IMG/VR virus record: IMGVR_UViG_3300010412_000056
Coordinates: 1 to 47,941 of that record
DNA from: a virus
Reading direction: 5' to 3' (one strand)
Length of the DNA stretch: 47,941 bases
Positions 1 through 47,941 of this stretch are shown piece after piece. Position numbers and translations under genes: made by a program. Numbering within the stretch: position 1 is the first letter of the stretch; every line of letters starts with the position of its first letter. The notes below the pieces were generated by a model, which saw only the letters and a program-made list of their open reading frames with translations, did no database searches and was not told where the DNA came from.

Positions 1-59
1 CGAAAGCGAAATGGAGAGGATCGGCATGATACCACCGTTATCGGGTCACCACAATAGTT

Positions 60-101
60 GCAAATGACAACTATGTTGAGGACTACGCACTAGCTGCGTA
101 A
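60..101 (+). other. tmRNA proteolysis tag reading frame (A)ANDNYVEDYALAA-stop
   Basis: Reading from the resume codon GCA at 60 gives ANDNYVEDYALAA and then TAA at 99-101. With the charged alanine the tag would be AANDNYVEDYALAA. The ANDN start is shared with the Caulobacter tag, and the ALAA end is the ClpX/ClpA recognition signal also found in the E. coli tag AANDENYALAA. There is no start codon or ribosome binding site, as expected for a trans-translated frame. Confidence 0.82.
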
Positions 102-107
102 TCTTCC

Positions 108-126
108 GGGGCTCGGGGGGAGCCTT
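108..126 (+). terminator. GC-rich hairpin after the tmRNA tag; possible terminator or tmRNA 3' helix
   Basis: GGCTC (110-114) pairs perfectly with GAGCC (120-124) around a GGGGG loop, and two G-U pairs could extend it. The following bases (TTGTTA) are only weakly T-rich, so it may be part of the tmRNA fold instead of a terminator. A CCCCCC run at 136-141 could alternatively pair with the GGGGGG at 115-120. Confidence 0.4.
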
Positions 127-166
127 GTTACCCAATCCCCCCACCAATTCTTATTGTTATAATGGC

Positions 167-409
167 ATGATGGCAACAAAAGAAGAAATCACACAATTTT
201 CACTAGAGATAGAAAAGATCGCAGTGGAGAAAGACCTTCCTTACATGGAAGCCGTCATCTTCTACTGTGAAATCACGGGCTTTGAAGTGGAGTTGGCAGC
301 AAAGCTGATCTCCACCTCTCTCAAATCCAAAATAAAGGTTGAAGCCGAGAGGCTGAATTTCCTTCCCAGAAGCAACACAGGTATGTTGTCCTTTCAACAA
401 GAGGAATAG
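167..409 (+). CDS. 33: Late-transcription coactivator, T4 gp33-like
   Basis: This small acidic/helical protein (79-80 aa) resembles the short gp33-type late promoter coactivators of T4-like phages. Shared features are an N-terminal helix (FSLEIEKIAVEKDLPYMEAV), a central YCE...E.E.AAKLIS segment and a LNFLP segment near the C-terminus. In T4, gp33 bridges host RNA polymerase to the gp45 sliding clamp and works with gp55 at TATAAATA promoters. The hydrophobic LSF near the end may be the clamp-binding epitope (inference). Two adjacent ATGs (167, 170) are possible and neither has a good Shine-Dalgarno sequence. An upstream extension to 125 would run into the tmRNA region. The gene lies 3 bases before the next one, and the 33-59-32 neighbourhood is as in T4. 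Confidence 0.75.
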   Translation: MMATKEEITQFSLEIEKIAVEKDLPYMEAVIFYCEITGFEVELAAKLISTSLKSKIKVEAERLNFLPRSNTGMLSFQQEE

Positions 410-412
410 ATT

Positions 413-1180
413 ATGAACTCGTTGTTTACGATTGGCGATAGAGAAGTGTTGTTGAATCTCCGAAACCAAATCTACCTGATTCTTGAGCGAAGCCTTGTTA
501 GAAACTCAGAGATTGATAAATCGGCATGGCTTACCACTGACTCGGACAAGCACACTGTTGTTGTTGCTGGTGGATGGTTTGCCAGCAAGTTACAAGATAC
601 GATTCCAAAGGACATCGACATCTTCATTCTTTGCGGTGGACCATACCCAGAAGAGTTTCAACGATATGCCAATGCCGTGCGTGGAGAAGCAAGATTGAGG
701 GGAGTCAACCTCGATGAAAGCACGGCAGTCGAATATGCCCGTGAGAAAATTTGGGCAGTCTACACTCAACGATCACAGCGATTTGAGGATAGGATGCGCG
801 GAACAAACATTCAATACATCTTCTCCAAGTATTCAGATAGGAAAAAGCTGCTGGCAGATTTCGATTATCTTCACACCACGATTTCATACAACCTTGGAAA
901 TCACAAGCTATACACCACATATAACGCATACGATGCTGCCAAGAATAGAAAACTCATTGTCAACCACCAACCTCAGGATTGGCGCAGGCACAAGTTTCTA
1001 AGTCGTGGATACATTGAAGTCAAGGACGGTGTGGGGCGCAAGTCGGCAGAATACACTGGTGACTATTCAGGTGATATGCCTTGGTATCATGGTAACGCAG
1101 AACCAATCTCACCACGAAGGAAGTTTCACGAGTCGGTGCGTGATGGTTTGAAACAAGCATTTGGAAAGCTTGAGGAATGA
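413..1180 (+). CDS. Nucleotidyltransferase-fold protein inserted between gp33 and gp59
   Basis: The 255-residue product has a nucleotidyltransferase-like signature near the N-terminus: AGGWFASKL (res 52-60), then PKDIDIF (res 65-71). This matches the GG...D-x-D pattern of the polymerase-beta superfamily, with D67 and D69 as candidate metal ligands. The segment around residues 135-185, including DFDYLHTTISYN, looks like the second half seen in phage proteins of this type. The ATG at 413 has an AGAGGA site seven bases upstream, and the gene ends in an ATGA overlap with gp59. The substrate is unknown; it could modify RNA, nucleotides or protein. In T4 nothing of this kind lies between genes 33 and 59, so this is an acquisition. 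The fold call is moderate and the function is not established. Confidence 0.55.
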   Translation: MNSLFTIGDREVLLNLRNQIYLILERSLVRNSEIDKSAWLTTDSDKHTVVVAGGWFASKLQDTIPKDIDIFILCGGPYPEEFQRYANAVRGEARLRGVNLDESTAVEYAREKIWAVYTQRSQRFEDRMRGTNIQYIFSKYSDRKKLLADFDYLHTTISYNLGNHKLYTTYNAYDAAKNRKLIVNHQPQDWRRHKFLSRGYIEVKDGVGRKSAEYTGDYSGDMPWYHGNAEPISPRRKFHESVRDGLKQAFGKLEE

Positions 1181-1791
1181 GAATAAGCGGCTATGAAGCA
1201 TACCTTCTGTTTCAAGCCTTGAAGAACCATTTCCAGATCGAGAGCTACGACTACTTCAAGTACCATGGAAAGACAAGAGCGAATGAACACTCGTTCATGG
1301 TGAAGCGGGATCGCCACTTTTATAAGCAGGCAGCGAATCGCTTCACCAGAGAAGACTTGACCGACTTGATCATTTCCAACATGCTTGTGGGTCGTAAGTT
1401 CTTCATCGACATGATTCGAAACGAGGCAGAACAAGCAGAGGAAGTGAGGCAAGAATATGTGAAGCGTAAGGAAAGTTTTACCTACATGTTTTCACAAGAC
1501 CTAGACAGATTGCTTGCCAGCGTCGAGGAGCCAAAGCAACTGTTTAGCATCGAGAAGGGTAGTTATCCAGAACTCATCAACCATTATCTCAATCGAAACG
1601 TGCCGGTCGAGACGTTGGCAGCACTGGACAAAATCGTTGGCTTTTCACATGTCTTCGACAAAAAGTTGGGAAAGGATGATGTGATATGGGAGCCAACTCG
1701 TTTACTAATAATGAAATATAAACCATTTCTACGAGTGAATGAAGATCGGCTAAAGGAAATCGTGAGGGACAAAATGATAAATAGGGAGTAA
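1177..1791 (+). CDS. 59: Replicative helicase loader, T4 gp59-like
   Basis: The 204-residue product (T4 gp59 has 217) keeps the gp59 layout. It begins with a Y.AYLLFQALKNHF helix and a Y-D-x-x-K-Y segment, then KRDRHFYKQAANRF (T4: RRDKYFFQKLSEKY), then LTDLIISNMLVG (T4: LALIFISNLVAN). It ends with a C-terminal half carrying IWEPTRLLIMKYKPFL (T4 has a similar LVWNNYSIKLKAYRKIL). gp59 binds forked DNA and gp32 and loads the gp41 helicase during origin- and recombination-dependent replication. The ATG overlaps the upstream stop by four bases (ATGA) with GAGGA directly before it. Its position close to gene 32 agrees with T4 gene order. Confidence 0.82.
   Translation: MRISGYEAYLLFQALKNHFQIESYDYFKYHGKTRANEHSFMVKRDRHFYKQAANRFTREDLTDLIISNMLVGRKFFIDMIRNEAEQAEEVRQEYVKRKESFTYMFSQDLDRLLASVEEPKQLFSIEKGSYPELINHYLNRNVPVETLAALDKIVGFSHVFDKKLGKDDVIWEPTRLLIMKYKPFLRVNEDRLKEIVRDKMINRE
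1776..1783 (+). promoter_or_regulatory. Late-promoter-like motif GATAAATA
   Basis: GATAAATAG differs from the T4 late -10 element TATAAATA at the first base. It lies at the end of the gp59 gene, about 30 bases before the ATG at 1813, leaving a plausible leader with a CGAGGAA ribosome site. Confidence 0.4.
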
Positions 1792-1812
1792 TTGAGACGA
1801 GGAACTTAGTTT

Positions 1813-2772
1813 ATGCCTAGAGTAGTGAAGCTGTTATTGTGGACTGCGTTCTTTGTCGCTCTCCCTCTTACAATCACATGGGCGCAATCAACACGTCAAA
1901 ACTGTATCTATGACTATTTGAAGTATTGCTCTGCTCACTCACCTAGTAGCAAGGCAGGACAAGATTGTATGAGGCGTCATGGTCCGCAGCTTTCTGATAG
2001 ATGTATCACCGCACTTGTGGCAGATGGCATCATAACACTTGATGAGGTCAAAGACGTTGCGGATGATGCTGGCTTAGAAATAGAAGTTCAACCCGATGGC
2101 AGTCTGAAAAAGCGCCGTAAGCTAATCGCATTTTTCGATCCTCCTGTTCCCGTCAGAAACCCCAGAAGAGTTGAGCAAGAACTCGCAGCAATGCCACCTA
2201 TTCCTGTGAGAAACCCACGCAGATTAGAACCCCAAGTGGTCGAGGCACCAGTCACTATTCCTGAACCAAAAGAAATAAAACCAGTTCCACCACCAGCACC
2301 AATAGAGACACAACCAGTTTCACCACCAAGTGAACCGGAGAAACCGAAAGTGGTGCCGCCCACACCAGAACCGGCACCAGAACCACCCAAAGAGGAGACG
2401 CCAAAAAAGAAAAGTGTTCTTGAACGCGCGGTAGAAATAATAAAGAAAGGATACGAGAAAGACTACATTCGTAAACCCGATCACGACAGAGTGAAACCCA
2501 AGGTTAGAGACGTAGAAGAAAAGCCAAAGCCAAGGGTCAGGCATGTGGAGAGACCAAAGCCTGAAAAGAGAAAGGCAGCAGCGACAGTCAGAAAGCATAA
2601 AGTAAGAAGAAATAAGGTCAAACAACTTTACAAAAAGAGGAGGCAATCGGTTCGAGCACAGGATCGTCGCAGAAACAAGCGGCTTCACGGCTTCGATAGC
2701 GATTATGAGATTACGCCGGGAGGCTATGGCTCAAACTTCCAATATACGGAAAGATTCCGCATTCAAAAATAA
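1813..2772 (+). CDS. Secreted protein: Cys-containing N-domain, Pro-rich linker, very basic C-terminus
   Basis: I do not recognise a named family. Residues 1-25 form a signal peptide (MPRVVK, hydrophobic core, AWA-Q cleavage site). Residues 30-75 carry four cysteines in a pattern C-x7-C-x12-C-x10-C ending in a DRCITAL segment, reminiscent of small periplasmic Cys-rich domains common in Rhizobiales. Residues about 108-140 contain two copies of PVRNPRR. Residues 140-200 are Pro/Glu-rich. Residues 200-319 are dominated by Lys/Arg, ending in an aromatic/Gly tail. The Pro-rich and basic parts could span periplasm and bind peptidoglycan or nucleic acid. It separates gp59 from gp32, a position where T4 has no gene. 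Superinfection control or envelope modification is possible but not shown. Confidence 0.6.
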   Translation: MPRVVKLLLWTAFFVALPLTITWAQSTRQNCIYDYLKYCSAHSPSSKAGQDCMRRHGPQLSDRCITALVADGIITLDEVKDVADDAGLEIEVQPDGSLKKRRKLIAFFDPPVPVRNPRRVEQELAAMPPIPVRNPRRLEPQVVEAPVTIPEPKEIKPVPPPAPIETQPVSPPSEPEKPKVVPPTPEPAPEPPKEETPKKKSVLERAVEIIKKGYEKDYIRKPDHDRVKPKVRDVEEKPKPRVRHVERPKPEKRKAAATVRKHKVRRNKVKQLYKKRRQSVRAQDRRRNKRLHGFDSDYEITPGGYGSNFQYTERFRIQK

Positions 2773-2775
2773 TGC

Positions 2776-2806
2776 TTGACAAACCTTTCGAAATGGAGTA
2801 TAAATA
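2776..2806 (+). promoter_or_regulatory. Composite promoter of gp32: sigma70 -35/-10 overlapping a perfect T4-type late element
   Basis: TTGACA at 2776-2781 is followed after exactly 17 bases by TATAAA at 2799-2804, a near-consensus host sigma70 promoter. The -10 is embedded in TATAAATA (2799-2806), the exact T4 late-promoter consensus. The expected start site near 2813 leaves about 55 bases of leader before the gp32 ATG. Confidence 0.7.
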
Positions 2807-2867
2807 GCATGTCATTATGAAAGCTGTGGACAAGAAAACATACAACGCACATATAAAGGAACACACA

Positions 2868-3845
2868 ATGAGCACATTTTCAAAACTAAAGAAATCCTCA
2901 GGCAATGTTCAACGACTCGCAGAGGAAATCAAGAAACTCAGCGAGCCTGAACAGAAGACTTTCGTAGACCCCGACGAAGAGACCTATTGGAAGTTGGAGC
3001 GAGATAGAGTGGGCAATGGTTCTGCTACTATTCGTTTTCTTCCTGCGCCTGCGGTAGACGGTGACGATGCTCTGCCATGGGTCCGTTATTGGGATCATGG
3101 ATTTCAGGGACCATCAGGTAGGTGGTATATTGAGAACTCTCTAACCACGATTGGTAAGAAAGACCCATGCGCTCAGTATAACAGCCTACTTTGGAACGTG
3201 AGTGATAGCGATACATCACCATATCGTCGTCAGGCACGCGACCAAAAGCGCCGTCTTCACTACGTATCAAATATTTACGTGGTGAGCGGTCCCGGTCAGG
3301 GGAATGTCTATCGATTCCGTTATGGTAAGAAGATATTCGACAAGATTCAGGACTGCTACATGCCTCCATTTGACGATGAAGGCAGAACGCCAGACGATGA
3401 CAACTACAATCCAACTAATGCGTTCGATCCGTTCGATCTCTGGCAAGGGGCAAACTTCAAGTTGCGCGTTCGTAAGGTCGATGGATTCCCCAACTATGAT
3501 CTGTCGAGTTGGGAACCCGCAAAGCCTCTTCTTAATGATGATGCCGAACTTGAGGAAGTCTGGAAGTCTGAACACTCTCTTAAAGCAGTTATTGCTGAAG
3601 ACAAGTTCAAGAGCTATGATGATCTGGCTCAACGCTTGGCAGACGCACTAGGCATTCCTGTTCAACGTCTCCAATCTGTTCTCAATGGAGAGATTCCTGT
3701 TACCGATGCTCTAAAGCTGGATCGTCGCGGGAGTGTCAAAGTTGATCGAGAAGAGACTGTTGAGGCAGTGAAAAGCCTTGATGATACTGATTCCGATGAG
3801 GAAGATGATGAGTTGCGAGAGTTTAGAATGCTCGCAGAAGGCTAA
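2868..3845 (+). CDS. 32: Single-stranded DNA-binding protein, T4 gp32-like
   Basis: The 325-residue product (T4: 301) has the three-part gp32 layout. The N-terminal basic segment has KLKKSS, similar to the LAST motif used for cooperativity. The core OB-fold is recognised by NGSATIRFLPAP, HGFQGPSGRWYIEN and VYRFRYGKKIFDKI (T4: FKYRFGKKIWDKI). The C-terminal tail is acidic (DDTDSDEEDDE). The ATG at 2868 is chosen over 2817 because AAGGA lies seven bases upstream and the reading starts as in the family. The T4 zinc-binding Cys-x2-Cys (CPVC) is absent; only one Cys (KKDPCAQYN) remains there. It coats ssDNA and coordinates replication, recombination and repair. It is driven by the composite promoter at 2776 and ends at a strong terminator. 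Confidence 0.93.
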   Translation: MSTFSKLKKSSGNVQRLAEEIKKLSEPEQKTFVDPDEETYWKLERDRVGNGSATIRFLPAPAVDGDDALPWVRYWDHGFQGPSGRWYIENSLTTIGKKDPCAQYNSLLWNVSDSDTSPYRRQARDQKRRLHYVSNIYVVSGPGQGNVYRFRYGKKIFDKIQDCYMPPFDDEGRTPDDDNYNPTNAFDPFDLWQGANFKLRVRKVDGFPNYDLSSWEPAKPLLNDDAELEEVWKSEHSLKAVIAEDKFKSYDDLAQRLADALGIPVQRLQSVLNGEIPVTDALKLDRRGSVKVDREETVEAVKSLDDTDSDEEDDELREFRMLAEG

Positions 3846-3848
3846 GAC

Positions 3849-3876
3849 AAAGGGGAGCTTCGGCTCCCCTTTTTTT
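3849..3876. terminator. Strong intrinsic terminator between convergent genes
   Basis: AAAGGGGAGC (3849-3858), the tetraloop TTCG and GCTCCCCTTT (3863-3872), followed by further T's, make a perfect 10-bp stem with a U tract on the + strand. The minus-strand gene ends at 3875-3877, inside the T tract, so the hairpin also lies just after that stop. It probably serves both transcripts, more strongly the gp32 one. Confidence 0.9.
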
Positions 3877-6800
3877 ATTTCATATTGGTAGCACCTTCAC
3901 TGAAATGACCGGCAGCAGGATCAATCGACAACTCAGAAAAGTTGCGAGCACGGTGCATAGCACGATGATTGCTCGTCGTCTTATATGGGTATGACGATTG
4001 TGCCAGAAGTCGCGTATTCTCCTGTATTGATAAGCCCGGATCATGTTGTGGTGTGTTGGGCTTCGGTCGAGGCTTTTGTTGTTTCTCCATCGAGGCTTGC
4101 TTCTCACTTGCCATTTGTTCACCACTTGCCTGTGTTGATCTGGCTTGTGTTAGAAGTTCCGATCCGGACATACGGTGCTGTGGTGTGACTTGTACCTTTT
4201 CACCACCACCGAATCTGGCTTTGACCTTGCCCGCAGCATCGACAATAGCGCTGCCTTCACCAACAAACTGTTGACCACCACCCAAGTAGTTTGGAACAAG
4301 ACTATCGGCAGGAAGCGGCAGCGGCTCCTGCTTTGGCATGGGTGGTGGTTCAGGTTTTGGGGGCTTTGGTGCCTCTGGTGTTGGCTGAACTTTGGTTTTT
4401 TGATCTGCTGCCATAGTTCCTTGAACATCAAGTTGTGGCTGACCTATCGTCATGGTCGATGATTGAGGTGCTTTTGGCATAACAGTCGCGGCATCTGTTA
4501 GAGGCGCTGGTTGAATCTCACCTCTCTTTATTCTCGCTCTGTAATCACTCTCCATACCCTCACGGATTCTCTTTTGTATCTCTTCGTTTGACGGCATCAG
4601 AAACGATGGAACCCCACTTGTTTTATTCTGATATTGTCTATACACCTCATCCATCGCAGCAGCGCGTTGCTCCTGAGTCATGATCGTATTCCAATATTTT
4701 GTAAAAGCAGGATCAAAGCCTTCTGTTGAGAACGGCATGTCTTTGGGTACATTATATTCACCCAGATTGATCGTTGTGCCAAGGTTGCCATATGGGTCGA
4801 TGGCACCGTTTGGCGCTTGATCTTTTGGCTCGACTTCCGATGCCGTGGCAAGCCCTTCGGCACTGGTTGCTTTCATAGCCGTTAGTTGTTTATTTGCTTG
4901 GCGTCTGGCTTCCGCAACATCATAACCAAAAAGCTTGCGAAATTCTGCCATGCCCATATTGTCTTCTGGATTGATGTTATACATTCGCATGGCTTTTTCG
5001 GACCAACCTTGTTCCCAATTACCCATGCTACCGCCGATATAACCTTTACCTTCTGTTCGTCCAAGTTGTCTTTCGCGAGAACCAAAATCACGGTGCATCA
5101 GGTCCATTTCACCATAGCCATATGCTTTTCCACCTTCACCAGTGAAATACATACCACTTCTCATATTTCCTGAATAACCCGGAAAGTATTTTTCTTGTGC
5201 TGTTTTCTCGAAATTCTGAAGCTGTTGGTACAATCTGGCATATTTTCCTGATTGATAGTTGGATAATGCTGTTCCATCTGGTGCGACAATTGTAGTATCA
5301 AGAGCTAGACCGCGACCATGCCTACCACCTCCCGGTCTATATCCCGATCCACCACCACCCTGCATTTTTCCACCTTTGACAGTTCCATTTATAACAACCT
5401 TATAACCGGGATTGTTTTCCATGAAACGTCGCGCTCCCTCGTCAGCAATAGAGAGAAGTGTTGGATTGACATTTTGAATGCTTTCCATAACACCCGGACG
5501 ACTGGTATCCAAATATTTTACATCACCGGGAATCAGTTTTTCTGGGGCTTTGCTTTCAATGATTCTTCCTGCCACATCTCGCGTCACTGCTGATGATGCT
5601 TTTTGAGGTGCGGCATCTCTTGATGATTGAAACAACCTATTAGCTTGTTCCACACCTATTCTATTGATGTTCTCGATCATTCTTACTTGGTCTACCGGAG
5701 TAATGGTTCCAAGGAATTTAGCTGCTTCTGGATCGAGCCCTTTTGGTATGGTGGTTGATATTCGGTCTCTTAATTCTTTTGGAACTTCGCCGGGCTTGAG
5801 CATAGCATCATAATCTATTCTACCGGTTTGACTGGGGTCCGGTTCTTTTATAGAAGAGGCATCTTTCAAAGATTTGCCGGAAGCTTCCCACATATTCATC
5901 TCAGTAGCAATGGAACGAATCCAAGGCATTTCCCATGTTTTGTTATAAGTTCCTTCCCCTCCCGGCATTTTGTGAGCGGTTGAGGGGACGGCATCATAAC
6001 CGCCTCTTTGAGCATCGGCATATACACCAGCGGAAGCATTATGAGTTCCAAAATAACTGTAATTCGTCCCCAATAAAACATTACTATGATATTGGTCGAA
6101 CTGTTTGAACATGTTTGGATTATTTTCAATCTCATTCAATGCATTATTGTAGTTTCGCATACCGGTTGTTCCCGAACGCAGCGGCTCAAAATAAATGCTT
6201 GATCTACTCATATTTCTGAAATCTGTATTCAAGGCATTCGAAAAATCGTTACCATATCTTTCTTTATTGGCAGCAAATCGATTGTAAACTGTTTCCATAA
6301 AACCCATAACGGCTTGGGGGTCTTTTCCTACCTCTGCTACTGCCAAAGCATAAAAATGCTTTCTTTGATTTGTCGTTAATCGGTCACCACCCGCGTCCAA
6401 TCTTGTTTTACCTAATGGATTAACTTTTCCTTCTTGTAAAAGAGTTCTCGTTCTTTTTTCGCTGGCACCTTGCTCCAAGGCTTGTTGCCACGATAATTTT
6501 ACACCCGGAGACTGTTGTGGTTTTCTGTAATCAGAGGAATCCAATCCCAATGAATCCAACAATACTCCCGGTTCCTGTCCCGGCATTGTTCTACCATCTC
6601 GTAATTTTACTCCCGGCGATGAGCGGGCTTGTGTTCTTACAGGAGGAGAATAAGGTCTGGCAGTTTGTCCCAAACCCGAAGGACCGGTCATTGGTGTGGC
6701 ACCAGTGGTTGCTCTGCCAATATCAGGCAATGCTCTTTTGAAATAATCAGGAAACATTTCTGCTAATTGAGTAGGAGTCAACGATGCCAGAAATGATGGC

Positions 6801-6892
6801 AATGGCGCTTCACGACGAGTGCTTTTTAGAGCATCTTTCGCGGTCAGCTTCTCCATTTCTCTGTAGTCTACTGTTAGCGTACTTTTGTCCAT
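3875..6892 (-). CDS. Large tail-associated protein with two peptidoglycan-hydrolase-like domains
   Basis: The product has 1005 residues. Residues 1-170 are low-complexity (Pro/Gly/Gln/Ser). Residues about 172-337 resemble the SleB/lysozyme-like cell-wall hydrolase fold, with an ALAVAEVG helix (E187 is the likely acid) and VYNRFA, followed by Tyr/Asn-rich segments. Residues about 466-637 resemble an M15-type D-Ala/L-Ala-D-Glu peptidase: RHGRGLALD (H525, D532) and EMDLMH (E595, D597, H600) look like the metal and catalytic ligands. Residues 700-1005 are Pro/Gln-rich and probably disordered. It is the last gene of the minus operon, after gp26 and its small partner, where a tape-measure or hub protein is often found. 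It may be the wall-opening hub component that replaces the lysozyme missing from the split gp5. The substrate is inferred. Confidence 0.65.
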   Translation of the reverse strand: MDKSTLTVDYREMEKLTAKDALKSTRREAPLPSFLASLTPTQLAEMFPDYFKRALPDIGRATTGATPMTGPSGLGQTARPYSPPVRTQARSSPGVKLRDGRTMPGQEPGVLLDSLGLDSSDYRKPQQSPGVKLSWQQALEQGASEKRTRTLLQEGKVNPLGKTRLDAGGDRLTTNQRKHFYALAVAEVGKDPQAVMGFMETVYNRFAANKERYGNDFSNALNTDFRNMSRSSIYFEPLRSGTTGMRNYNNALNEIENNPNMFKQFDQYHSNVLLGTNYSYFGTHNASAGVYADAQRGGYDAVPSTAHKMPGGEGTYNKTWEMPWIRSIATEMNMWEASGKSLKDASSIKEPDPSQTGRIDYDAMLKPGEVPKELRDRISTTIPKGLDPEAAKFLGTITPVDQVRMIENINRIGVEQANRLFQSSRDAAPQKASSAVTRDVAGRIIESKAPEKLIPGDVKYLDTSRPGVMESIQNVNPTLLSIADEGARRFMENNPGYKVVINGTVKGGKMQGGGGSGYRPGGGRHGRGLALDTTIVAPDGTALSNYQSGKYARLYQQLQNFEKTAQEKYFPGYSGNMRSGMYFTGEGGKAYGYGEMDLMHRDFGSRERQLGRTEGKGYIGGSMGNWEQGWSEKAMRMYNINPEDNMGMAEFRKLFGYDVAEARRQANKQLTAMKATSAEGLATASEVEPKDQAPNGAIDPYGNLGTTINLGEYNVPKDMPFSTEGFDPAFTKYWNTIMTQEQRAAAMDEVYRQYQNKTSGVPSFLMPSNEEIQKRIREGMESDYRARIKRGEIQPAPLTDAATVMPKAPQSSTMTIGQPQLDVQGTMAADQKTKVQPTPEAPKPPKPEPPPMPKQEPLPLPADSLVPNYLGGGQQFVGEGSAIVDAAGKVKARFGGGEKVQVTPQHRMSGSELLTQARSTQASGEQMASEKQASMEKQQKPRPKPNTPQHDPGLSIQENTRLLAQSSYPYKTTSNHRAMHRARNFSELSIDPAAGHFSEGATNMK

Positions 6893-6895
6893 TTC

Positions 6896-7075
6896 TTATC
6901 TTCTCTGTTGTTTTTGTAAGTCTTCTAAATGCTGAAGGTGTTGTTTTAGCATGTCCAGATAAATGAATTTTTCCCATGGAGGCATTTTTTCAAGCCACTC
7001 AGCCTCCCAATGATGATGTTGTATCAAGGCAAAAAATGTCCTGAAATAGTTCATCAACGTATCATAACCAAGCAT
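6896..7075 (-). CDS. Small gp26 partner, 59 aa (possible tail-assembly chaperone or gp51-like)
   Basis: This short ORF starts at an ATG overlapping the gp26 stop by one base (TAATG) and ends three bases before the next ATG. The product begins MLGYDTLMNYF. It has a WEAEWLEKMPPWEKFIYLDM core, a short amphipathic helix and a QKQQRR tail. The W...E..MP..E..IY...L pattern is like the small proteins that follow tail chaperones in many long-tailed phages. Its coupling to gp26 and its place just before the large tail protein suggest a G/GT-like chaperone pair, or the role of T4 gp51 in hub assembly. No frameshift-slippery site was evident at the junction. The existence of the gene is well supported by position; the function is inferred. 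Confidence 0.6.
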   Translation of the reverse strand: MLGYDTLMNYFRTFFALIQHHHWEAEWLEKMPPWEKFIYLDMLKQHLQHLEDLQKQQRR

Positions 7076-7794
7076 TAGACGAAAAAACGAGTAAAATCTT
7101 TATATTCAATGTGATGCTCGTACCCGCACTGTGGGCATGTGGCATCTGCCGTCACAACAAAAGTCGGATAATGGTCTACGAAATACTCCAACTTGGAAAA
7201 CTGATCATGAGTCAGGCTTTCTATGAATTGGGTCACTTCCTCTTTTGGCATTTCTGATACCTTGTGCATCTGTTCACCATCAACAATATATGCCAGCGAA
7301 CCAGCGATCAGTGTTATTTTTTTATTCAAAATCGAGTCATCATCCAGTATGCTTTTCACCGTTGTATAAGAAGGATATTTCATTTTGAGCGTGTATTTTG
7401 GAGGGACAGAAATCTCCATTTTAGCATTCTCATCCTTTTTTATTAACACGTTTGAGATGTCGATTTTGATAGGAAATATCGCTCCACATCGAGTTCCATC
7501 ATACACGGCTTCACATCGAAATTTCACATCGACGCTCTCGCCTACCGATTTGGCTCTTAGGGCAATAAACAGATAGTCAACATCGAAAAACGGTAACTTA
7601 TCCAACTCCAATGGGTCGGATACGATACAGTTATTGACTACCTGTTTTGTTGTACTGATGATCTCCTTTTCGTCGTCAGACTCAAGTGCCATCAACAGTA
7701 ATTTCTCTTCCTTTACGGTGAACGGGCGTATTTTGACCGTCTCACCTGAGGAAGGCAGTTTCACGTCATAGGTGGGCAAATCAAGTTTTAGCAT
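7075..7794 (-). CDS. 26: Baseplate hub assembly protein, T4 gp26-like
   Basis: The 239-residue product (T4 gp26: 208) matches the T4 baseplate gp26 type. It starts LPTYDVKLPSSGETVKIRPFTVKEEKLLLMA, with the characteristic basic KIRPFTVKEEK run, then LELDKLPFFDVDYLFIALRAKSVGE, then a beta-rich region with Cys pairs. It ends with CPQC-GYEH-like residues (C-x2-C near the C-terminus, ATCPQCGYEH), suggesting a zinc site formed with the CEAVYDGTRCG segment. The ribosome site AAGGAAA lies just upstream of the ATG. In T4 the protein is needed for hub assembly together with gp51 and gp28. Here it sits between a tube-fold protein and the small partner. Confidence 0.78.
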   Translation of the reverse strand: MLKLDLPTYDVKLPSSGETVKIRPFTVKEEKLLLMALESDDEKEIISTTKQVVNNCIVSDPLELDKLPFFDVDYLFIALRAKSVGESVDVKFRCEAVYDGTRCGAIFPIKIDISNVLIKKDENAKMEISVPPKYTLKMKYPSYTTVKSILDDDSILNKKITLIAGSLAYIVDGEQMHKVSEMPKEEVTQFIESLTHDQFSKLEYFVDHYPTFVVTADATCPQCGYEHHIEYKDFTRFFV

Positions 7795-7803
7795 AGTGTT
7801 TCC

Positions 7804-8451
7804 TTATCTGTTATTTTCGGCTCCAGCAACCAATGGGGGTAATCCGGCTTGTGGTTCTGGATCGATACCTCGTCTCATCCATTTCATAAAGGTGAATGAG
7901 ACAACAAGACGTTGAAATTGATCGTCTGACCATGCCATGGGCTGGGGACTTACCATGTATGGATAGGCATCGATCAGTGTAACGGCATATTGTGCCACTG
8001 GCTCGGTAGCAGTGGACGATGCCCCATACTCGCCAAACTGGTATATGTCGATCTCAGAACGATAGTCATCGCGATAGTTGAAGTCATAGGTGTTTGTGGG
8101 GTTTATGATCGTCAGCCAGTCATCGAAAAACTGTCTTTCCAGCGATGCGGTACGGCATATGAATGTGAAGTTGATGTCGTCATACTCGGTATATGATGGC
8201 AGTTTGAATGCCGGTCCATAATAATGAATACCATCAAGAGCGACAAAGCCTCGCCCCGGCATTTCAGCAACCTCACACAAGTAAGCAAGTTCATGTGAGA
8301 ACGATGCGTAACCAGAAATCAGCGATCCCTGAGGCTTGATAAGAACGATAAATCGAGCAGTCTTTACTGGACCGCCCAGAGTGTCCGTTATCGCTCGAAA
8401 ATCGGAAAGTCTCAAATGTGTTGGTGCGTTGGGGAATGGAATAGTTGCCAT
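7804..8451 (-). CDS. Tail-tube-fold protein (gp19/gp54 type)
   Basis: The 215-residue product has the signature of T4 tube proteins. It starts with a TARFIVLIKP strand and a CEVAEMPGRGF segment (T4 gp19: CKATALPAG). It continues with YEYDDINFTFICR-like strands (TEYDDINFTFICRTAS), a FFDDWLTIINP segment like gp19 FDDWTVTVMND, then YAVTLIDAYPYMVSPQPMAW and a C-terminal VVSFTFMKWMR strand. The family builds the tail tube (gp19) or initiates it on the baseplate (gp54). Because it lies in the hub/gp26 operon, away from any sheath gene, a tube-initiator role like gp54 is plausible, but a true gp19 cannot be excluded. AGGAAAC precedes the ATG. Confidence 0.7.
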   Translation of the reverse strand: MATIPFPNAPTHLRLSDFRAITDTLGGPVKTARFIVLIKPQGSLISGYASFSHELAYLCEVAEMPGRGFVALDGIHYYGPAFKLPSYTEYDDINFTFICRTASLERQFFDDWLTIINPTNTYDFNYRDDYRSEIDIYQFGEYGASSTATEPVAQYAVTLIDAYPYMVSPQPMAWSDDQFQRLVVSFTFMKWMRRGIDPEPQAGLPPLVAGAENNR

Positions 8452-8458
8452 GTGTTTC

Positions 8459-8962
8459 CTACTTTTTATATACGAAGAGTTCTAGTGGAAGCTGGCTGGC
8501 TTTGTCCCATTCATCGGGGAATATTTCCACAAACTTAGTTCGAACATGACTAAAAAGATAACGGTGAATACATGGGCGTGCCAGTGTGACCAGTTGCTTT
8601 GATTGTTGTAACACAGCATAGGATAGTTTCAAGCGCGTGGTCTGCGACAGGTTTTTATTGTTTCGATAACCAGCGAGTAAGCCAAGTATGTACTGTCTTT
8701 GAGTATGGTTCAAGTAGTGAATATTCAAGCCCAAAAAGCCGTCTGGGTAGCGCTCGATGGGAAAAACCAACGGGTACTTATCCCAGACTGGCAGTATGGA
8801 CTTCCACTTGGCATCGTAACGAAAAAAGAACATGCGACCAATAACAGTGTTGTCTCGCGTTCGCATCGTCTCGTTTAGTACAGCGCGGCGTAACCCTTCA
8901 GCAGTTGTTGCTTTGGATGTGAACCAGTTCGCTAACTCATTTTTGGTATACTTGGTTGCCAT
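8459..8962 (-). CDS. DNA-end-protector-like structural protein (T4 gp2-like, tentative)
   Basis: The 167-residue product has a pattern I associate with T4-like phage proteins annotated as DNA end protectors: GRMFFFRYDAKWKSILPVWD, then YPLVFPIERYPDGFLGLNIHYL. It continues with a basic helical region and a LPLELFVYKK C-terminus. T4 gp2 has an analogous DIYDRTPLVMV...GLNFHW section. gp2 binds the ends of packaged DNA and protects them from RecBCD. Its place two genes after gp4, another head-completion protein, fits T4, where genes 2 and 4 are neighbours. The start codon directly follows the stop of the 33-residue peptide gene (TAAATG), so translation is probably coupled. The family is fairly secure; the exact gp2 function is less so. 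Confidence 0.6.
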   Translation of the reverse strand: MATKYTKNELANWFTSKATTAEGLRRAVLNETMRTRDNTVIGRMFFFRYDAKWKSILPVWDKYPLVFPIERYPDGFLGLNIHYLNHTQRQYILGLLAGYRNNKNLSQTTRLKLSYAVLQQSKQLVTLARPCIHRYLFSHVRTKFVEIFPDEWDKASQLPLELFVYKK

Positions 8963-9064
8963 TTATCCTGTGCCGAGAATCAAAGAAGCGCATTTCAGAA
9001 ATCCAGAATCGGTACAGCCACAGCCATCAGCGGCAAGTGGCAAAAGCAAAATCAGGAATTTCAT
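8963..9064 (-). CDS. 33-residue hydrophobic, Cys-rich secreted peptide
   Basis: This short ORF encodes MKFLILLLPLAADGCGC followed by 16 more residues including a third Cys (C15, C17, C25). It has one of the best ribosome sites in the region (GGGAGGAAACC before the ATG), and its TAA directly abuts the next ATG. The N-terminus looks like a short signal peptide. AADGC is a poor but conceivable lipobox, so it could be a mini-lipoprotein or membrane peptide. I do not recognise it. The strong ribosome site, exact packing between two genes and sensible signal sequence argue that it is expressed. Confidence 0.55.
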   Translation of the reverse strand: MKFLILLLPLAADGCGCTDSGFLKCASLILGTG

Positions 9065-9086
9065 GGTTTCCTCCCTTGGTTGTTAT

Positions 9087-9578
9087 CTATTTATTTCGCA
9101 AACCAAGCTGGTCTTCTGTTATTAGGCGAAATTCCCAGCCTCTTTGCTTACAAAACGCTTCGGCAGACTTCCACTTCTCTTTGTTTATACCCCATGTTAC
9201 AACTTCTGTGATGTAGCGCTTGGTTTTTTTGGTCTTTTTCTCAGGTTCAACGGTCTGTGCTTTGGGCTTGACTTCCAGCATATACGTTTTGAGTTCTCCA
9301 TTGACCGTGCGAATCTCAGCAACAAAGTCAGGGTAGTATCGGTGAACGCGCTTGTCTATTGGCGATACATACGGAACAGCAATGCCTGAGTTCTCTGTTG
9401 GCATGTTATCAATACCCAAGCCATCACTTGCCCATCTCACAACATTGGTATTTTCATCCAGATATTTCATGACCAGCAGTTCCCAACCACTGCGATACAC
9501 AATGCTTGAGGAGTCACCAATGTATTTTTCAGGGTTCTTTGGCTTGAAATAACCCCTGCGAGGCTTTCGTTTTGTCAT
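9087..9578 (-). CDS. 4: Head-completion nuclease, T4 gp4 (gp50)-like
   Basis: The 163-residue product (T4: 150) lines up along its whole length with T4 gp4. It has NPEKYIGDSSSIVYRSGWEL (T4: NPGKYMGDASKIEYRSSWEL) and PYVSPIDKRVHRYYPDFVAEI. It also has YMLEVKPK, VVTWGINKEKWKSAEAFCKQRGWEF and LITEDQL. The D of YPDF and E-V-K of LEVKPK form a PD-(D/E)xK-like nuclease site. gp4 is required for head completion before tail joining. The ATG at 9578 is preferred to a GTG at 9602 because the family begins at about that point, although neither has a clear ribosome site. The gene is divergent from gp48 with only 36 bases between starts. Confidence 0.92.
   Translation of the reverse strand: MTKRKPRRGYFKPKNPEKYIGDSSSIVYRSGWELLVMKYLDENTNVVRWASDGLGIDNMPTENSGIAVPYVSPIDKRVHRYYPDFVAEIRTVNGELKTYMLEVKPKAQTVEPEKKTKKTKRYITEVVTWGINKEKWKSAEAFCKQRGWEFRLITEDQLGLRNK
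9088..9095 (-). promoter_or_regulatory. Late-promoter-like motif AATAAATA on the minus strand
   Basis: On the minus strand AATAAATAG ends the gp4 gene and lies about 25 bases before the peptide gene at 9064. It matches seven of eight bases of TATAAATA. It could give a late transcript beginning at the 33-residue peptide and its strong ribosome site. Confidence 0.4.
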
Positions 9579-9585
9579 ATAAATA
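9578..9585 (+). promoter_or_regulatory. Perfect late promoter TATAAATA upstream of gp48
   Basis: TATAAATATATAG lies 30 bases before the ATG at 9615, with an AAGGA ribosome site at 9604-9608. The match to the T4 late element is exact. It lies between divergent genes, so its orientation toward the baseplate operon is clear. Confidence 0.72.
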
Positions 9586-9614
9586 TATAGATCGATTTTC
9601 ACAAAGGAACGAAA

Positions 9615-10622
9615 ATGCCGGAGATACCTAATCCAAATGCGATTACCTCATATTGGACTGATAAACTAAAAACAGCAGCGCAGATGGTTGCTGCCGCTTC
9701 AACTGCTCCGGTAACCGGGACTGCCCCACTTGATACCCTTGGACAAAGCCAATACAATTTTCAATACAAGGTGTTTCCAAACGACATTGGTGCGGACTAT
9801 TTCGGTCACTATATGGTCATCAATATCAACGTTCCCACAAAAGGTTTCAGGTTATCGGCATCTGCTTTGACCGATGCGGCAGGGCAATATACAGGCTACT
9901 TCAACCAACTCAATCAGGCATCAAAGGTTGACGTTCTTCGATATGGTACATATGGCGGTGTAGGTACAGGTACAGGTGCCGCATCATTTATTCCCAGACA
10001 GACACGACGTATCGCTGAATCCATTGCTCTGTTTATTCCACAGGGCATGTATTGGTATCAGGAGCATTTCTGGGATGATATTTCCATGACCGAGTTGGCA
10101 GGCAAGATCGGTATCGGTATCACCAGCCAACTTCCTTTTGTAGGTGGATTAACAGCAGGCATGATTTCAAGTGCTACACAGCAAGGTGGCGCACTAAACC
10201 AAGCGGCACAGGTTATGGGAAGTCCTATCAATCCTGCCGTCGAGGTCATGTTCTCCACAACCGCACTTCGTCACTTCACCTTCGATTTTCTGTTTGCCCC
10301 ACGTAATCTTGAGGAGTCAGTCAACCTCAAAGAGATCATCACTCAAATCAAGTTTCATGGCGCTCCTGAAATCAATCCTAATACAATGGGTGCTACATGG
10401 ATTCCACCCGCAGAGTTCGACATCACGTTCTTTCACCAAGGGCAAGAGAACAGAAACATCGCGCGTATCAACACATGCGTTCTAGAGAACATCGAGGTTG
10501 ACTATCATCCGTCTGGAATGTGGTCTGCTTTTCGTAACGGGCATCCTGTTCAAGTCAGAATGCGCCTACAGTTTAGAGAAGTCGAGCCTATTCACAAACA
10601 AAGAATTTTGCAAGGATTTTAG
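9615..10622 (+). CDS. 48: Baseplate tail-tube cap/initiation protein, T4 gp48-like
   Basis: The 335-residue product (T4 gp48: 364) has the gp48/gp54 architecture. It has an N-terminal part with FPNDIG..YFGHYMVININVP, then RQTRRIAESIALFIPQGMYW (T4-like phages: KRT.E.I.LYMP), then NPAVEVMFSTTALRHFTFDF. It continues with LFAPRNLEESVNLKEIITQIKFH, PAEFDITFFHQGQEN and TCVLENIEVDYHPSG, ending in VRMRLQFREVE. It caps the baseplate hub and starts tail-tube polymerisation. A hydrophobic Gly-rich stretch at about residues 155-200 may insert or pack in the hub. It is the first gene of the plus-strand baseplate operon, under the late promoter at 9578. gp54 is the alternative name. Confidence 0.85.
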   Translation: MPEIPNPNAITSYWTDKLKTAAQMVAAASTAPVTGTAPLDTLGQSQYNFQYKVFPNDIGADYFGHYMVININVPTKGFRLSASALTDAAGQYTGYFNQLNQASKVDVLRYGTYGGVGTGTGAASFIPRQTRRIAESIALFIPQGMYWYQEHFWDDISMTELAGKIGIGITSQLPFVGGLTAGMISSATQQGGALNQAAQVMGSPINPAVEVMFSTTALRHFTFDFLFAPRNLEESVNLKEIITQIKFHGAPEINPNTMGATWIPPAEFDITFFHQGQENRNIARINTCVLENIEVDYHPSGMWSAFRNGHPVQVRMRLQFREVEPIHKQRILQGF

Positions 10623-10626
10623 AGTA

Positions 10627-10654
10627 TTACAGGGTTTCTGGTATGCTATATACT
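10627..10654 (+). promoter_or_regulatory. Sigma70-like promoter for the GIY-YIG endonuclease gene
   Basis: TTACAG (10627-10632) and TATACT (10649-10654) are spaced 16 bases apart, directly after the gp48 stop. A transcript would start near 10661, just before the AGGAG ribosome site at 10667-10671. The element is restricted to this insert, consistent with a mobile gene carrying its own promoter. Confidence 0.45.
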
Positions 10655-10677
10655 GCTATGGAAAAAAGGAGACTCCA

Positions 10678-11319
10678 ATGGCAGTGATTTATAAAGCGAC
10701 AAACACAGTGAATGGTAAGGAATATATCGGTTTTGCTCTTGATCTGGAACGAAGAAAAAGAGCACACTACAACAGAGCCAATCGCGGTGATGGTGAATAC
10801 TTTCATAATGCGATTCGTAAATATGGATTTGATGCGTTTGAGTGGGCAGTGCTAAAAGAAGAGGCAACACTTGACGACGAGATATTATTGATCGAACAGC
10901 ATGGAACATATGAAAACGGCTATAACTTGACGAAAGGTGGAGAAGGTAAGTTGGGATGTGAAGTAACAGAAGAGACTAAACAAAAGATTTCAAAGGCACG
11001 AAAAAAACAAGTTCTTACGGAAAACCAAATCAGAGCATTACGTGAAAACGCAAAGCGTATGAAAGAACGGGGACACACACCAGAAGCAAGAGCTAAAATA
11101 TCTGAAGCCAATAAGAATAGAAAGTTCACTAAGGAACACAGAGCCAATATTTCTAAAAACCACGCTGCCTATAAAGAGACGGGCGCATACTATCAAAGCG
11201 AAGAATATAAGGAAAAAATGAGCAAAGCGAAAAAAGGCGAAAAAAGAACACCAGAGCAAAAAGAGCATTATAGACAAGCGGCACTAAAGCGCGAAAAAGC
11301 AAAAAGAGAGCAACAATAA
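10678..11319 (+). CDS. Free-standing GIY-YIG homing endonuclease with NUMOD-type repeats
   Basis: The 213-residue product starts MAVIYKATNTVNGKEYIGFA (GIY as VIY, YIG as YIG), then DLERRKRAHY with the expected catalytic Arg, and LLIEQHGTYENGYNLTKGGEG with the Glu and the Asn. Residues 100-213 hold several Lys/Arg-rich DNA-binding modules (EETKQKISKARKK, TPEARAKISEANKNRKFTKEHR), typical of NUMOD3 repeats. The ATG at 10678 has AGGAG six bases upstream; longer in-frame extensions into gp48 are rejected. gp48 and gp53 are both intact, so this is an intergenic mobile gene and not an intron. It is visibly more A-rich and Lys-rich than its neighbours, a sign of transfer. Confidence 0.88.
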   Translation: MAVIYKATNTVNGKEYIGFALDLERRKRAHYNRANRGDGEYFHNAIRKYGFDAFEWAVLKEEATLDDEILLIEQHGTYENGYNLTKGGEGKLGCEVTEETKQKISKARKKQVLTENQIRALRENAKRMKERGHTPEARAKISEANKNRKFTKEHRANISKNHAAYKETGAYYQSEEYKEKMSKAKKGEKRTPEQKEHYRQAALKREKAKREQQ

Positions 11320-12015
11320 ATGTCCAACTTCTTTTCTAACTTTCCTATACTTGGCTACGATATTGCCAATAAACAGTATAGCAACTTTCAGCTAACAACC
11401 AATATTTTTATTCGCTTTCGATTTCTCAAAGAGGTGCTTGGAAATATTTCCGCTTACTATGAATACATTGTTTCCGACTACGACACGCCCGAGATCATAG
11501 CAGACAAGATATATGGCGATCCAGAAGCCCACTGGATCATTTTGTTAGCAAATGATATGGTCGATGCTCAGTACGATTGGGTTCTGAGCGACAGAGATTT
11601 TCGTAACTACATCATAAACAAGTATGGATCAGTCGAGACAGCAAAAACAACCGACCATCATTATGAAAAAGTAATAGTCAGAGAGCAGCAAGCCACAGGC
11701 ACCACATCAGAGACACGCTTTGTGGTCAATAAGGAAAAACTGACCGATAATGACTTGGATGTTCCATATGACTACTATGAAGGGGATGGCTCGCTTGTCG
11801 AGACAGCAGGATTGAGCACCTATAACTTGTCGGATGGCATGACCGTGATCGAGGTGGTTAGCCGAGATGTAATATCATGCTACGACTATGAATACAACCT
11901 GAACGAAGCAAAGAGAACGATCAAGATCATTAAACCTGAATACTATCCTCAGATCATGCGTGAGTTTACCGCGATGCTCAAAGCAGAGCCCTCGTTCATT
12001 AGAAAACTGGTATAA
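11320..12015 (+). CDS. 53: Baseplate wedge protein, T4 gp53-like
   Basis: The 231-residue product (T4: 196) has the typical gp53 core. FSNFPILGYDI is followed by NIFIRFRFLKEVLGNISAYYEYIVSDYDTPEIIADKIYGDPEAHW, with WIILLANDMVDAQYDWVLSDRDFRNYIINKYGS next, equivalent to the wedge core in which a LysM-like fold was reported. The C-terminal half (VVNKEKL...YDYEYNLNEAKRTIKIIKPEYY) resembles the repeats shared by other wedge proteins. The gene starts directly after the endonuclease stop and its stop overlaps the gp27 ATG (TAATG). gp53 joins six wedges around the hub during baseplate assembly. Confidence 0.9.
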   Translation: MSNFFSNFPILGYDIANKQYSNFQLTTNIFIRFRFLKEVLGNISAYYEYIVSDYDTPEIIADKIYGDPEAHWIILLANDMVDAQYDWVLSDRDFRNYIINKYGSVETAKTTDHHYEKVIVREQQATGTTSETRFVVNKEKLTDNDLDVPYDYYEGDGSLVETAGLSTYNLSDGMTVIEVVSRDVISCYDYEYNLNEAKRTIKIIKPEYYPQIMREFTAMLKAEPSFIRKLV

Positions 12016-13232
12016 TGGCAGACACACAAGCTAATCAGATACAAGGCTTACTAGCCCAATATGAAGTCTACTTGAACGGCGTTTCTATGAATACGCTCAC
12101 AGCGGTCACGCCTGTTGAGTTGATACTAGGTGAAAGCTTGTTGACTCCCGGCTTACAGACATCGTTGAGAGTTCACAGTTATTATCACCAGTTACCGGTC
12201 AAGGATTTGAATGACTACAAGGGCAAGGGTATTTCTGCTCATATCAAAAGAGATTGCTTGGCACCATTTGGAATACCGACCACAATGGATATTGCCCAGA
12301 CCATGTATCGAATAGACAATCGCAGACCTATAGGACATCAGGTCGAGGAGTTTGTTATTCATGCCTGCGACCATACATTGCTTAGAGATGCCGAGCACCT
12401 TGTTAGCAAGTCATGGAAATGTACCACACCGTCGCAAGTCGTGAGCGAGGTTCTTTCTCATTGCGTTCAACCGACCAATATGTTTGTGGAAAGCACAGCA
12501 CCAGCGCGAGATTACATTGCTGAAAACATTCATCCGTTTCAGGTGGTAGCACAGCAAGCAAATGCGGCACTGGTAGCAGGAAATGACCCATCATTGCTAC
12601 ACTATATGACCTACCACAACTTGGGAACGCATTGGTTTTATTCGCTATATACACTTACAAGAAAAGCGCCTGTAGCTACATTTACATATAGTGAAATCGG
12701 CTCGGCAGCGGGATACGGAAACCCCCATAGCCTTATGACTCAATCATTTCCTTGCGATTTTGACTTACTTTCGGACATTTTGAACGGTGTTGATGCCAAT
12801 GGAAATGATATTAACTCAATCGTTCTTTTCAATCCTGTTTTCAAAACGTTCAGCCTGCTAGGAAATCAGTCATTGGGTTGTGGGTTGGGTGGTGGTGTAA
12901 TGAAAAGTTCTATTTCAAATGCCGGTTCTGCCGGTCAGCAAAACATGTGCCCCGATTATTCCGAATTATGGCTACTGAAAAGACAAGCACGAATGGCACT
13001 ATTGGAACAAGATAAAATAGCTGCCCGAATAGTTGTGCCATGGCAACCTCAGTTACATGCCGGAGAAGTCATAACACTCGATCTGTGGAACAGAGAGCAG
13101 CCAACGCTAAAAAACTATGGTTCGGGCGATTATTTGGTGGTGAGCATGACTCATAATCTGAAACTCGGAGGATTTTCTACAACTACATTGGATTGCGTTT
13201 CAACAACGGTCGGTCAAGGAGGTATTTTATAA
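12015..13232 (+). CDS. 27: Baseplate central hub, T4 gp27-like
   Basis: The 405-residue product (T4 gp27: 391) has the size and position of gp27 and shows VgrG/gp27 hub features. These are a beta-rich N-terminal half with AQYEVYLNGVSMNTLTAV and paired barrel segments (VEEFVIHACDHTLLRDAEHLVSKSW). It also has a central PSQVVSEVLSHCV helix and a MTYHNLGTHWFYSLYTL segment. The C-terminal strand set (AARIVVPWQPQLHAGEVITLDLWN) leads into GDYLVVSMTHNLKLGGFSTTTLDCV, which is common in hub proteins. gp27 trimers form the pseudohexameric ring holding the gp5 spike. It is followed after one base by the gp5 OB-fold gene, supporting the call. Confidence 0.82.
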   Translation: MADTQANQIQGLLAQYEVYLNGVSMNTLTAVTPVELILGESLLTPGLQTSLRVHSYYHQLPVKDLNDYKGKGISAHIKRDCLAPFGIPTTMDIAQTMYRIDNRRPIGHQVEEFVIHACDHTLLRDAEHLVSKSWKCTTPSQVVSEVLSHCVQPTNMFVESTAPARDYIAENIHPFQVVAQQANAALVAGNDPSLLHYMTYHNLGTHWFYSLYTLTRKAPVATFTYSEIGSAAGYGNPHSLMTQSFPCDFDLLSDILNGVDANGNDINSIVLFNPVFKTFSLLGNQSLGCGLGGGVMKSSISNAGSAGQQNMCPDYSELWLLKRQARMALLEQDKIAARIVVPWQPQLHAGEVITLDLWNREQPTLKNYGSGDYLVVSMTHNLKLGGFSTTTLDCVSTTVGQGGIL

Positions 13233-13233
13233 C

Positions 13234-14511
13234 ATGTCTCTACCTAAGAGATTTCCACAAGATGCGGGTATACAGATTGCTTGTGTGTATGGGCAGGGTG
13301 GCGTATCGGATGAGATTCAAGACCCGCTAAAGGCATGTAACATGCAAGTCTGGTCACCAACAGAGCACAGTTGGGCAGGCGTTGAACCAAACCATCTTGC
13401 TTTGAGCCCGCAGTTTCGTAAAACACAGTCAGAGTTTCCCAGACCGCCCGATCCGGGGTCTTTTGTTTATTGCTTGAAGACAACCGGCAGAAGCGATGTG
13501 GTTGTGTTGGGGCAGGCAAATGAAATGGTGAATCCAAGCACCTCGACAGGCGGCAACATCAACTTGTTCATGATGAATCCATACTTACAGGAAGCATTCA
13601 ATCGTCGTTTGAAAATGTACCCACTTCCTCAATACAAGGAACAGATGAAGCGCGGTGCTCTCATTCGTGAGGTTCAAGAAAAGGGAGATCAATACTATCA
13701 CGGTATGCTTCAAGGTTTGCCGTCGCAAGCCAGCATTTATCCTATGGCAATGATCACACAACAAGCAAAAAAGGGTGTTGAGACTGCCAAGGAGCATTTT
13801 GCTAATGTGCTTGGTATGAACCAAATCTCAGGACTTGCTGGACAGGTCATGTCGCTTGGTAAAATGTTTAGCAATTTGAGCAACAGCAACAAGAAAAAGA
13901 TCAAGCAGAACATGCCTAATGAGACACAGGCAGCGCTCGAAAGCTTGGCATACTTGCTACCGAATATCGAGACCAATGGTGGTGGTCATTATGCCACAGA
14001 TGCCAAGGTCAACGAAGACGTGTTCATGGCAAATGTTATTGATTTGTTATCGCAATGTACAACGATCAGCGACATCACGTCAGTGCTATCACGAGTTCAA
14101 ACGGACACATCATTGTATGGGCTCGAACAGCTTCCAAATATACACATAACATACAGCACACCACATGGTAATGTGGATCAGATTATCGCTGCCAACGGCA
14201 CTCTCTACACAGCAAACAGCAACACCACAAACGCAACTAGCAAAAGCAAGAGTTCGTTTGGCAGTTTCATGAGTTCAGCAGCAACAGCAGGCGGTTCACC
14301 GGCTTCTTTACCGGGTCAGAATATGTTTGGTGATAGTGCTGGTACTATGTTTGACATGATGCAGCGCGTATTTCCGAGTGGTGAGCAAACTGCCATGCAG
14401 ACAGTTGAGAAGACAAACAGACAGAACAAAGCGATAAACAGAAACAAAATCGTAACAGATTGTTGTAATCAGAATAGCTTACTAGAAAAAATAGCAGAGC
14501 AGTTAGCATAA
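13234..14511 (+). CDS. 5: gp5 N-terminal OB-fold hub protein without a lysozyme domain
   Basis: The 425-residue product starts with an OB-fold like T4 gp5 residues 1-130: DPLKACNMQVWSPTEHSW, then DPGSFVYCLKTTGRSDVVVLGQ. After about residue 120 it differs from T4. A Met/Gln/Lys-rich helical region (res 120-240) is followed by a Cys/Thr region (SQCTTISDITSVLSRVQ) and a Ser/Gly-rich stretch. No lysozyme catalytic triad of the T4 gp5 type is visible. The needle portion is encoded by the next gene, so gp5 is split into two. It is the bridge between gp27 and the spike. Confidence 0.7.
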   Translation: MSLPKRFPQDAGIQIACVYGQGGVSDEIQDPLKACNMQVWSPTEHSWAGVEPNHLALSPQFRKTQSEFPRPPDPGSFVYCLKTTGRSDVVVLGQANEMVNPSTSTGGNINLFMMNPYLQEAFNRRLKMYPLPQYKEQMKRGALIREVQEKGDQYYHGMLQGLPSQASIYPMAMITQQAKKGVETAKEHFANVLGMNQISGLAGQVMSLGKMFSNLSNSNKKKIKQNMPNETQAALESLAYLLPNIETNGGGHYATDAKVNEDVFMANVIDLLSQCTTISDITSVLSRVQTDTSLYGLEQLPNIHITYSTPHGNVDQIIAANGTLYTANSNTTNATSKSKSSFGSFMSSAATAGGSPASLPGQNMFGDSAGTMFDMMQRVFPSGEQTAMQTVEKTNRQNKAINRNKIVTDCCNQNSLLEKIAEQLA

Positions 14512-14514
14512 GAC

Positions 14515-15333
14515 ATGGCAAATAAGACACCAGATCATCCACAAGAAGCAGGTCCTTACTCTCCCACCAAATGGGATACACGAGAGGATGCCTACAAACA
14601 TGCTGGTGAATATCCAAACCAGAACTACACTCGAACGCAGTCTGGTCATACCATCATGTATGACGACACCAAAGATAAGGAACACTTGACTCTACAACAT
14701 CGCTCTGGTGCGCGTATTCAAATGGGTCCAACGGGTGATATTCAGCTTATCGCTCACAATGGTCAATACAGTATTGTGTTTGGTGAGAACCGCATGGAAG
14801 TCACTGGCACACATGATGTGACGATCAAGGGTGGTGGAACACTCAAGGTCGATGGAGACTATGATGTAACCGTTGGTGGTGATGTGAATATGGCAGCGGA
14901 TGGTGACTTCAACTGGAAAGGTAAGTCATTCAACATGCTTGGTGGTGGCAACTTCGATATGGAAGTAAAGAACATGACGATCAAAACAGAAGGCTCATCC
15001 ACACTACACTCAGCCGGAGCAGTTTCTATTACAGGAGGCACGCTTGCTGCTGTTTCATCACAAGAGGGTGCTGTTGTATTAGCTGCTTCATCGAGTGTTG
15101 GTGTTTATGCCAAGGGTGGTGATGTGGCAATTCAAGCCCAAGGTGGCAGCGTTCACATAAAAACACCGCAAGAAATCAACATGGACGGTGCTCAAAACGT
15201 CTGGATCAACTCAGGTAAATCACGAAACGCAACTGAGATTGTTTCATGGCAGGCACCAAAACATCCGACAGAACAAGTTAGAAGGGGATCACCCGGTAAA
15301 CCATCAATGCCGAGACACGGCACTTATGTATAG
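14515..15333 (+). CDS. Spike/needle protein, T4 gp5 C-terminal beta-helix as a separate gene
   Basis: The 272-residue product has an N-terminal linker with GHTIMYDDTKDKEHLTLQHRSG, matching the start of the gp5C/VgrG needle. It is followed by a run of short repeats with Gly-Asp turns (TIKGGGTLKVDGDYDVTVGG, then DVNMAADGDFNWKGKSF and later copies). These form the triple-stranded beta-helix. The end (INMDGAQNVWINSG) resembles the tip-binding end that carries PAAR in related spikes. A PAAR-like protein is encoded at 31027. The gene follows the OB-fold gene after three bases. It is about twice as long as the T4 gp5 needle, suggesting a longer spike. AAGACATGG precedes it; the ribosome site is weak. 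Confidence 0.85.
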   Translation: MANKTPDHPQEAGPYSPTKWDTREDAYKHAGEYPNQNYTRTQSGHTIMYDDTKDKEHLTLQHRSGARIQMGPTGDIQLIAHNGQYSIVFGENRMEVTGTHDVTIKGGGTLKVDGDYDVTVGGDVNMAADGDFNWKGKSFNMLGGGNFDMEVKNMTIKTEGSSTLHSAGAVSITGGTLAAVSSQEGAVVLAASSSVGVYAKGGDVAIQAQGGSVHIKTPQEINMDGAQNVWINSGKSRNATEIVSWQAPKHPTEQVRRGSPGKPSMPRHGTYV

Positions 15334-15341
15334 CATAAATA
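15334..15341 (+). promoter_or_regulatory. Late-promoter-like motif CATAAATA before gp25
   Basis: CATAAATAG differs from the T4 late consensus at one base. It is very close to the gp25 ATG (15349), leaving almost no leader, so it could serve gp6 and later genes or produce a nearly leaderless mRNA. Confidence 0.35.
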
Positions 15342-15348
15342 GGTAACC

Positions 15349-15765
15349 ATGGCAAGAAACATCACACGTATCAAAGACTTTTGCGATCTGGACCTTGATT
15401 TTATCGCGCATCCTACAACAAAGGATGTGGTGAAAAAGAAAGGTGTGGAAGCAATACGCAGATCAGTCAGAAATCTTGTTCTGACCAACTTTTATGAGCG
15501 CAAGTTTCGCCATTACATAGGCTCAAATGCGCAGAAAATACTGTTCGACAACATCAATCCACTGACGGCAACGTTTCTGAAAAATGCCATCATCGAAACC
15601 ATTGTGAACTTTGAACCAAGAGTTCAATTAGTGGATGAAGGAAACGACGGAGTGCTGGTTCAAATAGCACCCGACAGCAATGGCTATAATGTACGCATTT
15701 CATTTATCGTGATAAATACAGGAGCACCCGCAGTTATAACCCTATTTCTCGAAAGAATCCGCTAA
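15349..15765 (+). CDS. 25: Baseplate wedge protein, T4 gp25-like
   Basis: The 138-residue product (T4: 132) has the lysozyme-like fold signature of gp25. It starts with ITRIKDFCDLDLDF, then VVKKKGVEAIRRSVRNLVLTNFYERKFR, with a conserved basic VRNLVLTNFYERKF helix. NPLTATFLKNAIIETIVNFEPRVQL and a C-terminal VLVQIAPD...ISFIVINTGA strand pair complete it. The name comes from fold similarity to lysozyme; in T4 it is a sheath initiator in the inner baseplate. The start has a weak AGG. The stop overlaps the gp6 ATG by one base, suggesting translational coupling. Confidence 0.93.
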   Translation: MARNITRIKDFCDLDLDFIAHPTTKDVVKKKGVEAIRRSVRNLVLTNFYERKFRHYIGSNAQKILFDNINPLTATFLKNAIIETIVNFEPRVQLVDEGNDGVLVQIAPDSNGYNVRISFIVINTGAPAVITLFLERIR

Positions 15766-17915
15766 TGGCAACCGAAAAAGCAGCACTGAGAATAACAGAA
15801 CTTGACTTTGATACGATTCGAGAGAATCTGAAAGCATATCTGCGAAGCCAAAACGAGTTTCAGGATTATGATTTTGAAGGCTCCGGCTTATCTGTTCTGT
15901 TAGATATTCTGGCATACAATACTCACTATATGGGCTTCTATTTGAACATGGTGGGAAACGAAATGTTTCTCGATACTGCCCAAGTTCGCACATCAATTCT
16001 ATCTCTTGCCAAAGCCATCGGGTATGTTCCAGAAAGTCGTAAGGGCGCTCTTTCTCGCTTGAATATCACTGCCACTCCCTCCAACACAGAAGATCAAGAT
16101 ACAACAATCATCACACTAGAAAAGTACACAAGACTTTTGGGGTCAGATGTCGATGGAGTCAACTATCCGTTCGTCACTCTTTACTCAAACACCGCTTCCA
16201 AAAATACGGGGTCATTTGCCTTCTCTAATATCTACGTCAAGCAGGGAGAGGTCTCTACACAACAGTTTCAGATGCTTCCAACGAACACAACGCGCCGTTT
16301 TGAACTACCCAGCGCGAACGTTGATATGGATTCGTTGGTAGTTACTGTTCAAGCATCTTCATCAAACACAGACACACACCAGTATACACTTGCTGACGAC
16401 ATTACAGAGTTGACCGCAAACTCGATGGTCTATTTCATGGAGGAGAACGAGAACCTCAATTACACGATCTATTTCGGTGACAACTACATTGGTAAGAAGC
16501 CACAAGACGGTAGTATTATCATCTGTACATATCTTGATACTGTTGGAACACCAGCAAACAACATTTCCAAATTCACGTTCATCGAACCAGTCGGAGACAA
16601 GTATTCTGATAACGTGATCGTAACCGCTGCCGCATCATCCTATGGTGGTGTGGATAAGGAAACAATCGAGCAGGTTCGTTTCCGTGCTCCGTATTTCTAT
16701 ACATCGCAGAATCGAGCGGTTACAGTGAACGACTATGAAACACTCATGACCAAAGAGTACAACTTCATCGATGCCATCTCTGTCTGGGGTGGTGAAGACA
16801 ACGATCCGGTTGTGTATGGTAAGGTTTATGCTTCTATCAAGACAACGGGTAACTACCATCTCACAAACCTTGAAAAGGAACGCATCAAGGATGAATTGAT
16901 TCGCACTCGTAACGTGCTGACCGTCACACCTGAGATTGTCGATCCAGACTATACCTACATTCTTGTTCGTGCCACAGTGAACTATGATGCGGCACTTACA
17001 GGACGAAGCACCGGTCAACTTGAAGAATTGGTACGCGCTGCTATTCAAGACTACAATGATACGGAACTGAACAAGTTCAATGCCACCTTTCGCAAGAGCA
17101 AGCTTCAACACTACATCGACAATTGCGAGAAGTCGATCACTGGTTCGGACATTCGTATCTTCGCTCAGAGACGTTTCCTTATCGATACCAACAAAACAAA
17201 GAGCTATGAGATCAACTTCTATAGTCCAATTTCACGAGACACACTCACTGAACGATTGGTAACCTTTCCTGAACTTTCGGTACAGGATGCCAACAGAATC
17301 GCAAGGCGCACATACATCGATGAGTCGGCAGTCATATCAACCGGTATCGAATCTATAACTGTTACGAATAGTGGCATTGGATACTTGAGCACACCTACTG
17401 TAACAATCATTGGTGATGGATCGGGCGCAACTGCCACAGCAAAGATTCTTTCCGGAAAGGTGGTTGGTATCACAGTAACAAATGCTGGTCAAAACTACAC
17501 CTCTGCCGTCGTTTCCATAACCGGTGGAGAGGGCTCTGGCGCATATGGTGTTGCCACTCTACAAGCTTCAAAAGGTTTGCTAAGAACCATCTATTACAAG
17601 TCAAATGGTGAAAAGTCGGTTATCAATCCAACAGCGGGAACGATTGATTTTGAGACGGGAAGAATCACGATTGACGCACTTAGAGCATTTGATATTTACG
17701 AAAATGACCTGTACGACGACGGCTATTTGACTCTCTCAGTACCTATGAGAAACGATTCCATTTCCGTCGTTCGAGAAAGAATCCTGACTATCGATGATAA
17801 CGATCCAAAGGCAGTAACGGTGGAAATGGTCGCTAAACTCTCAGGTTCCTTTCTTTGTAAGAAACGACCATCAGACTTTTGTGGCATTTTTGGAAGCCTA
17901 TTACGAGTACCTTGA
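15765..17915 (+). CDS. 6: Baseplate wedge protein, T4 gp6-like, with an inserted GxGY repeat and an odd C-terminus
   Basis: The 716-residue product (T4: 660) begins LRITELDFDTIRENLKAYLRSQNEFQDYDFEGSGLSVLLDILAYNTHY, the typical gp6/J-like start. The core includes GDNYIGKKPQDGSIIICTYL, an RFRAPYFYTSQNRAVTVNDYE segment (the loop of the gp6/J family) and a domain from about residue 270 with TTGNYHL. Residues about 525-605 are a GxGY repeat pair (TVTNSGIGYLSTPTVTI). The last 28 residues after about AVTVEMVA read SGSFLCKKRPSDF and on. Those codons overlap another frame that encodes the conserved start of the next protein, so the true end is doubtful. gp6 dimers form the inner baseplate ring. Confidence 0.85.
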   Translation: MATEKAALRITELDFDTIRENLKAYLRSQNEFQDYDFEGSGLSVLLDILAYNTHYMGFYLNMVGNEMFLDTAQVRTSILSLAKAIGYVPESRKGALSRLNITATPSNTEDQDTTIITLEKYTRLLGSDVDGVNYPFVTLYSNTASKNTGSFAFSNIYVKQGEVSTQQFQMLPTNTTRRFELPSANVDMDSLVVTVQASSSNTDTHQYTLADDITELTANSMVYFMEENENLNYTIYFGDNYIGKKPQDGSIIICTYLDTVGTPANNISKFTFIEPVGDKYSDNVIVTAAASSYGGVDKETIEQVRFRAPYFYTSQNRAVTVNDYETLMTKEYNFIDAISVWGGEDNDPVVYGKVYASIKTTGNYHLTNLEKERIKDELIRTRNVLTVTPEIVDPDYTYILVRATVNYDAALTGRSTGQLEELVRAAIQDYNDTELNKFNATFRKSKLQHYIDNCEKSITGSDIRIFAQRRFLIDTNKTKSYEINFYSPISRDTLTERLVTFPELSVQDANRIARRTYIDESAVISTGIESITVTNSGIGYLSTPTVTIIGDGSGATATAKILSGKVVGITVTNAGQNYTSAVVSITGGEGSGAYGVATLQASKGLLRTIYYKSNGEKSVINPTAGTIDFETGRITIDALRAFDIYENDLYDDGYLTLSVPMRNDSISVVRERILTIDDNDPKAVTVEMVAKLSGSFLCKKRPSDFCGIFGSLLRVP

Positions 17916-20900
17916 GCAGGATACAAAAGTAGTAAACCGCATCAAGAATACCGACACTTATTACGATATTGATCGAACCCTCGATGAGTTTGCCGAGTAT
18001 CTTTACGACACATTTCTAAAACTTGTTTCTCGAAACGTTCTGGCAGACAAAGCACTGCTTCTCAAGAACATCAAGGATTTTTACCGAGCACGCGGCACTG
18101 AGAAGTCGGTGAAATTTCTCATGCGTATTTTGTTCGATGAGGAAATAGATTTCTACTATCCAAAAAAGGACATTCTCAAAGCATCAGATGGCAAATGGTA
18201 TATAGAAAAGTCGCTTCGCGTTACAGATACAAAGATAGATGATGAAGAAGCCCTTTCCATTGCCGATCTAGAAAAATACATCAGCACCAGAATAACCGGT
18301 TTGAAAACGGAATCCCAAGCGACAATCGAGCGCGTCGATAGGTATTACGAAACTGGTGTTCAGATTGACGAGTTGATTCTTTCCAATATCGACGGAGAGT
18401 TCGAGGGCGGTGAGCAGATCATTGCTCAGTTTAGCGATACAGAAGCCACAAGAAATATTAGCTCCAACATCATTTCTGGTATTGTTTCCTCATTGACGAT
18501 CACTAACAGTGGTTCTCTTTACGAGGTTGGTGATCCGGTCATCATTCTGAGCAGTACAGGTTCAGGCGCATGTGCTACTATCGGAACAGTTACAAGTGGT
18601 AACATTGCCTCGTTGGTTGTTGAAGACGGCGGCGCGGGTTATCTGACAAACGACTGGATTCTTGTAACTGGTGGCGGTGGTACAGGTGGTAACGGTAACG
18701 TTTCAACAGTTCTATCTGATGGTTCGGTTCATCCAAACACCTATAACATCTCGAACAGCACAATCTCAGTCGAGCAAAACACGCCACTCAACAACACTCA
18801 ATACAGCAACCTAAAAGCATCTGACGTAAACTCAGCACTTGAAGACGCACTTTATTTCTGGCAATATGCCAATACCGGACCAGTTCAAACCGTGGCAATC
18901 ATCGATGCCGGTTACGGATATACATCTGCTCCAACCCTTTCTATTTCTGCCAACAGTCGCATTCAGGCACTTGGTATTATTGGCAAGTTGGAAATCGTTG
19001 ACGGTGGTTCGAACTATGCCATTGGAGACATGATTTATTTCGAGAACGTGCCGGGTGGTTATGGTTGTGGAGCGTTGGCTAATGTTTGGAACGTCAATGC
19101 CGCAGCATCAGATGCCATTTCAGAAGTCCGCTTGATCGAAATGCCCGGACACATCATTGGTGGTTCTGGCTATGACATGAGCTATTTGCCCACATGTAAT
19201 ATAGACTCGGGTACGGGATCAGGTGCCAATGTTGTCGTCACGGCATTGCTTGGTACTGGTGTGGAACTACGTGCCGCTAATACGACTCTGGGTGCTATTC
19301 AACGAGTCATTCTGTGGAGTGGTGGTTCGGGTTACTTGGAAGAACCAACCATCGATATGACCGGTTATGGTGATGGAACAGCTACCATTTCAGCGACGTA
19401 CATCACTGGTATTTACCAGTATCCGGGCAGATACCTGAATGACGACGGGCATGTAAGCAGTTATAACTTCCTACAGGATCGTGATTACTATCAGAACTTC
19501 TCGTATGTGATCAAAACCAAGCAGTCAATCGACAAGTTCAGATCATATGTAAGAACACTGGTTCACCCATCAGGCACAAAGATGTTTGGTGAGGTTCAGA
19601 ATGATGACGCTGTATGCTCATCCACAATCGAAATGCCGGAACGCGAGAACTTGATCGATAAGTGGTGGGCAAACGGAACCAACTCACTCAACACATTCAA
19701 TCTGTCTTGGAGTAGTGGCTATAGTGGTTCGGACCCGTGGACTTCTTTATATTCCATGACTAACATGTTGAGCAATGATACTGTATCGTTTGCTCATACC
19801 GATGCGACGGCGGGTAATCGAGAATGGTTGAAGTTTGAGTGGGGACAAGAATATCTTATTGATGAGATACAGATACGAAATAGAGCATCACCGGGAGCAG
19901 TCGCAGAAAGATTTGGCAACTCTAATGTCAATGTGTTGGACGCAAACAGCAATGTCATTTACACTTATTGGATCGATCCGGCTCTTTGCTTTGCCCCAAA
20001 TACTGTTGTGGGTTCGTTACATACCATTCACCTTCCATATCCAATGATGGCAAATGGTGTCAATATTGTAGGAAACGTATGTGCCACCTCTACATCAGAA
20101 TATTTGAACCTTGGAACAATCGATGTGTATGGCTGGGATGAACCCATAGATGAAGTGTTCGCTCCTGTCGCATCGGGTACATCAAACACAACGCAGTCGC
20201 TTATCGTCAACACCACACTGACATGGGCAAACTCAAACGGCGCATTCTTCAATCCAACGATCTATCTGCCAAACAGTTATTTGGCGAAGGGTGATAAGGT
20301 CACAGTCGAGTTCCTTGCTGGTAATGTCTACAACGTGATGGCAAACGTTTCGACCTACACACCAGATGGCATCTATACCGTTGCCAACTCTATCAATGCC
20401 AATCTCATCGAGGTTCATTCCGGTAAGTGGCTACAGGGATCGATAAATGTTAATGTCCAAACTCCTGAAACATCAGGTCTTCAGGGTCTTTATATGAGAT
20501 CAGATGGTTTGAAAATGTATGCTCATGGTACATCAACAGACAGAGTGTACGAGTTTAGTTTATCAAAACCGTGGGATGTTACGTCTGGTGTTTATAGTCA
20601 AGTAAGTCCTGACCTAACTTTAGGTGTCGAAGGAACAGGAACAGCCATACGTTTTGGTGCGAATGGGACTATACTTTATTACGGGGGAACCCAAACCGAT
20701 ACCATTTATTCATTCGAATTATCTGAAGCTTGGAATGTCAATACAGCGTCATATTTGGCAAGATCACCAAACTTTAACTCAGAGCATAGTGAAAGTAACT
20801 TAACTGGATTTGAAATAAGCGCAAATGGGGATTACCTATATGCTGTTGGGTCTGGAACAGACATCATATATCAATACTCCCTTTCTGAATCTTGGAATAT

Positions 20901-21306
20901 TAACACTGCTACCTATTATGCTGAACAACATGTTGGAAATGAGGACAGCTATCCGACAGCGATGTGGATCAATTCTTCTGGTAACACAATGTTCATTTAT
21001 GGGACAACGAACGACAGAATCATCAAATATTCATTCTCAGAAGCATGGAATGTCAACACGGCATCGGTTATGGCTAATCAAAACTCAGCAAGCTTGGTGG
21101 GGACATATGGTGTGAGTGGCAATGAGATAGATTTCAAATCTGATGGAACGTTAGTTTATATAACTGATAGCGCAAGACGCATAGTCGGACAAATATCTAT
21201 GACCGAGGCATGGAACGCAAATACCATGGTTGTTCATACCTCATCGACCGAAAACGTTCGTGTCGGAAAGATCATAAATACAGGGATCAATAGATACTTC
21301 TATTAA
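17818..21306 (+). CDS. gp7-like baseplate wedge protein with GxGY repeats and C-terminal beta-propeller; start codon uncertain
   Basis: The frame is open from 17818 (stop at 17815-17817). The only standard start near the beginning is GTG at 17881, giving 1141 residues. The 63 upstream bases encode SLNSQVPFFVRNDHQTF, which looks like a conserved N-terminus of this family, but have no ATG, GTG or TTG. Residues 1-150 (from GTG) form a helical tail domain (AFLEAYYEYLEQ..., AYLYDTFLKLVSRNVLADKALLLKNIKDF). Residues 190-520 hold GxGY repeats. FLQDRDYYQNFSYVIKTKQS to GTKMFGE at about 527-565 is a conserved phage motif. Residues 630-720 look discoidin-like. Residues 860-1120 hold five blades with the pattern S-E-A-W-N-V-N-T-A. 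It is likely a large outer wedge protein with a host-binding propeller. Confidence 0.65.
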   Translation, partial: RWKWSLNSQVPFFVRNDHQTFVAFLEAYYEYLEQDTKVVNRIKNTDTYYDIDRTLDEFAEYLYDTFLKLVSRNVLADKALLLKNIKDFYRARGTEKSVKFLMRILFDEEIDFYYPKKDILKASDGKWYIEKSLRVTDTKIDDEEALSIADLEKYISTRITGLKTESQATIERVDRYYETGVQIDELILSNIDGEFEGGEQIIAQFSDTEATRNISSNIISGIVSSLTITNSGSLYEVGDPVIILSSTGSGACATIGTVTSGNIASLVVEDGGAGYLTNDWILVTGGGGTGGNGNVSTVLSDGSVHPNTYNISNSTISVEQNTPLNNTQYSNLKASDVNSALEDALYFWQYANTGPVQTVAIIDAGYGYTSAPTLSISANSRIQALGIIGKLEIVDGGSNYAIGDMIYFENVPGGYGCGALANVWNVNAAASDAISEVRLIEMPGHIIGGSGYDMSYLPTCNIDSGTGSGANVVVTALLGTGVELRAANTTLGAIQRVILWSGGSGYLEEPTIDMTGYGDGTATISATYITGIYQYPGRYLNDDGHVSSYNFLQDRDYYQNFSYVIKTKQSIDKFRSYVRTLVHPSGTKMFGEVQNDDAVCSSTIEMPERENLIDKWWANGTNSLNTFNLSWSSGYSGSDPWTSLYSMTNMLSNDTVSFAHTDATAGNREWLKFEWGQEYLIDEIQIRNRASPGAVAERFGNSNVNVLDANSNVIYTYWIDPALCFAPNTVVGSLHTIHLPYPMMANGVNIVGNVCATSTSEYLNLGTIDVYGWDEPIDEVFAPVASGTSNTTQSLIVNTTLTWANSNGAFFNPTIYLPNSYLAKGDKVTVEFLAGNVYNVMANVSTYTPDGIYTVANSINANLIEVHSGKWLQGSINVNVQTPETSGLQGLYMRSDGLKMYAHGTSTDRVYEFSLSKPWDVTSGVYSQVSPDLTLGVEGTGTAIRFGANGTILYYGGTQTDTIYSFELSEAWNVNTASYLARSPNFNSEHSESNLTGFEISANGDYLYAVGSGTDIIYQYSLSESWNINTATYYAEQHVGNEDSYPTAMWINSSGNTMFIYGTTNDRIIKYSFSEAWNVNTASVMANQNSASLVGTYGVSGNEIDFKSDGTLVYITDSARRIVGQISMTEAWNANTMVVHTSSTENVRVGKIINTGINRYFY

Positions 21307-21317
21307 GTAGGAAAAAC

Positions 21318-22655
21318 ATGACCACAAGCTGTACTTTCAGAAATTTGAGTGTCAATAACGCGGAACAGTTTTTGGAATCCGTTTCCGAACCCGCGCCTAA
21401 TACCAAAATCTATTTTACGTTTGGTAAGATAGATGATTGGGCAAACGTCAGTTCGCCCGATGAGGCTAACTCAAGCATCGCAGCAACGTATGAGCACTGG
21501 TCAAATATGATTGGTGGTAAACGTATTGTGGGCGGTGACTTTCACCATGTTGTTCGTAGGTTCGATTGGGTTGCGAATACTCGTTACGTTGCCTATGATC
21601 ATATGAATCCTAATCTTCATGACGGAAACACCAATTTTTATGTGGTTACCAGCGAATACAACGTCTATAAATGCCTATCAAACAACATGAACTCGATCTC
21701 CACTATCGAACCCACTGCTATCAATCCATATTCCACTACCACGACATCTGATGGCTACATTTGGAAATACATGTACACCATCTCTGATTCCGAGCAGCTT
21801 CGCTTTACCACAGATGGATATATTCCGGTAAAGATTCTATCTCAGGATGACGCTTCGACACAGTGGGAAGTACAGCAAAACGCAGACGAGGGTGGTATTC
21901 TAGCAATCGAGGTCACAGATGGTGGCGTTGGGTACACTAATGCCTCGAACATCGTTATCACTTCTGTTGGTGATGGCACAGGATTAGCCGCTATGGCAAC
22001 GATTAACAACATCTCAAACACGGTAAATGCCGTGATTGTTACCGATTCGGGCGATGATTACACATTTGCCTATATCACAATAACAGATGGATCGCCAGAG
22101 GGTGGAGCTAATGCCAAAGCACGGGCGATCATCAGCCCTCCCGGTGGACATGGATCGAACCCATTATATGAACTTGGTGGTAAGGATATTATGATCAACG
22201 CTCGCCTGAAATACGACGAAGAGGGTGTATTACCAGTCACAAATGAATATCGGCAAGTAGGTCTTTTGAAGGACCCAGTGGATAGATCGACAGGAAATGT
22301 TGCTTCGCTGGCAGCATTTGTTCAAGCTACGAAAATCACCGTGGTTGGTTCTGGTGACTATGAGGAAGATGAGTATGTTTATCAGGGAGCCAACCTTTTG
22401 ACTGCCAGCTTCTCAGGCAAGGTAGTTTCTTGGAACTCTGTAACTGGTGAGGTTTTGATTATAAATACAAAAGGAACCCCATCTGCCGCACAAAGTCTTG
22501 TTGGTTCGGAAAGTTTCACCGCAAAAACCGTTTCGAGCATCACAGAAGGAGAAATGAATAAGTATTCCGGACATCTCCTTTACATGAATAACTTTGAGGC
22601 AATACAACGCGACCCGGAACAAATCGAAGACTACAAGATAGTGATAAAATTCTAA
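21318..22655 (+). CDS. 8: Baseplate wedge protein, T4 gp8-like
   Basis: The 445-residue product (T4: 334) has the gp8 signature. SVSEPAPNTKIYFTFGKIDDWAN is followed by ATYEHWSNMIGGKRI, then HHVVRRFDWVANTRYVAYDHMN, FYVVTSEYNVYKCLSNN and TSDGYIWKYMYTISDSEQLRF. The extra length is a GxGY repeat region around residues 195-265 (AIEVTDGGVGYTNAS, VNAVIVTDSGDDYTFAYI). The C-terminus (SFTAKTVSSITEGEMN, YMNNFEAIQRDPEQIEDYKI) is as in T4-like phages. gp8 dimers link gp6, gp7 and gp10 in the wedge. GTAGGAAAAAC lies just upstream of the ATG. Confidence 0.93.
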   Translation: MTTSCTFRNLSVNNAEQFLESVSEPAPNTKIYFTFGKIDDWANVSSPDEANSSIAATYEHWSNMIGGKRIVGGDFHHVVRRFDWVANTRYVAYDHMNPNLHDGNTNFYVVTSEYNVYKCLSNNMNSISTIEPTAINPYSTTTTSDGYIWKYMYTISDSEQLRFTTDGYIPVKILSQDDASTQWEVQQNADEGGILAIEVTDGGVGYTNASNIVITSVGDGTGLAAMATINNISNTVNAVIVTDSGDDYTFAYITITDGSPEGGANAKARAIISPPGGHGSNPLYELGGKDIMINARLKYDEEGVLPVTNEYRQVGLLKDPVDRSTGNVASLAAFVQATKITVVGSGDYEEDEYVYQGANLLTASFSGKVVSWNSVTGEVLIINTKGTPSAAQSLVGSESFTAKTVSSITEGEMNKYSGHLLYMNNFEAIQRDPEQIEDYKIVIKF

Positions 22656-22670
22656 GAGGAAAAATAGCAA

Positions 22671-25600
22671 ATGGCTGACAATACCAGCAATAGTACGCTA
22701 ACAACGGATTTTAATGTCCCCCCATACTATGATGATTTTGACGACAATAGCGGCTATTATCGCATTCTCTTTCGTCCGGGTTATGCCGTACAGGCACGCG
22801 AACTTACACAGCCTCAGACAATGCTTCAAAACCAAGTTGCTCGCTTTGGTAAGCACATTTTCCGCGAAGGTTCGATTGTTCTCCCCGGTCAGTTCTCCAT
22901 TGAAACCAACCTTGACTATGTAAAGATCAAGGATGTTGATGCCTCAAATAACTCGGTAAGCGTAGACGATTTCGACGGTGAAACTATTTACTCCGAAACA
23001 AATGGAGTCGTAGCCCAAGTCATCGATGTGGCAGACGGCAGCGAAACATCTTCAAACACAAAAACTCTATTCATTCGCTATACCTCATCATCTTCAGACG
23101 GTTCGATTGATGCTTTTCAGGACGGTGAAAACCTAACCTCCAACAATGGTGGCATGGTTACACTCGCTGCCGATTCAACCGGTCAAGGTTCACGCTTCGT
23201 TATCACCGAGGGTGTTGTCTTTGCCAAGGATCACTTCATTCGCTTTCCAACGTCATCAATCATTCTAAGTCGCTATAGCACGACACCAAACTGCCGTGTC
23301 GGTTTCACTATCACAGAAGACATCATTCGATACACAGAAGATCAAAGCTTGCTCGATCCAGCGCTCGAATCTTCTAACTATGCTGCTCCCGGTGCCGACC
23401 GACTAAAGCTAACTGCTGTTCTCGATGTTCTGGACATCAACGATACAACCGGTGCACCAGACTTCGTTGAGCTATTCACCATTCAAAACGGTATCATCAC
23501 CGAGTTATATGAGAGACCACAGTACAACATTCTGCGCGATGAAATGGCAAAGCGTACCTTCGATGAGTCTGGCGACTACTATGTAAAAGGCTTGACTGTT
23601 CGCGTTCGTGAAAACCTCGATACAGGAAACAACTTTGGTTACTCGACAACAGGCAATAGCCAGTTGCTATCAGTTGGTGTTGAACCCGGTGTTGGTTACG
23701 TCAAGGGCTATGAAGTGGGTAAGCTGGTCACCACCTATGTGACGACAGACAAGGCAACTACCTACGAGAACGTCAACTCTCAGATCATCTCCACAGGATA
23801 TGGAAACTACCTGACTTGTAACGAGTTCACTGGTTCTGTGAAGCATGACGAGGGCACCAAAATAATACTGTATGATACAGCAAACCAACGATTGACAAAT
23901 CGCCTCTGGGCAGATGGCGCGGTTGTTGGTACTCGTATCGGTGAAGCAAAGTTATTCTCTATTGAATATGACTCTGGTATTCTAGGCACAGCACAGGGCA
24001 ATGTAAACATATATCTAACAGACGTTCAAATGAACGGCACAAACTCATTCTCGAACACGCGAAGCCTCTATCTGAGTGGAGCTACAAGAAAGTTTGGTGC
24101 TGACGTTGTTCTATCATCGAACATTGCTGCGCTAAAGGATGCCGCAACAAGTACGCTTCTATACTCAGTTGGAACTACCGGTGTTCGCACCATTCGTGAT
24201 GGTTCAGCAGCAGCGGATATGACTTTCAACTTCAAAAGAACCGACGATGTTACAATCTCATCAGGAGGAACATTCTCTGTTTCAACAAGTGGTGATGAGG
24301 TTTTCCCATACGGAACCAGTTCTGATATTTCAGATGCCGATAAGGCAGACATTCTTGTTACGATTGCCGAGGATACCAACATTGCTCTACCGGGAACGGT
24401 TTCTGCTACAGCAACTCAGACAGCACTTAGCGGATCGAGCACATTTTTCACTCGCTTGAACATAGGCGACAAACTTGAGTTCGGTGGTAACGCTCGTGCT
24501 TACTTCATCACAGCAATCGCAGACAACACAAACTTGACCGTCGATAGTGGACTACCATCACTATCCGGAGACCTTCTATTCAAAGCCTACAAGGAAGGTG
24601 ATGTTGTTAACATGACCGGTATTGGTTCTGATGCCGGTACAGATAGAACGATTGCTACAACTTCAACACAGCTAACATTTGATCTGAAAGAAACATTCGG
24701 TGCTACGAAGAGTGCCTCTGTAACCTATCAGATCAGTCATACCTCCACAGAAGAGGTTGATAAAGACCTGAGAGCAAACCGTTTTGTTATCATCGATTGC
24801 TCTACTGCTGGAACGACTGGTCCATTCAACCTTGGCTTCCCAGACGTATACAAGATCAGAAAGATCAGACTGAAAACGGGCAGCACGTTCTCCTCAGAAG
24901 GTGAGGGAACAGATGTCTTAGACAACTTTATTTTCGACAACGGACAACGCGATCAGTTCTATGATTTCGCAACCATTACACCAAAGAGCCCTTCGTTCCT
25001 TGGTGCTACCGACTTTTTACTTGTAAAACTTGACTGGTTTGAGCCATCATTCTCTACCGGTCGTGGTTATTTCTCGGTTGATTCATATCCAATCGATGAC
25101 GATACAGTTTCAAATACCACGATTCGAACGGAAAACATTCCTATTTACACGTCTCCAACGAGTGGAACACGATACAATCTGCGCAACTATATCGACTTTA
25201 GACCAGCAAAAGTAAGAGTTGCGGCAGATGCTACTACAGTTGGTGGAGCAGATACAAACCCCGGTTCGTCGGAAGGATTTACTTTTGAAGCTAGCGGTTT
25301 GAGACTTCCAGCGCCTTCAACACAAGCGACATTTGACTATTCATTCTATTATGGGCGTCGTGATCTTGTCGTTATGGACAAAGAAGGAAATGTTTCCATT
25401 GTAAAAGGCATTCCAAGGTCCGATCCTAGAACGCCTCTTTACCCAGAAAACTTTATGGTGCTGGCATCGATTTACATCGCGCCATATCCATCACTTGCTC
25501 CAAACTACGCACAGGTACTAAAGAGACTTGATATTTCGTGTAGCGTCAAGAAACTTTCCAACATTCGCTTTACGATGCGCGACATTGGTGTTCTCAAAAA

Positions 25601-28517
25601 CCGCATCATCAACCTTGAATACTATGCGGCACTCAGCCTTCTCGAAAAGTCGGCACTCGATATGCAGATCATTGACGAGGATGGCTTGAACCGTTTCAAG
25701 AATGGTATTTTTGTCGATACGTTCTCCGATCACACATTGGGTGACATCTATCACGTTGATTATCGCATCGTTGTCGATCCGAGCGAAAAGAGCATTCGTC
25801 CAATCTACACGATGGATTCGCTTCTCTATAACTACAAGAGCGGATCGAATGTCGTCAAGACCGGCGACCTTATTACATTGCCATACAGCAACACACTGTT
25901 CGTAACTCAGAACGTTGCCACTTCCTATCGCAACATTGAACTTTCAAGTTATAGGTTCATTGGTGAGCTATTCCTAACACCAGACACAGATGTTTGGGTC
26001 GATACCGAATGGCTTGAGGATGAGGCAATCTCCATCGGACCAGATGGCAGCAACCTTCCACAGAACACAACAACATGGAATGAATGGCAGACAAAGGTTG
26101 TCGGCTATGTGGTTGATGCTCAGTACAATGGTACAGGAGCTACGACTGTTCGTTCTGGTGACAAAGATGCCTATGTATATGGTGGAACGTTCTCATCTAT
26201 CAATCACCAGATCATTCAAAATCCCAATTCGCCTAGAGACCAGCGCGTAACTCAAATCGCTGATGTTACTCGAACTGGTACTCAGACTTCATATTCCTAC
26301 GAAGAAAATACAGTCACACTTGGAACGCGCGTTGTTGACGTATCACTCATTCCTTACATTCGTGATCAGGTCATTCGCGTCAATGCCAAGGGCTTGAAGG
26401 CAAACACTCGTGTCTATGCTTTCTTCGATGGCGAGGATATGAACGATTACACCACGCCTCTGACGCAGACAGAGCATGATAATTTCCCTGTATTCCCAGC
26501 ATCTAACGAAGGTGATAACATCGTTACCAACTCAAATGGTGAGTGCTGGGTTGCTATAAGACTTGCTCCTGAAAAGAAGTTCCGCGTTGGAACCAAAGAA
26601 GTCATTCTAACCGATAGCCCAACAAACTCACAACCTGATGCTTCCACATACGGCATTGCCTACTTCGTTTCTCATGGCTTGCTACAACAGAAGCAGGAAA
26701 GCATCTATACAACGCGCGAGGTTATCGCATCAGAGAAAACGTTATCAGAGACATCGCGACAAACTAAACAGATTGGCTACCTTGATAATCCATCTTGTAT
26801 TGCCTACTCAGTGCCTATCAAAGCACCAGAAGGCGAGGAAGGAGTGTTTATGACCAAGGTGGACATATACATTGCTGCCAAGCATCCAACACTTGGCATG
26901 TGGGTCGAGATACGTGAGATGAACAGTGCCGGTGGCATCACTCGAAACCAAGTTCCATTCTCGGAAGTGTGGGTTGATGCTGATGACATCGTAACAAGTT
27001 CTGATGCTTCAACACCACATACGTTTGTGTTCCCAGCACCAGTGTTCCTCTATAACAACACAGAGTATGCGTTCCTTATTCACACCGTTGGTATCAATCC
27101 AGATACCTACATCTGGATTTCTAGACTTGGTGAAACCAATCTTGCAACCGGTGAGAAGCACAACTCACGCCCATTGACGGGAACGCTCTATACCACCAAC
27201 AACAACTTGAATTGGGATATTGTTCCAGACGTTGACTTGAAGATCACATTCTACAGAGCAGCTTTTGATACTGAGGTAGTTGGATCAGCCGTTCTAGGAA
27301 ACAAGCCATTCGAGAGACTGTTGCTTGGTAACACTTCAGCCGACTTTACTAACATCGGTGAAGGTATCATCGGCTACAATCGACTAACTCTGACGGGCAA
27401 CACTGGCAGTATCGCAAACGACAACATTCTTATCTGTGCCAACACAGGTGCTAATGGTACGGTCATCAACGATTCAGCAACACCAACGTTCACAGTTGCT
27501 AACAACACCTTTGAAACCGGCGAGCGCGTCATGATTTACAGTTCTAGCATGGTGGATTCTGGTCTGACTTCTGTGATCTCAAGTATCGATTCTGCTCGTG
27601 GTATTCTTTCAGTATGGCGCGACAAGCCAGACACCTTCTATTACAACGAAGGCAAGACTGTTGACTTGATAAACAGCAATGGTGATTTTTTCCTTGGCGA
27701 TACTGTAACAGGTATGCAGTCTGGTGAAACCGCAACGGTTGATGGCATTCGTAACCTTCGCTACTCGGTTATCGATCTTGAACCGGCATATCTGGACTTC
27801 GTGAAAACGTATGTGGCATTTGAAATGCAGACCACATCAAATACAGAGGTTCAAGGACAGTATTTCAATATCGGTGACGGTCAGAACTATTTCTTCAACA
27901 CTGAGCAAGCGGTTCTTTCTCGCAGCCGTGAGGTTTCAGAACTTTCGAGTGATCAATCTAATAAAGTTCGCATCACAATGTCTACGGAAACAGAGTTCCT
28001 TTCGCCCGTCGTGGATGTTGGCAGGACTCACTCCGTCTATGTGAACAGCATCATCAACTCAAATACGAATAATGAAACAAATGCGACGGGTGGTGCTCTG
28101 ATCAACAAGTACATTTCGCTTCCTGTTACATTAGCAGAAGATCAAGATGCTGAAGACATGGTGCTTGTGATCACTGCTTACAGACCACCAGAAACAGACG
28201 TGAAGATTTGGGTAAAGATTCTGAATGTCGAAGACGGACAGCCATTTACTCAAACGACATGGATCGAACTTGCGAAACGCGACGACACAGTTTATTCGTC
28301 TCTAGCAAACAGAAATGACTTCAGAGAGTTCACTTATGATTTCCCTGTAGCATCAATGACCGGTCCAAATGGAGAAGTTCAATACACCAATAACCAAGGC
28401 ATCACAGCAACCGGTTATAAGTATTTTGCTATCAAGGTTGGTCTTATTAACACAGCAAATAACAGTGCGGTAGTGCCTCGTGTCGCTGATTTGCGGGCAA
28501 TCGCACTCCAGATGTGA
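22671..28517 (+). CDS. Giant baseplate/tail protein with DUF4815-type N-terminus
   Basis: The 1948-residue product starts FNVPPYYDDFDDNSGYYRIL, then PGYAVQARELTQPQTMLQNQ and FGKHIFREGSIVLPG. This is the beginning of DUF4815-type structural proteins that follow gp8 in many T4-like phages of marine and soil bacteria. The first 350 residues carry conserved Y-V-K-G-L and ESSNYAAPGADRLKLTAVLD motifs. The middle (res 800-1200) has an RYNLRNYIDFRPA segment and an Asp/Asn-rich helical part (IRFTMRDIGVLKNRIINLEYYAALSLLEK). The last 600 residues are beta-rich. It probably takes the place of T4 gp10 or part of the short-fibre network. AGAGGAAAAATAG precedes the ATG. The exact equivalent in T4 is uncertain. 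Confidence 0.7.
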   Translation: MADNTSNSTLTTDFNVPPYYDDFDDNSGYYRILFRPGYAVQARELTQPQTMLQNQVARFGKHIFREGSIVLPGQFSIETNLDYVKIKDVDASNNSVSVDDFDGETIYSETNGVVAQVIDVADGSETSSNTKTLFIRYTSSSSDGSIDAFQDGENLTSNNGGMVTLAADSTGQGSRFVITEGVVFAKDHFIRFPTSSIILSRYSTTPNCRVGFTITEDIIRYTEDQSLLDPALESSNYAAPGADRLKLTAVLDVLDINDTTGAPDFVELFTIQNGIITELYERPQYNILRDEMAKRTFDESGDYYVKGLTVRVRENLDTGNNFGYSTTGNSQLLSVGVEPGVGYVKGYEVGKLVTTYVTTDKATTYENVNSQIISTGYGNYLTCNEFTGSVKHDEGTKIILYDTANQRLTNRLWADGAVVGTRIGEAKLFSIEYDSGILGTAQGNVNIYLTDVQMNGTNSFSNTRSLYLSGATRKFGADVVLSSNIAALKDAATSTLLYSVGTTGVRTIRDGSAAADMTFNFKRTDDVTISSGGTFSVSTSGDEVFPYGTSSDISDADKADILVTIAEDTNIALPGTVSATATQTALSGSSTFFTRLNIGDKLEFGGNARAYFITAIADNTNLTVDSGLPSLSGDLLFKAYKEGDVVNMTGIGSDAGTDRTIATTSTQLTFDLKETFGATKSASVTYQISHTSTEEVDKDLRANRFVIIDCSTAGTTGPFNLGFPDVYKIRKIRLKTGSTFSSEGEGTDVLDNFIFDNGQRDQFYDFATITPKSPSFLGATDFLLVKLDWFEPSFSTGRGYFSVDSYPIDDDTVSNTTIRTENIPIYTSPTSGTRYNLRNYIDFRPAKVRVAADATTVGGADTNPGSSEGFTFEASGLRLPAPSTQATFDYSFYYGRRDLVVMDKEGNVSIVKGIPRSDPRTPLYPENFMVLASIYIAPYPSLAPNYAQVLKRLDISCSVKKLSNIRFTMRDIGVLKNRIINLEYYAALSLLEKSALDMQIIDEDGLNRFKNGIFVDTFSDHTLGDIYHVDYRIVVDPSEKSIRPIYTMDSLLYNYKSGSNVVKTGDLITLPYSNTLFVTQNVATSYRNIELSSYRFIGELFLTPDTDVWVDTEWLEDEAISIGPDGSNLPQNTTTWNEWQTKVVGYVVDAQYNGTGATTVRSGDKDAYVYGGTFSSINHQIIQNPNSPRDQRVTQIADVTRTGTQTSYSYEENTVTLGTRVVDVSLIPYIRDQVIRVNAKGLKANTRVYAFFDGEDMNDYTTPLTQTEHDNFPVFPASNEGDNIVTNSNGECWVAIRLAPEKKFRVGTKEVILTDSPTNSQPDASTYGIAYFVSHGLLQQKQESIYTTREVIASEKTLSETSRQTKQIGYLDNPSCIAYSVPIKAPEGEEGVFMTKVDIYIAAKHPTLGMWVEIREMNSAGGITRNQVPFSEVWVDADDIVTSSDASTPHTFVFPAPVFLYNNTEYAFLIHTVGINPDTYIWISRLGETNLATGEKHNSRPLTGTLYTTNNNLNWDIVPDVDLKITFYRAAFDTEVVGSAVLGNKPFERLLLGNTSADFTNIGEGIIGYNRLTLTGNTGSIANDNILICANTGANGTVINDSATPTFTVANNTFETGERVMIYSSSMVDSGLTSVISSIDSARGILSVWRDKPDTFYYNEGKTVDLINSNGDFFLGDTVTGMQSGETATVDGIRNLRYSVIDLEPAYLDFVKTYVAFEMQTTSNTEVQGQYFNIGDGQNYFFNTEQAVLSRSREVSELSSDQSNKVRITMSTETEFLSPVVDVGRTHSVYVNSIINSNTNNETNATGGALINKYISLPVTLAEDQDAEDMVLVITAYRPPETDVKIWVKILNVEDGQPFTQTTWIELAKRDDTVYSSLANRNDFREFTYDFPVASMTGPNGEVQYTNNQGITATGYKYFAIKVGLINTANNSAVVPRVADLRAIALQM

Positions 28518-28529
28518 AATATACATTTT

Positions 28530-28558
28530 ACTAAATACTCCTGCTAACAACAGGAGGT
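28530..28558 (+). promoter_or_regulatory. Late-promoter-like TAAATA overlapping an RBS-sequestering hairpin
   Basis: ACTAAATA (28530-28537) carries the TAAATA core of the late element. It is followed at once by CTCCTG (28538-28543), which pairs perfectly with CAGGAG (28551-28556) across a 7-base loop. CAGGAG is the Shine-Dalgarno of the endonuclease starting at 28563. Read-through transcripts would hide the ribosome site. A transcript starting at this late promoter would lack the 5' arm and free it. Confidence 0.6.
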
Positions 28559-28562
28559 CATT

Positions 28563-29111
28563 ATGGAGAAGTATGGATTTGTTTATATTTGGTACGATAG
28601 AAAGCACAAGCGATATTATGTGGGATGCCGATGGGGAGATGAAAATGATGGATACATATGCTCATCCCCATGGATGAAACGAGCATACAATAATAGACCA
28701 CAAGACTTTAGAAGGCGTATTTTGGCAAGAGTATACTCAAACAAAAAAGACCTATTAGCAGAAGAATACAAATGGTTGAGCCAAATAAAGAAAGAAGAGT
28801 TGAAAGTACGATACTATAACTTACACAACCACCACTTCGCTCATTGGGCATCAGATGAAAATTCGAAACTCACTGTGAGTGAAAAAATAAAAAAGCACCA
28901 TGCTTCAAAGGAGTTCAGAAAACAAGCAAGTGAGGCAAAACTGGGAGACAAAAATCCGATGAAAGACCCAGAAGTGGTTGCCAAAAGATTAGAGACATGG
29001 AAAAAAGGAAATCATGTGGCTTGGAACAAGGGAAAAAAGACTGGACCTAATCCAGAACACTCGGAAAGAATGAAGGGTCGCATTCCTTGGAACAAGGGGT
29101 TGAAGTTATGA
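28563..29111 (+). CDS. Second free-standing GIY-YIG homing endonuclease
   Basis: The 182-residue product has FVYIWYD (GIY) and RYYVGCRWG (YIG) in the first 26 residues. SPWMKRAYNNRPQDFRRRIL carries the basic helix, LLAEEYKWLSQI the Glu helix, and YYNLHNHHFAHW an unusual His-rich segment. The C-terminal half is Lys/Arg-rich with NUMOD-like modules (SEKIKKHHASKEFRKQASEAK, then KNPMKDPEVVAKRLETWKKG, then WNKGKKTGPNPEHSERMKGR). It differs clearly in sequence from the enzyme at 10678, so the two entered independently. AGGAGG lies five bases upstream of the ATG and is masked by a hairpin. Flanking genes are intact. Confidence 0.85.
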   Translation: MEKYGFVYIWYDRKHKRYYVGCRWGDENDGYICSSPWMKRAYNNRPQDFRRRILARVYSNKKDLLAEEYKWLSQIKKEELKVRYYNLHNHHFAHWASDENSKLTVSEKIKKHHASKEFRKQASEAKLGDKNPMKDPEVVAKRLETWKKGNHVAWNKGKKTGPNPEHSERMKGRIPWNKGLKL

Positions 29112-29311
29112 AACGAACGGGAAAAACCGAAGTACCGGGAATGTATAAGGTGAGAGAGGGTGTCGTAATAAATAGAGACAAGAATGCCCTCAAGATGTAC
29201 AAGAAACGAAAAGCAAAGATGAAACGCATCGATACGCTAGAGGAAGAAATCGGGGAAATGAAAGACTCATTGAATGAGATAAAAGAAATGCTGAAAGGAC
29301 TTGTAAAATAA
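29108..29311 (+). CDS. 67-residue coiled-coil protein, family known as hypothetical in T4-like phages
   Basis: The ATG at 29108 overlaps the endonuclease stop (ATGA). The product starts MKRTGKTEVPGMYKVREGVVINRDK, then KNALKMYKKRKAKMKRIDTLEEEIGEMKDSLNEIKEMLK. This is a Lys-rich stretch followed by a heptad-like coiled coil. I recall similar short proteins (VPG...LLN.D..AL..YK.RK) beside fibre genes in T4-like phages, with no assigned role. The upstream TTG start is rejected because it would eat into the endonuclease end. It could mediate an association with fibre or baseplate proteins (inference). Confidence 0.6.
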   Translation: MKRTGKTEVPGMYKVREGVVINRDKNALKMYKKRKAKMKRIDTLEEEIGEMKDSLNEIKEMLKGLVK

Positions 29312-29312
29312 A

Positions 29313-30425
29313 ATGGCGTTAGCAAACGTAGACTTGACGAACACATTTGATGAGTGGCGAGTTCGCACCAATCAGATTATCTATAAGCTCGATGAGTTTG
29401 AGATAGGTAACACAATCTATCTTGCCTCAAATAGTGCCAATTCCTTACTGATACAAGGAACAGCGAACCTTGGAGCAAATGTCTTCATGGTGGTCCGAAC
29501 CTCGAACAACGTCAATGATACTGCCAATGCCAACATTGCCTCGATGTTCGCTGCCAATCAGGCTCACAGAGTTGCTTGGTCAGCATACGATTCCTCGAAT
29601 GGCGTCAACACATGGAACTATACGTACTCAGCAAACACTGTCAGAGTGCTTGCTAATAGCGCGTTTGATAAAGCCAACTCGGTCTATACCTACGCAGCAA
29701 ACACCGTCATGTTGGTGGCTAATGCGGCATTTACCGCTGCTAATGCTGGTTCTAGCGGAGCCCAAGCATTCGACAAAGCCAACTCGGCAAACATTCTGGC
29801 TTACAGTGCGTTCACAAAAGCCAACACTACCTATACCTATGCTGCCAACAACGCGATGCTTGCTGCTAATAGCGCATACGCAAAAGCCAACGCAGCATGT
29901 ACATCTGCCGCAGCGGCAAGCACGGCAGCGGGTTCGGCATATGGCAAAGCTAACACAGCAAACATAATCGCAGTTGCCGCATTCTCACAGGCAAATAATG
30001 CTCCAAGCGGCGGTGCTGCCAGTGAGGCAGATTTCCTTGCTGGAACGTCATCGACCAAGTACCTTTCACCAGATTCCGTTTGGATGAATCATGCCACTCT
30101 TTCTGATGCTTCCACTATCACGGTCAACTTCGCATCAGGCTTCAACTTTGGTGGTTCGAGTAACCAGCCTCTTGCTCTAGGCGGTAACCGAATATTAGGA
30201 AATCCTTCAAACATCAAAAATGGACAGTCTGGCGTGCTTTGGTTTACAGCATCGGGCTCAACACGAACATTAACACTTGGTAATGCTTGGTGGTTGTGTG
30301 ATGGTGTTGAAACAGACCCGTTCTCGATTTCTGTAGGAGCATTGCTTGGTGTTGCTTACGTTGCTATGGGTTCATACATTTACGTGACTGGTGTCATTAG
30401 ACGTAATGACTGGAACGCTGAATAA
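29313..30425 (+). CDS. Short tail-fibre protein with Ala-Asn helical shaft
   Basis: The 370-residue product starts MALANVDLTNTFDEWRVRTN and QIIYKLDEFE, the classic N-terminus of fibre proteins in T4-like cyanophages and related phages. Residues about 85-225 contain the same repeat type as the giant fibres (AFDKANSVYTYAANTVMLVAN, YTYAANNAMLAANSAYAKAN), a helical bundle with Asn every 7-8 residues. From residue 235, AASEADFLAGTSSTKYLSPDSVW is a common fibre-to-tip connector. It is followed by a beta-rich tip (VNFASGFNFGGSSNQPLALG..., ILGNPSNIKNGQSGVLWFTA, TLTLGNAWWLCDGVETDPFSI). It is a shorter paralogue of the genes at 33698 and 41325. Confidence 0.78.
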   Translation: MALANVDLTNTFDEWRVRTNQIIYKLDEFEIGNTIYLASNSANSLLIQGTANLGANVFMVVRTSNNVNDTANANIASMFAANQAHRVAWSAYDSSNGVNTWNYTYSANTVRVLANSAFDKANSVYTYAANTVMLVANAAFTAANAGSSGAQAFDKANSANILAYSAFTKANTTYTYAANNAMLAANSAYAKANAACTSAAAASTAAGSAYGKANTANIIAVAAFSQANNAPSGGAASEADFLAGTSSTKYLSPDSVWMNHATLSDASTITVNFASGFNFGGSSNQPLALGGNRILGNPSNIKNGQSGVLWFTASGSTRTLTLGNAWWLCDGVETDPFSISVGALLGVAYVAMGSYIYVTGVIRRNDWNAE

Positions 30426-30434
30426 GGAGTAGAC

Positions 30435-30776
30435 ATGGCAACGGGTTACGTTGAGCTATACATCAATCAAGGCACTACTTTCAATGACGTTATCTATTTG
30501 ACTGACGACACAACGAACACTGCCATGAACATCGTAGGGTACTCGGCTGAAAGTCAGTTACGTCGATCATACTACTCTGATAATGCGTCTGCCAATATTG
30601 TTTGTTCTGTAACGGATGGTCAGAACGGTGAGATCACTATGACCGTGACCAAGGCAAATACCGCAAACATCAAGGCAGGCAGATATGTTTTTGATGTGCT
30701 GATAACAGATACAGAAAACGCAACGAGTAGAATCCTAGAAGGGATCGTAACAGTCACACCGGGAGTCACAAAGTAA
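30435..30776 (+). CDS. Small beta-sandwich virion protein (BppU-like N-domain type)
   Basis: The 113-residue product starts VELYINQGTTFNDVIYLTDDTTN, then MNIVGYSAESQLRRSYYSDNASANI and KANTANIKAGRYVFDVLITDTE, ending RILEGIVTVTPGVTK. Proteins of this shape are common beside fibre genes in T4-like phages. The fold suggests an Ig-like or baseplate-protein N-domain that attaches fibres or adhesins. The GGAGTAG before the ATG is a fair ribosome site. It overlaps the next ATG by one base (TAATG). The function is inferred from position and fold impression only. Confidence 0.6.
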   Translation: MATGYVELYINQGTTFNDVIYLTDDTTNTAMNIVGYSAESQLRRSYYSDNASANIVCSVTDGQNGEITMTVTKANTANIKAGRYVFDVLITDTENATSRILEGIVTVTPGVTK

Positions 30777-31027
30777 TGGTAGCCAGATTTAGAAAATACC
30801 TAGAAAAACAACGCTTGAGTGCTCGAACAATGACGCCCGAAGCCGTTGCTAAAAAGCACGGGGTAAGTGTCGGTTACATTATGGCTCAGTTGAAAAAGGG
30901 CATCGAGATTGAAAAAGAACATTCATCGGACCCGAGAATCGCTCGCGAGGTCGCTCTTGATCACTTGGGTGAGGATGAAAACTATTACAAGAAACTGATC
31001 AAAATGGAGAGAGGTGGTAAGAAATAA
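30776..31027 (+). CDS. DUF5661-type small protein
   Basis: The 83-residue product is basic at the start (MVARFRKYLEKQRLS). It carries the sequence KKHGVSVGYIMAQLKKGIEIEKEHSSDPRIAREVALDHLGEDENYYKKL. The H-x-x-D-x-x-x-A-R-E-x-A-L-D-H-L-x-E-D-x-x-Y-Y-x-K-L part is the hallmark I associate with DUF5661 proteins of phages and bacteria. No biochemical role is established. Its position among virion genes (start overlapping 30776, stop overlapping 31027) suggests joint expression with the fibre operon. Confidence 0.6.
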   Translation: MVARFRKYLEKQRLSARTMTPEAVAKKHGVSVGYIMAQLKKGIEIEKEHSSDPRIAREVALDHLGEDENYYKKLIKMERGGKK

Positions 31028-31341
31028 TGCCCGGATGCCATCTCGATACACAGGAAAGATTTTGCGGAGCGCACACAATTGTATTGCTACAAAATAATGT
31101 ATACGTGAACAATCTTTTGTGGTCGGTTGAAGGTGATATTGATTGCCACTGTAACATGGGAGCATTGATTGCCTCTTATGGAGCAAGAAACGTTTGGATC
31201 AATAATATACGAGTGATCTGTGCCGTTGGCGATGAAGCAGAAACAGACATAGGTCCCTGCGGCGCGTGTTATGAACTTCATCCGGGTCCGGGTCCAACAA
31301 ATCCTATGGAGCATTCTTGGGATACATGGGTCTATAGATAA
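31027..31341 (+). CDS. PAAR-like spike-tip protein
   Basis: The 104-residue product has the double repeat pattern of PAAR/DUF4150-type tips. Repeat one has C-GAHTIVLLQNNVYVNNLLWSVEGDIDCHC. Repeat two has ASYGARNVWINNIRVICAVGDEAE. Both contain the V-x-V/I-N-N...GD unit that forms the cone, and several Cys/His residues could bind metal as in PAAR proteins. The C-terminus (CGACYELHPGPGPTN) is Cys-rich. In T4, gp5.4 caps the gp5 needle. Here the tip is 16 kb away from the spike gene and amid adhesins. The ATG overlaps the previous stop (TAATG). Confidence 0.65.
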   Translation: MPGCHLDTQERFCGAHTIVLLQNNVYVNNLLWSVEGDIDCHCNMGALIASYGARNVWINNIRVICAVGDEAETDIGPCGACYELHPGPGPTNPMEHSWDTWVYR

Positions 31342-31359
31342 CGGAGGTATGAAAACGAT

Positions 31360-31749
31360 ATGCCTCTGCGAAATGATATTGTAACAATCGGAAATTACAC
31401 TGCCCGCATCAAAAATTACTACAAGCAAAACGGTGTAGTGGTTCTCTACGACGTTTACCCATATGAAGCACAAGGCAATATCGTTGCTGGTATGACCATG
31501 ACCACGCAAGACGGTGGAGAAACGATTGTTCTCAACACATCGAACTTCATTGTCGATTGGGAACCATATCAGAATAACTACGACCAATGGGAGTTCTCTC
31601 TAAATACTTCTTCAATCATTTGGTGCGCAGGCGGCTGGGTGGCTACCGACCGGCATTTCACTGGCAAACCGCAAACGCAAGACTATCAGGTGGATCACTT
31701 GATCGTAGAAGACTACACAAAACAGACCAACGATGGATATGAAGAATGA
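31360..31749 (+). CDS. Unknown small virion-region protein, 129 aa
   Basis: I do not recognise this protein. It is Tyr/Asn/Thr-rich (YTARIKNYYKQNGVVVLYDVYPYEAQGN) with a Trp-containing middle (DWEPYQNNYDQWEFSLN) and a CAGGWVATDRHF segment. It looks beta-rich and small enough for a chaperone or adhesin accessory. The ATG at 31360 follows an ACGGAGGT-type ribosome site (AACGGAGGTATG at about 31340). The last codons overlap the next ATG by four bases. Co-expression with the PAAR and adhesin genes is likely. Confidence 0.45.
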   Translation: MPLRNDIVTIGNYTARIKNYYKQNGVVVLYDVYPYEAQGNIVAGMTMTTQDGGETIVLNTSNFIVDWEPYQNNYDQWEFSLNTSSIIWCAGGWVATDRHFTGKPQTQDYQVDHLIVEDYTKQTNDGYEE

Positions 31750-32645
31750 CTGTACCTATTTCTAATATGACTTCGCAATTTGCCAATACAGATTATCGCT
31801 ATGATGCGATAGGTTTGGATGCGAATACCAATGGGTATGCGGCAAACTCGACACTCATTCATCTAAAAGCCAACAGCGAAAGTAGGTTTTGGGTAGACGT
31901 TGATGGCAACGTACTTGCCAATGGAAACATACAAGCCAATGGATCAGTGAATATTGCTGGTGACCTCATTCTTGTTGGAAGCATTGTTATCGGTGATCCT
32001 GATGCCGATCTGACCCTTGCTAACTCAGCATTTGTAAATAACACACTCTACACAAACAACGTTCGTTCGAACACTACCAATTCTACATCAATAGATGTGG
32101 ATAACTTTTATGTTGGCGGACAAAACATAAAGGGACAGCAAACAATATGGGTTCCCGCAGCGGTTATGGTGGCAGGAGAGACAGTAGGACCAGAAGCAAA
32201 CACATGGTACACCTCATCATCAAGTGGTTTCTATACCACAAAAGATTTCAGCAGCTCGACACAGAATTATGCTCAGTTCAGTATTCAAATGCCCAAGTCG
32301 TGGGATGAAAGTACCGATATATACGCTCAATTTGTTTGGGATAACCCAACATCTTCATCATCTGGTGTTGTATGGGGTATTGGTGCCATAGCACTAGCAG
32401 ACAGCGATAGCTTATCTATAGGAACTCCAACGTATCGCTATGTGCTAGATTATGCCGGAACAGTTCGAGATGCTTGGATAACGAATGAGATCAACTTCAC
32501 AGTTGGTGGTTCACCAGCAGCAGAAGAATATGTCGCATTTGTTGTTACTCGTGCTACGGCAAATGGATCAGATACGTATGGCGGATTGGCACAACTACAT
32601 GGTGTGAAGTTACACTACACTACAAATACAGTGACGGACGACTAA
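31746..32645 (+). CDS. Adhesin/fibre protein with beta-sandwich C-terminal domain
   Basis: The 299-residue product has an N-terminal fibre part: SNMTSQFANTDYRYDAIGLD, then LIHLKANSESRFWVDVDGNV, then Gly/Asn turns. From residue about 135 it has KGQQTIWVPAAVMVAGETVGP, a start motif I know from many phage adhesin domains. QYAQFSIQMPKSWDESTDIYAQFVWDN-like strands (NYAQFSIQMPKSWDES) and VVWGIGAIALADSDSLSI follow, then INFTVGGSPAAEEYVAFVVTRA. The second part is the likely receptor-binding or accessory beta domain. Overlaps of 1-4 bases with both neighbours indicate an operon. Confidence 0.6.
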   Translation: MTVPISNMTSQFANTDYRYDAIGLDANTNGYAANSTLIHLKANSESRFWVDVDGNVLANGNIQANGSVNIAGDLILVGSIVIGDPDADLTLANSAFVNNTLYTNNVRSNTTNSTSIDVDNFYVGGQNIKGQQTIWVPAAVMVAGETVGPEANTWYTSSSSGFYTTKDFSSSTQNYAQFSIQMPKSWDESTDIYAQFVWDNPTSSSSGVVWGIGAIALADSDSLSIGTPTYRYVLDYAGTVRDAWITNEINFTVGGSPAAEEYVAFVVTRATANGSDTYGGLAQLHGVKLHYTTNTVTDD

Positions 32646-33409
32646 TGCCCTATAAAATTCTCAATCTGACTATAGGCGGTGGACGAGTCAAAAAGGTCAA
32701 CGAAACACCAACGATAGTGACTAAGACATCTGGTACGACATGGACCGTTCCTGACGATTGGAACGACGAATCTAATACTATTGAGTGTTATGGTGGTGGA
32801 GGAGCGGGAGGTTATCTTTGGTCAACACAGCCTGCTGGTAGTGCTGGAGGTGGCGGTGGTGGTTATTCCAAGCTAGTGAACTTTACTCTTACGCCGGGAA
32901 GCACACTCTATTATTCAATTGGTAGTGGTGGAACCACAACCACATACGATGGCAATCCGGGTGGAGATACATGGGTAAATAAAAACTCGGCATCTGCTCC
33001 TACAAGTAGTGCTCAAGGCTGTCGAGGAAATGGCGGCAGCGGTGGAGAAACCAGCTTCTATGGCAATAATCCCACGACTGGTGGTCCGGGTGGAACAGGA
33101 CAATATGGTTCGACTAATCGCACAGGTGGTGACGGTGGTGATGGATATAGCGCAGGGGGCGGTGGTGGAGGTGGCTGTGCCGGAACATCCAGCAATGGCA
33201 CTGCTGGCACCGATGGTAATACTGGTGGCGGTGGCGGCGCAGGCGGTGGAGGCTATGCCGGGGCAGGTGGTAATGGTGGAACATCTGGTCAAGATGGCTA
33301 TGTTTATGGTGGTGCCGGTGGTGGGATTGAAGATACCAGCAATGCCAATGGTGGCGCAGGGAAACAGGGAATCCTTGTTATAACTTACTACGGTATTTAT
33401 TATGTCTAA
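32645..33409 (+). CDS. Glycine-rich adhesin-like protein
   Basis: The 254-residue product has an N-terminal beta part (VTKTSGTTWTVPDDWNDESN, CYGGGGAGG) with the pattern of glycine-rich domain proteins. From residue 60 to 245 it is dominated by Gly runs (GGGGGGYSKL, GNGGSGGETSF, GGGGGGCAGT, GGGGGAGGGGYAGAGGNGG). The C-terminus is hydrophobic (ILVITYYGIYYV). Such Gly-rich segments form polyglycine-II-type sandwiches in T-even gp38-type adhesins and similar receptor-binding proteins. The gene starts at the previous gene's stop (TAATG) and is followed by the late-like motif at 33405. It is a good candidate for a receptor-binding adhesin or chaperone. Confidence 0.6.
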   Translation: MPYKILNLTIGGGRVKKVNETPTIVTKTSGTTWTVPDDWNDESNTIECYGGGGAGGYLWSTQPAGSAGGGGGGYSKLVNFTLTPGSTLYYSIGSGGTTTTYDGNPGGDTWVNKNSASAPTSSAQGCRGNGGSGGETSFYGNNPTTGGPGGTGQYGSTNRTGGDGGDGYSAGGGGGGGCAGTSSNGTAGTDGNTGGGGGAGGGGYAGAGGNGGTSGQDGYVYGGAGGGIEDTSNANGGAGKQGILVITYYGIYYV

Positions 33410-33412
33410 ATA
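33405..33412 (+). promoter_or_regulatory. Late-promoter-like motif TCTAAATA before the giant fibre genes
   Basis: TCTAAATAG carries the TAAATA core of the late element, 28 bases before the ATG at 33440 and just after a gene end. The leader contains AAGGAAC as ribosome site. The first two bases deviate from TATAAATA, so strength is uncertain. Confidence 0.4.
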
Positions 33413-33439
33413 GAAAGAAACCGTTTCAAGGAACTTCGA

Positions 33440-33697
33440 ATGGCAATCAGCGTCAGAGTAAATAGCCTAACTGGCACTACCGTAGCGGTAAAAAGCCAAG
33501 ATAGCTATCGAGTAAGAACAATAGGAATCACCCCAGCGGGCACGGTTGAGCACAATATCACTGGCGCAAATAACCTTGTTGAACTTCAAGACGTTGATAC
33601 TAGCAGTCTAGACAACAACGAAACGCTTGTTTACGATGAAAATTCCGGTTTATTCGTCATAAAAGAACTCCCTGTTTTGAAAGGGGGTACTTTCTAA
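33440..33697 (+). CDS. Small fibre-associated protein, 85 aa
   Basis: The product has a basic/hydrophobic N-terminus (MAISVRVNSLTGTTVAVKSQ), a NNLVELQDVDTSSLDNNETLVYDE segment and a FVIKELPVLKGGTF end. The D-V-D-x-S-x-L-x-N-N-x-T-L-V-Y-D pattern is frequent at fibre attachment points in T4-like phages. It precedes the 2230-residue fibre by one base (TAAATG), so it may be a co-assembled or attachment subunit. No enzymatic motif is present. Confidence 0.5.
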   Translation: MAISVRVNSLTGTTVAVKSQDSYRVRTIGITPAGTVEHNITGANNLVELQDVDTSSLDNNETLVYDENSGLFVIKELPVLKGGTF

Positions 33698-36600
33698 ATG
33701 CAAAATACCCGCATTGAGATTAGATACTCACTAGCAAACAACGCTCCGGCAACTCTTAACATTGCCGAGCCTGCCTATTCATACAACTCAAATACGCTTT
33801 TTATTGGCACGCCTGATAATGCGGGCGCGATTGCTATTGGTGGCAAGTATTATCTCGATGTTCTAAACTCGGCATTCTCTAAGGCTAATGCGAGTTCTGG
33901 TGGCGATGCCTATGATAAAGCCAACGCTGCCAACTTACTTGCCTTTGCCGCTTATGCTCAAGCAAATACATCAAACACCATTGCCGTTGCTGCGTTCGAT
34001 CAGGCTAACTCTGGTACAAGTGCTGCCGCTGCGTTCGATCAGGCTAACACTGCCTATGACCAAGCAAACACAGTCTATACCTATTCATCCAACACAGTCA
34101 TGCTTGTGGCAAATGGTGCGTTCGATAAAGCGAACGCTGCCAACATCACGGCAGACAGCGCACAAGATGATGCCACATTTGCTAACACGGTAGCCATCGC
34201 AGCATTTGATACTGCCAACTCAGGTGCGGGGTCTGCTGGTGCGTTCGACCAAGCCAACGCTGCGTATGACTATGCCAACACAGTTTATACCTATTCGTCC
34301 AACACAGTTATGTTGGTTGCCAATGGCGCTTACGACAAAGCAAATGCTGCCAACCTACTTGCCTATGCTGCTTTGCCTCAAACAGGTGGAACGGTATCTG
34401 GTGACCTTGCCGTAAGTGGAAATGTTACCATATCAGGCAATGTGACGTATGCCAACACAGAGTCGCTATTGATCGGTGATAACATCATCGAGCTAAACGC
34501 TGACCTTCCATCTGACGTAGCCCCAACAGAAGATGCTGGTATTCAGGTAAACCGTGGCAGCGCAGACGCAAACACATCTGTTCTTTGGAACGAGACTGCC
34601 GACGAGTGGCAGTTCACTAACGATGCTACCACATTTTATGCCATACCAACAAACACATCAGTCGAATTTGCCAACACCGTAGCGATTGCCGCGTTCGATA
34701 CTGCCAACTCTGGGGCGGGTTCGGCAGGAGCATTTGATCAAGCCAATGCCGCTTACGATTTTGCCAATACGGTAAATGTCATTGCGGTTGCTGCGTTCGA
34801 AACTGCCAACTCAGGAGCAGGATCGGGCGGAGCATATGATCAAGCGAATGCGGCTTATGACTATGCCAACACAGTCTACACGTATGCTGCCAATGACGTT
34901 ATGTTGGTTGCTAATAGTGCCTATGACAAGGCTAACGCTGCTAACATAACGGCAGACCAAGCACTTGCTGCCGGTGGTGCGGCATACGATGAAGCCAACT
35001 CAGCAACATCCGATGCTGCCACAGCACTAACAGCGGCAAGTTCGGCTTACATAAAAGCCAACAACACATACACTTATGCGGCTAACAATGTCCGATTGCT
35101 TGCTAACACGGCATACGACAAAGCCAACAATGCCAATCTATATGCCGATCTTGCCTATGACCTTGGTGGTATAGTCTACGATGAGGCTAACAGTATCAGT
35201 GCCATGGCATCTGGTGCCTCGGTAGCAGCAGGATATGCTTATGATAAAGCAAACACGGCTAACATCACTGCCGACAATGCTTGGATAGGTGTAGGGGCAG
35301 CATATGACAAAGCAAATGCTGCGAATATAACAGCAGACACAGCCGACACTCAATCACAAGCAGCTTTTGACCAAGCCAATACGGTTTGGGATTCTGCCAA
35401 CACCATATACACCTATGCCGCAAATGACGTGATGTCTGCGGCTAATGCTGCGTTTGCGCAAGCCAATGCTGCCAATCTAGTACCAGTTGGCAACACCATT
35501 TCATCCAATGGTTACTACACCAATCGAGCAACAAGACGTGGTATCAACTTCCTTGAAGGCACTAATGTCACCATCAATGTTGACGACGATCCAACTATAA
35601 ATGTCTCCAACGTCACCATCACAGCAACATTTGCCGGTGATGCTGGACCGGCATTCGACAAAGCCAATGCTGCTAACATCATTGCCGAGGCATCATTTGA
35701 AAGAGCGAATGTTGTAAATGCTGGTAACTCTGGCACAACGGTTCAGTTCCAACAACGAGGATCGCAGAAGGTCCTAAACTTCGTTGAAGGTACGGACATT
35801 GTTATCAACGTCGATCAGGATGATAGTCTTGAAACTCTAAACGTCAAGATCACATCGACCGCTACAGCGGGCGCATCGGCATCAGATGCTTACAACAAAG
35901 CCAACCTTGCCTATACCATTGCTGCGAATCAGGTTCAACTTGTCGCAAACTCGGCATATGGTGAAGCCAATGTCGTTCATGTTGGCAACACGATCACATC
36001 AAATGGCTACTATGCTGAAAGATCAGCCAGAAAAGTCATCAACTTCATGGAAGGTGAGAATATCACCATTACCATTGACGATGATCCAACTCTCAATACA
36101 GCAAACGTAACTATCACTGGCGCTGCCGGTGGCGATCCCACACCAGCATTTGATAAAGCCAACCTTGCCTATACCTATGCTGCCAACGACGCAATGCTCG
36201 CGGCAAACTCGGCTTACGATCTTGCCAATGCTGCTTATACATTTGCTGCCAACGACGCAATGCTCGCGGCAAATGCTGCCTACGCTCTGGCAAATAGCAA
36301 CCAAACATACGCTGCTAACACAGTCATGCTCGTTGCTAACACAGCATATGGCTTGGCAAACAGTAACTATACTTTCGCGGCAAATACAGTTCGCTTGATT
36401 GCTAACTCAGCCTATGACAAGGCTAACGCTGCTAACCTATTCGCTCTCAGCGCGTACACCCTTGCCGGTATATCTTTCGACAAAGCCAATACGGTTGAAT
36501 CCTCTATCGGTGCGGTTTCTGATGCTGCCGGTGCCGCATACAATAAAGCCAACTCTGCCAATATCACGGCAGACGATGCCTATGCCGCTGCCGCAGCATC

Positions 36601-39600
36601 TTATGGAAAAGCCAACGTCACATATACCTATGCTGCCAATGATGTGATGCTGGTTGCTAACACAGCATACGCAAAAGCCAATGCCGCAAACATCACTGCC
36701 GATTTGGCTGATGCTCAGTCACAAGCTGCCTTCGATCAAGCCAACACGGTTTGGGATAGTGCTAACTCTAACTACACCTATGCTTCCAATATTGTTATGT
36801 TAGTGGCTAACACGGCATACGACAAGGCTAACGCTGCTAACCTACTTGCCTATGCGGCACTTCCGCAATCCGGTGGAACGATTGATGGTGACCTCGATGT
36901 AACAGGAAATGTTACCATATCGGGTAACATTACATATGCCAACACAGAGACATTGCTCATTGGTGATAACATCATTGAGTTAAACTCCGACCTTCCATTT
37001 GATGTTGCTCCAACCGAAGACGCTGGCATAAAGGTCAACCGTGGTAGTTCATCTAACGTATTCCTCCTATGGGATGAGGGATCAGATGTCTGGCAATGGT
37101 CTGATGATAACGAAGTTTACTGGACCATACCTTCAAACACTGCCGTTGAAAGCGCTTTCAATCAAGCCAATACCGTTTGGGATAGTGCCAATAGCAACTA
37201 CACATTTACTGCTAACAATGTCATGTTGGTGGCTAACTCTGCTTATGATAAGGCAAATGCTGCCAACATCACCGCAGATGTAGCAGATGCTCAGTCACAA
37301 GCGGCATTCGATCAAGCCAATACGGTCTGGGATAGTGCTAACTCTAACTATACCTATGCTGCTAACACAGTTATGCTGGTGGCTAACACGGCATATGATG
37401 CTGCTAACACAACATACACTTATGCTGCCAATGATGTGATGCTGGCAGCAAATGCGGCATACGATGCTGGAAACACCAACTATACCTATGCTGCCAATGA
37501 TGTGATGCTGGCAGCTAACTCGGCATATGGAACAGCGAACGTTGCCAACCTAATGCCTGTTGCTAACACCATGTCCAATGGATATGCCACTGTTAGATCA
37601 ACTCGCCACATAATGAACTTCCTTGAAGGCACAAATATCACGATCACAGTTGATGACGATTCCGCTGGTGATAGATCGAATGTAACCATCACCTCTACCG
37701 GGGGAACCACTTCGATAGCTACATCCGACACGGCACCATCTTCTCCAAACGACGGAGATTTGTGGTGGCATACTGTACTCGGCAAGTTGCTTGTTTATTA
37801 TGACGATGGTGATACACAACAATGGGTTGAAACAGCACCCGGTCTTGTTTCAGCGAACGGAAGCGGTAGTGGAACGGGTGATACCACGATAGCAGTAGCA
37901 GCGTTCGTTCAAGCCAATGCGGTATGGGATAGTGCTAACGGTAACTATACATATGCGGCTAATGACGCGATGTTGGTGGCAAATAGTGCCTACGGTGAAG
38001 CCAATGTAATCAACGTAGGCAACACTACATCCGGCACCTTTACACCAAGATCGAAAAGACGAGCAATCAACTTCCTTGAAGGCACGGGCGTAACAATCAC
38101 TATCGATGATGATGCTGCTCTAAACACTGCTAATGTAACCATCACGGCAGCGGGTGGGGATACCACGATTGCGGAAGCTGCGTTTGATCAAGCCAATACC
38201 GTCTGGGATAGTGCTAACGGTAACTATACATTCGCTGCCAACACGGTCAGACTAATCGCAAACACAGCTTATAACGCTGCCAATAGCAACTATACATATG
38301 CGGCTAATGACGTGATGTTAGTTGCTAACTCAGCCTATGATAAAGCCAATGCCGCAAACATCACTGCCGATGTTGCTGATGCTCAATCGCAAGCGGCATT
38401 TGATCGTGCTAATAGCGTCTGGGATAGCGCGAACAGCAACTACACGTTTGCTGCTAACACTGTAAGGCTAATCGCTAACACTGCCTACGATGCTGGCAAT
38501 ACCAACTACACATTCTCTGCCAACACGGTTCGATTGATAGCGAACACGGCTTATGACGCTGGAAACACTAACTATACATTCGCTGCCAACACGGTCAGAC
38601 TAATAGCAAATACCGCATACGATGCTGCCAACAGCAACTACACCTATGCGGCTAATAACGTAATGTCTGTCGCAAACAGTGCTTATGGCGAAGTAAATGT
38701 CGCAATGAACGTTGGTATCACAACGGCAGGAACATTCACACCAACATCGAAGCGACGTGCTTTGAACTTCATCGAAGGTTCAAACATCACAATCACTATT
38801 GATGACGATGCCGATCTGAACACAGCAAATATTACCATTACATCAACTGCCTCTGGCGGCGATGCTGGACCGGCATTCGATCAAGCCAATGCTGCTTACA
38901 CCTTTGCTGCTAATGATGCGATGCTCGCTGCTAATAGTGCCTATGGTGAAGCGAATGTAGTCAATGTCGGTATCACAACGGCAGGCACATTTACACCTAC
39001 ATCAAAAAGAAGCGCAATCAACTTCATCGAGGGTGCTGGCGTAACAATCGCTATCGTTGATGATCCCGCGCTAAACACCGCTAACGTAACTATCACGGCA
39101 ACTGGTGGAGATACCACGATTGCTGAGGCAGCATTCGACCAAGCTAATACGGTCTGGGATAGTGCTAACTCTAACTACACCTTCGCAGCAAATACTGTTC
39201 GCTTGATAGCAAACAGTGCGTTCGATAAAGCCAACTCGGTCTTCACATATGCGGCTAATGATGTAATGCTAGTAGCCAATACGGCATACGATGCTGGCAA
39301 TACCAACTATACCTTTGCCGCTAATACGGTTCGATTGATCGCGAATAGCGCATATGATGCGGCTAACAGCAACTACACCTATGCGGCTAATAACGTAATG
39401 ATTGCTGCCAACTCTGCGTTCGCAATGGCAAATGCTGCTAATCTAATACCAGTTGGCAACACGATTTCATCTAATAGCTACTACACCAATCGTGCTACGA
39501 GACGCGGAATCAACTTCCTTGAAGGTAGTGGAATCACGATCAACGTTGATGATGATCCAGCAATCAACGTATCCAATGTTACCATTACATCAACTGGTGG

Positions 39601-40390
39601 TGATACGACTATCGCGGAAGCCGCTTTCGACCAAGCAAATACAGTATGGGATAGTGCTAACAGCAACTACACCTTTGCCGCTAACACAGTGAGCCTGATT
39701 GGTAACTCAGCATTTGATCAAGCCAATACGGTTTGGGATAGCGCAAACAGCAATTACACATTTGCTGCTAACACGGTTCGACTTATTGCTAACACTGCGT
39801 ATGATGCTGGCAACACCAACTATACCTATGCTGCCAACAATGTGATGCTAGTCGCTAACTCGGCTTATGCGGCAGGAAACAGCAATTACACCTATGCTGC
39901 CAATAACGTGATGATAGCAGCAAACAGTGCTTACGCGGCTGGTAACAGTAACTATACATACGCTGCTAACAACGTGATGATCGCTGCTAACTCAGCCTAT
40001 GTTCAAGCCAACATTGCCAACACACTAGCAAATACTCGAACAGTCAACTTCATCATTGATGGTGGTGGTTCGGAACTTTCAACGGGATCAAAGGGTGGAG
40101 TAATCATTGATAGACCGTTCAATATCGATCAATGGACGTTGCTCGCTGATCAATCCGGTTCTGTAGTTGTTGACGTTCAAACGGCTACCTACTCAGATTT
40201 TCCAACAAACATATCTTCTATGGTTGGAGGCGGCACAAAACCAACACTTAGCACTGCCCAGAAAAATCAATCTGCTCCGGCATCATGGACATCCACCACT
40301 GGTGCTTCTGGAAACGTGGTTGTGTTCAATGTGGACAGTGTTACGACTGTTACAAGGGTCACCGTATCTTTGAAACTGACTATATCATAA
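33698..40390 (+). CDS. Giant tail fibre 1 (2230 aa) with 22-residue Ala-Asn shaft repeats
   Basis: N-terminal residues 1-55 are a beta start (NTRIEIRYSLANNAPATLNI). The shaft runs from about residue 57 to 2110. It is made of helical stretches with YTYAANDVMLVANSAYDKAN-like units, where Asn recurs 7, 7 and 8 residues apart (22-residue period). These are broken by eight beta cassettes of the type INFLEG-x-x-I-T-I-x-V-D-D-D plus TITATGG and TTIAEAAFDQANTVW. Two GDNIIEL cassettes and one DGDLWW cassette occur too. The last 120 residues (VNFIIDGGGSELSTGSKGG, then WTLLADQSGSVVVDV, FPTNISSM, then NVDSVTTVTRVTVSLKL) match a tip domain common in phage fibres. It probably trimerises and recognises the host surface. 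Confidence 0.8.
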   Translation: MQNTRIEIRYSLANNAPATLNIAEPAYSYNSNTLFIGTPDNAGAIAIGGKYYLDVLNSAFSKANASSGGDAYDKANAANLLAFAAYAQANTSNTIAVAAFDQANSGTSAAAAFDQANTAYDQANTVYTYSSNTVMLVANGAFDKANAANITADSAQDDATFANTVAIAAFDTANSGAGSAGAFDQANAAYDYANTVYTYSSNTVMLVANGAYDKANAANLLAYAALPQTGGTVSGDLAVSGNVTISGNVTYANTESLLIGDNIIELNADLPSDVAPTEDAGIQVNRGSADANTSVLWNETADEWQFTNDATTFYAIPTNTSVEFANTVAIAAFDTANSGAGSAGAFDQANAAYDFANTVNVIAVAAFETANSGAGSGGAYDQANAAYDYANTVYTYAANDVMLVANSAYDKANAANITADQALAAGGAAYDEANSATSDAATALTAASSAYIKANNTYTYAANNVRLLANTAYDKANNANLYADLAYDLGGIVYDEANSISAMASGASVAAGYAYDKANTANITADNAWIGVGAAYDKANAANITADTADTQSQAAFDQANTVWDSANTIYTYAANDVMSAANAAFAQANAANLVPVGNTISSNGYYTNRATRRGINFLEGTNVTINVDDDPTINVSNVTITATFAGDAGPAFDKANAANIIAEASFERANVVNAGNSGTTVQFQQRGSQKVLNFVEGTDIVINVDQDDSLETLNVKITSTATAGASASDAYNKANLAYTIAANQVQLVANSAYGEANVVHVGNTITSNGYYAERSARKVINFMEGENITITIDDDPTLNTANVTITGAAGGDPTPAFDKANLAYTYAANDAMLAANSAYDLANAAYTFAANDAMLAANAAYALANSNQTYAANTVMLVANTAYGLANSNYTFAANTVRLIANSAYDKANAANLFALSAYTLAGISFDKANTVESSIGAVSDAAGAAYNKANSANITADDAYAAAAASYGKANVTYTYAANDVMLVANTAYAKANAANITADLADAQSQAAFDQANTVWDSANSNYTYASNIVMLVANTAYDKANAANLLAYAALPQSGGTIDGDLDVTGNVTISGNITYANTETLLIGDNIIELNSDLPFDVAPTEDAGIKVNRGSSSNVFLLWDEGSDVWQWSDDNEVYWTIPSNTAVESAFNQANTVWDSANSNYTFTANNVMLVANSAYDKANAANITADVADAQSQAAFDQANTVWDSANSNYTYAANTVMLVANTAYDAANTTYTYAANDVMLAANAAYDAGNTNYTYAANDVMLAANSAYGTANVANLMPVANTMSNGYATVRSTRHIMNFLEGTNITITVDDDSAGDRSNVTITSTGGTTSIATSDTAPSSPNDGDLWWHTVLGKLLVYYDDGDTQQWVETAPGLVSANGSGSGTGDTTIAVAAFVQANAVWDSANGNYTYAANDAMLVANSAYGEANVINVGNTTSGTFTPRSKRRAINFLEGTGVTITIDDDAALNTANVTITAAGGDTTIAEAAFDQANTVWDSANGNYTFAANTVRLIANTAYNAANSNYTYAANDVMLVANSAYDKANAANITADVADAQSQAAFDRANSVWDSANSNYTFAANTVRLIANTAYDAGNTNYTFSANTVRLIANTAYDAGNTNYTFAANTVRLIANTAYDAANSNYTYAANNVMSVANSAYGEVNVAMNVGITTAGTFTPTSKRRALNFIEGSNITITIDDDADLNTANITITSTASGGDAGPAFDQANAAYTFAANDAMLAANSAYGEANVVNVGITTAGTFTPTSKRSAINFIEGAGVTIAIVDDPALNTANVTITATGGDTTIAEAAFDQANTVWDSANSNYTFAANTVRLIANSAFDKANSVFTYAANDVMLVANTAYDAGNTNYTFAANTVRLIANSAYDAANSNYTYAANNVMIAANSAFAMANAANLIPVGNTISSNSYYTNRATRRGINFLEGSGITINVDDDPAINVSNVTITSTGGDTTIAEAAFDQANTVWDSANSNYTFAANTVSLIGNSAFDQANTVWDSANSNYTFAANTVRLIANTAYDAGNTNYTYAANNVMLVANSAYAAGNSNYTYAANNVMIAANSAYAAGNSNYTYAANNVMIAANSAYVQANIANTLANTRTVNFIIDGGGSELSTGSKGGVIIDRPFNIDQWTLLADQSGSVVVDVQTATYSDFPTNISSMVGGGTKPTLSTAQKNQSAPASWTSTTGASGNVVVFNVDSVTTVTRVTVSLKLTIS
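33868..40030 (+). repeat. 66-bp (22-codon) coding repeats of fibre-1 shaft
   Basis: The DNA encodes many degenerate copies of a unit such as AAN-x-VMLVAN-x-AYD-x-AN. Each unit is about 66 bp, with synonymous differences between copies, so copies are diverged at DNA level but conserved in protein. Longer blocks with beta cassettes repeat at a few hundred bp. Confidence 0.75.
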
Positions 40391-40400
40391 GGAGTGATGT

Positions 40401-40745
40401 ATGTGGAAAATCTATTATGACAACTGGACTGCGTTTTCTAGTGAGGATGGATCAGTATGGCAAGCACCGAGAATAGGAGTTGTGGCAATCATTCAAACAA
40501 ATCCAAATGTGGGATGGGAGTTTGTGTGCGGCAATGACTATTACTATTACGAGGAAGCTGTTGGTGGTTGGAGAAACACAACACAGTTCGGAATGTATGA
40601 TCATATGATCCGTTGCCAGCATCCATTGGTATTGTTTGGAAGAATGGTGACAGATGAAACATACGCAGAAATGCGTCGTAAAATAGCAGAAGAATGGGGA
40701 CCAAAAAGCGCTTGGTTGCCAACGGAGGTAAGACGTGACTCGTGA
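40401..40745 (+). CDS. Unknown small protein, 114 aa, between the two giant fibres
   Basis: The product starts MWKIYYDNWTAFSSEDGSVWQAP and has RIGVVAIIQTNPNVGWEFVCGN and DYYYYEEAVGGWRN. The C-terminus is helical (VTDETYAEMRRKIAEEWGPKSAW). The W-x-I-Y-Y-D-x-G-type start with a VVAI-x-Q segment is shared by small phage proteins I have seen beside adhesin genes, but no function is known to me. A GGAGTG ribosome site precedes the ATG. It overlaps the next gene by eleven bases. Confidence 0.5.
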   Translation: MWKIYYDNWTAFSSEDGSVWQAPRIGVVAIIQTNPNVGWEFVCGNDYYYYEEAVGGWRNTTQFGMYDHMIRCQHPLVLFGRMVTDETYAEMRRKIAEEWGPKSAWLPTEVRRDS

Positions 40746-41295
40746 TCCAAATTGGGTACAACAAGACTATCAGTTTTATAACGACAATGGCGTTCAAGGT
40801 GCGGCAACCACCAAGGCAGCGATCAATACTCCTGTAGACATCACTCAAGGAACCAAGTTTCGTCTGAGAGTGAATTTTGGTGATACCAATAACGCAACAC
40901 AAAACAATACGCGGTCTGTCACTTTACAATTGAACATAGGAGGTGGTGGATGGAACGATGTTACGGGGGCTACTGCCATAGCGTACACAACATCAACCTA
41001 TGTTTCAGACGGAAACAACGATCCAAACGAACGATTATCAAACATAGGCGGCACATCATTTGATGGCACATGGGAAGAGTTCGACACCAATAACACCACC
41101 ACGTCTCGAACATGGGCAGACGATTATACCGAATACGAATATTGCCTATTAGAAAATGGAGTTACGGCAGATGTTAGTGTCACATTCAGACTTTTGACGA
41201 GTTCAGATGAAACGGTGACACAAACGAACGTACCCACAATCACGGTAAGAGCACCCGTTACATGGTCAGGGTATTCTTTTGATGTTACGATATAA
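40735..41295 (+). CDS. Beta-rich adhesin/virion protein with GTG start
   Basis: The 186-residue product begins at GTG 40735, preceded by a strong GGAGGT at 40725-40730. No ATG nearby preserves the start MTRDPNWVQQDYQFYNDNG. It continues with TQGTKFRLRVNFGDTNNATQ, LNIGGGGWNDVTGATAIAY and a TEYEYCLLENG segment with VSVTFRLLTSSDE. The domain type (N-terminal WVQ-x-Y-x-F-x-N-D-x-G, then FRLR, then GGGW) recurs in phage structural proteins with probable carbohydrate or receptor interaction. It overlaps both neighbours' control regions; its stop overlaps the late promoter of fibre 2. Confidence 0.6.
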   Translation: MTRDPNWVQQDYQFYNDNGVQGAATTKAAINTPVDITQGTKFRLRVNFGDTNNATQNNTRSVTLQLNIGGGGWNDVTGATAIAYTTSTYVSDGNNDPNERLSNIGGTSFDGTWEEFDTNNTTTSRTWADDYTEYEYCLLENGVTADVSVTFRLLTSSDETVTQTNVPTITVRAPVTWSGYSFDVTI

Positions 41296-41298
41296 ATA
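41291..41298 (+). promoter_or_regulatory. Perfect late promoter TATAAATA before fibre 2
   Basis: TATAAATAAG lies 27 bases upstream of the ATG at 41325, with AAGGA in the leader. It exactly matches the T4 late element and overlaps the stop codon of the previous gene. Confidence 0.72.
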
Positions 41299-41324
41299 AG
41301 AGGTAATAAGGAAACAAGAAAAAC

Positions 41325-44300
41325 ATGCCTATACTAAATTTTCCGGGCTCTCCCGGTGATAATGATAGATACACAGAAAACGGCATTGAGTATTACTATG
41401 ATGCCTCTGTCGGCGCATGGCTTCTTGTTGTTCCTTCAGTTATTGCCAACACTCTAGACACACAAGTTATTTTCAACGATGATGGTGCGGCAAATGGCTC
41501 GAATGGTCTTATTTTCGACAAGGGTGCCAATACGCTTTATGCCAACATGGTTTCCGTTTCGGAAAATGTTTCTGCCACCTACTTCATTGGTGATGGTTCT
41601 TACCTAACCGGTGTAAGCAGCGGCGGTGAAGCATTCGACAAAGCAAATGCGGCTAACATCCTTGCCGAGTCAGCCTACACCTATGCGGCTAACGATGCCA
41701 TGCTCGCAGCAAACGCGGCATTTGCTCAAGCTAACGCAGCAAACCTTGTCCCTGTTGGTAACACAATCTCAGCTAATGGCTACTATACCAATCGAGCAAC
41801 AAGACGAGGAATCAACTTTCTTGAAGGCTCGAACATCGAAATCACAGTCGATGACGATCCAACTCTAAACCTTGCCAACATCACGATCACATCAACAAGC
41901 GTATCTGGTGGTCCAGCATACGATATGGCAAATGCTGCCATGCTTGCGGCAAACAGTGCCTACGGCGAAGCAAATGTGGTCAACGTCGGTAACACAACAT
42001 CTGGCACCTTCACACCTCGATCAAAACGTCGGGCTTTGAACTTCCTTGAAGGCGACAACATAAGCATCACGATTGATGATGATGCTGCCTTGAATACGGC
42101 AAACATCACGATTGGAACGACGGGTGCTTCTGTCGTTGTTCCCACGCAAGACACAGCTCCGGGTGGGGCAGTGGATGGAAGTCTATGGTGGAACTCAGAC
42201 CTTGGTAAGATGTTTGTTTACTATCAAGATGTAGACACTGGTCAATGGGTCGAAACTTCTCCCGGTCTTGTCTCATCAAATGCGTCGGGTACTGGTGGTG
42301 GCGATGCTGGACCGGCATTCGATCAAGCCAATGTCGCTTATACCTTCGCTGCTAATGATGCCATGCTTGCTGCCAATAGTGCGTATGGTGAAGCCAATGT
42401 AACCATGAATGTCGGTAACACGACTGCTGGTGCGTTCACACCTCGATCAAAACGTCGTGCCTTGAACTTCCTTGAAGGATCAGGAATCACGATTACGGTC
42501 GATGATGATGCTGCTCTGAATACGGCTAACGTAACCATCACGGCAACTGGTGGAGACACGACGATTGCCGAGGCAGCATTCGACCAAGCCAATACCGTCT
42601 GGGATAGTGCCAATAGCAATTACACATTCTCAGCAAATAGCGTCCGCTTGATAGCAAACACAGCATACGACGCTGCCAACAGCAACTACACCTATGCTGC
42701 CAATAATGTAATGATCGCTGCCAACTCAGCCTATGCTAAAGCCAATGCCGCAAACATCACGGCAGATAATGCCGATGCCCAATCACAAGCAGCATTTGAT
42801 CGAGCAAATAGTGTATGGGATAGTGCCAATAGCAACTACACATTTGCTGCTAATACCGTCCGCTTAATCGCGAACACAGCTTACGATTTGGCAAACAGCA
42901 ACTATACCTATGCCGCGAATGATGTAATGATTGCTGCCAACTCGGCATACGCAAAAGCTAATGCTGCGAATATCACGGCTGATGTAGCAGATACTCAATC
43001 GCAAGCTGCCTTTGATAGAGCCAATAGTGTGTGGGATTCCGCAAATAGCAACTACACATTTGCTGCTAATACCGTCCGCTTAATCGCGAACACAGCTTAC
43101 GATTTGGCAAACAGCAACTATACCTATGCCGCGAATGATGTAATGATTGCTGCCAACTCAGCCTATGCTAAAGCCAACTCTGCTAATTTGTTGGCATATG
43201 CTGCTCTACCGCAATCCGGTGGAACAATCGATGGCGACCTTATTGTATCCGGCAACGTTACGATTTCAGGCAACACCACATATGCCAATACCGAGACATT
43301 GCTTATTGGCGATAACATCATCGAATTGAATGCTGACTTACCACATACTACTGCCCCGTCAGAAGATGCCGGTGTCCAAGTAAACCGTGGTAGTGCCGAT
43401 GCCAATGTTTCTGTATTATGGAATGAAGGTGTTGATGAGTGGCAATTCACTAACGACGCAACAACTTTCTACGCTATAGCTTCGAATACCTCAGTTGAAA
43501 CCGCTCAAGCCAAGGGTGAAGCGGCACATCTCTCAGCAAATGCTGCCTACACCTATGCTGCCAATGATGCCATGATCGCTGCCAACTCGGCTTACGCAAA
43601 AGCGAACGCAGCAAACATAACTGCCGATATTGCCGATGCGCAATCACAGGCAGCGTTTGATCAAGCCAACACCGTCTGGGATTCGGCAAATAGCAACTAT
43701 ACATTTGCGGCAAATACGGTAAGGCTAATAGCAAATACCGCTTACGATTCCGCAAATAGCAACTACACCTACGCTGCCAATAACGTGATGCTTGCTGCCA
43801 ATTCGGCATACGACGCAGCAAATAGCAACTACACCTATGCTGCCAATAATGTAATGCTAGTTGCCAATTCGGCATACGATTCCTCAAATAGCAACTACAC
43901 CTATGCTGCCAATAACGTGATGCTGGCAGCTAATGCGGCATTTGCTCAAGCCAATGCGGCTAACTTGATTCCTGTTGGTAATACCATCTCATCCAATGGA
44001 TATTATACCAATCGAGCAACACGTCGAGGAATTAACTTCCTTGAAGGTTCCGGTATCACGATCAATGTCGATGACGATTCGGCAATCAATGTTTCCAATG
44101 TTACCATCACGGCAACTGGTGGAGACACAACCATAGCGGAAGCTGCTTTCGCTCAAGCCAATACGGTTTGGGATAGTGCCAATTCAAATTACACATTTGC
44201 CGCTAACACGGTTCGACTTATTGCCAATACTGCCTATGATGCGGCTAACAGCAACTATACCTACTCAGCAAATGATGTGATGCTCGTTGCCAACAGCGCG

Positions 44301-47123
44301 TATGGCGAAGCTAACGTTTTCAATATCGGCAATTCGGGTGCGGCAGTAGGATTCTCGATCAGATCATCTACAAAGAAATCTCTGAACTTCGTTGAAGGCA
44401 CAGATATTCTTATCAATATTGACGACGATCCCACATTCAATACCGTCAATATTTTGATCACGTCAACTGCTACGCAAGGGGCTTCCGCTGCCGACGCATT
44501 CAACAAAGCCAATCTTGCCTACACCTTCGCTGCCAATACTGCGATGCTCGCTGCCAACTCGGCATACGGTGAAGCCAATGTTACCATGAATGTCGGCAAC
44601 ACAACTGCTGGAACATTTACACCTCGATCAAAACGGCGTGCCATCAACTTCCTTGAAGGTTCCGGTATCACGATTACCATCGATGACGATGAGGCATTGA
44701 ATACTGCCAACGTAACAATCACGTCTACCGGTGGCGACACAACCATTGCCGAGGCAGCATTTGATCAAGCCAACACGGTATGGGATAGTGCTAACGGTAA
44801 CTATACTTTTGCTGCTAACACGGTTCGCCTCATTGCTAATACTGCCTACGATGCTGCCAATAGCAACTACACCTATGCTTCCAACAATGTGATGCTAGTT
44901 GCGAACAGCGCATGGAATAAAGCTAACACTGCGAACGTAACTGCTGATTTGGCTGATGCTCAGTCACAAGCTGCCTTTGACCAAGCCAACACAGTCTGGG
45001 ATAGTGCTAATAGTAACTACACCTTCGCTGCCAATACCGTTCGATTGATCGCTAACACAGCATACGATGCTGCCAACAGCAACTACACCTATGCGGCAAA
45101 TACAGTCATGCTTGCTGCTAACTCGGCTTATGCGGCAGGAAACAGCAACTATACCTATGCGGCAAATACAGTCATGCTTGCTGCTAACTCAGCATATGCG
45201 GCAGGAAACACCACTTACACCTTTGCTGCCAACACCGTTCGATTGATCGCTAACACGGCATATGATACAGCTAACAGTAACTACACCTTCGCAGCTAACA
45301 CGGTTCGCCTCATTGCTAATACTGCCTATGACGCAGCTAATAGCAATTACACCTACGCTGCCAATACGGTCATGCTTGCTGCCAACGCAGCTTTCGCACA
45401 AGCCAATGCGGCTAACTTGATTCCTGTCGGTAACACAATTTCATCAAACGGTTATTACACTAATCGAGCAACACGTCGAGGAATCAACTTCCTTGAAGGT
45501 ACCGGCATTACGATCAATGTTGACGACGATCCAACAATCAACGTATCCAATGTTACTATTACATCAACCGGTGGTGATACGACCATTGCCGAAGCAGCAT
45601 TTGATCAGGCAAACACTGTCTGGGATTCTGCCAACAGTAACTACACTTTTGCGGCAAACAACGTTCGATTGATTGCTAACACGGCATATGACGCAGGAAA
45701 TACCAATTACACCTATGCTGCCAACAATGTGATGCTTGCTGCCAACTCGGCTTATGCGGCAGGTAACAGTAACTACACCTATGCTGCCAACACAGTCATG
45801 TTGGTCGCTAACACCGCGTATGATGCTGGCAACACCAACTATACTTACGCAGCAAACAATGTAATGCTGGCAGCAAACGCAGCCTTTGCTCAAGCCAATG
45901 CTGCTAACCTGATACCGGTTGGTAATACGATTTCATCAAACAGCTACTATACCAACCGCGCAACACGTCGAGGCATCAATTTTATCGAGGGTGCCAACAT
46001 TACGATCAACGTCGATGATGATCCAACACTCAATGTTTCCAACATCACCATCACGGGTGGTAGCACTGCCGATCCTGCCGATGCTTTTGATAAAGCAAAC
46101 GCTGCATACACATTCGCAGCAAACAACGCGATGCTGGCAGCAAACAGTGCCTATGGTGAAGCGAATACGGTAAACATTGGTAACACGACCTCAGGAACAT
46201 TTACTCCTCGATCAAAGCGTCAAGCCATCAACTTCATTGAAGGTTCGAACATCACAATTACTATTGACGATGATGCTGCCTTGAATACGGCAAACGTCAC
46301 GATTACTTCGACTGGTGGGGGTGGAAGCGTAACAACATCTAACACTGCTCCCGGTTCACCAAACGATGGTGATCTATGGTGGAATAGTGAAAACGGTATT
46401 CTCTATGTTTACTATGACGATGGCGATACACAACAATGGGTAGAGGCTTCGCCGGGTGCTGTTGAGAACCTAACAGTTGCCGTCGCTGCCTTCGAAGCTG
46501 CTAACAACGCAGGAGGAGGTCCTGCCTTTGATCAAGCCAATACTGCTTATACCTATGCTGCTAATAACGCGATGCTTGCCGCTAACTCAGCATATGCGGC
46601 TCAGAATACTACCTACACCTACGCTGCCAATACGGTCATGCTTGCCGCTAACTCGGCATATGCGGCACAAAATACCACTTACACTTTCGCAGCTAACACT
46701 GTTCGATTGATTGCTAATACAGCATACGCAAAAGCAAACACGAACTACACCTATGCTGCCAACAACGTAATGCGAACAGCAAACGTTGCTTCCAAGTCAA
46801 TCTCTATCTCGTCACCAACTACACCAATGAACGTAACATTATGGTATAGCAATACTGCTATTCGCGTCACGCGACTTGCTGCCGTGGTTCAAGGATCGAC
46901 ACCCAGCATCACCTATTATGTTCGATCCAACTCAAGCCGAGCGGCAACAACACCGACAAATGTCGTGACTGCTGGCTCGACTGTTACAAGCACGACAACT
47001 GGTGGTATCGTGACCACATTCAACAACCAAAACATCTCAGCAGGAAACTGGATATGGTTGTGGTTGAGTGCGGAATCTGGAACCGTTGACGAGTTCCATC
47101 TAACTATCGACTATCAGGAGTAA
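41325..47123 (+). CDS. Giant tail fibre 2 (1932 aa), same shaft, different tip
   Basis: The N-terminal 100 residues (PILNFPGSPGDNDRYTENGI, then YYYDASVGAWLLVVPSVIAN) are unlike fibre 1 and resemble a fibre attachment domain. From about residue 105 the same shaft repeats appear. There are nine INFLEG-type beta cassettes, two DGDLWW/DGSLWW cassettes and one GDNIIEL cassette. The C-terminal 115 residues (ISISSPTTPMNVTLWYSNTA, then IRVTRLAAVVQGSTPSITYYV, then GNWIWLWLSAESGTVDEFHL) form a tip domain different from fibre 1. Cassette order differs, suggesting shuffling. Expression is from the late promoter at 41291. It likely forms a second class of long fibre. Confidence 0.8.
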   Translation: MPILNFPGSPGDNDRYTENGIEYYYDASVGAWLLVVPSVIANTLDTQVIFNDDGAANGSNGLIFDKGANTLYANMVSVSENVSATYFIGDGSYLTGVSSGGEAFDKANAANILAESAYTYAANDAMLAANAAFAQANAANLVPVGNTISANGYYTNRATRRGINFLEGSNIEITVDDDPTLNLANITITSTSVSGGPAYDMANAAMLAANSAYGEANVVNVGNTTSGTFTPRSKRRALNFLEGDNISITIDDDAALNTANITIGTTGASVVVPTQDTAPGGAVDGSLWWNSDLGKMFVYYQDVDTGQWVETSPGLVSSNASGTGGGDAGPAFDQANVAYTFAANDAMLAANSAYGEANVTMNVGNTTAGAFTPRSKRRALNFLEGSGITITVDDDAALNTANVTITATGGDTTIAEAAFDQANTVWDSANSNYTFSANSVRLIANTAYDAANSNYTYAANNVMIAANSAYAKANAANITADNADAQSQAAFDRANSVWDSANSNYTFAANTVRLIANTAYDLANSNYTYAANDVMIAANSAYAKANAANITADVADTQSQAAFDRANSVWDSANSNYTFAANTVRLIANTAYDLANSNYTYAANDVMIAANSAYAKANSANLLAYAALPQSGGTIDGDLIVSGNVTISGNTTYANTETLLIGDNIIELNADLPHTTAPSEDAGVQVNRGSADANVSVLWNEGVDEWQFTNDATTFYAIASNTSVETAQAKGEAAHLSANAAYTYAANDAMIAANSAYAKANAANITADIADAQSQAAFDQANTVWDSANSNYTFAANTVRLIANTAYDSANSNYTYAANNVMLAANSAYDAANSNYTYAANNVMLVANSAYDSSNSNYTYAANNVMLAANAAFAQANAANLIPVGNTISSNGYYTNRATRRGINFLEGSGITINVDDDSAINVSNVTITATGGDTTIAEAAFAQANTVWDSANSNYTFAANTVRLIANTAYDAANSNYTYSANDVMLVANSAYGEANVFNIGNSGAAVGFSIRSSTKKSLNFVEGTDILINIDDDPTFNTVNILITSTATQGASAADAFNKANLAYTFAANTAMLAANSAYGEANVTMNVGNTTAGTFTPRSKRRAINFLEGSGITITIDDDEALNTANVTITSTGGDTTIAEAAFDQANTVWDSANGNYTFAANTVRLIANTAYDAANSNYTYASNNVMLVANSAWNKANTANVTADLADAQSQAAFDQANTVWDSANSNYTFAANTVRLIANTAYDAANSNYTYAANTVMLAANSAYAAGNSNYTYAANTVMLAANSAYAAGNTTYTFAANTVRLIANTAYDTANSNYTFAANTVRLIANTAYDAANSNYTYAANTVMLAANAAFAQANAANLIPVGNTISSNGYYTNRATRRGINFLEGTGITINVDDDPTINVSNVTITSTGGDTTIAEAAFDQANTVWDSANSNYTFAANNVRLIANTAYDAGNTNYTYAANNVMLAANSAYAAGNSNYTYAANTVMLVANTAYDAGNTNYTYAANNVMLAANAAFAQANAANLIPVGNTISSNSYYTNRATRRGINFIEGANITINVDDDPTLNVSNITITGGSTADPADAFDKANAAYTFAANNAMLAANSAYGEANTVNIGNTTSGTFTPRSKRQAINFIEGSNITITIDDDAALNTANVTITSTGGGGSVTTSNTAPGSPNDGDLWWNSENGILYVYYDDGDTQQWVEASPGAVENLTVAVAAFEAANNAGGGPAFDQANTAYTYAANNAMLAANSAYAAQNTTYTYAANTVMLAANSAYAAQNTTYTFAANTVRLIANTAYAKANTNYTYAANNVMRTANVASKSISISSPTTPMNVTLWYSNTAIRVTRLAAVVQGSTPSITYYVRSNSSRAATTPTNVVTAGSTVTSTTTGGIVTTFNNQNISAGNWIWLWLSAESGTVDEFHLTIDYQE
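42828..42943 (+). repeat. Perfect 116-bp direct repeat, copy 1
   Basis: Identical over 116 bases to 43044-43159, by direct comparison. The two copies are 216 bp apart, so a 72-codon unit has been duplicated in frame. Confidence 0.85.
43044..43159 (+). repeat. Perfect 116-bp direct repeat, copy 2
   Basis: Second copy of the repeat at 42828-42943. Complete identity, including synonymous positions, marks a recent duplication compared with the other diverged shaft repeats. Confidence 0.85.
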
Positions 47124-47126
47124 TGA

Positions 47127-47411
47127 ATGACTAATAAATGTGATGGAAATGCTGACGATCATTGCTGCTATCTTAGTAGGGGACAGGTCTGTTCATTTCT
47201 AAAAGAATACAAGGATGGTCCGAGGCGCTGGTCGTGCGGGCTTTATGAAAAGTATGGAACATGGGAAGCAGTTCATGTTTCCGATGAATACGTTGCGGAA
47301 GTTGCTCCAGAATGGGAAAGAATAGTCGAAAACAATAAAACAATATCGACAAAATGTGGTGATTATCCAGCACCCGGAGAGATATGCCACACATGCGGTA
47401 AGGTGGGATAA
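47127..47411 (+). CDS. Cys-rich small protein, 94 aa
   Basis: The product begins MTNKCDGNADDHCCYLSRGQVCSFLKE and has RRWSCGLYEKYGTWEAVHVSDEY. It ends with KCGDYPAPGEICHTCGKVG. Eight or so cysteines, including a C-x2-C end, suggest metal binding or disulfides. Similar proteins (DHxCCY...C.FL, RRW.CGL, G.W.AVH) are frequent beside phage fibre genes but have no known role to me. The ATG follows GAGTAATGA after the fibre-2 stop. The stop overlaps the next ATG by one base (TAATG). Confidence 0.6.
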   Translation: MTNKCDGNADDHCCYLSRGQVCSFLKEYKDGPRRWSCGLYEKYGTWEAVHVSDEYVAEVAPEWERIVENNKTISTKCGDYPAPGEICHTCGKVG

Positions 47412-47941
47412 TGGCAACGGCTCTACCTTCATTAACTGGCACCACATATTATGGTCAACCGTCGATTTCAACGTCCGTATGGGATTCGGCACCAGATAAC
47501 TGTTTGGAAACTATCGCTAGTGCCGACGACGGGGATTATGGCTATAATGCCAAGAACGTCACAGGTGATTATGGTGCTGGTTTTGTGCTTGAAAATATGC
47601 CTGCCGATTTTGGCACCATGGATTCTTTACAGGTAAGAATAAGGTACGCATGGGTTTCAACTCCGACAAGTACGAATTGGACTGTACTAGCTGCCCGAGT
47701 GGTAACAACCGGTGGCACCATATTAGCCGCAGGAAGTGCCGGAGGCGCATGGCAAAGCGTCGTTACAAGTATCACCACAACGAGTCCTACAAACTCATCA
47801 AATGTGGCATTTACTTATGTGAATACCGGTGCGAACAAAGCGGCATGGAATGATGCCATTTTCGAGATTGATATAGAAAGAGAAAAGGTCAAGGGCGGTG
47901 GCACGGAATCACAAGCAGTATATGCGGCAGAAGTATCTGGT
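47411..47941 (+). CDS. Partial virion/adhesin protein, open at the window end
   Basis: The frame starts at ATG 47411, overlapping the previous stop, with AAGGTGGG upstream as ribosome site. It stays open to the last base (177 codons). The product starts MATALPSLTGTTYYGQPSIS, then DNCLETIASADDGDYGYNAK. It has beta-rich, Asn/Gly/Thr-containing segments (FGTMDSLQVRIRYAWVST, AARVVTTGGTILAAGSAGGA, then NTGANKAAWNDAIFEID). The pattern suggests another small structural or adhesin protein similar in spirit to those at 40735 and 31746. The C-terminus is missing. Confidence 0.6.
   Translation, partial: MATALPSLTGTTYYGQPSISTSVWDSAPDNCLETIASADDGDYGYNAKNVTGDYGAGFVLENMPADFGTMDSLQVRIRYAWVSTPTSTNWTVLAARVVTTGGTILAAGSAGGAWQSVVTSITTTSPTNSSNVAFTYVNTGANKAAWNDAIFEIDIEREKVKGGGTESQAVYAAEVSG

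Follow-up and report, generated by a model that had tools for sequence, protein, structure and literature searches.

A probable short deletion at the gp6/gp7 boundary of a T4-like phage contig mimics a +1 frameshift site

The window comprises the full length of an IMG/VR virus record (47,941 bp) and contains the baseplate cluster of a T4-like phage, in which gp25 (15349-15765), gp6, gp7 and gp8 (21318-22655) are arranged in the order gp25-gp6-gp7-gp8, and both this order and the profile matches (PHROG, Pfam) are those of T4-like wedge genes. The gp6 ORF runs from 15765 to 17915 on the plus strand, and its authentic part, a gp6-like baseplate wedge sequence ending in ...AVTVEMV[A], occupies 15765-17829 (phrog_219; Pfam Gp6-like_1st and Gp6_C-III). 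The gp7-like baseplate wedge gene extends over 17830-21306 on the same strand (phrog_17744, E 8e-54; phrog_26741; Pfam Baseplate_wedge), but has lost its start codon together with some 9-10 codons at the N-terminus; its ORF from the first conventional start, GTG 17881, covers 17881-21306 and encodes 1141 aa. Inserts of the 'ITVTNSGIGYLSTPTVTIIGDGSGATATA' type are common to gp6 (17300-17580), the gp7-like gene (18460-19300) and gp8 (21900-22150), a distribution that would fit the spread of a single repeat module through the baseplate genes, and they match several PHROGs of structural proteins that are otherwise unrelated (phrog_701, 460 and 438). Two homing-endonuclease-like genes (phrog_314 and others) are also located among the structural genes, one with a GIY-YIG-type match after the tail tube cap gene (10498-11319) and one after a 1948-aa structural gene (28563-29111).

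At the gp6/gp7 junction, the gp7 frame has a TAA at 17815-17817 and is open from 17818, and none of its codons between 17818 and 17880 is ATG, GTG or TTG, or of the NTG or ATN type at all, the first start being GTG 17881. This frame scan agreed with the preliminary description, which had reported that the gp7-like N-terminus is encoded without a start codon after the TAA, and gave no support to the non-AUG or otherwise unusual start that it had offered as one explanation. The ATG at 17826 belongs to the gp6 frame, as had been noted, the gp7 frame is +1 relative to it, and the two frames overlap at +1 between 17818 and 17912. Positions 17830-17880 encode SLNSQVPFFVRNDHQTF, which matches relative L088 without a difference from the N of 'NSQ' onward, and in the gp7 frame the coding of the conserved peptide NSQVPFFVRNDHQTFVAFLEAY begins at 17836. 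The codon-usage signal passes from the gp6 frame to that of gp7 at about 17824-17836; the gp6 tail has a score of -7.4 when read in its own frame and of +4.8 when read in that of gp7, compared with a mean of +8.7 (sd 4.6) for true stretches of 27 codons. Moreover, the phrog_219 match to gp6 (E 2e-159, residues 8-689) ends at profile position 594 of 598, and because it stops at residue 689, the residues of the gp6 ORF after about 690 are foreign. The earlier suspicion that gp6 ends in some 28 residues of out-of-frame translation was thus borne out: the ORF continues about 28 codons too far, to 17915, and from the codon scores and the stop positions of relatives, 17830-17915 on the plus strand is a spurious C-terminal extension, an out-of-frame translation of gp7 that arises where the natural gp6 stop is missing.

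Relatives were gathered from IMG/VR with the gp7 N-terminus, gp6, the gp6 C-terminus, gp8 and gp25 as queries and with a DNA pattern, and further ones were drawn from annotated phages, three isolated phages included; identical junctions and those without upstream DNA were left out, and 103 distinct junctions were kept. An in-frame gp7 ATG was found in 101 of these, and the remaining two, L200 and phage phiN3, had GTG as the alternative start. Not one of the 103 lacked a gp7 start and not one showed a gp6-gp7 fusion, so that all 103 have their own gp7 start beside the gp6 stop, while the window alone has none. The commonest arrangement was TAATG, the gp6 stop and the gp7 ATG overlapping by one base (55 junctions), and in the 94 relatives in which both gp6 and the ATG were seen the gp6 stop was -11 to +16 nt from the gp7 ATG. 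Ochrobactrum phage vB_OspM_OC, Caulobacter phage Cr30 and Sinorhizobium phage phiN3 carry a homologous gp7-like protein (about 35% identity) directly after gp6, as in the window, but their gp6 and gp7 are separate genes overlapping by 4-8 nt, each gp7 with its own ATG or GTG start. Likewise, the window shares with T4-like myovirus wedge genes the gene order, the profiles and the Q.P.F N-terminal motif of this gp7 type, but not the overlap of gp6 stop and gp7 start, and about 40 nt are missing there. On these similarities, gp6 and gp7 of the window appear to be T4-like wedge members with a damaged boundary. No near-identical contig spanning the junction was found with gp6-end and gp7 N-terminal DNA patterns or with the gp6, gp7, gp8 and gp25 proteins, a search of the genome collection returned no relative, and the only match of a DNA search in phages was to T4-type phages, over 76 bp of gp6.

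The size of the missing interval was measured between two conserved peptides, 'RxRILxID' in gp6 and 'QVPFFV' in gp7. The anchor-to-anchor distance was 46 nt in the window versus 83-113 nt in 43 distinct relatives, with a mode of 86, which indicates that about 40 nt are missing. On the gp6 side, ILTIDDND....MVA is common to L089, L003 and the window, and on the gp7 side, NSQVPFFVRNDHQTFVAFLEAY is common to L088 and the window; the deletion junction is at 17828-17840 (plus strand). Judged against these relatives, the record therefore lacks the stop of gp6 and, from gp7, the start codon with the first 9-10 or so codons. Size and endpoints are approximate: no close relative covers the junction, and they are read from relatives at about 63-69% DNA identity whose own spacing differs by as much as 30 nt. 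Since 40 is 3x13 + 1 and not a multiple of 3, the deletion itself makes the +1 frame relation that resembles a frameshift site, and this interval and frame relation were found in no relative. A 14-bp quasi-palindrome (17758-17829, plus strand; 12 Watson-Crick and 2 G-U pairs, 44-nt loop) pairs 17758-17771 with 17816-17829, and its right arm ends exactly at the breakpoint. Of 50 control blocks, one had a pairing as long as 14 bp; the structure was absent from the five relatives examined. It may be due to chance, or it may have favoured the deletion during replication or library making.

The preliminary description had proposed a programmed +1 frameshift producing a gp6-gp7 fusion, and had suggested aligning the junction with related phages; in the relatives gp6 and gp7 are separate, each gp7 has its own start, and there is no fusion. 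Programmed +1 frameshifting does exist, for example in bacterial prfB, and like the window it involves two frames overlapping at +1, but the window has no shift motif and the arrangement is conserved in no relative. A shift within 17818-17912 would indeed yield a fusion, and the non-conserved 14-bp stem ends at 17829. In T4 tails gp6 and gp7 are present at 2:1, with 12 and 6 copies (PMC3004832), a ratio that partial shifting could match. However, there is no 0-frame stop and no recognised +1 shift motif near the site (CTC is a low-use codon, at 6.2 per thousand, yet makes no recognised motif), no downstream stimulatory fold was detected, as folding was no better than in shuffled sequences (z +0.93), and none of the elements looked for, a shift-prone site, a stop or hungry codon, or a stimulatory element, was found. 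The +1 overlap is, moreover, explained by the missing 40 nt, and no junction among the 103 is fused or without a gp7 start, so that we regard a programmed shift as highly improbable. None of the papers listed by a literature search described frameshifting at gp6/gp7. The same low probability holds for a combined version, in which, after a fixed deletion, gp6 would be made together with a gp6-gp7 fusion produced by a +1 frameshift at 17818-17839, at close to the 2:1 ratio of the wedge; we give it very little credence. Of the three explanations offered earlier, a single-base indel came nearest: the sequencing error would lie at ATGGTCGC, gp6 and gp7 would in truth be one in-frame fusion, and a one-base change in length there would bring ATG 17826 into the gp7 frame. 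Such an indel is nevertheless of the wrong size: correcting it would leave about 40 nt (3n+1), the gp6 stop and the gp7 N-terminus still missing compared with every relative, and no relative is fused, which makes it scarcely credible. That about 40 nt and not one base are missing could not have been seen by the earlier reader from the sequence alone.

We therefore consider a short deletion of about 40 nt (3n+1) at the gp6/gp7 boundary, most likely a sequencing or assembly defect or one defective variant captured in the contig, to be the best explanation, with a probability of roughly 0.9. In such a deletion the gp6 stop, the overlapping gp7 start and the N-terminal gp7 peptide, M(S/A)TNNKIS(N) in relatives, would be lost, and the last codons of gp6 (...VEMVA) would run straight into the gp7-like gene at about codon 10-12. 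The ancestor probably had the modal arrangement, and the lesion is likely to be recent because the gp7 N-terminus is otherwise intact. An alternative is that the deletion is real and fixed in a viable virus, with gp7 made from GTG 17881 (about 26-27 residues shorter) or by re-initiation, and gp6 carrying the 28-residue tail. Apart from this the DNA is intact, the 1141-aa ORF begins in frame at GTG 17881, and the gp6 stop follows 32 nt later, at 17913; however, unlike many other genes of the window, this GTG has no Shine-Dalgarno-like purine run upstream, a start there would lose the Q.P.F motif present in nearly all relatives, and no relative uses a start like it, so that we hold a fixed deletion to be rather unlikely. 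Wedge assembly in T4 follows a strict order and does not proceed past a missing component (PMC3004832); gp6 and gp7 both belong to this ordered series, so a virus unable to initiate gp7 should fail to assemble its tail. Over the first 170 codons shared with L177, the nearest relative (82% DNA identity), gp7 showed dN 0.055 and dS 1.04, the dS being near saturation, and by this comparison gp7 is under strong purifying selection. This selection and the strict wedge order favour an artefact or a defective molecule, whereas the lack of any other frame break (none was seen at 13.2-28.5 kb) and a 100% identity over 5,928 bp to a second record favour a real deletion; on balance we favour an artefact or defective variant by about two to one, which is a judgement and not a result. 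The identical region, 9619-15546, matches IMGVR_UViG_3300009506_000466, so the same virus is present in that record as well. Both nearest records stop short of the junction, the 100% one ending at 15546 and the 82% one beginning at 17908. A generally poor assembly is ruled out by the intact frames at 13.2-28.5 kb and the identical region. As for the kind of artefact, a chimera from multiple displacement amplification (MDA) is possible, but inversions are usual among such chimeras and short direct joins are a rare class, those less than 10 kb apart being 11 of 475 (PMC1855051).

Thus the junction is best read as an ordinary small deletion, which most likely reflects an artefact of sequencing or a defect confined to this site, and the frameshift interpretation is not supported; an apparent recoding site is explained as a local deletion. 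A real and fixed deletion would mean that this phage tolerates the loss of the gp6/gp7 boundary, which would be rare. Further, a single metagenome contig can mimic the signature of a frameshift, an open overlap with a conserved peptide that lacks a start, and comparison with relatives dissolves that signature at once.
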